A stretch of DNA of 64,000 nucleotides from Geranomyces variabilis. Its lineage: Eukaryota > Chytridiomycota > Chytridiomycetes > Spizellomycetales > Powellomycetaceae. Shown one piece after another: positions 1 to 64,000 of this stretch. Location: assembly GCA_027603065.1 (NCBI GenBank), contig JADGJP010000042.1, forward strand, positions 145,261 to 209,260. The letters are read 5' to 3'. Made by a program: the position numbers and the translations under genes. Position 1 is the first letter of the stretch, and the number at the start of each line of letters is the position of its first letter. The notes below the pieces were generated by a model. That model did no database searches. It saw nothing but the letters and a program-made list of their open reading frames with translations, and was not told the DNA's origin.

Positions 1-1359
1 TGAGCAGAAGGAAATCGGCAAGCGTCCAGTTGCTGCTGAATGAACCAACCTTCGACCTTCTCCCCATTGCCGTAGTTCAGCCATATATCCGCCAGCTTCA
101 GAAGACTTTCCAGCTTCCAGGTCACGGTTGCGTCAGCTTGCGATCCGAGAATCTGCGCTTCCGAGTCCAGCTCGTTCAGTAGCACCTCCCAAAGTGGTTG
201 CAAGCTTTCGCTTGAGGCGTGGGCGATAAGCATGTCAAAAAGCTCTTCAAGGACGCGGCTCGCTTTCTCGCGGCCTTCCCGGTCTTTGTCCAACGCCACT
301 TTGAAAAGGGTTCGCAAAACCACCGGTGCGCGAGAGTGAATCTTCTCCTGCACCTGCTTAAAGGACTCCAAAAATAACCATCCCGCGGCCTCGGCAGTCG
401 AGTCGTTATCGCTGGTCCGCGCTGCGTCGACGATGTGAATGTAAACAGCTTCGGTGCTATTTCGAAATAATATCCGAAGCAGCGAGCCGAATGCTTCCGC
501 GGCAAATCGGCGGATGTAGGAAGTGGAGTGAGAAAGGAAGGGTGATATAAGGCTGCAAATGAGAAAGCATCAGTCACTGACACCGACTTCACAGGTCAGA
601 GATATTTCAACGCACTCAAACGTCGGAACGATGTCGTTCTTGAGCTGAGCTGCAAGGTGCTTGTAAAGATATGCCAAAGTCTTGAATACCAATTCCGCTA
701 TCCGCAATTCCGTGTTTTCCAGGAGCTGAAGAGTCGCAGAGCAGATGCGCGGGAAGTACGGATAAAGCTCTTCCTGCAAGTCTCGTGCAAGCGATGCAGT
801 CAAGCTGGAAAAAAAAGTTAGCCACCACAATAGCGAAAATCCTCACAGCAGGATGGTCGCTTACTCGAGTAATGGTTCCACAGCCAGACGACTCGGCTCT
901 GCCAAGTGCTTCAGAAGAATCGCAACGATGGTGTCCTTTTGCTGCAGGATCATGACAAGCGACATGGCAAACGGCCGCACTTCTCGCACAAAGAGCGTGA
1001 ATGGGCCAGTGCAGTTGATTTCTTGCCATCGATCCAGACCCTCGATCAAATATGATCCGTGCTCCGGCTGCATAAAGATAGACTTAGTCGGGATTGCTTA
1101 AGCCTTCGCAGGGACAAAGTCAACCGCGTACCTCTTCAGCCTCCCACACCCGCCTGACTCTGCGGGTGACATCGATGTTCACTGACTGAACCCGCTCGCT
1201 TTGAGCTTGGAACTAGCGGACAAGAGTTGGTCAGCTCGGTTGCGAGGTCACTTAAAAGTCATGAGGCAAAGCTATCTGATCAAGCCAGATATAGCAGCGT
1301 ACCCTGAACCTGTTTGTGCCCTCTGTCGTATTTAGGGCTTTGACAGTATGGTCGCCCAT
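1..1359 (-). CDS. UTP20: UTP20 (U3 snoRNP-associated HEAT protein), 5' part
   Basis: UTP20/DRIM is a giant HEAT-repeat protein of the small-subunit processome, acting in nucleolar 18S rRNA maturation. Only the N-terminal part lies here; the gene runs off the left edge. Model: exons 1303-1359, 1132-1212, 865-1067, 616-804 and 552 to the edge, with introns of 90, 64, 60 and 63 nt, all GT-AG and frame-consistent. The joined protein starts MGDHTVKALN and shows the family features in order: NRFRFQAQSERV and NIDVTRR near residues 17-37, then GLDRWQEIN, VRPFAMSL, LARDLQEELYPYFPR, AYLYKHL and KNDIVPTF, and SYIRRFAAEAFGSLL in the fifth exon. The start ATG at 1359 is the only one that joins the conserved N-terminal segment. 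CLP1 is divergent from it, 206 bp away. Family identity is recognised from memory. Confidence 0.9.
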
Positions 1360-1565
1360 GCTGAAATATGTGGTGTGGTTCGTAATGGAAAAGCAAGTTG
1401 GGGCAGGTTTGCGAAAAGCGACGGTGGAAAACAAAAACAATTCACGCGCGGAGCAGCCGGAGGCCTCAAAAGCGGTCATATCAACACCACCTCCACCCGA
1501 GCGAAAGCCCCGATGCCATTTTGACATTCACCAGGCCTTTCTCCACTTCCGCTTGCAGCATCAAC

Positions 1566-3654
1566 ATGGACGAGGAGACGAAGGTAGGGACGACACGGCA
1601 GGCATTTTCTAGAAATCGTTCAGGTGGATGTGTCGCTCGCTCATTGTTTCCCACGAAGTCTGCTCAACCTGACTGCTCTATTTCCTGCAGAAGGTGGCAG
1701 CGCCGACAAAGATAGTTCAACTCAACGCGGGCCAGGAGTTACGTTTTGAAAATGGATTTGCCGACAGCGAGACTGTGACTTTGAAGGTATGCTAAAGCGC
1801 GGCGTATATCGAACGTATCAGACTTGCCGAGATCCGGCTCAGTGTAAACGGCGTGCAAACCCTCGTGTTCCCTCTTGCTATAATAAACTACCTTCAAATC
1901 TGGCTCATCTGCTTGCATCCTTTTGTGGATATAATTTTTCACGTCTGTTGCTTCCTTGCTAATAGCTTAAAGCCGGGCACGCTGAGGTCTTTGGGTCCGA
2001 GCTCGCAACCGATCCATCATATACCTTTTCCGGCCGGAAAGTTGCTGTATACACATGGCATGGCTGCTCCTTGGAGCTAGGTGGTACGCCGACTGTGGAT
2101 TACGTCGCGGATGAGACGCCGATGCAAAGCTACTTGAATGTGCACCTTGCACTGGAACAACTGCGCGTCGCGGCCGAGGAGAAGGGCCAGGATGGGCCCA
2201 AGGTGCGAGCTTGCAAGGTCGAACGCAAGGGATAACACCATCACCCTGAACCTCTGTGCCGGGCTTTCGTTGATATCAGGTCATGTTAGTTGGTCCTGCG
2301 GACGTGGGCAAGACCTCGCTAGCCAAAATTTTGCTGAATTACGCGGTCAAGCAAGGGCGCAAGCCCATATTTGTTGACATTGATCCGAATGAGGTAATGA
2401 GAGGAAGGCCAATGTGTATTTCGCGCGTGTCTCTGACTTTGCCGTTTGTATATTAGGGGTCAATATCTCTGCCCGGTACATTAGCTGCAACCGCGATCGG
2501 TCGCCCGATAGATATGGAGGAGGAACTCTCGGCATCTTCAGCGACGACCGGCACCAGCCCACTTACATATTACTACGGATATCCGTCACCATTGGATAAA
2601 CCAAAGCTGTTTGGCGCACTCGTGGGTCGTTTAGCGTCGATCGTTGACAGAAAGATGAGCGAATCAGACGGTAAGAGATCCAAGACCGGCAGCTACAACG
2701 ACTGCAGGTTTGGACGAAGAACATGCTGACGATGTGATATGTTGGTATGTAGTCAAAACATCGGGATTTGTCATGAATACCCCAAGCCAGTTTGTGGACG
2801 TTGCCGGTTACGACATTTTGACGCATGCAATAGACAGCTTCCACGGTAAGTTAACGGCGATCCTCACGTTTTATCCTGCAGCATTAATCCTGACATTTTC
2901 CCTCAATTAGTCAACGCAATACTTGTTATTGGGCACGAGCGCCTGTACAGCGAGCTCACGCGCCGATATCCACCTTCCGATTCTGGGATCTCTATCGTGA
3001 AGTTGGCAAAGTCAGGCGGGGTAAGTTCAGATTGCGCATGTGCACTCTAATCTGACGTCAAACTCATCCTGCCTTTCAATCATAGGTTGTCACTCGGGAC
3101 AAGATATACCGTCGGCGCCTGCAAATGCACAAAATCAAAGAGTACTTCTACGGAACTCCGAAGGGCGAACTGAGCCCGTATTCGAGTCTCGTACCCTTTT
3201 CCGATGTTGCGGTTCGCAGAGTAGGAGAAGGTACGCAAAGCCGCGTTTATGCTATCTACACAAATCCTTTTGGCGCAGTCAAAATCCTCACCACGCGTTA
3301 CCTTTCTTGACATTCGCGGCGCCCGCAGGTACCCTCGCCCCGTCCTCAGCCCTGCCACTTGGGTCTGCACCCCTTTTGCAAGAAACGCGTCTCGTCAAAG
3401 TCGATCCTGGCGACATTCTCCATCATTCAATACTTGCAGTCTCTCATGCTGCGTTGCCGGATCCTGGGTCGGCCGCCGCGCAATTGACACCGGAAGAAGA
3501 GAGCAACGTGGTCTTGGCGACCAACGTTGCCGGTTTTGTATATGTAAGCGATGTCGACGAGGATAAGAAAAAGATGACGGTACTGGCGCCAAACCCAGGA
3601 CGCCTGCCGCGGAGATACATGCTCATGGCGGCCATGAAATGGATGGAAACTTAG
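1566..3654 (+). CDS. CLP1: CLP1, mRNA 3'-end processing factor (polynucleotide-kinase-like)
   Basis: Clp1 is a subunit of cleavage factor IA in fungi (polyadenylation) and of the tRNA splicing endonuclease complex in animals. At least eight short introns were resolved; the first exon (1566-1583) codes only MDEETK. Visible landmarks are the N-terminal beta domain ([14 protein letters not shown], then [19 protein letters not shown]), the Walker A loop GPADVGKTS, then [61 protein letters not shown] and the C-terminal domain with [15 protein letters not shown] and [17 protein letters not shown]. The central P-loop reads GPADVGKT, close to the GPTDVGKS of fungal and animal Clp1. An intron beginning at 2672 can be read as 37 nt or about 80 nt; the longer one has a good branch site (GCTGAC) and is preferred. 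Confidence 0.93.
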
Positions 3655-3740
3655 GCACGCAAAAAAAGATTCTATTCTGTCACAGTTGCTCTAAGTTTTT
3701 TTCTTCTATATACATAAACACGCTAGGAGGAGCTATCTCC

Positions 3741-5127
3741 CTAGATAAAGTGTAGCCCTTCGTCCGCAATCTTGCTAGCGGTAGCGCAAGCAGTTTCTGC
3801 GAGAGCCTTTGCTGCACTACGCATCGTCCCGTTTACTTCCCCAATCGCGCTAAGGATCTCGTCGCACGGGACGATCCGCGCCACTGGGTGAGGGTAACGA
3901 CACATGTCAATCTCTGCTCCACTAACGACTACGCCGAGGTTGCGCCTCGCAACAAGATCAGCATTGAACACTTGGTCGCCAAACAAAGGCCAGGCCACCA
4001 TTGGCGTTCCGGTTCCGACCGCTTCGAGGACACTGTTCCATCCAGCGTGGGTAACAAACACACCGGTTGCGCGGTCTGAGAGAATGAGATGCTGCGGTGC
4101 CCACGCAAGGACTAGACCGCGGCCCTTGGTCAGCGCGGCAAATTCTGCGGGAAGTGCCTCGGTGGATCGCAGGCCCCAAATGAATGGGCGGTCGGTTTTC
4201 AGCAAAGCTTCAGCGATCGCGGCCATTTGTTCGGTGATCACAGGGGCGTGCGAGCCAAAGCTGATGTAGACAACCGAATTGTCATCCTTCTTGGACAAAA
4301 AATCCAAGACCGTCTGATCGGACTCTGAGCGTACTGGCGCTGATCTGCCTTGCAGATATTCTGGCGAAAACAGAGGCCCTACCAGTCGCACGGGTACTCG
4401 GCCCGAAGCAATGTCCTTTGAGCCGTTAATCTCCAGGTTACGGAAAGGTGGTATGGAGCGTAGAGTGGCAAAATCCTAACAGCACAAAAATGATCGGTCA
4501 CGCCGCAGAGCGAAAGGGGTCAACCCATTCATCCCCTTTTACCTCAGGCTCAAAATCCTCAAAGCTATCAATCAGGATGCCGTCAGACTGGACAGCGAGC
4601 TGGGCAGCATCGGTAATGTGGTCGTGCAACCAGCCAGGTCCCGTACTACACGCGGGAGATTCGAGTAAAAACTTCTCATCAAACTTTCCGGCTCTGCTGC
4701 CTTCCACAAATGCTTTCACCGTCGCATTGACCGACAGCGGATAAAAGATAAACACCGGGATGCTCTGAATGCGCGAGCTGATAGCTTCGGCGAGGAAGAA
4801 CTCGAGCACGACCGCCTTGGTCGTACTGCTGTGAGCCTCGACTTCAGCCCAAAAGGCCTGAACAATAGGGCCAGCCTGCATCTTTTGGAAGCGCCAAGAC
4901 TTTCCAATCAGGTCTTCGCCTTCACTCAAGCCATCCTCCAGGGCGAGGACGTTGACACCCGGCAGAGCGGCGGCCTTGAGCTTCGACGCAAGGCAGGCGG
5001 ACGAGGCGACCGAGACCGTAACCGCCGGGTCCTTGGCAAGCCGGGCAGCGAGCCTGAGCGTGGGCAGATAGTGCCCTGCGAGCGGGAAGGCGAGGAGGAA
5101 AATGTGCTGTGTGCCGTTGACGGTCAT
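3741..5127 (-). CDS. UDP-glycosyltransferase (GT1 family)
   Basis: Family 1 glycosyltransferase, predicted to move sugar from a UDP-sugar to a small lipophilic acceptor. Two exons, 4543-5127 and 3741-4475, with a 67-nt intron (donor GTAAAA, acceptor GTTAG) give about 439 aa. The N-terminal half has the acceptor-side Rossmann start (FLLAFPLAGHYLPTLRLAARL). The C-terminal half carries the UDP-binding signature: WAPQHLILSD, THAGWNSVLEAVGTGTPM and WPLFGDQVFNA, matching the PSPG-like box of plant and microbial UGTs. No C-terminal membrane anchor is seen, so it is probably cytosolic. It is divergent from the promethin-like gene, with 161 bp between start codons. The acceptor cannot be inferred. Confidence 0.9.
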
Positions 5128-5288
5128 GGCAGTAGATCTGAGTGGGCGGAAGGGAGAAAGCGAGGGGAGGCTGCTCCACCTGCCCGCAATCGAAAGTTGA
5201 ACGAAGTTGAAGACGCCCGCGCGCTCTTCCCATTTCAGTTTTCGCCCGCCATCGACCCGTCATCGTCCTGCCAGCAATCCTGCCAGCA

Positions 5289-6075
5289 ATGAACGACGTC
5301 AAACCGCATCTCTCTGCCCTCAATCGGGTTCCGCTGGACTACCAACGGCCACCCACGCCGCCACACTCGCAGCCCCAATCCCCGCACGCCACAACAACAA
5401 CCGCAATCCCATCAGTCCTCAACAGCCAGCTCACAGCCTCTCTCGCCACATCCGAGCTCTCCGCCTCGCTCTCCCGGACAGTCTCCTCGCTCCGCACCAC
5501 CGCGCAAACCGTCGTCCACAATGCCAGCGATATTGGCCGGGGCGCAATGACCGTCCTACAGCTGTACATGGAACAATACCCGAGCTTGCAGACATTTGTG
5601 CTCACGGGGACGCTTCTAAGCGCGGTGCCCGTGAGCATGTTTGCGATCTGGGTTGCGCTCACGACGTTGGGCTCGGTTTTCACGGCCGTGATTGGCGTGT
5701 TTGTTGTTGAGGGAGGATTGATTGCGCTCGGATTGACGGTTTTGCTGCCGGTTGAATGCTGTATCATCGGCATTGCGGTTGCGGCTGCGGTGGCTCGGTA
5801 TACTGGAGTGCTTGGCATGGGCGCGGTCAAGCAGGTGGCTTCCAAGTGAGTTCCTGATGATTGTCCTGACTTTGACGGTCTCACTGGACATGTGGTCTGA
5901 CCCTGCCATCTGCTGCAGAACCACTCATCTTATCAACGAAGCAAACCGGCAAGCGTCCATCGCTCATCAGCGACTCGGCACAGAGCTGATGAACGCAGCT
6001 GTGAAGCGTAAAGCAGCAGCGGCTGCTGCCGGAACAGCGACCCCACCCATCACCGCCGATGACCCAGAGGAGTAG
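5289..6075 (+). CDS. LDAF1/promethin-like lipid droplet assembly protein
   Basis: Promethin (human LDAF1/TMEM159, yeast Ldo proteins) sits with seipin at ER sites where lipid droplets form. Exons 5289-5845 and 5919-6075 give 237 aa. Residues 1-90 are Ser/Thr/Pro-rich. A long hydrophobic stretch at about 105-180 contains FVLTGTLLSAVPVSMFAIWV, then LTTLG, VVEGGLIALG and CCIIGIAVA. This order (YL..HP, SAVPV, LTTL, ILEG, then a second hydrophobic half) is the same as in animal LDAF1. The tail is charged and Ala-rich, with no other domain. The family assignment is by remembered similarity; the lipid-droplet role is inferred from it. Confidence 0.8.
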
Positions 6076-6224
6076 GGTTTCTCAGTCGCGTGCATGCGAG
6101 ATGAAAATTGTATATAGTCGGTTCCGTTTTTTTGTATTGCCAGATATGAATGATACCAATGCCCGTGCTTACGCTGTGTCTATATACATCGTGCAATGAC
6201 ACAAAATCTAGCTGATTTACATAT

Positions 6225-7141
6225 CTATTTGGCTCCCGCCAGTACCTCCTTCACCCGTTCATCAACCATCTTCTTGATCATCTCTGCAATAACGCTCGTC
6301 CCGCCTCCCTCCCCACTCAACATCGCAACAGCCACCTTCTCCACATACTTGCCAACCTGATCAACTTCCAAATTCACTTTTGCTCCAACCTTTTTCCTCG
6401 CCAGCACAATCTTCTCCTGCGTATACGCAATCAACATGACCGAAAACAGCCGCTGCGCAGTGTCGACGCTAACCACCGTCAGCGACGCTCCGTCAAGCGT
6501 TACGTATCCTTTGGGGATAATGTACCGCAGGTAATCAATGTCGCCAGAGACTTGCGGGACGTGGAATGTCAGGAGGAGAGAGTTTGGCGGGTCGGGCGTG
6601 ATGGCGTGAATTATAATGGGGAGGTCGACGTGCCCTTGGACAAGGTGTCCGCCTACCCGGGTTGTCGAGGACATCGCGCGTTCGAGGTTGACTTTGGAGC
6701 CGACCTGAAAATCGCCTATTAATGGGGTCAAAAACACGAAATGGCAAGTCAGATTACGGTGGGTTACCAAGGCATCACATCAGCCGCGGCAAATAATGGG
6801 TTTTTTTTTGCATTTTTTTTACCAAGACTGGTCTTGCGAAGCGTCTCGGGCGAAACCCCGACCTTGAACTGCGTGCGCGCCTCGTCAAACTCCGTGACTG
6901 TCAAACAGCATCCTGAGAAAACAATAATCATAAGCTAGTCAGCAAATTATCTGGGTCTTTTGGTTTCTTTCTTTCTTGCTCAAGTACCTTCGACAGCAAT
7001 GCTGTCCCCAAGGTGCACGTCCTCGAGCACTATCTCCGCATCCCCAATCGTAATGGAGAACCCTCCGCCGCCCGACGTCGTGCTGTCCATAGGCACTATG
7101 CTACGCACAGTGCCCATCGTTTCTACTATTCCCGTAAACAT
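6225..7141 (-). CDS. RIB5: riboflavin synthase alpha chain (lumazine-binding)
   Basis: Catalyses the last step of riboflavin synthesis, dismutation of two 6,7-dimethyl-8-ribityllumazine molecules, as a cytosolic homotrimer. Exons 6988-7141, 6823-6912 and 6225-6715 give 244 aa, the usual size. The protein begins MFTGIVETMG, the strongly conserved N-terminus of the family. Two lumazine-binding repeats are visible: SIAVEGCCLTVTEF / TLRKTSLGDFQVGSKVNLE in the first, and GGHLVQGHVD / DGASLTVV / KVNLEVDQVGKYVEK in the second. The exon 2-3 acceptor is the AATAG at 6716, not the later TTTCAG, because only the former keeps the LGDFQVGSKVNLE frame. Confidence 0.96.
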
Positions 7142-7296
7142 TGTGTATTATGTGTTGCGCGAAGGTGACGGTGTCGAGAAAAGGTAGGTCGAAGAAAGAC
7201 AGAACAATCCTTCCGACCCCGCCAGTCATTCGTCAGCGGTCGAAGGCTCGGGCCATGCTCTCCGGCCCGAGGAGCGAAAAAGGTCAAAAGATTTTG

Positions 7297-7379
7297 TGCA
7301 CTGAGCGAGATTCGAACTCGCGCCTCTTGCGAGACTACGACCTGAACGTAGCGCCTTAGACCAACTCGGCCATCAGTGC
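7297..7379 (-). tRNA. tRNA-Leu (anticodon CAG)
   Basis: Read on the minus strand, the 7-bp acceptor stem GCACTGA pairs with TCAGTGC, followed by discriminator A. The D arm contains GGCCGAGTTGGTC. The anticodon arm CTACG / CGTAG encloses the loop TTCAGGT, giving anticodon CAG. A long class II variable arm (around TCTCGCAAGAGG) and the T arm GCGAG-TTCGAAT-CTCGC follow. Long variable arm, A73 and CAG anticodon all fit leucine, so CUG is read as Leu here. No intron is seen in the anticodon loop. The length of 83 nt suits tRNA-Leu. Confidence 0.93.
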
Positions 7380-7913
7380 TTGATGTCAACGGAATCTCAA
7401 GGGGCACATGATGACAAGTAACAACAAATGCTCAAAATTCTGCTATGGGAATTGGAGTATCTGAAAGTGGCCTGGTTTAGGGCTGGATGCGACAAAAGGA
7501 ACAATCAAAAAACATCTGAATATGTCCTGGTTTAGGGCTGGATGCGACACAAGGAACAATCAAGAAACAAGTATAAAGTATAAAGTATTAACAGGCGAAA
7601 GCAAAAGGGGGGACTGTATTAAAGGCGGGTTGGTAGGAGATAACAGCAAACGTGTGACCTCGGTCCGCGCGCAAAGACGAATGCCATTGGCATAACGTGT
7701 GCGCGAGGAATGTGGCGCCATCGCAGAGACGGCGGACAACTGAGGGGGGTAAGGAAAGGCCGGGGTCTATGTGAAAAGGGAGCAAGGAAGGGGGGAATCG
7801 TAATAGCGGAGAGGCAAACTATCGGGAAAGGGGCAGGGCGGATCTGCCAAGGGTGATTTTCTAGGTTAAAACATCGATGTGCGCGGCGGCGGCGGCGCCG
7901 TTTGATTGCAGAT
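7380..7913. other. intergenic region with a duplicated 55-bp segment
   Basis: Between the tRNA and the 3' end of the kinase gene. A segment of about 55 bp occurs twice in tandem (7461-7569), with core CCTGGTTTAGGGCTGGATGC followed by AAGGAACAATCAA. It is followed by TATAAAG-rich DNA, and by a CGG/GGC-rich stretch near 7882-7900. No ORF with protein-like composition was found. Confidence 0.6.
7461..7569. repeat. tandem duplication, unit about 55 bp, two copies
   Basis: Copies start at 7461 and 7516. They share CTGAA, a nearly identical CCTGGTTTAGGGCTGGATGC block and GGAACAATCAA. Differences are a few substitutions, so the duplication is fairly recent. The GGAACAATCAAG tail recurs near 55412. 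Confidence 0.75.
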
Positions 7914-11169
<3,256 letters not shown>

Positions 11170-11791
11170 ATGTGTTTACGGGAAGGGAATGGGGAACACA
11201 AATCGGACAGGAACCAGAAGGACGTGGGCGGGCGGACAGCCAGGGCGCAGTAATAGCCGACCACGAGAGTCAGTCTGCACGAAAAGGCTTGAGGAGGGAT
11301 GGACGTCGTCGACCAGAGAGAGACGAAGTAGCGAGAGAGCAACCAGCAAAGGGGCAAACAAATGCGGGTGTGTGTGGGTGGGAATGGCCGAGGACCACAA
11401 CGACGCAGCAGAAACGACGAGCAGCGAGAGCGAGCGAGCGAGGCGATGAGACTCGAGGCCCCAGCCCCTCGGCCCAACAAACCCGGCGCAAATTTTTAGA
11501 GCGACAAGCAAGAAGACAAGGGAATCGAAGGGAGTCGCAGGCGCGCAAAACAACGCGCAGCAACGCGCTACGACAGGCCATCTATTGTACCAGTATCCCT
11601 CTCCTGCGTCCCCAACTGCGCTCACGTGATTCCCCATGCGGCCCCCCGATGCCCAAGGATCCATATTATACAGTATATACAGTATATACGCCTCTGCTCT
11701 GCTCTGCTGTCGCGCAGTGTCGTGCTCCCTCCGCGGACTGCCCGGTGGCGGCGGCAGGTTCGCCGGTCCCCCCGTTTTTTATTGGCAAAGT
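11170..11791. other. intergenic region upstream of the KIN1-type gene
   Basis: Contains the 5' flank of the kinase and the 3' flank of glyoxalase. Near 11667-11690 there is a short repeat of TATACAG (TATACAGTATATACAGTATA). Purine-rich GAGCGAGCGAG tracts lie at 11415-11445. No protein-like ORF or RNA gene is recognised. Confidence 0.5.
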
Positions 11792-12589
11792 TTAGTTATA
11801 GCCCCTCGGCAACAGCTCAATCCAGTAACCTATGACGCAAAAGAGCAAGATACAAAGGCTTAGCTCCGTACTGACGAAGCAAACAAGTGTGGATCGAAAC
11901 TGCAGAAGAAGCATTACGTACCATCAGGATCCAGCACAAACGCGATCGACGACATCTTTCCAGAGTTCGGACGCTTTTGAATCTTGACGCCCGCCTTTTC
12001 GAGTCGCTCAACCGCTGCCTCAACATTGTCAACAGTCAGGCCAATGTGGCCATATCCCTTATGAGCGTCTTCGTTTCCGCTGCAGTATCCTTTGAACGAC
12101 TGATCATGCTCCCAGTTGCTGTTGAAAAAGAGGATTCGCAGAAAAAGTCGTTAGTGATATGCTCTTCGGCAGATGGCCACCACACTTACTGAGTAAGTTC
12201 AAGCACGCCAGGGCGAGAGAATGCATATTTCCGCTTCTCGTCTTGCGATGCTGCCAGAATCTGAGCCGGGACATTGTACCCAAGGAAGTATAGAGAAAAC
12301 TTGGCTTCCTCAAAGTCCAGTTTGCAGATAAGGCTGGAGAAAAAACAAACACAAATAAGAAAGGCGGTCTAACGACCAACCAAGAGGCTTCTAGGCTGCT
12401 TTTTAGGATCTCGTACCTCATTCCGAGCAGCTCGGTGTAAAACTTGAGCGAAGCCTCTGGGTTCTGCACCCGGTACATCGTGTGGTTGAACTGTGAATGA
12501 AGCAGCCAGTTAGTACCGGCGCTATGATCAACACAACGCGGGAGTCTCAAGCAGCACAAAACCTCATATGTTTTCGTGTCGGTGGTCAT
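11792..12589 (-). CDS. GLO1: glyoxalase I (lactoylglutathione lyase)
   Basis: Converts the methylglyoxal-glutathione hemithioacetal to S-lactoylglutathione. Five small exons; introns follow MTTDTKTYE, ELLGM, LELT and DPDG. The product is about 150-165 aa, a single glyoxalase module as in animals rather than the duplicated form of budding yeast. Metal-site positions are in place: NHTMYRVQNP at the N-terminus, GVLELTHNWEHD (Glu), GYGHIGLTV (His) and the final exon GYWIELLPRGYN (Glu). The stop falls at 11792. The start MTTDTKTYE is the only ATG that reaches the first acceptor in frame. It probably acts as a cytosolic dimer. Confidence 0.93.
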
Positions 12590-13622
12590 GGCTTTGTTTG
12601 GTGAATACGCGGTTGAGATGCCGGAGACGTCGTTCACAAACGTGCGGCGATTTTGGTGCGTCACTACAGCTCACCCCGTCGCCCCGAGGCGCTGCGTCCC
12701 TAGGTCACGTGACATCGGCGCACGTACGCGCACTGCCATGGTCTAACTAATGCAGGTAGTATAGGCCCGTCTGTCCCATCTCGGTTCGCATCCCACTCTT
12801 TACCCCACACCTACATAATCCCGCACGCTCAACAGCCGGTTGCTCCGACGGAAGGTAAGCGATTGGGTAGCTGGCCTGTGTTGGGGAAGGACAACGTTCG
12901 CTCCACTGTCCACCATTTTGCGGGCGCCTACTTGGTATGGGAGCAAAAGCCTCATGTTCCCTGGGAGAGTGCAATTAGATCCTGGCTTGTCCTTTGCCAA
13001 GTAGGTGCTTAAGATAAGGTCCGTAGGCTGAGTAGGTTCGCAGGGTACTCCTTTGTGTTTTGCAATTGTACCATGGCATGTACTTTGCGGCTCCGCTTCT
13101 AGCAATTGTACCATAGCGTGTACTTCGCGGCTCCGCTTCTGGCAATTGTACCATAGCGTGTACTTTGCGGCTCCGCTTCTGGAAATTGTACCATAGCGTG
13201 TACTTTGCGTGGGCGTGGCAACGGCGGGTGGACCTCCGGCTTACTTCCCTACGTGACTTTACCGTAAAATGGACGGACTTGGAGCTTGGAGGATGGGTAG
13301 TCCCAATGGCTCTCAGAGGCCGAGTGAAACGGCTGGTTATTCATAACTCCCGTCCACTTCCCTCTGGGTTGTCCGTTGGTGGCAGTTTGGCTGACTATGC
13401 TGCAAAACTGACCGCTTGCCTGCTTTTGTAGACAATGACCAAAGAAAAAAAACTGACGTTTCTGCGGGAGGCTTTGCAAGATGATGAGTTTTTGCCATCT
13501 GTCTTCGCTACGAAGTTTGAATATCCGGTCAAGCACAATGCTCAATGCTTCGGCATCTTCCGCTTGGTAAGGATGTCGCCAGACATCTGTAATTACAAAT
13601 GCTTTATTGATGGAAGACAAAT
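12590..13622. other. intergenic region with 40-bp tandem repeat
   Basis: About 1 kb between the glyoxalase start and the HEATR4-like stop. It holds the 40-bp repeat array described separately. The rest has no ORF of convincing composition on either strand. The first 150 bp must carry the glyoxalase promoter; no TATA box is obvious. Confidence 0.55.
13062..13209. repeat. minisatellite, 40-bp unit, about 3.7 copies
   Basis: Unit begins GCAATTGTACCATAGCGTGT and continues with ACTTTGCGGCTCCGCTTCTG; copies start at 13062, 13102, 13142 and 13182. The copies differ at only one to four positions. CAATTG and GTAC palindromic cores recur in each unit. Confidence 0.9.
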
Positions 13623-16600
13623 TCACTTCACAGCTTGAGGCCGCTGTGGAGACTGCGGTGAGTGATGCTGCCAGGGCCTTTGAAACGGCACGCCAGGTAA
13701 TTTTCGAACGATATCTGGCAAGCCCACATCTACTCTCGGCCTTGGCTTCTTGCCATGAATCGACTTCAAGTCCGGCATGTGGTCATCCAATCCATCGGCA
13801 CCCTCCTCGTCTTCCTCCTCGCCCGGGATGTCCGCCACCTCCTGCACCACGCGATTCTGCCCCGCCATATCTCGCACCTGGTCCATCACATCGTCAAGCT
13901 CCTTTTCGGTGACCAGCGACGTGCGGAGAAACACATCGACCTCGTCAGCAGTGCGGTTGGCCAGAATATGCGGATATGGTATCATGCGCGCTGACCCGGG
14001 TGCCGACACAGCTGCAGCCGCCGAAGCCGACCGCTCGTTGGACGGGTTTAGCGCATCACCGCTCGCGCCGGCGGCGGCGGCGTCGAGTACGGCAGCGAGG
14101 GGCGCAATCAAGCCGGTTGCTACAAGCGCTTTTTCTGCTTCCTTGCGGATTGCTTGGGACGGATCTGTCTCCATCAGGGTAAAAACAGCTTCCTGCAGCT
14201 CTTTGTTTTGCGCCAAGATGCCGAGCTTAAGAGCGGCCTCGATGGCTTCTGCTCGCACGGAGACGTGCGGCTCGTGATAGAGCGCACAGCGGAGAGCAGC
14301 ATGTACTTGTGGGTCTGTGTTTTGCAACACTCCAATTGCTGTCATGGCAAAAGTTTATTGGAAACTCGACACCTTCGTACGATCGTACTACTTGTTTTGC
14401 ACACATACCTTTTACCGCGTAAGCTCGCACTTGCCAAGCAAAATCACTGAATCGATCCAGCAATGCATTCAAGATTTGACGGTCGGACGCGCGAACAATA
14501 CAGGCTAACTAAAGCGAAATGCATGGGGATTCTCAGCACAACTGCCAGTACCGCCATATTCTCTAGTATCTTTGTACCTTGCAAGCCTCGACTCGTACGC
14601 TCGTAAACTCGTCCTTCAGGCAGCGGAGATACAGATCGAGTGCCGAAGGTTGCAACACGCACAGCTTTGTCAGCGATCGCAATGCGTCAATCCTTCTCAA
14701 AGGGTCCGGAGAGCCGAGCAAGCTGACAATCCAATCCAAGATAGTTCGGCCTTTACCAAGGCGCCCGAGGGACACGGCTGCACTATCCCGCACCTCCGCG
14801 CTCCAATCATTCCACATAAGATTAAGTAGCGCTTCAATGCAGGACTGAAGCAAGCGTGCGAGCGGCGATAGTTCCGGCGCTGCTGGCGTGACCGCTTCCA
14901 TCGCTCTCGTGCTTGGTCGAGAGCTTCCGTCGTCCGAAACGCGGTCGGAAGATGACACGGTGGTGCTTCGGTGACTCCCAGCGGTCGCCCCGCGAAGCTT
15001 TGCGGCTGCCTGCTCCTCTGCCGCCCATGCAGGTGCTAGCTTGTCTATCCACTGCTCAAGCAGCACGACCGCATCTTGTCTTACTCGCCAACTCAGACTA
15101 CCGCAGCAGGTAAGTATGCCGCTTAAAACCTGGTCTGCAAACTCAATGCCGAGTTCGCCAATTAGTCTGATTGCGTCCGCTCGGCGTCGCGCGTCAACCT
15201 CGCCCAGCGATTGTAGGAGCAGGCCGAGAACAACCGGCGTAATCTCGCGCTGACTCGCCAACGTCGTGGCGGCTAACCACTTATCCCCGCCGTTTCCGTC
15301 AGTGAGCATCTCTTCTAGAACTCGACGGAACGCGACAGCCTCCCAGCGTCCTAGCTGGCTTGGAACCGGCTCAAGCAGTCGAAAGACCCTGAACGCCTCA
15401 AACCGAAGCGCGTGGTCTTCTGACTCGTCACAAAGCGCAAGAAGCAGGACTTTGCACAACGCGGCATGCGCGGCCGTGCCTTTAGCGGGCGCGGATTGTA
15501 GTGCCACATAAGACGTGTTGAGAAAGTCATTGATGGCATGCCCCGCGGCCGTCCCAGCTGATTTGCCCTCGTCGGCTGCGGCAAGCCCATACTTTGGTTT
15601 GTAGCGCTCCGTGGCCACGCGTTTTACTTTGTAAGCCGGATAATATGTTAGGACTGTGGAATTGGTTCGGATGAAGGCGCACTGACGCTCTTCTTACATA
15701 AAATGATCAAGCGCACCAGCGAAAACTCGTTTGGCGGTACCGGTGCTGGCAGCGGGAAATTCGTCGGTACGGCCGCCCCCTTCTTCGACTTTCCTTCCAT
15801 CCGAAAAGACTTAGTAAGCGATCGCGGGTTGTTATATGCTCACGAGGGGAAACTGCCCACTAGATAGGTTTTTTTTTTACGTTGCAACTCACTTTGCTTA
15901 AGATCTGCATAAACTTTGCTCCAAAATCCAATGGATCCGCTGAATCCAAGGCGGCACCCGCTGCTCCAACTGTCGTCGGCTCTTCATCTCCGTCCTCGCC
16001 TCCATCAACCGAATCCTCCTCCTCCTTCATTTCACGCACATTTGGAATCACCAGCTCAATGCCCGCTGCCTTTGTCTGCGGCGTGACCGGAGCCGCCGCA
16101 GTGCTCGCAGAAATGGCGTCACTAACAGCTGCTTGCATCAGGCGACGGTATTCTTCAGGGTTGTATTTCCGCACGCGGGAGGTAGTCCTTCGGCCAGAGG
16201 ACGCTGTCGCTACAGAACTCTCCCCACGGTCATGCTCATCCGCAAGGGTCCATTTGGTACCCATCAGCGTAATGCGAAGTAGCGAATCAACGTTATGTGC
16301 GGTGGGGACCATGTGAGCAGGGTCAAACCCTTCGCGCGTAAGCTTTTTGAGAAATCTAACCGTGGATCGCGAAAGGGTTTGAGAGCTCTCCGGCGTAGCG
16401 GGCGTGGATGATGCTGTTGACGGGGCTGCGGGCGCTTCGGCGACTCCAGTGGACGCTTCGCGACTTGCGTATCGTGAGGCGCGGGAGCTGCGAGTCGCGG
16501 GGCGATCGGTAGGCGGCGTTGAATGTTGCGGTTCAGTCAAGTCGGCAAACCCTACAGAATGCTCGTGAGTGGAGCGGCGAATTGAGGGTCTGGCAAGCTC

Positions 16601-17446
16601 TTCACCGAGTCCTTCAGGACTGGTGTCCTTTTTATTCTGACTGAGGCGTACCCGCCGTAGGTCTTTGTCGCTTGACTCGTGAACACTGGTCGACCTGGTA
16701 TTCACAGAGCCACCACGCATGGGCGAGTCTGCTTCTCGTACGTCCGTAAGAGTCCCCGTTTCATTAATAAGAAGCTTAATTCTCGAAACCGCGCCCGAGA
16801 ACGGCCTTTCCATCCCCGGCGGGGGCATCACGCTCAGCCATTGACTTTTATGCAGACTATGTGAACCTTCTTTAGAGAGTGTCGACGGCTCCGGTCGGTT
16901 CAGTCCCAGTGGCTCCTCAAACAGCGCTTCCAAGCCATGTCCACGGTATTCCCCAACCTGAGCCCGCATGTGATCGTCGAAACGCAGTCGAAACTTGCCC
17001 GCCTCAACCGCTTGCTCGGCCTCGCGCTGCTTTCGGACCACAGCAAGCGCAGCCTCCAAATTCTCGAGCTCCGCTTTCTGGGTTTCAAACGCCGGTGGCA
17101 GCCGTGGCGGTTTGCGGACCGTTTTGCGGCGACTGGCCTGAATATATGGTTGGTCAATTGCGGCCGCCACAGGGTTGGTATGTTCCTTGGGCGCTTTCTG
17201 GCCCGCAGACCCTGGCTTCTCTGACGATGTCGTCGCGGCTGTGGCGTCACGAGCAAGCACTTGACGTTTGGAGTTTGTAACGAGCAGTGCTTTACGGTGT
17301 GGGCGGCGGTACTGTGGGCCTAGCTGTGGGTCTTCGCGCGGGTCGTGCACGACGATTCCTCGGTAACCGCGAGGCCCATCTGGGAATCGAGGGCCTGCTG
17401 TTCCAAGCTCGGCGTGCTTAGTTGGGGGAATAGATGTCTGCCACAT
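13623..17446 (-). CDS. HEAT-repeat protein, HEATR4-like
   Basis: Multi-exon gene. The N-terminal exon (down to about 15893) encodes some 500 mostly disordered residues plus a coiled stretch (ETQKAELENLEAALAVVRKQ). Two small exons follow, then an exon from about 15610 to 14563 beginning KRVATERYKPKYGL. HEAT repeats are visible as SWRVRQDAVVLLEQW, SAEVRDSAAVSLGRLG, DPLRRIDALRSLTKL, TSVRVEACK, WQVRAYAVKAIGVL, VSVRAEAIEAALKLGI and AIRKEAEKALVATGLI. The C-terminus is acidic. The repeat order resembles animal HEATR4, a protein found in ciliated organisms, but I hold that name only tentatively. The long reading frame upstream of 17446 opens with GTG after a stop, so the first ATG (MWQTSIPP) is used. 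Confidence 0.6.
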
Positions 17447-17608
17447 TGTCGCATGTAGTGAAGTGCAGCCAGAGTCAGGACGACCGATGATGGCTCTTCT
17501 GCTGTCGGATTTTCTGCCGACAGCTGCGTCAGCCACGAGCTAAGCCACCTGGTCGACAGTCTTTGCTGCGCACTTGCCCGGACAGGCAGGCGGGGGCAAT
17601 CCGCGACC
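17447..17608. promoter_or_regulatory. shared divergent promoter region, HEATR4-like / CCDC112-like
   Basis: Only 162 bp separate the two start codons, so both genes must be driven from this stretch, unless the minus gene has a further upstream exon. No TATA box is seen; the stretch is GC-rich. I did not find a convincing RFX X-box palindrome by eye. Confidence 0.45.
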
Positions 17609-20308
17609 ATGCTGTCCGTTCTGTCTCCAGACTCCCCAACGACGAGTCGGCCAACCTCCCCGCTTCACGGTTCCACGAAGAAAAATGCGGTTTATTGCGA
17701 GAAACTTTCAACGACCGACGCAGGTCAGCTCGATTACGCGTCAGACTTTGAATCTTGGTCCGGGTCCGACAGCCGTTCGAGCCGCCAATCATGCAGTGCC
17801 AAAAACTCGGAGTCCGAGTCAGAATGCAGTACCTTAACGGAAAACACCTGTGCGCAGGATGAGGGCACAGTCAAGGCGAACGATCAGGAAACAATTTACC
17901 GGATGATTGCAGAGCTCGGCACAATAGAGCAATCACTCGCAGAGGCGAGGGCTCAAGAAGAGCGTGACGCTGAGGAGGACAGCTTGGAGAAGCAAAGCTC
18001 ACGGCTGGATTTGCCTGCTTGTGGCGATGACCTTGCGCCGCCGGAAGAGGTCCACAAGTCCTTCATTCCAATCCGACAGCGCAGGCCGTTGCGCGATGTC
18101 ACTGCTGTCGAAACACTACTTGTTCCAAAAAACGACGTAGCTAAGCATGCCACCCTGCAGGAAAAGGCTGTTAGAGAGCTTTTAGACGATATTCACAAAG
18201 ACCAAAGCGCGTAAGTGTGCAATGGCCGGCTGCAATGTGGATGGTATTCCCTCAAACGAGCTGCGTTCCATTCCCAGCGCACACGCAGCCGAGCGGCAAT
18301 TGCACATGATCATGTGCCGCCCCAATATCCGGGCTGAAATGGAACCCGTAGTCCAAGATTTGCATAAGAGCAACGCTGAGCTATCGACCGAAAGTAAGTC
18401 TCCTTCGTCGCCAGGAGAACGTGTTGCTTTTATGTAAACACTAATTCTTGCACACAGCACGACAACAAGTTGAACATCTCTCGCAGCTGAAAGCCATGGT
18501 GAAGCAGTTCTGGGTTTATATTAATTATCCCAAGCCTGGACAGGCTTGTAAGTTGACAGAGATATATGCCCGCAATGGCTGCCCATTCTGACAGAGAAAT
18601 CTACAGATATATCCACTGTTCAAAGCCTCATGGAGACGATTGAGAGTCACCTCATGATTCAAAAAACCGCTTCTTGCGAAACGTAGGTAGCAACCTTTCA
18701 TCCGCTCAGAGAGCTCTTGTTTCGTGAAAGTTCACCCAATTCCAGCCTCGAAACTCTCGTGCAGCAGCAAAACAAGCTGACCAGCGAGTTGACAGCCTTC
18801 CAAGAACATATGGCCGGGTGGGACCAAATCCCTGCGGACCAGCCTTCATCAGTCAATCACGCGGTAAAACCATTATCAGAACGAGCGCCGTCTGCTCGCG
18901 TAATGGTGGCCGATGACGGGTCCCTTCTCCCAGAGATCATTGCCTACCAAGTATATATCATCATTGCAGTACACCTTGGGTATCGGTGTCCACACTGACG
19001 TTATCTCCGCAATTCAGAACTTTGTTGCGCGGCATGGTCGTTTTGGTGGATGGGAAGAGTTTGCACACCGCGCATTTCTCCGCTTGCGCGAAAAACATGG
19101 CCCAGCAACAACAGACAATTTTCTTCGAGCGGTGGTTGCGCGGATACCAGGGATCGGCTTGGCTGAAGCTGCGAGCCACGCAGCATGGCATGAGAGCTTC
19201 TTACGGCTGACGGAAGCGCGGAAACGTGCAATCGGAAAGTGGAAGACACGGAAGGCTGTAAGCAGAATACAACCAACCTTCGCTGCCTATGTCATTGGCA
19301 GCTATTTGAGTGCGCAATCTATACCTCACAGGTCGCAGCTGAAGACCACGAAAGAGACATGGAAGCACACGAAACGGCTATCAAAAAATCTGACGCCAAG
19401 AAACAGGCAATACACGTTGACCGGGATGCGCAAAGGCGCGGATTGGAAGCATGGAAGGTAAGATGCGTATGAAAGAGACCATTTTCGTACAGCCCTGTTT
19501 TTTTTTTAATTCTATGGTTGAACCTGTATTCCCCTATCAGGAGCAAAAACGAGCTGAAGAGGTTGCATTTGAACAGCAGCAGGCTGCTGAAGCTGCCGCA
19601 AAGAAATCCCACGAAGCCCGCAATCGAGATCATCACGTAATATACTGTTTACCTTTCTCCTTCACGAGTAGCAAACTGACTGTGAGGTTTGTCCCAGCGG
19701 ATGCTTCGTGAACGCGTCAAAGACTACCAGCAGAAGCGAGAAGCCCGCGAGCTCCTCAACCAAAAAATTAAACAGGAAGCTGAGCAGCGCGAAAAGGATC
19801 TACATAACAAGATTGCTCAAGAGGACCGTAAAAGACTCGCAGAGAAGGTAGACTTGAATTTGTCTCACGTTGCGCAGGCGACCGACTCATGTCAATGGCC
19901 TGCTGCAGAACTTTGCAATCGCGCAGAAAAGACGCATGGCAGAAGCGGAAAGAGCGCAGGCCACCGAGCAAAAAGAACGTCGGCTCGATGCAATTCGCAA
20001 ACAGGTAGGCTTTGCTGCATCATAATACGACTGCATACGTGCGGGTTGCCTGGAACTAACGCGTCTCCACTCAAAAGGTAGAAGTGCATGCGTCGCGTGA
20101 TCCATCACGGATCCTGCGACCGACAGAGTCATTCCAGATCAAAGTTGACAGCCCATCTCATGACCCATCTGAAACCGTAAAAAGTTTGTTTCGAACGAAT
20201 CCGATACCCAAAAGGTATGCGACCGTGTGGACCAACCTGGTAAGCTGCTGACCGTTGACCAGATATTCGCTTTACAGACAGGTGCCCCGCTGGCGGCGAG
20301 AAATGTAG
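17609..20308 (+). CDS. CCDC112-like coiled-coil protein (centriolar satellite / ciliary family)
   Basis: CCDC112 and relatives are centriolar-satellite coiled-coil proteins. The first exon (17609-18211) codes an acidic N-terminus with a coiled region (MIAELGTIEQSLAEARAQEE). About ten further exons are needed. Diagnostic segments in the middle are NFVARHGRFGGWEEFAHRAF, LREKHGPATTDNFL, RIPGIGLAEAASHAAWHESF and ARKRAIGKWKTRK, matching the GGW..HR.FL / ..LPG / ..H..W...F..L...KK.AI..WK pattern of CCDC112. Then come heptad-rich exons such as KRAEEVAFEQQQAAEAA and RMLRERVKDYQQKREARELL. The last exon reads RQVPRWRREM and stops at 20308, like the PxRAxPxWRQ ends of this family. The gene below it ends tail to tail 31 bp away. 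Confidence 0.75.
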
Positions 20309-20339
20309 AAAAATGTATATATATATATGTCATTCATAT

Positions 20340-21365
20340 CTATCTCCATGCACGCTTTAAAGATGTCATTTGGGTTGGTAGCACCGCGCTTCTTGGCTTT
20401 CCGCTCGATTTTGCACTCGGCCGAGGTCTTGAAACCGCGGCACTGACAGCCGGCCTGGCTGGCGCCCTGTCTTTTGCGCTGCCATTGCCCCTGGCAGCCC
20501 GCAGTGTTTCCGCGGCATCGGATAGCGATGCATCCAAGTCGGCCATGTATGTTTTGACCATTTGCTTCAGCTCATCTTCCAAATGAGGCAACCCAGCAAC
20601 TTGGACAGACCCCGGCGACCTGGAGCGCGAACGTGTAGAGGAGGGCGTGAGGCGGCGGACAGGGCTTGCCGATGTCGGATGATATTGCATGGTGTCGCTA
20701 TGTCGGTCAGGCCGGCGTGTGGGTGACACTCCCCGGCGAAACGGTGGAACTGGTGAAAGCGACGGGTTGCAGACGTTTGTCGTGCCAAGGAGACTGGAGA
20801 CCTCGTCGGACACTCCATCTAAAGCTAATCGAATACCTTCCAAGTGCGTTGCCATTTTTGCAGCGTTTTCTGAATGTGATGCTGCAAAGGTGCTTCCCGG
20901 CCTCATTTTTGTGGATAGAGAGGTATCTGCCTGGTTGCAATCATAGTCAGTATCCATTTGTTCTCATCTATACACGTCCCTGGAAACCTACCGCGCGCGC
21001 TAGTGGCCGCGGCGGCGAGCGGCCGAGTCCTGGCGGCGCGATTGTCGGGTCAAGGTAATTTTTCGGTACCGCATAATGATTCCGCAGCTTTGTCCATGTG
21101 CTTTCCACTTCCACTGGTTGTTCTGGTCGTCGGGACGGGCTATTCATCACAAGGATTGGGTGAGGTGTGTTTAAAATTTTGGGTGGAACGCGTTCAAACT
21201 GTTTTTTTTCGACAGCGAAGGAGCCGTCGACGTACAACCCAAGGCGGCGCTGTAATTTCGCATTTGACAAAATATTGCGCGGAACTGAAGCAATCGTTCA
21301 ATTGCCACACTGCAGTTTACGTCGCCAAGCCAATCCGATTTTACTCGAGTTGTTTCGCAAAACAT
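20340..21365 (-). CDS. uncharacterised disordered protein
   Basis: Not recognised. Three exons are proposed. A short first exon beginning MFCETTRVKSDWLGD (ATG at 21365) is joined by an intron of about 75 nt to RRLGLYVDGSFAVEKKQFER. A GTAGGT...CCAG intron then joins ARA to ADTSLSTKMRPG. The N-terminal third (residues 15-100) has ordered composition, with VPPKILNTPHPIL and STWTKLRNHYAVPKNYLDP. The rest is Ser/Arg/Pro-rich (SPTRRPDRHSD, SSTRSRSRSPGS) with one predicted helix, LEDELKQMVKTYMADLDASL. The second exon alone would start with TTG, which is why the upstream exon is preferred. It lies next to the ciliary CCDC112-like gene, but no shared function can be claimed. Confidence 0.5.
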
Positions 21366-22079
21366 TTTTTATGCTACTCTTTAATATGTGTGCTGCGACC
21401 GCTGTTACCATTTTGCTGTGGCTGCACGAGTTACAGGCTGTGCCGCGAATTTGTGCGCTCTAGCTGCGGCCAGCCCGCCGAAATCCGTGATCCTACGTGT
21501 ATACAGCCAGTGGACAAAAGTATGAGACCCCCTATATATAGCATGTATTCAAAAGCGAGTGCACTGCGCGGCGAGCTAGTGAAGGGGACTATATATAGGG
21601 TCTCATACTTTTGTCCACTGGCGGTACAGCCCCCCCTTTGAGCAACACCTTCAGCAGTACCATGCGCTGAGGCACCTCTTGTGGCAACACCTTCAGCCGC
21701 TCGCGACAATAGTGGGGCACAGCAGCTGTGCCATGCTCCGAGCCTCCGATTGACCTTCCCGTGTCCCTTGTCGCGCGCCGCGGAGTGCACATATACCTAT
21801 AACATCTCTGCAGCCAGACATCGCCCCCTTATACATCCTGAGAGCGCATTGTAGCCTACATTTCTGTGCATCTAGGGCTCAAAGGATTTGTGGTTTAAAG
21901 GTTAACTGAATACCTCGTTTGTGTCAAATTGTGTGGTTATCAGCGGCGACATTTTCCCGCGCTCCTGTCTGCGCCGCACGCGTTTCGCGCGCTTTTCCGA
22001 CAGCGCCAGCGCATCACCGCATGGCTTTTGTCGCCCAGTCGGCTCACCAGCAGGTGGTTGGTTTTTTTTTGCTACGTGA
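21366..22079. other. intergenic region with MITE-like element
   Basis: About 0.7 kb between divergent genes. It contains the inverted-repeat element at 21507-21621, followed by a stretch with two copies of AACACCTTCAGC (near 21643 and 21688) that may be older repeat debris. No protein-like ORF is seen. Confidence 0.5.
21507..21621. mobile_element. MITE-like element with about 33-bp terminal inverted repeats
   Basis: The left end CCAGTGGACAAAAGTATGAG, continuing ACCCCCTATATATA, is mirrored by the right end TATATAGGGTCTCATACTTT followed by TGTCCACTGG. The two arms (21507-21540 and 21588-21621) are near-perfect inverted repeats around a 47-bp non-coding core. CAGTGG.CAAAAGTATGAGACC resembles Tc1/mariner-type termini. 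A TA or longer target-site duplication is not certain: the flanks are TACAG and GGTACAG. Too short to code for transposase, so it is probably non-autonomous. Confidence 0.75.
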
Positions 22080-22089
22080 TATAAAAAGG
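22080..22089 (+). promoter_or_regulatory. TATA box
   Basis: TATAAAAAGG lies 65-74 bp upstream of the ATG at 22154. That is a suitable distance for a short 5' leader in this compact genome. Confidence 0.55.
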
Positions 22090-22153
22090 GAGGTTCTGAA
22101 AAGAGAGCCCCATCTCCCTTCCATCGGATCCAATTTTTACGAGCCAACCAGTC

Positions 22154-23184
22154 ATGACCATGTGCATCCTGTCGTTTGACGAGTTCCTGGTGAAGGCCAA
22201 AGCGTTCAGCAGCTGCCTGGCGGCTCGGCCGTCCGTGGTCAACCTGAGCGCTGTTCTTGGCAAGCCGGATGTTATCACTGAGTACCTCAAGTTCTTGTAT
22301 ATTAAGTACCACTGCAATGACTGGTAAGTGCCAAGCGTGTTCCAGTAATGAAGGGTGCGTGTCTAGACGCTGACAACACTGTATACTGCACCTTTGTCCT
22401 TCATAGGAATGCAAACATCTTTTCGCCCTCGCAGATTATTGACGAGGTCTGGCATCTTCACATTTTGGACACCCGTAACTACCACAAGGACATTGTCGCC
22501 CTCTGCGGCCATGCGGTCGAGCACAACCCTGAGGGGCCTTACGATGCTGAACAGCAAGAGGTGCGCTACGCCGCCACCGTCGCCGTGTACCACGGCCTCT
22601 TTGGCTGCGTGCCCGACTCTGCTCGCGTGATCTGGCCCCTGGCATCTGCTCGCCGCGGCTTCGAACACCTCAAGCTCGACCGCCACGTCCACGAGAGCCA
22701 CATGCGTCAGCACAGTGCGTCCCACTCGCACCACAGCGTTGCTTCAGAGCACCAAGAGTACCGCTACCAAGAGCAGCGCACTCACGAGCAGCGTACCCAC
22801 GAGCAGCACGCACACGACATCAGGGTCGACACGCCTCCCGCGTCGCCTCCGCCGGGCGCCGCGATTGCCAAGGCTGCTGAGAGCACTCACGCTGTTGTCC
22901 CTCCCTGCGCACCCGCTCCCAAGCCCGTCAAGAAGGCGCCGCGTCTTATTACTGTGTCGTTCCGCACCCACACTGGCCGCTGCTTTGACGTTCGTTTGTT
23001 CAACAACGCGACCGTGGAGCAGATGAAGGAGCTTGTTCACGAGGAGTTTGGCACTTCGCCCGAGCAGCAGAGGATTCTGTTCGAAGCCAAGCACCTGGAG
23101 GATGACCGCCCGCTTACCGACTACGGAATCGGAGAAGGGGCAGAGATGCTGCTGTTTACCAAGCTTAGACAGACTTGCTGCTAA
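22154..23184 (+). CDS. GRDP-like (DUF1399-type) protein with C-terminal ubiquitin-like domain
   Basis: Exons 22154-22323 and 22407-23184 give 315 aa. The N-terminal half has the pattern seen in glycine-rich-domain-like proteins: YLKFLYIKYHCNDW, then FSPSQIIDEVWHLHILDTRN, LCGHAVEHNPEGPY and RYAATVAVYHGLFG. A His/Gln/Glu-rich low-complexity linker follows (residues about 180-225, with repeated EQRTHEQ). The C-terminal 80 residues form a ubiquitin-like domain: LITVSFRTHTGRCFDVRL, ATVEQMKELVHEEFG, QQRILFEAKHLEDDRPLTDY and AEMLLFTKL. It ends RQTCC with no terminal diglycine, so it should not be conjugated. Codon use is strongly biased towards C-ending codons, suggesting high expression, and a TATA box is present. 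Function unknown. Confidence 0.7.
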
Positions 23185-23375
23185 GAATCGGCCCAAGGCG
23201 TACAATCTCGCTTTAGCAGATTTAGGATTTTAGAACACTCACTTTTCGTAGTTCACCATTTCACATTCACATAAAGTAATGAGACTCCATTTATCAGACC
23301 CACAGCAAAATTGTTTCTATTCTTCAAAGGTTGTGTAAATATGTACAAGAGTTACAGAAAAGAGCTTTTCATGTT

Positions 23376-23906
23376 TCAAAATGAGCACCGAGCTTGAAAG
23401 TGGAAGCAGCTCCGCTCGCCACTGCACCCACGCTCCCAGCCTCCGTTGAGTCCTTCCTTGCGCACGTAGAGGCGCTGGTGAATTACGCCCTTGGCTGCGA
23501 CCCACTTTCCCACAATGTGGTTGGGGCGTGTGTGGTCCACAATCCGGCGAACAAGCAGAAACTTGCCGACTTCCAGCTCGGCGTAGGCGTCCAGCAAAGA
23601 TTTGCGACGAGCCAAGTCCGGCTCTGTATACAGCGTGGGGACAGCAAGGTTCAATTTGCGAGACAGGGCGAGTTGTGCCATTTTGAACCGCCGGTAGGTG
23701 GGATTGAACCAGCGCCAGTGGCGAGCGAGGAGGAGCGACGAGGCGGTGAGTGGATCGCAGAAGCAGGCAATCTCGCACCAGAGCTCGTTGGGAAGAGCAG
23801 GCAAGCAAGCAGTAGTAGTAGTAGTAGCAAGAGCAGTGGTAGTGGGCGAGGAGGGCATGTTGACGAGAGAGCGACGGGAGGGTTTGGCGAGAGCAGCCGG
23901 CGGCAT
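23376..23906 (-). CDS. F-box-like protein
   Basis: Single-exon protein of about 176 aa if the ATG at 23906 (MPPAALAKP) is used; the open frame extends upstream only to a GTG. After a Ser/Thr-rich start, residues 30-60 read PALPNELWCEIACFCDPLTA, matching the LP.EL...I..FL.P.. start of an F-box. The remainder is basic with helices and WVAAKGVIHQRLYVR. F-box proteins couple substrates to SCF ubiquitin ligases, but the domain match is limited to this segment and no substrate domain is recognised. Confidence 0.5.
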   Translation of the reverse strand: MPPAALAKPSRRSLVNMPSSPTTTALATTTTTACLPALPNELWCEIACFCDPLTASSLLLARHWRWFNPTYRRFKMAQLALSRKLNLAVPTLYTEPDLARRKSLLDAYAELEVGKFLLVRRIVDHTRPNHIVGKWVAAKGVIHQRLYVRKEGLNGGWERGCSGERSCFHFQARCSF

Positions 23907-24234
23907 GAGGGGGTTTTGCACCTGTCTAGAGCCAATCACAGCGCGTGGCTTGGGCCTCTCTAATTGAGCCGTTTCACTCGTCTCCCTCCACCGCGCACCC
24001 AGAGACAGCGTCCAGCGCCCATAGTAAGCTGGCCGAGGTTCAGCAGCAGCAACGATACGCAGGCAAGCAAAGCCGAACTGACCGAGGCGGCTGTGAAAAG
24101 TGTAGTAATAACTGGTTGAGGGGGAGGGCAGGGAAAGTTATTAGTCATACGATAGTGCTTCGCCATCATGTGTGTGAAGCGGCCAACACGCTCTGCGTGT
24201 CCCGTTCCAAGGCCATCGTGCACTCCTTTCCACA

Positions 24235-24972
24235 ATGACGGCCGACCTACCAACCGTCCTCTTCGTCCACGGCGCCTGGCACAGCCCCGGATGCTGGGAT
24301 ACTGTACGCGGAATCCTCGCCGCGCGCAATATTACTTCTCACGCCGCCGCCAACAGCTCCGCCGGAAATGACCCTCATTTTCTGACCCACATGTATGCCG
24401 ATTCCGAAAACGTCACGCGGACACTCGCCGACCTCTCTTCGCGCGAGGTCGTGTTAGTGGGCCATAGTTACGGCGGCTGTATAATCACGGACGCCAGCGC
24501 TGCTGCTGCAAACGTCAAGCGCCTCGTCTATCTCGCCGCAGTTGTCCCGTGTGCCGGCCAGTCGCTGATGGCCTTTTCGGCGGAAGAAAGTCAACAAGGC
24601 CGGGAAGTGTTTTTCGAAACGAACGAGGAGGCAGGGTACTGCTCTGTCAAGCCGGAGTTGGCGGTTCCTATCTTTTATGCGGACGTGGAACCCAAGCTTG
24701 CGCAGGCGGCAGCGGCTGGCCTCAAGCTACAGGGGCTGGCGGGTTTCGGACAGCCGGTGCGAGCGGTTGCCCACACCAACAAGCCTGCCACGTATATAGT
24801 TGCGACCAATGATCAGTGTGTCCCGGTGGAAACGCAGCGGCGCTGGGCCGGGGCCGCAGGAATCACCGATCTTGTTGAGATTCCCAGCGGTCATTCGCCC
24901 TTTTATTCCCACCCGGAGTTACTGGCTGATGTCCTGGAGAAGATCGTGAAGGACGTTGCTACTAGAAATTAA
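24235..24972 (+). CDS. alpha/beta hydrolase (esterase-like)
   Basis: Intronless, 245 aa. Oxyanion-hole region VLFVHGAWHSPGCWD at residues 8-22; nucleophile elbow GHSYGG around residues 78-83; probable acid Asp in VATNDQCVP; catalytic His in PSGHSPFYSHPELL near the C-terminus. The set and spacing fit the small cytosolic family related to EstC and plant methylesterase/hydroxynitrile-lyase proteins. The substrate is unknown. No signal peptide or membrane segment. Confidence 0.88.
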   Translation: MTADLPTVLFVHGAWHSPGCWDTVRGILAARNITSHAAANSSAGNDPHFLTHMYADSENVTRTLADLSSREVVLVGHSYGGCIITDASAAAANVKRLVYLAAVVPCAGQSLMAFSAEESQQGREVFFETNEEAGYCSVKPELAVPIFYADVEPKLAQAAAAGLKLQGLAGFGQPVRAVAHTNKPATYIVATNDQCVPVETQRRWAGAAGITDLVEIPSGHSPFYSHPELLADVLEKIVKDVATRN

Positions 24973-25601
24973 GTAGTTACAGTACAGTAGCCCAAACGAG
25001 CGTGAAATATGATACCTAGTTGAATGCCGCCGAAGCCTTAACCTCAGCGGCAAACATCAGCAAATGGCAGACAAAACTGGAAAGGGACAAAATCGCCCGT
25101 AAAGACGACAGGCCTCTTGAACTTACTCCCTGTCCCGCTCTACCGGCGGCTAATGTACAAGGTGGAGAGCTGGATACCATGGCATACTAAGACCAGAAGC
25201 ACCGTTAAATTTGGTCAGCGAAACGAGGAGAGGTGATAATTCACCCAACACTGACGAGTCCTTTCGTGAACTCTCCTTCCATCCCTACCCTTGACGAGAG
25301 GGAACAACAGGTGCGGGGGTCCCCTTCGATTTCGTTCGTCACCGTGAGTGGAGACGTGAGTGCGGAACGACGCGCCCGTGACGTCAAGAACGCGTCGCAT
25401 TCATTGCGACTTTTCCATTGAGCGCATGTTACCCCACAACAGTCGGATATAAAAGGAAGGGGAAAGGAGGTGGGGCCCACGCCCGCGCCCGGTCTTTGTA
25501 TTAATATTATCCTTACCCCACACAGCGGTTTAAACCCACACCTGTTCTTTGCGACGTATCATATACCCTTGTTTTCTCCCTTCCTATACCTGCCTGCAAT
25601 C
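24973..25601. promoter_or_regulatory. intergenic region with TATA box for the hemerythrin-like gene
   Basis: Holds the hydrolase 3' flank and the hemerythrin-like promoter. TATAAAAGG at 25448-25456 is 146-154 bp upstream of the ATG at 25602, followed by a pyrimidine-rich leader. No other gene is seen in this stretch. Confidence 0.5.
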
Positions 25602-26470
25602 ATGCCCGCCCGCACTCTCCTCCTTGCCCGTCCGCTGTTGCAGCGCACCACCGTCCTCGCAACCGCTCCTCTCCGTCTCAGCGCCGTCGCCATCGCCACG
25701 CGCGGGAACGCCTCTTCCACCACCAGCCAAGGCGGCAAAACCTTCCCACAAGCCGACCAAGCCAAAGAATCCTTCTACGCCCGCAAACCCGTTGAAAACC
25801 TCATCATCAACGACCACCGTTCCTTCGAAGAGCTTTACGAGCGGTACCAAGGCACAAAGGGAACTGGACCAGCCGCCCTCGAGACCAAGCAGGCGATCGT
25901 GAACGAGTTTGTGCGTGAGGTTGCTCAGCACAGTGTGGCGGAGGAGACGGTCGTGTATTCGTTGATTGACAAGCTTATCGATGAAAAAGTCGGCGACCAG
26001 TTGCGTCATGACCATCTGAAAGTCAAGGAAGCTCTTTTCAAGCTCGACAAGATCAGCGTCGGCGATCGCGGCTTTGATGAGCTTTTCACCAAGATTGTCT
26101 CTATGCTGAAAAGTACGCCAGCGAGAATTGTTAACTGACCACGACTTGTAGTAGCATTTTGCTCAATTGACCCGCGGCACCTACTCGTTTCCTTCCTCTC
26201 CCTTTCATCTAATCTTCCCTAGCCCATGCCAACGAGGAAGAGACCCGACAACTCCCTGCTCTTCGCGCAAAGATTCCTGATGAGAAGGAGCGCATCGATC
26301 TTTCAACAAAATTCTTGCGCGCAAAGGTCATCTCGCCCACTCGTCCTCACCCTAACGCACCCGACAAGCCCGCGGCGCTTGAGGTTCTTGCTGGTCTTCC
26401 TGTCGCACCAATTGACAAGCTTCGCGACCAAACCAGGTCGTTTGCCGAGCGTCGGATTCCTCAGGAGTAG
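25602..26470 (+). CDS. hemerythrin/HHE cation-binding domain protein, probably mitochondrial
   Basis: Exons 25602-26112 and 26223-26470 give 252 aa. The N-terminus (MPARTLLLARPLLQR, Arg/Ala/Ser-rich with no acidic residues for about 45 aa) looks like a mitochondrial presequence. The HHE four-helix domain follows with metal-ligand positions: INDHRSFEELYERY, AQHSVAEETVVYSLID, QLRHDHLKVKEALF and, across the splice, THANEEETRQLPAL. Such domains bind a di-iron centre and handle oxygen, NO or iron; which applies here is unknown. The C-terminal tail (AALEVLAGLPVAPIDKLRD) is typical of fungal members. Confidence 0.85.
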
Positions 26471-26742
26471 AAATCAGAGGGAGTCGGAATTGCTTTGTAC
26501 ATGTGTCTAATTTGTATTCTTTGCTCCTCATTATATGGGACATGATTTTTTCCGGAATTTGGAGGATTGACAGATGCTTGTGCTTTCCTCCCGTTTCAAC
26601 TGGCGGAAGGCGGTCACGCGCGTCGGACTATTGTACATGACCTCGCCCGTGCTGACGCGCCTGCCGGAACGCTGAAGCTGACCTGGAAAGCGCGTATCCA
26701 TCAAGCGTTTTAAACAAATTATATGATACAAGCGTAAAAATA

Positions 26743-27426
26743 TTACTGCGAGTGCCGTTTCGCAGCGCGTTCTTTAACCTCGGTTCGTATCTGTGTCGCA
26801 GCGGTCTTGTATCCGCCTTTCTGACCAAGCTGGAATCCAAATGAACGGAGCTTCTTTGCAACAAACGGGGTAATAGCCGCGGTAATACCCAATTTCACCG
26901 GCATAAACAGCTTGGTCATTCCCATGGCAAGCAGCACGGTTGTAATCGCATGGCGAGTCGTAGGGCTCCGCATCCACTCCGGGGTGATTTTTGCCCAGAA
27001 CGTTGGCTCAGAAGCCACGTCCTCGGCCACTTCAGCGACGGGCTTGGCGTCATCCGCTGGTGGGAAACCCACTGCGGAGCGCACAAGGGCAAACCAGCGT
27101 TTGATCTGTGCCTCGTCGATGCCGAGGACCACGATCGACGTGAGGCATGCACAGAAGGTGAGGAAGGAGAGGGAGAGGTAAACCCCAGTTGCGATGGGGC
27201 CATATTCGCGCATCAGAGACTTGAAATCTCGCTTCGGCGGTGGCGGTGGTGGTGGCGGCGGCGGCGGACCTGACCCAGCTGTTGGTGGCGGAGGGATAGT
27301 AGTGGTGGTGGCGGGTGAAGAAGAGTAGGCACGCTGCTGCAAGCGCTGGCTGGACTGGGGGTCGGCTTGCCATGAGAGGCGGTAATCGCTGTGTGGGGAG
27401 CAGCGTGGTATAAGCGTAAGCACCAT
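26743..27426 (-). CDS. FAM210/DUF1279-domain mitochondrial membrane protein
   Basis: Single exon, 227 aa. The N-terminus is basic and Ser-rich, consistent with a mitochondrial presequence, then a proline run (GPPPPPPPPPPP). The DUF1279 core is KSLMREYGPIATGVYLSLSF followed by a transmembrane helix ending IVVLGID, which is the FAM210 signature. A second hydrophobic helix, ITTVLLAMGMTKLFMPVKLG, and a basic amphipathic C-terminus follow. FAM210 proteins sit in the mitochondrial inner membrane. Its ATG lies only 32 bp downstream of the stop codon of the ferredoxin-fusion gene on the same strand. Confidence 0.85.
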   Translation of the reverse strand: MVLTLIPRCSPHSDYRLSWQADPQSSQRLQQRAYSSSPATTTTIPPPPTAGSGPPPPPPPPPPPKRDFKSLMREYGPIATGVYLSLSFLTFCACLTSIVVLGIDEAQIKRWFALVRSAVGFPPADDAKPVAEVAEDVASEPTFWAKITPEWMRSPTTRHAITTVLLAMGMTKLFMPVKLGITAAITPFVAKKLRSFGFQLGQKGGYKTAATQIRTEVKERAAKRHSQ

Positions 27427-27458
27427 GACAACAACCTGCCCACGAATTTCACGGAGTC

Positions 27459-28892
27459 TTACGCCATGCTGGGGAACTTTCGCGGCACGGCCGTTGGAAT
27501 TAAAACTCGGAGGCCATTGATTTCACGAGTAGCCTTGAGTTGGCAGGATAACCGAGAGCTGAGAATGGAATGGATCCATACCAGTGAGAACTTGCACTGG
27601 AAGGAACTTGGGTATGAATGCCACCTACTTCTCGGTACGACCAATTGCATATTCGAGCATGTCTTCCTCCTCTTCAGACACGGGTGGAAGCTTCTCCGCA
27701 AACGCAGGGTCAACTGTTGCGGAACAACAATCAGAGAAAGATTCGAAGAACGTAACATTGATATGAAAAAACTCACCAATAACATGGCATGTCGCGCATT
27801 CGAGGTTGCCGCCGCACGTGCCCTCGATATTGGGCATCTCATTATCGCGGCCTACCTCCATCAAAGATGCCCCCAAAGGCATGTGAACCGTCTTTTCCGT
27901 GTCGTTGGGCAGAATGAAAGTCATCTCGACCGTTTCTCCCGCAGCGCTCGTAGGGGCAGCTCGCTGGTGGGTGGGAGATTCGGAAGCGGCGAGGTACAAT
28001 TCGGCCTGCTCCTCTTTATGCATGGCTATGCGACCGCGCCATTTGCTCCAGATAATCTCATCCTGGACCACAGCATCCAGAAGTGTCCCGGCGTCATTTG
28101 CCTGCATAAGACCGTACCAGTCGCCACTGGGGTAAACAATCGCATTGCCCGCATGTTTGTGCCCGCCAACATGCGACACAGCGCGGATCTGGATCCGCGA
28201 CTCAAGCCCTTTGCGCTGTACCTCGGCCTTTAAGGCCTCATAGAGCGGACGCCCGATGTCTCCGCATCGGCAGTCCCGTTCACCGTGAACGCAAACCAGT
28301 ATGTGCGTTTTGTGGGTGGCCGGCGAGCTCTTAAGCACCGAGCGAGCGCTTGTCAGCTGCGTCGCCAGAGAAGTGAAGTCCGCCGGTGATATGGAAGGGA
28401 ATTCAATGTTGTCAGGAAGGACGAGCAGGGAGCGGGCCGCCGGGTCGGTCGCGGCATTGGGTGCGTCACAGGCGATGGTACGGATGTCGTGCTTTTTCAA
28501 GACCTCGCTGAGGCCCGCAAAGTAGGCGTCCGACTCTTCGACCTTCTTCTCCCAGTGTGTAGTGCCTTTCAAAACGAACAAGTGTTGAGCGCCTTTGCCG
28601 TTTCGTCGTCAAGCCCAACTCCGACCTCACCTGTGGCAACAAGAACATGCTTTTTGTAAAAGCCGGTGCTGGCAACGTGCGCCGGCAAATCGTCCGTCTG
28701 GTCACCCTTCTTTTCCATCGCGCCCTTCTTGCCAAGCCGTGCGGGAGTGGCCGACAGTCCTCGCGCCGCTAGCGCCAGTGCAGGAGAGATAGCTGGCCTC
28801 GGAAGCCCAAGTGCATGCGGAAGGGTAACACGGCTTGAGAGAAGCAGCCGGCGCATGCCACGAACGGCAGATGTTGTGCGCACTGACAGCAT
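27459..28892 (-). CDS. fusion of sucrase/ferredoxin-like (Aim32/Apd1-type) and adrenodoxin-type [2Fe-2S] domains
   Basis: Exons 28631-28892, 27777-28592, 27629-27713 and 27459-27558 give 420 aa; introns are 38, 63 and 70 nt and the phases agree. Residues 1-50 are a mitochondrial presequence (Arg/Ser/Leu-rich). Domain 1 (about 80-290) is thioredoxin-like: KHVLVATGAQHLFVLKG, ILVCVHGERDCRCGDIGRPL and SHVGGHKHAGNAIVYPSGDW, the Cys and HxxGHKxAxN cluster ligands of the Apd1/Aim32 family. Domain 2 (about 310-420) is an adrenodoxin-type ferredoxin: MTFILPNDTEKTVHMPLGAS, IEGTCGGNLECATCHVIVDP, LPPVSEEEEDMLEYA and TENSRLSCQLKA, with the CX5CX2C...C ligands. Both parts are mitochondrial families; the fusion suggests an internal electron-transfer unit. 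The partner reductase is unknown. Confidence 0.87.
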
Positions 28893-29203
28893 GCTGTGTG
28901 CGGATATAAAAGTAAGCTAGCGTTGAGGACGGCCGCCCGCTGCCTGGCTCACTATTTAGGACAACTCGGGACGTCGAAGCTTCCGCAAACTCGCTTGGAG
29001 CAACGTGGCTTGGCCCGATTGGGTCAACTCCCCACTATTGTATCTATCATATCCCGGCCGTTCACCGCTTGCGGGTTTCCGCGGGCCATCCTGCAACAAT
29101 CGCCGACAGCCCACTTGGCGCACCACCTTTACTCAGCAACTTACACCGCCCCCGGCATCCGCGCACAGGGCTAGAACTGCTCGAGGCGTGTGGCTGAACA
29201 GCC
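28893..29203. promoter_or_regulatory. divergent promoter region, ferredoxin fusion / OSH3
   Basis: 311 bp between the two start codons. It contains GATATAAAAG near 28903-28912, which reads TATAAAA on the plus strand about 300 bp before the OSH3 ATG and may be its TATA box. No ORF with protein-like composition is seen. Confidence 0.4.
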
Positions 29204-32200
29204 ATGATGCAAGAGGTTACCATCCGCCAGCGCAGTGCCTTCAAGCACTTTGTCACCGTCGACCAGGCGGGGAAGGAGCTGTGCTGGAACTTTTTCACCC
29301 GCAAAAAGAACATATCGTTCGGGCTGTACAAAAAGATCAACAGGCCGTATCCGGATGAGAACAACGTGCCTGGAGAAGTGGGCAGGAGCTATTTTAATAT
29401 CAACGAGGATGAGCGGACTTCAGCGCCTGGGTCGCCAAAACTGCCACCGCGGTCAAGAGGCAACAGTACTGGCGGCGCCGGTGCCGCCCAACCTCGCACC
29501 CCGGAAACTGGCGATCCGCCAAACTTACTGCGAGACACAGCGTCTAACAAGTCATTTGCTGACTCGGAGCTGAGCGGCACTCTGCGCCGGCGGCGAAAGG
29601 AGCCGTTTGTAGACCCAGAGCTTGCCGAGATTATGCCTGTAACGCACTACGAATCGTCAAAGTTTACGGTCAAGGGAAGCTACTTTGTGGAGGAGCCGGG
29701 GTCGTACGTGTTGCTGTGGGACAATAGCTTCTCGGTCAACACATCAAAAAAACTGTTTTTTACTGTGGCATTGAAAGACGTTGCGCCTTCTCAAGTTCCG
29801 ACGCGCAATGAATTCGAAGACTGGATGCTCAAGAAGGGCGATAAGAAGCTCCAGGGTTTCCAGAAGCGATGGGTGACGGTCGACTCGCATGGTGTGTTTT
29901 CTTATTACAAGAACCCAGGAAGGTAATTGCACCCGTTGGCGCATTGCTTTCACTTCAAAGCGCTTGGCTGAAACGTTTTCATGACTATAGCTTTTGCCGG
30001 GGTTCCGTCGAGCTCGCAAAAGCCACCGTACACTTGGAGCGCGAGCGATTTCTCGTAAATATAGGTGATGACCCACGCTGGAGCTAGATAGCTTGGTGAC
30101 GATGCAGCCCAGCACTGATGATTTGAATATCCATTTGCTGCTATAGACTCTGGCGAGCAGCAGTTTTTCTTCAAGGCGCCGTCTATGGAAGGTTACCTAG
30201 CGTTCCTGCAAGTCTTGAAACGTTTCACCCTTGCGAAAAGCATGCACAGTTTTCGTCTTGAAGATGGAGACGACGAAATCGGCGCTCACAAACTCATTCC
30301 AGATGACGAGAAGTGGCATGGATCCAAAGGGGGCTTGGATCCGGACTTGGCCGACGTTCAAAAGCAGGCGGAGAACATGGTTATTACGCTGACTAACGAG
30401 CTGGGTCGCCTCCGTGACGCAGTGGAATCATCGCGCGGCGGGCGGAATCAAGCCAAAGGTACGTCTTTTGTTGACATATTTTTGTGGCACTCTGATAAAC
30501 AGCTGATCGGGGTCCCAGACATGAACAACGTGCTGAACTCCATCACTGACGTGATCGCAAACGCATTGGCAAATGCAAATGGCATGCAACGGCAGCTGAC
30601 TGCTTATGGGGAGACTGTGCGCGTACAACGTGAACGCTCGCATGAGGCGACTCAGCAAAGTGAAGCTGCGTTCCAGGCATGCCTGGCAGACAACAACCGC
30701 GTTCGTCGACGATTCGGGCTGGAGCCGGTGACAATGGCATCATTCCTGCTCGGCGCCAGTACAATGTCGTTGAACAAATCCACTGTCAAAAAAGCTGGGT
30801 CAATGTCATCTTCTATGAGGGACGACGAGTTCTTTGACGCCGAGGAAGGCGGCCAAGATAGCGACGATGATGACAGTGATACCGATTCGATGCACGAAGC
30901 CGAGGCAACGATGAGCAGCGATGAGGAAGATAACATTACCGAAGAGGAGCAATCCCGGAAAGGGTCTATGTCATCGGACAACAAACCAGATTCGGCAAAG
31001 ATCGATGGCGCGCCTGCTTTGCCGGCACGGCCAAAACCTCTGATACGGCGGACGCGGCTCCCGGCGCCTACAATATCCATGCAAAACATCAGCGTCATGT
31101 CTCTGATCCGCAACAACGTACGTGTGTCGCAGCGATTACGGATATGTACATGTATCTGATCCAATTGTCGCCAGGCTGGGAAAGATCTTTCTACCGTTGC
31201 AATGCCGATCGCTCTCAACGAGCCGTTAAATCTGCTGCAAAAGCTATGTGAAGAGCTGGAATACTGCGAACTACTTGATCAAGCCGCCGCCACACCAGAT
31301 CCGGTCAATCGTATCTCTATTGTTGCCGGTACGTATGTTCGATTTCCAATGTAACATCACGTAACGCTAATCACTTGTGACGCAATTTCGATGCAGCCTT
31401 CGCAGTATCGGGTACGCAGTCAACATGGGAGTCGTGATGTGGACAGCGTCACCAACAGTCAGCTGACCTAATTTTTTTGCAGCTTATGCATCAACAGTGC
31501 ATCGCGCGGGTCGGAAGCCGGTATGACTGTTCGTCCCATACCTTTTCACTGAATCATCGATACTGACCTTGATACACAGTTTAACCCATTATTGGGCGAG
31601 ACGTACGAGTGCATTCGAGATGATAAAGGTGAGGTTCAACAGTTTGGCGTCGCCCGTGGTCATGCAAGGCTGGCTTCGCTCACGCTGACGTTACCATGCA
31701 TAGGCTTCAAATTTGTTTCGGAAAAGGTTAACAGGAGGTTGGACTGATATGCGCAGACGCGCCGATGTGTCTCACATACTTTTAAAACAGGTCAGCCATC
31801 ACCCGCCAGTAATGGCGTGCCACGCTGAGGCACCGAACTATCGGTTTTTCCAAGATAACCAAGTGAAGACCAAGTTTTGGGGGTTAGTGACGCTAACAAC
31901 ACATGGGAGGCGACTTGAATGCTGATAGTTACGAGTTGACAGGAAATCCATGGAACTGATTCCGTCTGGCACAGGTGATTGTTTTCGCACTCATTCAGTT
32001 TCGTTGCGTCGTGCTGACTTTGTTTCTTACAGTGCACGTGGAGTTCCCGGCTTTGAAAGAGCATTATACATGGGCAAAAGGTGTGACTCTGTGCAGGATC
32101 GCGGTCTGCGTTTTTGGACTCAGTCGCTAACCACGGTCGCGTCGCGCTAGTGACGACGTGTATGCGTAATGTGTTTTCAAATAGTCGTTATTTGGAACAC

Positions 32201-33074
32201 TACGGCACCATGAAAATTGTTTCGCAAGCAACTGGTACGCTTCACACCGACGGGTAGCCCAGAGTTTCGACTTGACGACGCATGCTGATGCTGGGCTCCT
32301 TAGGTCACACTTGCGAGCTGTCGTTCAAGGAATCGGGCTATTTCTCGTCCACCAAAAATGAAATCTCGGGAATCATCACCGGTCCGAACGGGCAGAAGCT
32401 CATGTCTTTGAGCGGAAACTGGGACAAATCCCTGCAACGCTTCCAGGATTCGGCTCCGAACGCCCTTGAGGTCATTTGGCGCGCGCGGCCAAACCCAGCA
32501 CACCACGCCGAGATCTATGGGTTTACTGCTTTTGCTGTGGAGCTTAATGGCGAGTTCCGATAAAGCGATCATGATGATCATATGCAGTCGCATGGATGCT
32601 AAATTGGCGACTTTTGCAGAGCTCACGCCTGATCTGGAAGGCTTGCTTCCCGACACGGACACGCGGTACCGGCCGGATCAGAGGTGAGAGTTCTTCAGCA
32701 CAACACGAAGACAAATATTGACAGTTGTTTCAATGCGACGATTACTTACATTTCATGTGTAATCTGTGTGCAGGATGTACGAGGAGGTAAGATAGGCGGT
32801 TTCCGGAGCACTTGTGCGTGGGCCCTGAGTGTTGTGTTGCGCCTTACTCATAGATTTGCATGTCTAGGGTCGCGCCGATGAAGCCGAGGCGGAAAAGCAA
32901 CGTCTAGAACAGAAGCAGCGAGATTATCGCAAGCAGCTGGAGACGGCTGGCAAGAGCTGGACCCCGCAATGGTTTACGCCAGCCGCGGGAGCTGCGGACC
33001 AGTGGAAATATAATGGTGGTTACTGGGAGCAAAGGGGTCGCTTCGAGAAAGCGATAGATCTGTGGGGAAAGTAA
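29204..33074 (+). CDS. OSH3: oxysterol-binding protein homologue OSH3 (GOLD-PH-FFAT-ORD)
   Basis: Lipid-transfer protein of ER-plasma membrane contact sites that regulates PI4P. More than ten exons. N-terminal GOLD-like domain: [29 protein letters not shown] and later [12 protein letters not shown] domain: [28 protein letters not shown], and across introns [10 protein letters not shown] and [18 protein letters not shown]. An acidic linker carries a canonical FFAT motif (DDEFFDAEE, near 30820-30850), the VAP/Scs2-binding signal. The ORD spans the 3' half: [15 protein letters not shown], the family signature [42 protein letters not shown] and LSGNWDK, ending with [19 protein letters not shown]. 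This domain order is that of yeast Osh3. Confidence 0.93.
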
Positions 33075-33623
33075 TACAGCAGAATTCTATCGACGCAGCG
33101 TAGATTTTAGGGTAAATATACGGTAATAGTTGTGAGGTTATCTGTCTACGAGATGTGTTGACGTGCAATCCACACTCATGTGTCTCGGAAGTCTGTACGA
33201 GCGAGAGTCAGGGCAAATTATGCAAGAGCAGAGACATTAGGGTAACTTATCAAATGATATCTGCCGCTGGAGAGGGTGGCAGCGAGTGAAATGTAAATAC
33301 TGCAGGCTCGAAATAAACGCAGTCTTCCATAAGTCGCCCCACCGAACCACCCAGCAATCAGAGCCCACGGTGAGTCATCGTGACCATCACTCCTTTTTTT
33401 GAAAGGCCACTCGTTTGCTCATGCAGCTGAAAGGAAAGTACGAAGAACAATGCGACGGCAAATGCCAGAGTCAAGCGTATATTATACATACATGCACCCG
33501 CATACACAGACTTAAGGGATGGTGACAGGTTAAATACATACACATTAAAAAGTCCCTTGCTTGGACAAACAAAGTCTTAAGTCCGGGTGCACACAGCGGG
33601 CACAAAAGTGAAAGCACGCAGGG
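33075..33623. other. intergenic region between convergent genes
   Basis: 3' flanks of OSH3 (+) and the sterol acyltransferase (-). The sequence is AT-richer than the coding DNA, with several ATACATACATG-like stretches near 33483-33540. No gene is recognised. Confidence 0.5.
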
Positions 33624-35592
33624 CTACGGCACAACTTGTGAACGACAATACGCCACAGCGAGGAGTGGAGGGCCCTGCAGACATCTACCAAGTCAGTGAT
33701 CCAGATATTTCAGAAGAAGAACATATTACCACCCGCAACCATTTGACCTTACCGTGTACATCCCCCACCAAAAGATAGCATTTCCTAACCGAGGATACCG
33801 CTTGAGCTTGCTCCACCGCGAGATAAATATCAGCGGGACTTGGCACATTTGCAAGCCAAACAGGTACATCCGCACTCGTTTTGCGAGCACAAACATGACC
33901 AACTCGTGGAGGCAAGAGCTCAGAAAGAAGGTGAGGAACGTTGCATTCTGCTTGGAGAGCTTATACGTGGAGATGGACTCGAGGTATACGTGGCGAAGGA
34001 GGAACTCGTGAACTGGGCGGTTCCATTTTCGTGCGTATTCGTCAAATGTGACGCTGTTCCACCAGTCGTCGTAAAACCGTCGGTCGGCAAACCGCGTGAC
34101 TTCAGCAAACCAGTTGCATACACACTTTTCACATGTGAAAACGTAAGATCAAGGTCAGTAACACAGCGTCCTCAGGCGGCTGATTTGAAATGTAAAGCAA
34201 CACTTTACCTCAAAAATTATGTGGAAAATGAGCAGGTAGCAAACCATGAAGGGCAAAAGCAGGTGCGTCAACGACTCGATGAAAGTCTGATGTCCGAGGT
34301 CATTCAGTACTGGGTAGATAAAATGTTCGATCGTCATGTAGATGATCACTAGAATCCCCGCTGCGGCAACCATTTTTTCAATTAGATACCATGGACGGAT
34401 TCTGCGGAGAGAATCGACGCGTCAGTGTCATCCCTCCCACCGGCAGCAATCAGGCGCGCAACGCAGCCCGTTACCTACCCTCCTGGTGTTCTGGCAAATT
34501 CCAACTCGTAAACCAGCGAGGGAACAAGAAGATAGTCCGCAAAGTTCAAGAACGTAACATTAGCCGGGAACGTCGTGTCTCCCTTGGAAAGTTCGACTTG
34601 GGTGTCCTGCGCTTTGTCTTTGCATTGCTCCCACTCTGCATTCAACGTTTCGTGCTCTGGCGAGTCGTCTGCAAGCTTCTTTAACTCGGCGGCAATCTTG
34701 TCCATTCTATTCTTGTATGTCTGAACTTTGGTGTGCTTGAATAGCATTTCATTGTTGTACGACATGTATGAATGTTGTTTCATCAGCATGGCAATGGTAT
34801 GGAGAGTAACTAGTGCATGTATAAGATCTGGTTAATATCATACGCTCAGCGAGTCACATCCCCACTAGATGCCTGAATCAGAAAGGCAATGCACGTACAG
34901 CACCCTGATTGTGTCCAGCTCCATCCTTCTCGCCGATACACGTAACTAATGCAGATTGCAAACCAGGAGGCCTGGTAGACGTGTTGGATCAGAAGCACAA
35001 TGCGAACGGGCAGGAGTCCTTTAACAAAGAAGGTTTCGATTGCAATGAAGAACTTTTCAAGCAAGACCACTCCAAAAAGGGAAAGAATGAGCGCTATCTC
35101 CGCGTAAAGGAGTTCAGAACCCTGACAGAAATGCAAGCGCATTGAGTCTTTGGATAGTGGGACGCCTGGCACTTCGCTCCGTACCTGCGTAAACATGTGC
35201 TTGGCAAGCTGTGTGCCAATAAACACGCCGTTCTCATTCCAGTTGTAATAAATAACTCCAGTGAAATATGCAGCCATGGTCATCCAAAACAAGGTGAAGA
35301 ACCCGCGCATGGGGTTCTTGGACGTTTCAAGGTGGTCCCAGTCCAGCAACGACGGCCGGGCTTCAAACTCGTTAGCACGCACAACGCGCTCGCCGCGTTT
35401 GCCCAGGCCATGGGCGTGCTCGGCAGGATTGGCGGCTTGATGTTTGCTGGCGCGGGTGACGAGACGGCCGTTTTCGCCCTCTACCGTCTCGAGGCGCGGG
35501 CCCTGCGCAAGGACCGAGACGGCGGCGGCCTTGACACCGACAGCGGCAGCGGACCCGCTTTTTGTCTGCGACCACGTGGAAGGAGAGCCCAT
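33624..35592 (-). CDS. sterol O-acyltransferase (ARE/ACAT family MBOAT)
   Basis: Membrane-bound O-acyltransferase of the ER that makes steryl esters for lipid droplets; DGAT1 is a close relative, so a diacylglycerol substrate is possible. The start is the ATG at 35592 (MGSPSTWSQTKSGS); the frame further upstream has only TTG. Segments in order: RPSLLDWDHLETSKNPMRGF, FFTLFWMTMAAYFTG, FYAEIALILSLFGVVLLE-type helices, SYNNEMLF, FLNFADYLLVPSLVYELEF, FAEVTRFADRRFYDDWWNS, FDEYARKWNRPVHEFLLRHV, then the catalytic His helix FLSSCLHELVMFVLAKRV and LGNAIFWWGMYTGPPLL. The FYxDWWN motif and the buried His are both intact. The last exon, ending QVVP, stops at 33624. Confidence 0.9.
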
Positions 35593-37421
35593 AGGAAAGG
35601 GCAGGTAGTTTTTATTGAAAGAGAGTTTGGGCCGATGGAGGTTTGGGCCCAAGATGGGAAGCGACCCGAATTCGCAATGCAGAGCGCAGCGCGTCGGCTG
35701 ATTGTTTGCTCACACAATAGTCGGGAAAGTGCTGCGCGCGGCGCGCGTGAATCGACCGCTCCCGTTTTTCCTGGTCTCACATCAAGAAGGCGCTTGCAGG
35801 CTCGGCTGAACGGCATAGCGTGACCAGCCTTCTCTCCTCCAGCGCCTCGGTCATCATTTCCACGGAAGAGCGCATCGCAGTGGAAATCGGGAGGGACGTC
35901 GAAGAGTGCAAAGGAATGTCAAGGCTGAATCGCAGCGCGCGATGAGCCGAAGTTTGAAGACGCATCCTCCTTGCTGGAAAACATGACTTGCGCAAAGGGC
36001 TCGAAATCGTACGGCAGCTGTCATTTTTGCTGGATACGTGAAAGACAATAGGCTCCACCTTCCTCTTCGATTAAGCCATTTAAAGGCCTTCTCAGCATCT
36101 TGCTCATCCAACGGCGCGCCACGGCTCGTGTTTATTTATCCACTAATGGCTCTGACCATAAGGACGTTGAGGACAGCAAGTGGGAGGGATTCCAGGACGC
36201 AGCTCAAACAGCGATTAACGCCCTTAAAGCCAAAAAGTACAAAACAAAAAAGTGTAAGAACACCAAAAAGGCCGAACTCTTGCGGCTAAAAAATGCTGTG
36301 GAACAAGGATGACTTTGGAGAAGAGCAGGCTGCACGACTCGTCGGAGCGGGTTTAAAAGCCAACCTAACAGAGTGTCAGGCTGCGCTGTTCTTCGGGCGC
36401 GCGTGGGGAGCCGTGTTTACCGCGAAGGCGTCTGCTCCGCACGGTTCATTGGTTATCCCAACGCGACAGACCAAGGAAGACGATATGCCGTTGCCGTCGA
36501 ACTTGGCGATTTAGAAGGGTCCGCCATAGCCTATCGGGCGGCGTGGTAAGTGTAGAGGATGGCGCCTACAAAGCAAATTAATCTAACCGCTCGACACTAC
36601 AGATGCAATTTGTGGGAGAAGAATGCTTTTATTTTATGGCTAGCCAAAAAGTGTTGCTGTTAGCCGAGTAAAAACCTTGATTGTCTTCGGGCGGTTGAAG
36701 GTCTTCACTTAAAGAGGACTTTCCTAGGTGCGTCCGACACAACAAATTGCACAACAAAGGGGCAAGGTCGACCGCCGGATCCAAGATCCCGAAGACGTGG
36801 CACAGGTGCCACCGACCTTTGCGTTAACACACGCGTTCGCCGCATGTGTGATTTTGGTAGCTTGTTTTCTGGATAGAGAATCACTCTATATGTAACGGAC
36901 AATTTGAAGACCTGTTCCAAGTGCAGCTCGTTTCTCAATGTCTCTCGCGGCCCGCGCCCCTGCTTCGATGTTCGATGCCAATTGGCGTCCAGATTTATAT
37001 AGTTTCCGCGCCATGCAGTGCGCATCGAACAAATATCAATGTCATTAGAATGAATCAAATATGTATTATGCAAAAATAAAATGAAGGTTGCACAGGTCAT
37101 GTTATCGTCGTCTTTGCGCTTGCCTCCAATCCTTCCTGAAGAACTAACCTCCTTCTGGTCCACACCGTGTCTGTGGACACACGGGCAAAAAATGCGACAT
37201 CCTTGCCATGGGGCAGCTTTGGCGGCGCAGGGCGAAATACTGCCGCGACGGGCTCGCGATGGGCCGGGCTACTGCGTGACAGCATTGTACGCGACTGCGG
37301 TGCGGCTCCGCCGCTTAAACTACTGAATTACGCCAAGCGAAGATATGAAAAGGGAACGCGGGATTGAGGTCTTAATAAGAGGGCGTTCGGTTGAAAGGCT
37401 GTGAGCAGCGAAAACTTTGAC
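35593..37421. other. 1.8-kb region without a recognised gene; possible unassigned or decaying gene
   Basis: On the plus strand there are four successive segments with protein-like composition in changing frames. They are about 35789-35915 (IKKALAGSAERHSVTSLL then STEERIAVEIGRDVEECKG), 35995-36135 (ARNRTAAVIFAGYVKDNRLH then GAPRLVFIY), 36127-36312 (DVEDSKWEGFQDAAQTAINA then KKAELLRLKNAVEQG) and about 36384-36548 (ARFIGYPNATDQGRRYAVAV then ELGDLEGSAIAYRAAW). They could be exons of a real gene or pieces of a frameshifted pseudogene; no family is recognised. From 36600 to 37421 I see nothing gene-like. Confidence 0.35.
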
Positions 37422-39152
37422 TTACATTATCTGGTCGTCAGACGGAGATGAGACCGAGCGCAGACGGCGAGCTCGAGCAGCGGCATAAGATGACGGTGGA
37501 CGCGATGCTGGCGGCGTGGGAGAATGTTGCGGGTCGGCAGTTGCTGGCCGAGGAGCGGATGGCGGGCGAGGATGGAAGCGGGGCGGAGCAGTGCTCATGG
37601 TCGGCGCTCTTGATAAAGAGGATTCTGGTGGTGCTGAACGAGATTCTGAAGCAGTTGCTGCCAAGAAAGGCACAGACGGAGCTGCCAATGATTGCGGCGC
37701 TATCTCTGTTGCCAAGGGTCCCTCATGCCGCGTGCTTGTCGGCAGCGGAGATGTGGAAGCGTCTCCCCGTATGCGACTAACTCGCCGAGATCGGAGAAAG
37801 AGTATAGGATTGCCAGCCATTATCTGTCCAGAACCTATCTCAAAATGTGAGTCAGCATTGCACAGCCCAAGAGCGTTTGCTCGGCATGCAAACGCTTTAC
37901 ATACCGTGCGTCAAGTCACTGCTAGCGTCCTCTTTGCGTTCAAGACCAGGCCGTGATGCCGATTGAGGCCGTCCCGCGGCAGTCCCTGGTCTCCGTAAGT
38001 TGAGAGGAAGTTGGGACGCTGTGGTTGCGCTTGACGGTTTCATCAGCGGATCATCTAACCGCACAATGGCGTTAGTCATTGTCAAACCTACTTATGCAAC
38101 GATTGCCATCCTGTGTCCAAGCTTACTCTGATTCTTTTTCGCAGGAGACTTTGTCTGACCGACCGGCACATCGTCCAACAACTCCAATTGCGGTAAGGCG
38201 GCGCAAATCTGCTGCCGCACGTCAGCCTCTCGCTCCACGCCGGTATTTGATGTCAAAGGATTGCCCGCAACTGTCAGCTGCCGAAGCGCTCCGCAGAGTC
38301 CGAGGTACTCGATCTGCTCAAAATCCTCTATCGCATTCCTGCCCTGAGTTTTAGGTTTATTGGGAAATCCCCCTCTATACGTACGCAAACAAAAAATTGC
38401 AAAAGACGCACCCCTTGCTACGCACCCTTCAAGGTCAAGAATCTGCAGCGATTCAAGCATGCTAAGCGAGCTGAGGTCTGATATCTCATTGTATGCGAGA
38501 TACAACTCTTCGAGACATGACATGGAATCGATGCCGTCCAAATCTGACAGCTCGCACCGCGCCATCCACAAGACTGTTAAGTTGCGAAATCCAGAGCCAA
38601 TATCCCTGCAGGAGCCAAGAAAAAACGTTCCTTAGTGTTTGCTTGGGTAGTGATGGCCAACTCAGAAGCCCACCTTATGGCGGGGACGTAACTATTGCTC
38701 AGCTTGAGATGCTCCAGCTCGGGAAGCAGCTTGCCTTGACACACATACACACTATTAGGCCCGCCATAGTTAACAAGCTCCCCCGTAGCCTCCACGTATG
38801 CAATACCTAACGAGCCCAAGCTGGTCTTGCGAACGTCGACCTTCATTTCCAGCAGGTGCACATTTGCCAGATCATGTGCACCTGTCAAAGTCATCTGTGT
38901 CAGACAACCGCATCAGTATCCATCAGAAAGCATATTGGGCGATCCAAAACATTTCGCCGCTTACGCACCAATTTCTCCGACGACAGGAAGCCATTGACCA
39001 GGTCCTCAACGTCGTCTTGTGGCGTTGAGACATCCGGATTGATTACGGGCGCTGGTTAATGACAGATGTCAGGAACAGGGATACTTCAGACGGACGTTCC
39101 TCTCAGGAAAGAAGCCCAAATATATACCAGCATATGGTGTGCCGACGGCCAT
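37422..39152 (-). CDS. LRRC56-like leucine-rich repeat protein (flagellar)
   Basis: LRRC56 is a ciliary protein that associates with IFT and is needed for dynein arm assembly. Proposed first exon MAVGTPYA (ATG at 39152), then PVINPDVSTPQDDVEDLVNG. Conserved body: GAHDLANVHLLEMKVDVRKT then SLGSLG, LPELEHLKLSNSYVPAIRW, NLTVLWMARCELSDLDGID-type repeats, LEELYLAYNEISDLSSLSML and LQILDLEG, followed by IEYLGLCGALRQLTVAGNPL, RQQICAALPQLELLDDVP and VGQTKSP. The run MARCELSDLDGI, YLAYNEISDLS, LDLEG, LLDDVP is close to animal LRRC56. The C-terminal 200 residues are Pro/Ser/Arg-rich and disordered, ending SDDQIM. At least six introns. Confidence 0.85.
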
Positions 39153-39529
39153 AGACAGAATATGATGAGATATCGGGTGGGGAGGAGAAAAAAAAATGAC
39201 AGGTTGGGCAGGAGAGTCTAAAAATATCTCGCAGACAGTCATGACAGGCACGACGCGGCCGTGACTGCACATTTCAAGTTCCGAACACTGTCTGTCATCA
39301 CCAGCTGCTCATTCCTCACTGACACCTCGTGCTGGTGGTTCCGTTTCTGCAATCGATTTGTGACATTGTGCTGTAGCCTCGCCGCGGGCACGAGGTGAGG
39401 CCGAACAGTGAATTCCTCGCCGGCGCCTTGAACTCATAAGATTGCACGCAAACGTCAGGGTCATCGTACACGCTAGGCGAAGTCAGAAAGACCGCCGTAC
39501 GAGTCGCGTTCGCAAGAGGCCGCCGAAAT
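39153..39529. promoter_or_regulatory. divergent intergenic region, LRRC56 / disordered protein
   Basis: 377 bp between start codons. A purine-rich tract GGGGAGGAGAAAAAAAAATG lies at 39180-39198. No TATA box or ORF was recognised. Confidence 0.4.
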
Positions 39530-41125
39530 ATGGATCTCGACGAGCAGGAGCAGACCGCTCCAACCAGCTCTGGCGAACTGGCTGACATGATGTCCCATAT
39601 GAACCTTCTGGAGTCTCCGCCGCGCCAGTCAGGCCGTCGTCCGTTCGGCCGCCAATCCTCAGGTCCTTTGACGGAGGCTACCGGCGTCGATGCGGAGGAC
39701 GACGACATGAGACTGCGACCCGTGATACCCAATGATTACTGGCAAGGAAGCGGAAATAAACACCGCCTTGGTCGTCAGTCGCCTTCTCCTGGGCGTACCT
39801 CTGCCTCCACCTTGACTCCGGGCCAGCGAGCAGCAGCGCTGTTTCGCTTACCAGATGACGGCGGTAGCAGTCGCAGCGCCATGGGACCATCGCCGTTTTC
39901 GGCCGCGCCCATGGCTTTTGGGGCAAGCGGCGGGGCGTCCTCGTCCGACTTTCGCTCCCACCACTGGTCCCGCTCTCCGGCGTCATCTGGTCCTCCCATA
40001 CCAAAACCGCTCGCGCGGCCACGGTTGTTCAAGCGGAGCTGGACAACGGCACCGGGAGTGCTACCCGATGACCCAAATAATACTATGATGCGCGATGGAG
40101 ATCAATTATCCACGCCCGCGCCGCCTGGCACACCTGATCCCCGGAGAAAACTCGTGCGCAACCACACCGACCCTCTTCGTGTTGGTAGAACACGCGGAGC
40201 TGGAAGGGATTCAGAACGGATGTTGACGAGCACGCCGGCGGCTCAACTGGCTGGGACAAAACGCCCATGCACAACACCGCCGTCGCGATCTCCAATGCAG
40301 TTGCGAGGAAGTGCTTCGCCCGCATCGTCGGCTGCATCGCCGTCCTCCTCCTCCACGAGAGGATCACCATTAAAAGGCGGGTCGTCATCAGCGTCCTCCA
40401 CGGCGTCGTCTGCAGCCATGCATCTCCGAAATCTACCTCGCGCGCCAGGAAAGCGCCCGCGACGGCACCTCCAGCCGTCGTCGTCGTTTCCATCGTCTTC
40501 ATCATCGTCAGGGGCTTCATCCCGAATCGCGCAGTGCCCGCCTCTGATTCGCCGGAGGTATGGACCTGCACCGACAGCAGGTGCGCCGCCTCCAACTCCA
40601 ATGACCAAGCGTCTTCGTCGCGCCGGCTCAGAGTCAGGGCTCCTACATCATCCGCACGGCCCGCCAAGTCCGCGCGATGGCCCGCCGCCGACGCCATGCC
40701 CGCGGTCTGAGGTCGGATACGACCCAATGACCACGCCGTTCACATCATCTGCCTCACGCCGGATTACATTCCCACCGGCGGCGGGTTTCAACTCAGCACC
40801 ACCGTTTACTCGCTCGCTGATGAATCGTTCGGCGCCCTTGGCGCTGGCAATGACGGGAGGCGGCGGGGATATGCCAATGTTTTTCTCGGCGGGCGGTGAC
40901 TCGGCTGCAACGCCCCCGTCGCGCGCGGCGGGTGAGGATGCGGATCCGATGGATACGCTGTTTGCCGAGGAGCCGAGTTTTGGTCATCATCATTCTCATC
41001 AGCAGCAGCATCCGAATGACCCGCTGCTATCCTCGCCTTGCGGAAAGCAGGCTGAGCGCGCGCTTGTGGACAGAGCGGTGGAGTCTTTGGTAGTGCGCAT
41101 GGAGGACACGCTGACGCTGGGTTGA
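39530..41125 (+). CDS. uncharacterised Ser/Pro-rich disordered protein
   Basis: Single exon of 531 aa, with ATG at 39530 (MDLDEQEQTAPTSSG). Almost the whole protein is low complexity (Ser, Pro, Arg, Ala), with no recognised domain. Possible phosphorylation contexts are frequent (SP and TP sites, e.g. SPSPGRTSAS, STPAPPGTPDP, TPPSRSP). Basic clusters KRPRR and TKRLRRAGSE could serve as nuclear localisation signals. One ordered segment is at the C-terminus: QAERALVDRAVESLVVRMED. Composition suggests a nuclear regulatory or cell-cycle-phosphorylated protein, but that is inference only. Confidence 0.7.
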   Translation: MDLDEQEQTAPTSSGELADMMSHMNLLESPPRQSGRRPFGRQSSGPLTEATGVDAEDDDMRLRPVIPNDYWQGSGNKHRLGRQSPSPGRTSASTLTPGQRAAALFRLPDDGGSSRSAMGPSPFSAAPMAFGASGGASSSDFRSHHWSRSPASSGPPIPKPLARPRLFKRSWTTAPGVLPDDPNNTMMRDGDQLSTPAPPGTPDPRRKLVRNHTDPLRVGRTRGAGRDSERMLTSTPAAQLAGTKRPCTTPPSRSPMQLRGSASPASSAASPSSSSTRGSPLKGGSSSASSTASSAAMHLRNLPRAPGKRPRRHLQPSSSFPSSSSSSGASSRIAQCPPLIRRRYGPAPTAGAPPPTPMTKRLRRAGSESGLLHHPHGPPSPRDGPPPTPCPRSEVGYDPMTTPFTSSASRRITFPPAAGFNSAPPFTRSLMNRSAPLALAMTGGGGDMPMFFSAGGDSAATPPSRAAGEDADPMDTLFAEEPSFGHHHSHQQQHPNDPLLSSPCGKQAERALVDRAVESLVVRMEDTLTLG

Positions 41126-41281
41126 GGTGCAGAGAGAGCTCGTTCATAACTTGAGGAGCAAAAAATAGAAATCTATATTATTTGACGCCCGGCCTTACCG
41201 ATTGCGGAAGGCGTCACTTGTGTGTTTTCCGATAATCTGGCCTATCCTATCAACACCCGTCCCAGATGATTTCTTTCTTCC

Positions 41282-42047
41282 CTACTCCAAGATGACAGTG
41301 GCACCCAGCGCCTCGAGCGTCTTCTTCATCTTTTCTGCCTCCTCCTTAGTCGCGCTCTCGCGAATCACTTTCGGCACGCTCTCAACAAACTTCTTGGCCT
41401 CAACAAGGTTCGCGCCCGGAAGCATTCCCTTGATCTCCTTAATGACCTTGGCCTTGCTGGCCGCGTCAAACTTCTCCAGCTTAACCTTGAACTCAGTCTT
41501 CTCCACTGGCTTCTCTTCCGCTGCGGCGGCGGGTGCAGCGCCTCCGGCTGCTGCGGGCGCTGCGGCGGCGGCCACCGGCATTACGATGTCAGCAATGTTG
41601 AGCTTCTCCTGGAAGAAACGGAAGCACGCGCAAGCGTTTAGCGCTAGTGCCAGAATGAAACGTTCGTTTTATGGGCAAGTGCTGCACCTTCAAGGCAGTA
41701 ACCAGCGCTGAGGTCTGCAAAAGGTTCAATGTCGCAATCTGGTCGACAATCGCGGTGATTTTAGGGTCGACATCTGCTGACCGCGATGGAGAAGAGGATG
41801 CAAAGGTACGGATGGCGCAGACGGGACGAAGGGCTGCCGACCGTGCGCTGAGAAAAAGGGTTTGTCGAAAAATGGAGTCGTCAGCTCTTTTTCGGGCCAG
41901 TCGTTTACGGCGTTTACTTTTCGGCAATAGCTTCCGCCTGGATGCCAACTTTTACAAAAAGGTTCCGCCGGCGCCCTCTACTCCTTCTCTTGTATGCTGT
42001 CCGGCTCGCTCTCTTTTGCTTTACTCGCCAAAACCGCCGGCGCTCAT
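41282..42047 (-). CDS. MRPL12: mitochondrial ribosomal protein bL12m
   Basis: Stalk protein of the mitochondrial large ribosomal subunit. Exons 42025-42047 (tentative), 41688-41847 and 41282-41608. The N-terminal region (ALRPVCAIRTFASSSPSRS) looks like a presequence. The dimerisation domain is DPKITAIVDQIATLNLLQTS then EKLNIADIVMPV; an Ala/Pro/Gly hinge follows; the C-terminal domain reads KTEFKVKLEKFDAASKAKVI, KEIKGMLPGANLVEAKKFVE and EEAEKMKKTLEALGATVILE, typical of L7/L12. Reading exon 2 upstream gives only a TTG, so a short first exon MSAGGFG with a 177-nt intron is proposed; it has a CTGAC branch site but is less sure than the rest. Confidence 0.9.
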
Positions 42048-42559
42048 TTCTCCTCGTCTCCAGCGCGATCTTTTAATTCACACACTCACATCGATCGCTG
42101 GCAGGTGATGCGAGATGCCGCCACTGCGGTCCGTGTTATGAACGACTGTAGATTTACAACGAAAGGCACGAAGTCAGCTTTTGTCGTCGGAGAGTTTCCG
42201 CACCGAGCCTCTTGAGATCACGACTAGCTTGACATCCTTTCTCTCAAACTTTGCGGCAAGCATTGTCTTTCCCCTCATTCGGTGCATGCCGGACGTGCGA
42301 GAGACATATAAACTCACCATATCTGTGGTGAAGCTGGGGCGGATGTGGCGGATGCTGAGAGGGTGCGTTGCGTTGGGGAATGCGAGAGTCAGTTGCAAGT
42401 CGGAGGTCTCAACAAACCGAAGTCACGTGTGAGGTCGCAGCTATTGTACGCGGTTCCCTGGGGATCATTCCTCCTCTCGCCTTTAGACCCTGCGATTTCC
42501 AGTGAGCTCACCGCCTGTCAGAATTGACAAAGACACCGCAACCCCCGCAGCAACCCAAC
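42048..42559. promoter_or_regulatory. divergent intergenic region, bL12m / SWIB protein
   Basis: About 510 bp between start codons. I see no ORF of convincing composition and no clear TATA box. A short pyrimidine-rich stretch lies just before the SWIB gene. Confidence 0.4.
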
Positions 42560-43895
42560 ATGGCTGATCAGATATCAAGCGGCCACTACGACCAGCGCAT
42601 CCGTGAACTTCTGGCTACCTCGGATCTGTCGGTCGTCAGCGCAAAGGCCATTCGTCGGCAACTGGCGGCAGAGACCGGAGATGACCTCGACAGTCACAAG
42701 CACGAAATCGACGCTCGGATCCTGCAGATTCTCTCCGAAATGGAGGAAACGGAGGAGGAGAGTTTGGGCGAACATGCCGACGATGAGGATACAGTTAAGA
42801 AGGAGGTGAAGAACGAAAGTCATGCGTCGTCGGCCAACGCCGAGCCGCATTCCCCGCCGCGGAGAACCGTCAAAAAGGAAAAGACAGCCAGGACTCCATC
42901 GTCGTCGTCCAAGCGCGGAGTCAAAGTCAAGTCGGAGGACTTTGTCTCGACCGACGACGACGGGTCTGAGTCAGACGGAGCAATGGCTCGACGGCTGCAG
43001 GAAGAAGAGTCTGGCGGTCGCCCACGGCGCCGAACCGCCGCGACCGGAAGCACGCCACAGAAAAAGGCATCAAAGCGCAAGGGTATTGCTCCAAATAACG
43101 GATTCAATCGTCCGCTGGTCTGTTCGCCTGCGCTGTCGACGTTCCTTAATGGAGAGGCGAAAATCGCCCGCCCGGAAGTGGTGAAACGAATTTGGGACTA
43201 TGTCAAAGAGCACGACCTGCAAGACCAGTCTGATAAGCGCTACATTATAATTGACGAGACTCTTCGACCTGTGCTTGGGACCGGCAAACGCATTCATATG
43301 TTCACGATGAACAAGGTTCTGTCCAAACATCTAAAGAAGTCCGAAGACATCGGCGGCGATGGTGACGCGGATGAGGCAAGTGACAGCGACGAGGACAACG
43401 GAGAAGCACCCGTTGCGCGCAAGAAAAAGAAAACTACGAAAACAAAGAAGGAAGGCGGCGGCGGTGGCAGCAGCAACAACCCTTTTATGAAGGTCTCGGC
43501 GCTGTCCCCAGAACTCCAGGTGTTGGTCAACACCGACCAGTTACCTCGTCCTCACGTTGTAAAAAAGGTGAGATTCGGTTGCTGTTAGTCCGTCTGCCAT
43601 TGGGCCGTATGCTTCGAAAGGATGTTAATGGCTTGCGCTGCAAGATATGGGAATATATCAAGGGAAACAATCTGCAGGACCCGAGCGATAAACGCTTCAT
43701 CCTATGCGACGATAACATGAAGAAGGTTTTCAAAACGAACCGGCTTGGCATGTTCAAGATGAATGCGGTAAGATCGTATGCGGGGAAACCATACTCAAAT
43801 GCAATCTTTGGTTTCGGAAAAATTCATTCCAGTTGTCATCTACCTATTGTTTTCGGCAGCTATTAAGCGACCACATATATGCTCTGGACGAGTAA
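42560..43895 (+). CDS. SWIB/MDM2-domain protein with N-terminal DEK-C-like domain (Uaf30/Tri1 type)
   Basis: Nuclear protein family that includes yeast Uaf30 (Pol I upstream activating factor) and Tri1. N-terminal helical domain: YDQRIRELLATSDLSVVSAK then AIRRQLAAETG (DEK_C-like). Then an acidic/basic linker with KKEKTARTPSSSSKRG. First SWIB domain: FNRPLVCSPALSTFLNGEAK, ARPEVVKRIWDYVKEHDLQD and KRYIIIDETLRPVLG, with MFTMNKVLSKHL. Second SWIB domain starts at LSPELQVLVNTDQLPRPHVV and, across an intron, continues IWEYIKGNNLQDPSDKRFIL and NRLGMFKMNALLSDHIYALD. Two SWIB modules in one protein are seen in some fungi and plants. Introns start at 43569 and 43769. Confidence 0.87.
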
Positions 43896-44023
43896 CCGCG
43901 GACGCTACCTTGAGCTCACCATAATCATGCTCCAAGGTTATATCTGAACCATTTTTGTGCCTATACGAACTGCGATTAATAGTATCTCGCATCCAAACTT
44001 TTCGAGATCACTTGTTATGAAAG

Positions 44024-46086
44024 CTAGCGATGTCCTGGGACGTGTGGCACCACTGTTATGTACGAACTCATACCGGCTCCCGCCGGTCTACTTGCAGGCG
44101 GTTCCGCCTTCTCCTCGTGTTCCTGAACCCAGCGGACAGTTTCCTCAATTATGGCGCACATTCTGAATTTCATCTGCAGCGCCCGTGCGTCCATTGACAT
44201 CCTCTGAGAGATTGCCTGTTCCTCGCGTGGGTTGCCTTCTCGAGCTATATCGCCAATTTCCGCCCGCAGCGTGTGGTCTTTCGGCAGCAGCACTTCTGCC
44301 GCGGCTTGAAGCGCACCGCACAAGGTGGGCAGATTAGCGCAAAACTCGGTTGTGCCTTGATTGTCAAGGCAGAGGAGCTGGACAATGTCTAAATGGAGCA
44401 GCGCGAGTTGAGTGATTTGCGATGGGGTGAGGCCTGCGCGGGTGATGTGTGCGAGGTCGGCTAGGTCTGGCTCGTGGGACCGCCCGTGGAGGGAATCGCG
44501 ACGCGCGGAGAGAGACGCTGCAAGGAGGCGGCGCTGCAGGGTTGCGAAGGCTTGCGTCTTTGTGTTGGAGACAAGAGGAGGGCTGGCCTGTATACTCGTT
44601 TCTGAAAAGTAAATGGCGCAACCGGGGGTCACTCGCTACCGCAACCGATTTTGTCACTTTTCTGACAGCCCGCTTCTCAACATACCAGAGATTGTGTCCA
44701 GCATGAGTCTCCCTACACATAGTGCCAGACACCGCAACCGATCAGCAAACAGCCACCGGAGCGGCGACGCGGGAGTACGAGCCCAGTGATCCACAGCACC
44801 CGCCGCGCGCGCCGCCGCGTCCCACTTGTCAATAAATACGGACTCGAGCGTCCGTTGAAGCGCGCCATCACTTCCACCAAGCTCTGGCGAGAAGGTGCCA
44901 AGCAGTAATAACGCCAGGACGATCCGCGACCCGGCGCCATGTGTTGCCGACGCGCGTTCACCAGGCGCCGGCGGCCGGGAATCTATAAATGTGTCGTCTC
45001 CACCAACGAGTGCCTCAATCGCTCCGTCGATAATCTCAGGGTTGGAAACACGCTCAACAAAGCCTGGCGCTGTGCGCGCTGTTCGCTCTAGATCCCGCGC
45101 AAGCACACGCAGTCGCGCAACGTCCTCCTCGACGCCCATCTCAAAATCCAGTGGAAAGTCCTCCAGCGCTGCGCGTGCTCTAGGTGTCCAGATAACAGTG
45201 CGTCCGGCGCCCTCCGCGACTGCTTTCTTTTCCCGCGACGACACGAACCCGGGTGTGTCTTTGCCGGCATCACCACCGACCAGCTCCCTGTCGCATAAGT
45301 CCCGAAAACGCGCTCGCACCTCTGGCGTATGTTCAAACGCGGTTGCTGCGGCCGCTACCTTTGCCGTGGTCGTTGACGCTGCTGTTGTTGTCGTTAGCGG
45401 GCGCAGCCACTTTCTCCGCTCATCCCACGTTATAAACACGCCATCAAGCATCCACACCGTCGGCAGCGCGACAATCGCAAACCCACGGCGCTCAGGCCCA
45501 CCCTCCGCGGTCCTCAGCTTTGGACACGCAATGCATACGAGATGCAGCACGCGGGTGTGGCACAGCGTGTGCTGCAATGTGCGAAAGTCGGTTTGCGTGG
45601 TCGAAATGTCCAGCAGGCCGAGACCTGCGAGCGCGGAGAGCGGCGTGAGGAGGTGCGGGAGTAGAGTTGGGCAGCCGGAGAGGGTGAGAGACCAGAGAGT
45701 GCGGAGTGTGGATGGAGCTGATAGTAGGCGTATGGTTGCTGGTGTGAGGATGAGTGTTTCTCGTGATGTCTCGGACCCGCCAGGTGCTCTGTCGGAATAT
45801 ACTTAAGTTAGACGAAAGCTCCCATTGGTGTGCCAGAAAATTTTGCATCTCACCGGTCTGCCGTCACGCCCGCCGAGCCCTTATGCCGAGATGAGAATGC
45901 ATCGGCATGCTCTGAAAATGTTGTTCGCCGACTGGAGAGGAACATGAAGGCGTGCGTGTTGTCCTTGCGAGCGCAGCGCTGTCGGAAAAAGTCACTAATC
46001 CGCCGTTCGGACACGCTCAATATTCGGACGCGCGCGCCTGCGCTTTCCTGTGTGCAAAAGGTTCCAAGCGCTCGCTGTTTTGACAT
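44024..46086 (-). CDS. leucine-rich repeat protein, uncharacterised
   Basis: Three exons. The proposed first exon starts [17 protein letters not shown] at 46086 and ends ...GVTADR at the donor CG|GTGAGATG; its acceptor precedes [16 protein letters not shown]. An internal ATG at 45945 is an alternative start. LRR-like segments: [54 protein letters not shown], then a capping-like [20 protein letters not shown], a pattern I associate with fungal LRR proteins. The C-terminal 400 residues are helical, with no named domain. The last intron joins DTIS to [10 protein letters not shown]. Its start codon is 48 bp from that of CDK1 on the other strand. Function unknown. Confidence 0.6.
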
Positions 46087-46134
46087 TCTCTCTCATCCAA
46101 CCCCCCCCCCCCCCACAACTTGCCGCCACAAACC
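46087..46134. promoter_or_regulatory. 48-bp divergent gap with a 14-C tract
   Basis: The ATGs of the LRR gene (46086, minus) and CDK1 (46135, plus) flank just 48 bp, including an uninterrupted run of 14 C at 46101-46114. Promoter elements and leaders must overlap the opposite gene, or the LRR gene must use the internal ATG at 45945. Confidence 0.5.
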
Positions 46135-47364
46135 ATGGCCCAACGCAACTCCCACACCGGAGAATCCAAGATCGAGAACTACGACAAGATCGAGAAAGTC
46201 GGCGAGGGAACCTACGGCGTCGTGTACAAGGCGCGCAACAAGTCCAATGGCGAAATCGTTGCATTGAAAAAAATCAGGCTTGAGAGTGAGGATGAAGGCG
46301 TGCCGGGCACAGCTATCCGAGAAATCTCGCTACTCAAGGAGCTTAACCAAGGCAACATCGTGCAGTGAGTAATGGGGGGGGGCCAGAGTAGGCTTTCTAT
46401 TGTAGGGGGTCCAGCTTTTTTCTCACAGAGTCGTGCTTTGGTGCGCAGGTTGAAAGATATTGTTCACAATGATACCAAACTGTACTTGATTATGGAGTTT
46501 TTGGATCTCGATCTTAAGAAGTACATGGACTCGCAACCGCAAGGCTTGTCGGCACCGCTTATCAAGGTGCGTGCAATGAAGTCGCCATTCATTTTCTCCT
46601 TGTGCTAACACTCTCGTCGCACCTGCAGAGCTATATGTATCAACTGATTAAGGGAATAATGTACTGCCACACTCATCGGGTGTTGCACCGCGATCTTAAG
46701 CCGCAGAACTGTAAGTGTCGACGCTGACACTCCGATTCCCGCTGCCGTAAACCGTCCAACTCACTTTTCTGCATTCAGTGCTCATCGACCAACACGGCAT
46801 GCTCAAAATCGCCGACTTCGGCCTTGCTCGCGCCTTCGGCGTCCCTCTCCGCCCATACACCCACGAAGTCATCACCCTCTGGTATCGCGCACCCGAAATC
46901 CTTCTCGGCTCCAAATCCTATTCCACCGCAGTCGACATGTGGTCTATTGGCTGCATTTTCGCCGAAATGTGCATGCGCACGCCCCTGTTCCCCGGCGACT
47001 CGGAAATTGACGAATTATTCCGCATCTTCAGACTGTTGGGCACGCCTGACGAGTCGGTGTGGCCCAATGTGGAGAACTTCCCAGACTATAAGCGGGTGTT
47101 TCCAAAGTGGAACAGGCAGGATATGTCAAAACTTGTTGCGCCAGAGATTCTTTCCCCCCAGGGCGTCGATTTGCTTTCTGTAAGGCAATATTCGCGTCCC
47201 TGTGCTCGGTCTGATACAGTGCCACTCACTTTTGTATGTCAAAACCTTTCCGCCCGCTGCAGAGACTATTGACTTACAACCCGGCAATGCGCATCTCGGC
47301 AAAACAAGCGCTCATGCATCCGTACTTTGACGGCGTAGAAAAGGACTACACGCGCGCCATGTAA
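46135..47364 (+). CDS. CDK1: cyclin-dependent kinase 1 (Cdc2/Cdc28)
   Basis: Master cell-cycle kinase. Five exons; introns follow NIV, LIK, KPQN and VDLLS. Sequence landmarks: [20 protein letters not shown] with inhibitory Thr/Tyr in [26 protein letters not shown] then [53 protein letters not shown] with the activating Thr; [48 protein letters not shown]; final exon [20 protein letters not shown]. The features match CDK1 rather than CDK5/Pho85. The cyclin-binding helix reads PGTAIRE, where the family almost always has PSTAIRE. The ATG is preceded by a 14-C tract. Confidence 0.95.
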
Positions 47365-48249
47365 AAATACCCGCTATTTGAGGTGAAGTCTGCCGTCTAG
47401 ATAGATGGATTTGCGCCCCCACTTTTTTGCTCTGGTCTGACTTGTGTTGCATTCCAGCTCATCTGCCGGTCCAGACCCCCTGAACATTTTGTTATTGACG
47501 GACATCCCTTCACAAACGACTGCCTTTGCACGGTGGCTCGTCTCCCAAGGATGCAAAACCCCATTTCCGTCTCGGTCCGATTTTTAAGTCCTAAAGATTA
47601 TCTGTACATTTGTCGTTTTGTTCAACGCCGTTCGGCTCCCGTCTGTACTACTTCCCGCTAGACTAATAACGTAACGTATATGCTAAAGTGGTGTACGAGC
47701 GGCGTGTCAGCCCAACCGTACGTCAAACTCTGTTGAAAACCTTGCCAATCTGACCGGACTTTCGCCCCCCGCCCTGCTTCCCTTAACGGCTTGGACAAAG
47801 GCGAGCGCACGCAGAGCCCGCCTCACAACAGTTCCGGACCAAAAGCTATCAAACACTTTGCATGAGGGAAATTGGGCAGCTCGTCGGGCGATGCGCTCGA
47901 TGCTGGTCACAAGAGAGTAGGAAACAGCAAGCTTGGACTAAGGTTAGCCCTCAAGCTGTCAGAGACTCGTCGCAAGCAAAAGGCACAAAGGTCAGACAGG
48001 TTTTTGTGGGTATTTGTGAGTTTTATTGCAGATCGGAAAAGAATTTACAGAAAGAAAGTAAGACAAAAAAGTCGCGCAAGCACACGAAGGTCAAGGGAGA
48101 GGAAATCCAGACTCATCAGAGGCCACAAGGTCGGATGACGCGAAACAAGAAGGAAAAAAAGTGTGCAGGAAGAAAACCAAAGAGTGAGGGGAAATCCAGA
48201 GACGCAAAACGTCATCCGCCAAAAACGTAACAAGATGAAGAGTAAACAT
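47365..48249. other. intergenic region between convergent genes
   Basis: About 0.9 kb of 3' flanks for CDK1 (+) and the questin-oxidase-like gene (-). Lys-rich translations near 48030-48230 reflect A-rich sequence rather than a gene. Nothing else is recognised. Confidence 0.5.
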
Positions 48250-49763
48250 TTACTCCTCCATCTCGAGGGCAAACGAGGCCGTAGGGGGGTATCCGACGCC
48301 CTTGAACTCCCAGGCATCGCCACTGCCGGTCTTGACAATGCTGCGCACGACTTTGGCAGCCTTCATGTAGATTCCCTTCTTTTCGCCGTAGCGGTCTTCC
48401 CACGACTTTAGCGCGGCGACGACTTCCATGATGTGGATGTCGTCGTCGACGTGGGCGGGCGCGCCGGCAAGAATGCCCCATTCGCGCGCAGCGAGCTGAG
48501 GAGTCGTAGGCATTGTGGGCGAGCCGATGGGCGAGGTCGAGAGCTGCGGACCGTTTTCCTCGAGCGTGTCGGCGTAAATGTCTTCGAGACGGTCAGCGTG
48601 GAGGTTGGGACGGCCCTGGGAGACGTACAGAGCGAGGAACGCAAGAAGGAAGCGGCGGAGGAGTTCGACCTTGTCCGTGTCCTTGGACACGTAGTCCATG
48701 ACCGTGTGAAGGGATCCAGCCGCGATAAGGGTATGAGTGAGAGGGAAATCGAGCTGGGAAGGGAAAGTGTGGGAGGTAGTAGCGCACGACAGGAGCGAGG
48801 CGTCGGCGAGTTCCTCGAGAGCGCGGCTGACGGACGCCTGAGTGGGTTCGACTTTCCACTCCGAGACCAGCTCGGCGAGATCGTCGCCCAGTTTTGTGTT
48901 GATGGCTTTGCGCACGCGCTTGTGGAATTCCTGAGCGGCCCATTTGGGGTCAATGGCCTCGGGATCGAAACGGGTGTCCTCGCGGACGTCTTGCAGGATT
49001 TCGAGAACGTTGGCCGTGTCGTCATCGCCGACGATGGCGGGCAGGGACTTGACGATGGGCGCAAAAGTGTAGGCCCAGTAGGCGAGACCCTGAGCCACTA
49101 CGAGAGGCTGCTGGAACTCCAAGCCGAGACCGAGGTGGAGCAGCGGGTGGAAGCAGTCACCGCCGAGACCGGCAATAAGGTCAGGAATGTACTTCGAGAC
49201 GGTAGTCTTGATGCCGGTTTCCTGGATCTGAGCAAGGAAAAAGGCCGTAAAGTCGCCGTAGACGCTCTGGCCCTTGCCGCGCTGCTCTTTCCAGTTGCTG
49301 TCGGAAATCTTGACAGTGGAAGGGCCGACAGGGTCGAGCATCTTGCTCTCGAGCTCGTAGCGCTCGCGCAAAATGGACTCGGAGGCTGCCAGAAAGTAGA
49401 AGCGTGGGGAAAGATGCATGGCAATGTGAGAAATCTTTGGACAGAGCGCGGGAAAGTCGCGAAATCTGTCGAGCGTGGAAACTTTTGCTTTTGCGACATA
49501 CCATTGACTTTGTACAGGGAGAGGAGGGCATGGACGGCATAGTTGGGCTGGTACTCCTTGGTGTGGTTGTTGAGTACTTCGACGTGGTGACTCTCAAAGT
49601 CCAGCTTGAGCAGCTTCTGGACCTCGTTCCAGCGGGCGGCGTCCGACTCCTCGCTGAAAGCAGGAACAAGACGGGCCTTGGTGGGCAGAGGAGCGGCCTG
49701 GGCGCCGGAAGCGGAGAGGCCGCTGCTGGCGGAGGTGGCCGAGAGGGGGGCAATCACAGGCAT
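48250..49763 (-). CDS. questin oxidase-like protein (AflY family, DUF4243)
   Basis: Exons 49502-49763 and 48250-49385 give 465 aa. Family pattern: HHVEVLNNHTKEYQPNYAVH then ALLSLYKVNG near the N-terminus; SNWKEQRGKGQSVYGDFTAF; IAGLGGDCFHPLLHLGLGLE (the GGxxHPLIHLGYGxE core); VAQGLAYWAYTF; and near the C-terminus DDDIHIMEVVAALKSWEDRY. Characterised members (AflY, GedK, questin oxidase) perform Baeyer-Villiger-type ring cleavage in polyketide pathways, but most homologues are unstudied. No polyketide synthase lies in the window, so a secondary-metabolite role is not supported by context. The start ATG is at 49763; the reading frame further upstream is not conserved-looking. Confidence 0.85.
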
Positions 49764-51078
49764 TTTGGGCAGATGTGTGTGGTTTTTAAGTTGGGATTTG
49801 GTGGTGGTTTGAGGGAGTGCGTGTCTGGAGGTGAGCTGGCGAAAGAGCGCGTAGGCGAGGGAGGCAGGGTAGGCGAGTAAGGAGTTGCAAGAAGGAAAAG
49901 CAGGTAGGTCTGACGAGATTGCAAGACCAAAGGACAACAGAAAGAAAGAGCGAGGAGGAAGCTGACAGAAGGAAAAGTCGCTGGGAAGCAAGAGCGATAG
50001 AGAGATAGGTTGTGTGTGTGTGTGTGTGTGTGTGTATTTGTTTCTACGCCAGCGGGGGTGCCTGGCAAGCGTCTCTTTTATACTTTCCCAGCGCCGCTTG
50101 CTGCCATTTGAGATGCTGCTGCTGCAGGCTGTTGCTATTCTGTCGGGGTGTCCCTGTGACCCTCTGCGTGTGAATTGATGGCGCAAGGAGACGCCGTGTC
50201 TCCCCAATTGCACCGCAGCGAATGTCATGTCACTTGACGCCCCCCCCTGTCTGTCTGGCTGTCTGTCTGTCCACTTCCCAACCTTCCGACTTCCGACGTT
50301 CCCTCCAGGGTCCCTCCCTCATACGCCGACCCTGCAGCCGCCTTGCTTGGCAACCATCACAACCATCCACATCGGAATTTATTTCACCGCGCTCGCTCGG
50401 AAGACGAGGGAGTGGGTGGGTCACAGCCAGCAGACCCAAACAGGGCGGGTCCGAGCAGGGCGAGTCATCACTGCGGGGGGCGGCGGGCATGGCATCCCCG
50501 CGTGACCTCGAGAGAAGCTTTCCGGTTCGCGCGCGCGATCTAATCATTTGTGAGAGTGGCGGGCGCCACACAACATGGCCACTGAGCCTGAGGGAGGCCA
50601 GGCCAGCCGCCCCCATGAACAAACAATAAAGCTGCACGCGGACGGCCTCCCCCCCGCCCCCCTCCCTTGCGTCGCGGCAACAAATTGGCTGGCTTTCGCC
50701 GCGGCTTCTTGCGGCTTGTGCCCATCCCGCAGTCTGGGCAGGTGCTCAAGGCATTCCGCATGCGTTTTTTCACCGTCCCCGCCGTGTGAAGCAGGAAGGC
50801 CGTTTCGCTTTGCACGAAGCCAGAGACCACAAGTCTTCTTTCTTTGTCTTTGCATGTTCTGTTCGCCACAAGTGTGGCTCGCTCTCGCTCTCTCTCTCTC
50901 TCTCTCGTTCTGTGGTGACGAGTGACAACGACGCGTGTAATTGTGGTGTGTCACGCGTTGGGGCGACCTAGATCTAGGATTCCTCGGGCTGGGGGCCCGG
51001 CGCCCTCCGCAAATGTCAAATGCAAACGCCGAGACACTTTTTGAGGTCGGCATTCTGCACTCGTCCCAACCCCGCATC
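49764..51078. other. 1.3-kb divergent intergenic region with dinucleotide tracts
   Basis: Between the questin-oxidase-like and SAICAR synthetase starts. It contains a (TG) microsatellite at 50012-50034 (about 12 repeats) and a (CT) tract near 50883-50907. Several ORFs of about 100-130 codons overlap on both strands, but their composition is that of GC-rich non-coding DNA. Confidence 0.5.
50012..50034. repeat. (TG)n microsatellite, about 12 copies
   Basis: Uninterrupted TG dinucleotides in the 5' flank of the questin-oxidase-like gene; read on the minus strand they appear as a CA repeat. Confidence 0.9.
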
Positions 51079-52552
51079 ATGGCTGCTCTCACAACAACGG
51101 TATGGCAGGGCAGCCACTAGTCACATGGCAATTGCCGTCTCTTGCTATTATTTAAAGAACCTCCCCTTTGCCAGGACTGCCCCGACTTGAAGCTCATTGC
51201 TCGCGGAAAGGTCCGGGACCTGTACGATGTCGACGATAAGACTCTCCTTTTCGTTGCCACCGACCGCATCAGCGCATTCGATGTCGTGATGAAGAACGTA
51301 TGAAAGACCTGTGCGGTCGGGGAGAGACTTTGCTTTCAAGCGTGACTGTGGGAAAGAGTCTCTCAAGCCGTAAGCCTCTTTGTCACCTAGGGAATCCCCG
51401 GCAAGGGCAAAATCCTCACGCAAATCAGCGATTTCTGGTTCGACAAGCTGCATTCCGTTGTGCCGCACCACCTCATCACATGCAAAGTCGCCGAAATGCC
51501 CGCGTCAGTGCAAAAATACGCCTCGCAGATCGAGGGCCGCGCAATGCTGGTCAAAAAACTGAAGATCCTGCCCGTGGAAGCTATCGTTCGAGGATACATC
51601 AGTGGTATGCATGTCCTTGGTCGACAGTTTGCGTGTGCCAGCGGAGTTCTCAAGGCTCCCCGACACGAAACGTAGGCTCGGCGTGGGTGGAGTACACAAA
51701 GAAGGGAACAATGTGCGACATGCCGCTTCCGAAAGGGCTCAAAGAGTCGGAAGAGTTTCCACAAGCCGTTTTCACGCCGAGCACAAAGGCCGAGATGGGC
51801 GAGCACGGTAAGCCCACTAATCTTATCAAAAAAAAATACCCGCATCTTTGATGATCACCACTGATGTCCACGTCCCGCCGAACGCCGTTTAGACGAAAAT
51901 ATCAACCCCGATAAGCGTACGTAATATGTTACATCAGTGATAGCTGAAGCGTGGGTGTGTTAACCTCTTTTATTGCGCGGTGCAGTTCCTGGCCTAATTG
52001 GCGAGAAACTTTCCAAGCAACTGGAGGAAGTCGCGCTCAAGCTTTACACGACTGCACGCAATTACGCTCGCGAAAAGGGCATCATCATCGCCGACACCAA
52101 ATTTGAGTTTGGCGTGGATGAAAATGACAACTTGGTGCTTGCTGACGAGGTCTTGACGCCCGGTTAGTGTTTTGCCTCCCTCCGTATGTAACGGAGTTCA
52201 TGGGGCGAGAACGAGTGGAACTTACGCAGACAGTATGTCCTGCGTTCGCGCAATCTTAGACTCGTCGCGATTCTGGCCGGCAGACCGATACAAGGTCGGA
52301 CAAGGCCAGCCCAGGTAATATAAGCGTGTTCAGCGCCGCCGAGGAAAAAAAGTGTGCTCCAACGGTTTTTTTATTTATGTATTCTGATCTACTCGCTTCA
52401 GCTACGACAAGCAATATCTCCGCGACTACCTGACGTCAATCAACTTTGACAAAGCCACGGGCGTCGAGCTCCCCGCTTCCGTTATCGACAACACCATGCA
52501 AAAGTATATTGAAGCTTTTACGATCCTCACGGGCAAAGCGCCCGTGCTGTGA
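51079..52552 (+). CDS. ADE1: phosphoribosylaminoimidazole-succinocarboxamide (SAICAR) synthetase
   Basis: Purine synthesis enzyme (PurC/Ade1) joining CAIR and aspartate with ATP. Monofunctional, as in other fungi. The first exon (51079-51099) codes only MAALTTT. Conserved segments: [111 protein letters not shown], a tiny exon DENINPDK (near 51893), [40 protein letters not shown] and [13 protein letters not shown]. All are hallmark motifs of the family. The stop TGA is at 52550-52552. Seven or so short introns. Confidence 0.95.
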
Positions 52553-52806
52553 GTCAAGGCACAAACTCCGGAAATCGCGCGCCCACACACGCGCATGTAG
52601 ACAGACGCAAACGATACGGCAGGCCGCCGTTATAGATGTCGCGCTGGGGCATCCGTCTGGCGCGCGTGGGAGAGGGACATGCAATTTCACTCGTTGAGGA
52701 CGCTGGCGGCGTTGTACGCATTATCATGCGGTGCAGGCGTAATCTCTTCGCACACACCCAAACCCCAAAAAAACGCATGGGAGGTAGTCGATCGTGCGGG
52801 CAGTTT

Positions 52807-53839
52807 TCACACGGGAAGTCCGATCGTATTCCGCCCCAAATACCGCGTCAAAAACCCAAGCCCTTGTAGCCCGCCGGGAAGGTACGACCCAAAGTACCAT
52901 AACAGAGCTATAATCTGAATCACGCTGCAGATGATTGTCATGACGTATGCTTTTTGCTGTGAAAACATGTGAAAGATGATCGAGTGCGGGACTTTAGCGT
53001 GAGTGGCGGGGTCTGGGGAAATGAAGGTTTGCGCTGATGGTTTTGCGTGCGCGCGCCTCCACCGTGATGTTACTTACCCCAACGGCAAAGTATAATGTCG
53101 CAACCATGGATCCAAGATACGCGGCAGTGAACGGTAGCCGTTCTTTAGTGAAGATATGGATAAGGAAAGACCGCGGGCCTTGTAATAATGCAAAGCTGAA
53201 AACAAAGAGATGTCAGCAAGACCACATTCAAAAACATGAGCAGCGATGATAATCATGTACCTTGTGAGAGACAGAATGCTGCCCATGGTATACAGTGTTG
53301 CAAATTTTGCCGGTCGTAGCGCCAGGTAAGGGATCGTAATAAATGCCTGGAGCGCGAACGACGGGCGTGAGTGTGTGTGTTTGGGTGTGTGGGCGATAGC
53401 TGGAGCGACCACCGAGACGTACGATAAAGAAACAGAACACGCCAAGCGCCAGACAAACAATGAAGCCCACAAGACGCTAACGGAGGTATACAGCGTAAGA
53501 CTGAGCAATCCCCTTGCGACGCAGGTGAGTCTCGTCGCTCCCGCTCCCGTTCCATACCTGCCACCGCGTCAGCCCAAACAACTCCTCCTGCTGCTGCCCA
53601 CCCCAGATCCCACCACCGATCCCACTAAACGCATTCTGCGTCCTGGTTCGAAAACTGCCTAGCAAACTCTCTGACGCTGGGTCTGAGGCGCCGGGTTGCG
53701 CGACGCCGGGTGCTCCGCGGCCAAAGTGTGGGCCGAAGGAAAAGCCAGCGCTGGGCGATGCGGCTGCGGGCGCGCGGCCGCCAGTGGAGGCGTTGAATGA
53801 GCGGAGGGATTCGCGAAAGGACTGTTCTGCGCTGTTCAT
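52807..53839 (-). CDS. SFT2-family vesicle transport membrane protein
   Basis: Sft2 proteins are four-helix membrane proteins of the Golgi involved in fusion of endosome-derived vesicles. The N-terminal exon (from 53839) is a Gly/Ala/Ser-rich cytosolic tail ending ELFGLTRWQ. Then come transmembrane segments split over exons: [38 protein letters not shown] then MGSILSLT; then the hallmark [20 protein letters not shown] and [14 protein letters not shown]; then [20 protein letters not shown] followed by [12 protein letters not shown]. It ends [13 protein letters not shown]. The [21 protein letters not shown]-type segment and [10 protein letters not shown] identify the family. It is divergent from HscB, with 101 bp between starts. 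Confidence 0.9.
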
Positions 53840-53940
53840 GTGTCGATGCAGACTGTGTCAGGAGGAAGGTGAGGAGGGCATTGTTAGAACGTTGCGAGTT
53901 CGTGGCCAAAAGCGCGTCCCTAATTCTATTGTAAATCATC

Positions 53941-54983
53941 ATGACGCTTGCTTTCAGCTTTTCCTGCCTCTCTCTTTTGGCAAGAAACTTAACTCCGCAC
54001 GCTATGTCGCTCTCGCCGCTATCGTCGTCGACGTTGGCTGCAACATACCGTGCCGCGAGGCGCACTCTCATCTCTACAGATGTTCCGGCTGTTCGTAGCA
54101 GTGGCTGCTTCCGGCCTCGCTGCATCCGCCGCGAGTTTCACCGCGCTCGACCGCCAGCCGTCGCCTTGCAACCCAGCCGCGCCCACTCCTCACGCCGGCC
54201 GCTGTCCACAACAACAGCATCATCGCCACCATCACCCGGCAGCCCATCCACCACCTCCTCATCACCAAAACGCACCTGCTGGGCCTGCGGCGCACCAATA
54301 CCACGCTCCGCTGTTACTTGCCCCGCAGACACCAAACTCCAACCCACATTCCCGGAATCCACCTACCACGACGTCCTCCTCCCCAACACACCCCATGCCG
54401 AAATCCCATACGCATTCGACATTGACCTACGCGCTCTCCGTGCCGCGTTCCTAGCCTTGCAGACGCGTGTGCATCCTGACGGGTTTGCACGCGCATCGCC
54501 GACGGAAAAGGCTTGTGCGGATATGCAGTCGTCGTTTATTAATAAAGGATATCAGGTGCTGAGAGAACCGCTGTCGCGTGCGGTGTATTTGTTGGGCATG
54601 CATGGAGAAGTGGTGGGTGAAAAGGATGGGGTTGCGGATCCGGAGCTGTTGATGGATGTGATGGAGGCGAGGGAGGCGCTGGAAGATGCGCAGGATGAAG
54701 CCGAGATTCAGGAGCTGAAGAAGCAGAATGCTGGTATGTTGACGCCGCTGTGAATCGCACTGCTTTATTTGGCATTGATTGCCACTCTGCTTAAACCATC
54801 TGACGCTTTCCTTATTTCTCGCTAGCACGCGTTGAGGAAACGATAAAGGGTATCTCGGAAGCATTCCGGACGAAGGATATAGGCAGAGCAAAGAGCTTGA
54901 CGGTGCAGCTTCGGTATTGGCAAAACATCAAGAAAGCGGCTGATGATTGGGCGCCAGGGAAGCGGGTCGAGCTAGAGCATTAG
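53941..54983 (+). CDS. JAC1: HscB/Jac1 mitochondrial Fe-S co-chaperone
   Basis: J-protein that hands the Isu scaffold to mitochondrial Hsp70 during Fe-S cluster transfer. The start MTLAFSFSC at 53941 begins a long basic, Ser/Thr-rich presequence. Next is a zinc-ribbon-like element, RTCWACGAPIPRSAVTCPAD. The J domain has YAFDIDLRALRAAFLALQTR then VHPDGFARAS (HPD intact), MQSSFINKGYQVLREPLSRA and VYLLGMHG. The C-terminal HSCB domain has LLMDVMEAREALEDAQDEAE and, after an intron beginning at 54733, ARVEETIKGISEAF, AKSLTVQLRYWQNIKKA. Human HSCB has two CXXC pairs in the ribbon; here the second pair is reduced to CPAD, so one Cys is missing. Stop at 54981-54983. Confidence 0.9.
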
Positions 54984-55303
54984 GAAGTACCCATGCAGCA
55001 TAGATTGTTCAGTTTCGAATACAAAAAGAATCCTTGCATCTACGGTGATGCACAAGTTCAATCAGAGCTGAGACTAAGCAAGCTCGCCCTGGCTACCAAG
55101 AGCGAGTCTCAGTCGCGTGTGCATGGTTTCAGTCTCACTCGACTCGCATTGATTGGGTTTTAGGCCAATGCCTCACCCCATCTCTTCAGCCGCGTAGCCA
55201 TAAGTCAAGCTGCAGAGCGCCCACAACGGCGGTTACTCAACTTTCAACTTTCCGCCATCAGCGTCAATTGCTTACATTGAAACAAGCGATGCGCCACCTC
55301 CGC

Positions 55304-55552
55304 TCTGCCTCACGGTATGCAGAGTAGCGGGAAGTTTGATCTGGTTTTGGCAAGCTCATATCCAGTTTTGGCTTTTTGACAGCTCGATTGATGGAACGAC
55401 CGGAAGCACGACGGAACAATCAAGGAACAAGCGCTCATCTGCCTCAAGGTATGCACAGTGGGCAAGCCGCGAAGCTTGATCTGTTTCCGTGGAATTGACG
55501 CAGGCTCTTGATACTTGACAGCTCAATGATTGGCACGGCCGGAAGCTCGACC
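55304..55552. repeat. imperfect direct duplication, unit about 110-130 bp
   Basis: Copy 1 starts TCTGCCTCACGGTATGCAGA and copy 2 starts TCTGCCTCAAGGTATGCACA. Both continue through TTGATCTG and GACAGCTC to GGAACGACCGGAAGC or GGCACGGCCGGAAGC. Between them is GGAACAATCAAGGAACAAG, which matches the tail of the 7461-7569 duplication, so this may be one dispersed repeat family. Confidence 0.6.
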
Positions 55553-55828
55553 GAATTTTTCACTATTCGCAACCACAACATCTCTTGGTCCCCAATCCGC
55601 GAAGCCAAAGTTATCAGCTACCCCGTCGATGACTACAAACTCAACTTGCGTTTTGATGAGGTGGTCATCGTAATCGATTTATCCTTTGGCGAAGGCGACG
55701 AACTGGGAAGGGAGATCTTGGCCAGGATAAACCGGGAACTTGTTGGGATTCTGAACCATGAGCGCCAAACTACCAACACGACGCTAGCTCGGCCGGTGCG
55801 CCCTTTGATTTGGAGCGACGAAATGTAG
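55526..55828 (+). CDS. small orphan ORF, 100 aa
   Basis: ATG at 55526 (MIGTAGSSTEFF) to TAG at 55828. Composition is balanced and protein-like, with IREAKVISYPVDDYKLNLRF, DEVVIVIDLSFGEGDELG and REILARINRELVGIL. The alternation looks like beta strands followed by a helix. No family is recognised. It begins inside the second copy of the local duplication, so it could also be chance or part of an element. Confidence 0.3.
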   Translation: MIGTAGSSTEFFTIRNHNISWSPIREAKVISYPVDDYKLNLRFDEVVIVIDLSFGEGDELGREILARINRELVGILNHERQTTNTTLARPVRPLIWSDEM

Positions 55829-56457
55829 CGGGCCGCAAGCTTGAGTGTTAGGAGCACCGTGGGTGACAGCGCATTGACATGCCACCGCTTCTTTTTGTCA
55901 CTTTAAATCGATCACATCCTCTTTGCAAATTACATATGGCTGTTTTCTCGTCCCTTCGTTCGGACTGCCGCCTCAAATACTGTCACACGCTTCAAAGACC
56001 TTTGGCTCGGCGCAAATCGGTCTTTGATGCTCTAGCCTGGCAGTCAGGCACAGTAGTCAGGACTATGCAAAGTCGAGTGCTGCCAGCAAGCGGTTTGCCT
56101 GTCTGTCCGTTGGCGTTCGCGTTCCCAACAGCATTTGTTGCCTGCCAGGGTCACCGTTGGGCCCTCGACATGTGTTGTAGCACCACCATGCAGCCTCGCT
56201 TATCTGCGTGAGCTCTATTATGTCTATACGCTGCTTGGCCGCCAGAGGACTACAGGAGGAGGAAGCGAGGGCATGGCGTAACGAGCTGGCGATAGAGTCG
56301 AGGCTCGCGCAAAAGGCGAAAACTATTGTTGCTCGCTGCGGGGCGGGCCTTCCCGGTCAATCGACTTTGACACGCAAGCGCAAATCCGCGCAAGCATCCA
56401 GCACAGGACACATCCGATCTCTCTCTCGGATTTCCCAACCTCCCAAAACTATTCAAG

Positions 56458-57402
56458 ATGGTACGCAGGGCGGCGCTATGCTCGAATTTTGCACGCACGC
56501 AACGAGGGGCGGAAAACGTTGCAGATGGATGGATGGATGGATGGTTCGTTGGATGGAGACGACGCTATTGGCCATGGCAATGACATCGACATGTCTGCCA
56601 TTTGCGACTAGGAAATCGACTCGGCATATTAGGACGGTTACTGCTCGAACTTTCGCTGACGGTGGTGGAAAATTCTCTGGTTGTTTCGCTTCGCACTTGG
56701 CTCGACATGCCAAGCAGGAGGCCGGTTGGGCTGTAGGCAGCGGGAACCTACGCTTGGACGTCCCGTGGGAAGAAAGAGGCCAGAGGCAGACGCCGGGAGC
56801 GCTTGCCGAACCTCTTGATTAGGCGGCGAGGCTCCTGAACGAAATTGGGCTAGAAACTATTGGCATGAGCGCTGACGCTAATTCGTTTGCCCTTTCTTCC
56901 AGGTTTTCAACAGATACGTTGAGGTCGGCCGCGTGGTCTACATCACTTACGGCCCTGACGCCGGAAAGCTCGCCGTCATTGTGGACATTGTTGACCACTC
57001 GCGCGTGCTCGTTGACGGCCCCAACACGGGCGTCAAGCGCCAGTCCATCTCCTTCAAGCGCGCCACCCTCACCGACCTGAAGGTTGACATTCCCCGCACC
57101 ATCGGCACCCCGGCGCTCAAGAAGGCCATCGAGAAGCAGGACCTTGCTGGTCGGTGGGCCAAGACCGCGTGGGCACAGAAGATCGCCCGCCGTGAAGCTC
57201 GCGCCGAGCTTGGCGACTTTGACCGTTTCAAGCTGATGGTTGCGCGCAAGACTGTGAGTGGCACGGGAATCCCTGGACCGGCAACACACCTTGCAGGGGT
57301 TGCAAGAGTTTTGACTGACTCGTTCTTGTTTTCTGCATCTTTTAGCGCCGCTCCGTCGTTGGAAAGGCCGCCGCAAAGCTCCGGAAGGCTGCCGCCAAAT
57401 AA
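56458..57402 (+). CDS. RPL14: 60S ribosomal protein eL14
   Basis: Large-subunit ribosomal protein. The first exon is only the ATG (56458-56460), followed by a 442-nt intron. Exon 2 starts at 56903 and reads [40 protein letters not shown] and [20 protein letters not shown], with [20 protein letters not shown] and [12 protein letters not shown]. The last exon gives [18 protein letters not shown] and stops at 57402. All are standard eL14 features (KOW-like N-terminus, basic helical C-terminus). Codon use is strongly C-biased, as expected for a highly expressed gene. An intron right after or near the start codon is common in fungal ribosomal protein genes. Confidence 0.95.
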
Positions 57403-57903
57403 ACGTCTTTTCTGTACCATAAATACATTGAAGTTCGTTGCCGCCCGTACTCTACGCTTTTTGCAGAAGATTCAGCATATCCATCACGCAGTTGAGAGGA
57501 TCGCAACGTTTTGATGGGCATTGAGGCCCGGTGTGTACGCGAGAATGTGGGCGCAGAACTGGAAAGATCATTAGCGAAGGGCCCATCGGTCGGACGGGTG
57601 TGAGAAACTGGGCAACCGGCGCGGAAGCCTTTTTCGGCAGCACGCACGTGTTCTGCATCAAGATAACTATTATTGTGCCAGAATACCCGTTGACCCTTCC
57701 GCTCCGCCTGCTAAGGCCCTCGACGCCTTTTCCTTCCGCTTTATCTGTCCGGCTGGGACACCCATGGCATTTGAAGCCGCTGCGGTGGCCGCTTTCCTGG
57801 CGTTGGCTCGTTGTAACTTTTCGAGCTCGAGACTGAGGGTGTGGGAGTGAAAAGTGCTCGTTAGCGCCCATCGTCCGAGCGTGCCCGCACTCCATATTAT
57901 AGC
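57403..57903. other. intergenic region between convergent genes
   Basis: About 500 bp of 3' flanks for eL14 (+) and DYNC2LI1 (-). Open frames here are short and without protein-like composition. Confidence 0.5.
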
Positions 57904-59355
57904 TTACTTTTTCTGCGCGCGCATCGAGTCCACAGCTTCCTCTTTGAACTTTTCACCTTCAACCCGCTTCTTGACAACCTGTTCAACAGGAGGAAATGCC
58001 TCCTTTCCAACCTCCTCCCACACTCTCCATGGCGCAACCGCGACCTTTTTCGCGCCGACAACATCAGACTGTGCGCCACCTCCGCCGCCTCCACGGGGCG
58101 GACCAATATGCGCGAAATCGTCCCATCCGGCAGGAATCGCCAGCGGACGCGTAGCATCCGCGACCATCGTTTTTATCCCCCCTGTTTTGAACGCGTGCGA
58201 GGTGAGCGCTAGGCGGGCTTTGGATTGGGTTGATGCGTCGGAGAGTGAGGTAAAGAGGAGGGATGCGCCGTGGACGTGGGCGAGGTATCGCAGGATGCGT
58301 GTTAGGATCTTGCGGGTTTCGCTAATGGAGGAACAACAGAAATGGTAAACATGACAGGGTTCGTGTTGTGATTCCATGACCAGTTGTGGCACATACGATT
58401 CCAAATCTCGAAAAACATCAAAATGCGTGCCGATGATGATGACAGGTACTGGTGAGGGTGTCAGATAGTCCCTGGAAGGTGCGAGCGAAGGTATCAGAAA
58501 CTGTCTAATGATGGTTATGCGTGGCTACGAGACAGCCCACCGATCTGACGGCTCAAGCGCATTGTAGCGCTTCCATGCGAGAGCTTTAAGCGTTTTTGGT
58601 CGCTTCGATCCGCGAGCTTCCAACCCGTCCAAGATTGCTGCTGAGGCAGTTTGGATGTTGGAAAGTAGCGCTGGGAGAGTCGCTATTGCTTCTGCCGGCT
58701 GTCGAAAATTTTGAACATCAGTACTCCGGCGGCTACCAGCTAGGAGGTCGGTGCTCACAACGGTCCTACATTTGACAAATCCACAACTATCACGAACGTT
58801 GTTGTATGAATGTTGGTTTCGTTTAGTGGGATCGATATCAGGGATGCGAGCGATGTTCCTCCAGCTACAGATTTCGACAGGTCAGCCTCCACACAATACA
58901 TAGATCTTTCGTACTATTTAACGCCTTACCAAGCTCCCAAATGTGCGCGACGTCCTTCACGCCGCTGACACCTCGTGTCCGGCGGGCAAATGTGTATTCC
59001 AGGCCTGTAGTCGGTGTAGGCGCCTCATCTGCCAGACCATATTTCAACATGAGTGCGGTACGCTGGACAGATTAGCCAGGTGACATAAGTACCTCGGTCC
59101 AAAAACCGCAATATCAACGAAGACTTTCCAGCGCCTTTGGATCCGAGGAAGAACAGCGTGCTCTCAATTGGTGCTTCAGGTGCTGTGGGATTGTTGTGTA
59201 CAGTGCCGGTCAGCTCTTAAGCGCAGCAGGACTGTCAACAAGCGGTGTCTTTTACCGTTTTCCGGAGGCTTTTTGCTCTCAGCCGCCTTAATCTCTTTGA
59301 TGATTGACCAAATGTCCTTTCCGGGTACTTTTGGCGGCTCTTTTGATGGAGGCAT
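57904..59355 (-). CDS. DYNC2LI1: cytoplasmic dynein 2 light intermediate chain (D2LIC)
   Basis: Subunit of the retrograde intraflagellar transport motor. The first exon starts at 59355 and reads KDIWSIIKEIKAAESKKP. The next exon has APIESTLFFLGSKGAGKSSL, a Walker A loop GSKGAGKS, then LILRFLDR. Then LMLKYGLADEAPTPTTGLEY then TFARRTRGVSGVKDVAHIWELG, the most conserved block of the family. Later exons contain VVSTDLLAGSR, AIATLPALLSNIQTASAAIL, PVPVIIIGTHFDVFRDLES-type sequence near 58400-58450, ILRYLAHVHGASLLFTSLSD, ARLALTSHAF and RPLAIPAGWDDFAHIG, with a tail ending MRAQKK. Together these distinguish dynein-2 from dynein-1 LIC. Its presence implies a flagellum in the life cycle. Confidence 0.88.
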
Positions 59356-59527
59356 GGGTCTTTCGTTATGGGCAGCAGCTTTCGGGTAGAGGGAATGGCT
59401 CGCGATGAATGAGTGACAGCGCGTGCATGCGCCACACTGCGACGGTGAAACTCGTTCCCACAACACATATCGCCGGTGTAGCTTACACATATAAGGCATC
59501 CCCATTAACCCCGCACCAACGCCAACC

Positions 59528-60376
59528 ATGACCCTTCCCGCATTCGACGCATCCGCCGCATTCCATCTTACTGCATCACCGCATCCCTCGTGGCAGCCGA
59601 CGCAAAACCAACCTAGCTTGCCCGAGCACGGCAAGTCGGTTTCGATCGACCCGACCCAGCTGGCAAAGCCCGACTGCTACAAGTTTCTCATCTCTGCGGT
59701 AGTACCGCGGCCGATCGCGCTCGTGTCGACCATCGACAGTGCTACCGGGGTGGTCAACGTAGCACCTTATTCGTACTTTAATGTTGTCTGTCATGACCCG
59801 CCGACGCTTATGGTATGTCATTTCGAGAGCAGTGTCTTCAAAGCGTTGGCTAAACAGCATACTCACTCCGTCCCGTCGCCCCGCTCGGAACAGATTTCAG
59901 TCAACGCAGGACGTGCGGGCCAAAAAGACACGCTTCGCAACCTCCTGTCTACGCCGAACCTAGTCATCAACACCTTCAACGAGTGGATTGCCGAGTCCGC
60001 CAACCACACCACAACACCATACCCGGCACATGAATCGGAGCTCGGGCCATCGGGACTCACGCCGATTCCTTCAGACCTTGTCGCCCCACCGCGTATCGCC
60101 GAATCGGCAGTGTCTTTCGAATGCCGCGTGGCCAACATAAACATGCTTTGCAACGCCGATGGCAAGCAGACTGCGGCCGTGGTGCTGTGCACTGTTGTTA
60201 AAGTGCATGTAAAAGAGGGTGTGTATGATCAGGAAAAGGGTGTCGTCGAGATGGAAAAGTACAAGCCGCTTAGCCGTCTCGGCGGTGTAATGTATGGCCG
60301 AACCGTGGAGGGTTTTGAACTTCACCGACCTATGAGCGTGCAGGTAGAAGGCCCCACTTCGGCGGCCGCCAAGTAG
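59528..60376 (+). CDS. flavin reductase-like (FMN-binding split-barrel) protein
   Basis: FMN-binding split barrel related to RutF/HpaC-type proteins; many eukaryotic members are uncharacterised. A likely 81-nt intron (59814-59894, GTATGT...GAACAG) is a multiple of three with no stop; removing it gives PPTLMISVNAGRAGQKDTLR, the typical motif. Domain features: CYKFLISAVVPRPIALVSTI, GVVNVAPYSYFNVVCHDPPT, GQKDTLRNLLSTPNLVINTF, RIAESAVSFECRV and YKPLSRLGGVMYG. About 255 aa after splicing. Cytosolic in appearance. The ATG at 59528 is 172 bp from the divergent DYNC2LI1 start. Confidence 0.85.
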   Translation: MTLPAFDASAAFHLTASPHPSWQPTQNQPSLPEHGKSVSIDPTQLAKPDCYKFLISAVVPRPIALVSTIDSATGVVNVAPYSYFNVVCHDPPTLMVCHFESSVFKALAKQHTHSVPSPRSEQISVNAGRAGQKDTLRNLLSTPNLVINTFNEWIAESANHTTTPYPAHESELGPSGLTPIPSDLVAPPRIAESAVSFECRVANINMLCNADGKQTAAVVLCTVVKVHVKEGVYDQEKGVVEMEKYKPLSRLGGVMYGRTVEGFELHRPMSVQVEGPTSAAAK

Positions 60377-61304
60377 ATAGACACAATTGGCTTAGACCCC
60401 GTTTCGCTTAGCAGAAAGAAGGTTTTAAAGATGCTATCAATAAAACTACTGCTGGGTGAGCGCTCGTCCATTTCCGGGATTTGGTGCTGAGACATATTGT
60501 TGGTATCGTTGGTGTTGCCAGATAATCTTCGCGTCTAGTCAATCTCCGTCCACAGATTTTTCCACAAATAGGAGTTGACGTCAGAATGCTCGGTGGGATG
60601 AGCTCTATTGGTTACAGGGGTATCGAACAAGTATAACTCGGATTGACAGAGTTATGACCTTCGGATGCCAAGATGTTGAAGCTGTTACTGCGCGCTCTCG
60701 TTCTTGGCCCACAGATTTTTCTACAAGTGGGTGTTGATGCCACAATGCGTATGAGAACGAGGTTTATCTGTGGTGAGGATATCGTGCAAATATAACTCGG
60801 ACTGATGGAGTTACGGCCTTGCAATGTCGGAAATGTTGAAGCTGGCCGTTCTTGGCCCACAGATTTTTCCACAAATGGAAGTGAGGGTCAGGATGCTCTT
60901 TGGATCAATCTTGACCGCTGCCGTGAACGAGGGCCCAGTATAACTCAAGGTGAGGTCGGGTTCGAGTTTTGAATGTCGAGAGATGGCGAGACTGACAGTA
61001 CAGGTTTCTCTTAAGTGCCTCCCCGCGCGCCATACGTTCTCTTGCGCGCTCGCGAGCGACGCGGGTTGATTTTTATTACAAGTCCCTCTCAGGGTCATGC
61101 AGCGCACTTGCCGCACAGCAGACGCAGACATCTCTTTTTCTTGTGTCGCACTCCTCTGCCTGCCTTTGCCCACCACGCTGCACGCAGCAGCATTCTGCTC
61201 TCTTTCAGGTAAGTTCAGACTCATGCTCATGTAGCCACTCCACTCCACGCACAGCAGTGCCTAACTTTAGTTCCCTCCTTTCTGCAGCTTAATGCTCCAC
61301 AGCC
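60377..61304. other. intergenic region with diverged tandem repeats upstream of the Fanzor-type gene
   Basis: Contains three diverged repeats (described separately) and, at 61209-61287, what looks like an intron in the 5' untranslated region: CTTTCAG|GTAAGTTC...TTTCTGCAG, 17 nt before the ATG at 61305. No other ORF is convincing. Confidence 0.55.
60545..60960. repeat. tandem repeat, unit about 150-160 bp, three diverged copies
   Basis: The anchor CACAGATTTTTCCACAAAT recurs at 60551, 60710 and 60858 (with CTACAAG in the second copy). A second anchor TATAACTCGGA.TGA..GAG recurs at about 60632, 60791 and 60939. Spacing is 159 and 148 bp. Copies are clearly diverged, so the array is old. It ends about 350 bp before the Fanzor-type start. 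Confidence 0.8.
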
Positions 61305-64000
61305 ATGTCTCGTCGCTGCCGCCGCTCAATTAACCTAATATCTCTTCCACGGACGCCACTTCTTCAGTCGTCGCCGCCACCACCCAGCAAGCGTCAACGT
61401 TGGAATGAGGAGGCTGCCCGCCATGCTGCAATTTTTGTAGGAGACGCTGGCGCACAGCTGGACGAGATTGAGGAGATGGACGCCGGCGCAATGCAGCTGG
61501 ATGAGGTTGAGATGAATGCCCACAATGGCTTGGGATGGCATGCACCCCAGAGATGGGCCAATTCACATGGCCCTCCGCCGCCGCCATCGCTGCCGCCGAA
61601 AGAGCAAAGCGCTCACCACCAAGCAACTACGTGTGCGTAAAAGCCCGTTTCGGTTCAATCATTCACAACAACAAGGCCGATGAGGTGGCAAGACTTCAAG
61701 TCTTCCTCCGCCACATGCATCTTATAACTCAACGGGCGTCATGGATAATGAAGCTGTGGTATGCCAACATGCCACACCCGCAGGTATATATTGCTGATTC
61801 AATTAAAAGCATTATTATGCATCATATATTGACTTCTATCTTTTTTCAAGCGCGCACAGATCTTGACAGACAAGGACGTCAAACATCTGCTGGATGCTCT
61901 CAACTACGGTGAAATCACTCGCGGCGGCATCTTTCAAGGCACGCTGCATGATTATGACACCAATGTTGAGAATCTGACGGCGGTATCACAAGGCCCAGGG
62001 TGTAGATGTGGCCTTCTTCAAAATACGATTGCCTACACTGCTACTAGCTTGGTTACAAACCTTGTGGTCAACGTGTCCGTCAACTTCATGAAGAAGTTGC
62101 GCCAATACGTCGAGCGCAGGTTTCGCATCAAGGCAATTTTGCGGGAGTTCAACCACGTTACCGACAAACGCATCCGCAAGTTCCTGTGTAAACATCTACG
62201 GCGTTGTTTTAACCGGCTGTGGAGACTGATCACAAACCAGGATGTTCTCACTGATGGCAAACTACCAGCCTTTGAACCCACTTCCGCTTCCGACAGCGTT
62301 TTCTTTGATATTTAAGGTGAGATTTTGTGCATCTTGCCAGCTGATGCAAAATCCCTCGAGTTCAATCTTGCATATGCGGTGGCATGCGAACCTGCAAAAT
62401 ACGTCGGCGCATATTGTGCACTCTCTCGCTTGTGGCAAACGGCGCGATTTCCGGCACTCTTCTCGGCTATACCTGTTCGCATCAGCCATGTTCAATCGTA
62501 TGTCCCCATTGACACGAAGACGCTCCTCAATGTTATAACTCGCCCACCTGGCTGTTCAAATCTACTTCACTCAACTCTCGAGCAAAAGCTGAGATATTGG
62601 AACATGCTTTGCGACGTCAACCACAAGTCTTTTCAAGATCGCGGAAATTATAAGTTTTCAGGTATTGCATTTGTGATGCTGTCTGCGTGTATCATACTAA
62701 TTGCTAAACCTCTGTTAGGAACTATCATGACGAACGGCATCGGTGTCTCGGTTCGGCATGTTCACAAGACCAAGATTACTGTGACTGCAAAGGGCCGTCC
62801 CATGATGCCAAAACCACGCAAAGTATCCAAGGCAGCCCAGCGTGCAGTGGTCGACAAGCTCTACATTGACACGCCAGAAAATGCTGCGATTATTCGTGAC
62901 CGCATCTTGCATTCAGACCCCAATGCGCCAGTGGTCCTCTGTGATCCGAATATCCGTGACATGCTGTATTTGAAAGAGTACGGCACCGACAATATCATGC
63001 GGTATACACTCTCGCAGCAGAAGAAGGAAACGAACGCTTGCAAGCCTGTTAAAGAGTGCAACAAGGACCGGCTCCGCAACTTGCCAGCGTCAGGCAATAC
63101 TATGGGATCTTTAGAGGCAACAATGCCGGGGCACAAGTCAATGCTGGTAAGTTATAGTAGCGGTAGTTCTGAGATGCTGTAATGCTGTAATGCTGTGATG
63201 CTGTGATGCACAATGCTGTGATGCGCGATGCCGCTGGATTGTATGGTGGATGCTGGAATGCTGTGATGCGCAATGCGCGATGCAAATGCTGGAGTGGGCG
63301 GATGCTGTAATGCGCGATGCACGATGCAGATGCTAGAGTGGGCGGATGCTGTGATGCGCGATGCGCGATGCAGATGCTGAAGGGCACAGCGGATTGCATG
63401 GTGGATGCTGTGATGCGCGATGCAAATGCTGGAGTGCACGACAGATTGCGCGGCGGATGCTGTGATGCTGTGATGCTGTGATGCGCGATGCGCAATGCTG
63501 GAGTGCATAGCGGATGCTGTGATGCGCGATGCGCGATGCTGTGATGCGCGATGCAAATGCTGGAGTGCATGGCGGATTGCATGGTGGATGCTGTGATGCT
63601 GTGATGCTGTGATGCTGTGATGCTGTGATGCGCGATGCAGATGTTGGAGTGCACGGCGGATGCTGCGACGCGGTGCGACGTGGTGCCGTTTTTGACATCA
63701 GTCACCGGTAACTATTTTTTTTTTTCTTTTTTTCTGCTAGGCCCTCGACTTCAATCAATGGCTGGCATTTCAAGTGCAGCATCGCCTGGCATTTGAAAAC
63801 TGCTATGCTACAACCACCCGATGGCGCCGCCGCCGATTTGAAGCTTTTCGTCTAGCACGCAAGAGCGAAGATCAGTTTGTGAATCGGCTTCGCAAGCAGT
63901 TTGGCCAAGATCCCCTTATCATTATGGGAGATTGGTCTGCGGCGCCTCGCAGCATGCGTTTCCAGCCTCCCATCAAGACGGCACGTTTTCGTACAATGCT
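61305..64000 (+). CDS. Fanzor1-type nuclease (eukaryotic TnpB-like), 3' end beyond window
   Basis: Fanzor proteins are eukaryotic RNA-guided DNA nucleases related to TnpB. Exons: 61305-61398 (weak donor; the ATG at 61535 is an alternative start), 61551-61783, 61860-62661, 62719-63146 and 63741 to the edge. Signatures in order: RFGSIIHNNKADEVARLQVF and IMKLWYANMPHP; LLQNTIAYTATSLVTNLVVN; EPAKYVGAYCALSRL; VPIDTKTLL; RYWNMLCDVNHKSFQDRGNY; then GTIMTNGIGVSVRHV (the Fanzor TDGVSVS block); RuvC-I VVLCDPNIRDMLYL with Asp at 62943; MRYTLSQQKKETNA; RWRRRRFEAFRLARKSEDQF; and LIIMGDWSAAPRSMRF with GDW at 63927. In Fanzor the canonical RuvC-II Glu is replaced and an alternative Glu lies about 45 residues on, which would be just past the window. 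An in-frame TAA (62313-62315) lies in the third exon. The RNA-guide region would be expected at the unseen 3' end. Confidence 0.83.
63170..63695. repeat. minisatellite inside a Fanzor intron
   Basis: About 0.5 kb of degenerate tandem units built from GATGCTGT, GATGCGCGATGC and AAATGCTGGAGTG modules, in higher-order blocks of about 60-90 bp (for example TGCTGGAGTGCA.. recurring near 63285, 63428, 63499, 63559 and 63643). It lies wholly within the 594-nt intron 63147-63740, whose ends are GTAAGTT and a long T-rich tract followed by CTGCTAG. Confidence 0.88.

Follow-up and report, generated by a model that had tools for sequence, protein, structure and literature searches.

The right edge of the analysed DNA, a stretch of 64,000 nucleotides (the window; contig C37, positions 145261-209260), carries coding sequence that an earlier note, made from the letters alone, had read as a Fanzor1-type gene. 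The host, Geranomyces variabilis, is a chytrid fungus of the Spizellomycetales. The locus raises the question of whether this sequence is an intact gene, what kind of unit it belongs to, and how that unit may have spread through the genome.

Structure of the window copy

The motifs quoted for the gene, which are listed with their exons in Table 1, were all found on the plus strand and in the order claimed. GT-AG borders are present at all three introns between exons 1 and 4. The joined exons do not form a single open frame, due to a frameshift in exon 1 and an in-frame stop codon in exon 2. In exon 1, the frame opened by the start codon can be aligned with exon 1 of the paralog L018 no further than residue 85 of 157, and the remaining part of the exon is in a different frame from about position 61511; the frameshift was placed from these two observations. 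The 3′ border of the copy lies beyond the end of contig C37, whose last base (209260) is also the last base of the window, and the remainder of the copy is outside the assembled sequence. Within the contig, the first Asp is the only member of the RuvC triad. Since the contig end cuts the window copy, the RuvC Glu, the zinc ribbon, the last Asp and the 3′ end were read in the paralogs. The window copy is a decayed pseudogene or relic, truncated by the contig and one of about thirty copies. Thus, the claim of a Fanzor1 gene at the right edge stands as regards identity, whereas the gene is not intact, as is evident from the frameshift, the TAA at 62313 and the cut by the contig end.

Table 1. Features of the Fanzor1 copy in the window (positions are those of the window)
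Feature	Position	Strand	Basis or remark
Fanzor1 element, part in the window	61033..64000	+	blastn vs paralog L018, 84.9% identity; 5′ border approximate, first base with L018 homology
Probable intron in the 5′ untranslated leader	61209..61287	+	GT at 61209, AG at 61286-61287; inferred from sequence
Exon 1	61305..61783	+	frameshift near 61590; model by comparison with L018
Exon 2, carries AYTATSLVTNLVVN	61851..62661	+	model by comparison with L018
In-frame TAA stop in exon 2	62313..62315	+	L018 equivalent is Trp
Exon 3, carries MTNGIGVSV, CDPNIRDMLYL and MRYTLSQQKKET	62719..63146	+	model by comparison with L018
RuvC-I Asp codon (GAT), equivalent of SpuFz1 D383	62943..62945	+	alignment to 8gkh
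Intron 3, 594 nt, GATGC-type minisatellite throughout	63147..63740	+	
Exon 4 to contig end, carries MGDWS	63741..64000	+	

Two further features were observed on the left side of the element. Positions 59495-60376 contain an ordinary flavin-reductase-like gene (PF01613, E 6e-18), with a 90% match to HDU88_006303 of Geranomyces variabilis. Related repeat segments (‘cccacagatttttccacaaatgg’), which Tandem Repeats Finder did not list, occupy positions 60474-60960 just upstream of the element, and this repeat also adjoins the Fanzor copies L010, L021 and L023.

Assignment of the encoded protein to Fanzor1

The open reading frame 62316-63182 alone matches SpuFz1 (8gkh) with E=2.9e-12, and the exon-4 open reading frame 63741-63998 matches the same protein with E=1.2e-7. 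Together with the 21 places in the genome that encode exon 3, these matches lift the motif set beyond chance. The product of L018 matches SpuFz1 with E=6.4e-62 (residues 87-761) and PpFz1 with E=6.4e-22. Its CDPN, IDEF and NRD motifs align with D383, E541 and D606 of SpuFz1 (residue mapping with an 8gkh chain offset of 394), which are given as the catalytic residues of that enzyme in PMC11423790. The Asp in CDPNIRDMLYL, which the earlier note had named as RuvC-I, is equivalent to D383 and was correctly chosen. The downstream Glu and the last Asp that it expected further to the right are present in the paralogs as IDEF and NRD, in L012 as in L018, and four zinc-ribbon cysteines are found between them in L018. 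The first zinc knuckle of L018 is extended to C-x13-C. The same spacing is seen in P0001-P0004; C-x2-C is present in four of the five distant relatives of alignment A1, the one without it being P0015, and SpuFz1 has CPRC.

The predicted fold points in the same direction. An AlphaFold2 model of the close relative P0001 (807 aa, built from a 23-row alignment; mean pLDDT 69.3, pTM 0.60) matched SpuFz structures best, with E values of about 1e-34 and TMt of 0.82-0.85. The top seven PDB chains belong to SpuFz, PpFz and GtFz, and AsCas12f matched weakly (E 8e-4). A Pfam-A search gave no useful match for the window Fanzor pieces, the L018 product or P0001. Among 25 protein matches to residues 300-760 of L018, the best 12 are all from Geranomyces variabilis and are 75-90% identical; the next is 33% identical. 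Membership in Fanzor1 is supported by the sequence matches, the triad, the zinc cysteines and the predicted fold of a relative, and the chytrid host agrees with it. As judged from the sequences of its paralogs, the family is shown to encode a Fanzor1 protein with a complete RuvC triad.

The Fanzor1 family in the genome

Across the 23.8-Mb genome, 21 places encode exon 3 with 69-100% identity, partial matches included; 20 of these regions were taken for study. The L018 copy on contig C45 consists of five exons of 471, 805, 425, 375 and 255 nt, which encode a product of 776 aa in an uninterrupted frame. The joined exons of L012 encode 784 aa, also without interruption and with GT-AG borders at all four introns. 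Both ends are in view in five copies; L010, L019 and L023 contain stops in the exons, and L012 and L018 contain none. The median pairwise dN/dS for exons 1-5 is 0.20, 0.34, 0.30, 0.17 and 0.39 (120, 153, 136, 21 and 15 pairs, respectively). The low range of these values, 0.17-0.39, implies that the copies descend from lineages under constraint at the protein level. Strong recombination was detected among 17 copies in exons 2-3 (PHI 0.514 vs 0.639, sd 0.008, p = 0.001). GATGC words abound in intron 3 of all 18 copies where this is measurable. The length of the intron is about 480-1230 nt in the 15 copies that show both of its ends, a range computed 3-4 nt short (cf. the exact lengths of 541 nt in L018 and 594 nt in the window).

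The exon-3 matches are concentrated near the ends of contigs: 14 of the 21 lie within about 1.2 kb of one, with the length of C41 not seen. This is explained by assembly breaks inside the repeated element. A subtelomeric location was rejected, as the contigs break inside the element and exact telomere hexamers were not seen in the 15 ends inspected.

Some loci carry further sequences of note. L061 (C34:725699), L063 (C71:24158) and L065 (C26:99019) are divergent Fanzor-like exon-5 matches of 40-57%; the 3′ end of the element was not found in the 500-700 bases examined per locus. At the contig ends of C13 (L011) and C67 (L027), the same sequence of ~75 bases directly follows interrupted Fanzor sequence. 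This is perhaps another repeat that inserted in both copies.

The fixed 3′ end and its predicted fold

Six copies with long flanks stop abruptly at one common base, past which their sequences are unrelated. The sharp 3′ end was read in 28 copies, 27 of which end in TTGTA and one in TTGTT. The 28 right flanks are all different over 12 bases. A contig end lies at a distance of 75-78 bases from the 3′ end in 14 of the 28 copies and of 83-180 bases in seven more. Mean identity among seven copies is 96.6% in the last 80 bases, 95.1% in exon 4, 91.7% in exon 5 and 84.1% in intron 4.

The last ~57-61 bases are predicted to fold into two stems, the second of which closes on the final base of the element. 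In the last 61 bases of L038, stem 1 (GACCAG/CUGGUC) is followed by a linker of 4 nt and by stem 2, which runs from UACAGGC to GCUUGUA around GGGGCGGC/GCCGCCCC and closes on the last base. The fold of this 61-nt stretch has an energy of -32.4 kcal/mol and a z-score of -3.11, and 2 of 200 shuffled sequences folded as well. The 80-nt stretch of the same copy folds more weakly (z -2.12, 8/200 shuffles as good). A second subtype of the 3′ end has four bases fewer and keeps a stem 1 of 4 bp (z -2.18, 6/200 shuffles).

A search with the stem-1 pattern returned 33 places, the 28 ends and five older ones, and none in the control. A sixth older end, L057, was missed by the pattern. Single folds of the older ends L057, L058, L059, L060 and L062 keep stem 1 and an apical hairpin, in part with altered sequence, such as GAGGCG/CGCCUC in L057 and L059. 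The predicted folds of L057 and L062 include the stem that closes on the last base, and those of L058, L059 and L060 do not. The z-scores of these five ends range from -1.07 (L058) to -3.12 (L062). The hairpin is lost in L064 (z -0.25). Around the scaffold-like 3′ end of L058 (C42:66139), no Fanzor coding sequence was detected in about 1.5 kb to the left or right, and L058 is a possible ghost locus.

Thirteen end sequences were aligned with MAFFT (alignment A2), with L064 and the near-identical L049, L051 and L052 left out. In A2, 93.0% of the cells are paired, compared with 34-52% in slid registers. The formal covariation count found no pairs changed on both sides, and the shuffles were not exceeded. 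By our reading, the hairpins of L057 and L059 are wrongly placed in A2, and the covariation is regarded as suggestive and not as shown. The model R1 gave 26 full-length matches among 43 rows from 30 sources, a result that is largely by construction since R1 was built from A2; none of the matches is in the window, L061, L063 or L065. The earlier note had suggested looking for conserved non-coding RNA across the 3′ end; the paralogs show a conserved end with a predicted two-stem fold, and the count gave no covariation.

The right flanks of two of the 28 copies, L018 and L012, were searched against the genome as 18-mers, allowing two mismatches at most. Neither had an exact match other than its own site. 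Two-mismatch places numbered 1 and 3, respectively, compared with 1 and 1 in a reversed-pattern control.

Variable 5′ leaders

The 5′ leaders vary among 17 copies and fall into three main types by our own reading, which leaves L022, L026 and L028 outside the classes. Type A is found in L009, L013, L015, L016, L018 and L024, and type B in L011, L014, L017 and L025. In L010, L019, L020, L021, L023 and L027 the leader consists of Copia reverse-transcriptase sequence in antisense orientation, to a varying extent; this call comes from two pieces of L019 that match RVT_2 (E 7.4e-15 and 4e-12), and the other five were assigned by similarity to L019. L012 has a leader of another type. L010 and L021 have a further upstream stretch in common. 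The L035 copy is truncated at the 5′ side and contains exon 4 onward only, with the standard 3′ end.

The borders of L010, L012, L018 and L019 were compared for the signs of a cut-and-paste element. Comparison of the leader with the last 80 bases gave inverted matches of 6-7 nt at most. Target duplications were sought as well, and no match was longer than 6 nt or abutted the element. An SPu-1-type element was rejected as a candidate, as neither terminal inverted repeats (TIRs) nor convincing target duplications were found in these four copies.

Proposed explanation and its alternatives

We propose, with a probability of about 0.72, that the window contains a decayed, truncated copy of a multi-copy Fanzor1 element that is one-ended and carries a predicted omega-RNA at its sole fixed end. 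The copies are shown to share one sharp 3′ terminus and to differ in their 5′ leaders. The omega-RNA scaffold would be made up of the last ~57-76 bases and would be co-directional with the gene, and the guide would be supplied by the initial ~15 bases of the right flank, so that the RNA of each insertion would be addressed to its own site. The omega-RNA is placed at the 3′ end because the predicted fold has the same order and flush closure as the SpuFz1 scaffold. According to the description in PMC10432273, the omega-RNA of SpuFz1 has a 75-nt scaffold with two stems and a 6-nt linker; stem 2 contacts run from U35 to A75, and a guide of 14-15 nt from the flank follows. This placement of scaffold and guide is considered probable. 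The unit may move in a one-ended, 3′-anchored, Helitron-like manner, mobilised in trans, with 5′ sequence gained or lost, a mode of movement that we moderately favour. The nuclease might also cut alleles without the insertion, into which repair would then copy the element; the odds for this step appear evenly balanced. An element without any transposase partner, whose sole fixed terminus would be the omega-RNA and in which its own flank-guided Fanzor cuts and repair would spread and homogenise the copies and the 5′ end would mark the stop of repair synthesis, is regarded as improbable. If true, Fanzor itself would drive a one-ended, RNA-addressed mobile element.

The 3′ hairpins might instead be only a DNA signal for transposition, either a Helitron-type terminator or an IS605-type end, with no omega-RNA there. 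Both the terminal hairpin and the one-ended behaviour would suit a Helitron as described in PMC3627910, the same fold could form as a hairpin in DNA, and the covariation count on A2 is none. However, the arrangement of two stems and a linker, closed by the final base, agrees with the published SpuFz1 omega-RNA (PMC10432273), and pair 34-67 of A2 is G-U in 13 of 13 sequences, with eight cells of other pairs being G-U or U-G; such cells imply pairing only as RNA of the gene's strand. A pure DNA signal is considered rather unlikely, and the two roles of the 3′ end could both be true at once. As regards a Helitron partner, the PF14214 profile search for the Rep protein gave no match in this genome and likewise none in any control genome. 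PIF1 matches lie on three contigs, C4, C20 and C39; the two that were inspected, C20 and C39, appear to carry common helicase genes with introns. The element ends in CTTGTA and not in CTRR (27/28 ends have TTGTA), and as regards the asymmetric inverted repeats of Helitron2, only inverted matches of 6-7 nt were seen in the four copies compared.

A subtelomeric or host gene family that has been propagated through segmental duplication and gene conversion, without being mobile, would account for the crowding of exon-3 matches at contig ends, the strong recombination between copies and the constraint on the coding sequence. Yet no exact TTAGGG or CCCTAA was found in the last 500 bases of the 15 contig ends, and the 3′ ends that stop 75-78 bases from a contig end, half of the 28, look like assembler overlap. 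The right flanks are also not common to the copies: compared with the collected loci, the 28 flanks gave one weak match, and empty-site reconstruction from repeats yielded nothing more. This origin is judged very improbable. The least probable of the alternatives is a cut-and-paste DNA transposon with TIRs and a target duplication, such as SPu-1 of Spizellomyces punctatus. SPu-1 is described as a unit of about 2.1 kb with a single ORF, TIRs of 30-33 bp, TA duplications and the TAM CATA (PMC3627910, PMC10432273), and according to the same accounts it carries SpuFz1, the closest of the characterised relatives. Against such a transposon stand the short inverted matches and the missing bordering duplications in L010, L012, L018 and L019, and the different leaders of the copies.

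Significance

Literature searches for Fanzor together with Geranomyces, or for the Geranomyces genome together with transposable, returned nothing, with supplementary catalogues outside their scope. In the discussion of PMC10432273 the biological role of Fanzor is called unknown. What appears new here is a variant of Fanzor1 whose single fixed end carries a predicted omega-RNA, with 28 separate addresses predicted for it. One genome in which 28 insertions share an end and differ in their predicted guides offers a natural test of how the element spreads. Uninterrupted and broken copies stand side by side with signs of recombination, and same-species proteins from other assemblies are in the databases. 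Comparisons between strains could reveal empty and filled sites, the TAM, the guide and conversion tracts. A second apparently one-ended Fanzor1 lineage outside Chlamydomonas would bear on the change of transposon partners.

Comparison with known systems

The Geranomyces element resembles SpuFz1 and SPu-1 in having the same triad, a matching fold (TMt 0.82-0.85 for the P0001 model), a chytrid host and multiple copies. A 3′-terminal scaffold with two stems, as published for SpuFz1 (PMC10432273), is also predicted here. The identity of the P0001 model to SpuFz1 in the structural alignment is 28-29%. Unlike SPu-1, the Geranomyces element contains five exons, a minisatellite intron and the C-x13-C first knuckle, no TIRs were found in the four copies compared, and its 5′ leaders are variable. 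PpFz1 of Parasitella parasitica and GtFz1 of Guillardia theta share the Fanzor1 fold and motifs, GtFz1 by fold only, with 17% and 14% identity in the structural alignment, respectively; other TAMs are given for both in PMC11423790.

The Helitron2 elements CRe-1, 2 and 3 of Chlamydomonas reinhardtii are described in PMC3627910 as exon-bearing Fanzor1 elements with frequent 5′ truncation, a 3′ hairpin and foreign sequence at some 5′ ends. Compared by this description only, the Geranomyces element is similar in its exons, 5′ truncation, 3′ hairpin and foreign 5′ sequence. According to the same source, CRe-1, 2 and 3 have ends in common with confirmed Helitrons, some of them with duplications, whereas in Geranomyces the searches turned up no Helitron partner, and the end is CTTGTA. 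The one-ended features of the Helitron type are present in the form of the 3′ hairpin, 28 fixed ends, 17 variable leaders and the truncated L035. The best reading is that the Geranomyces element is probably one-ended, in which behaviour it would resemble the Helitrons.
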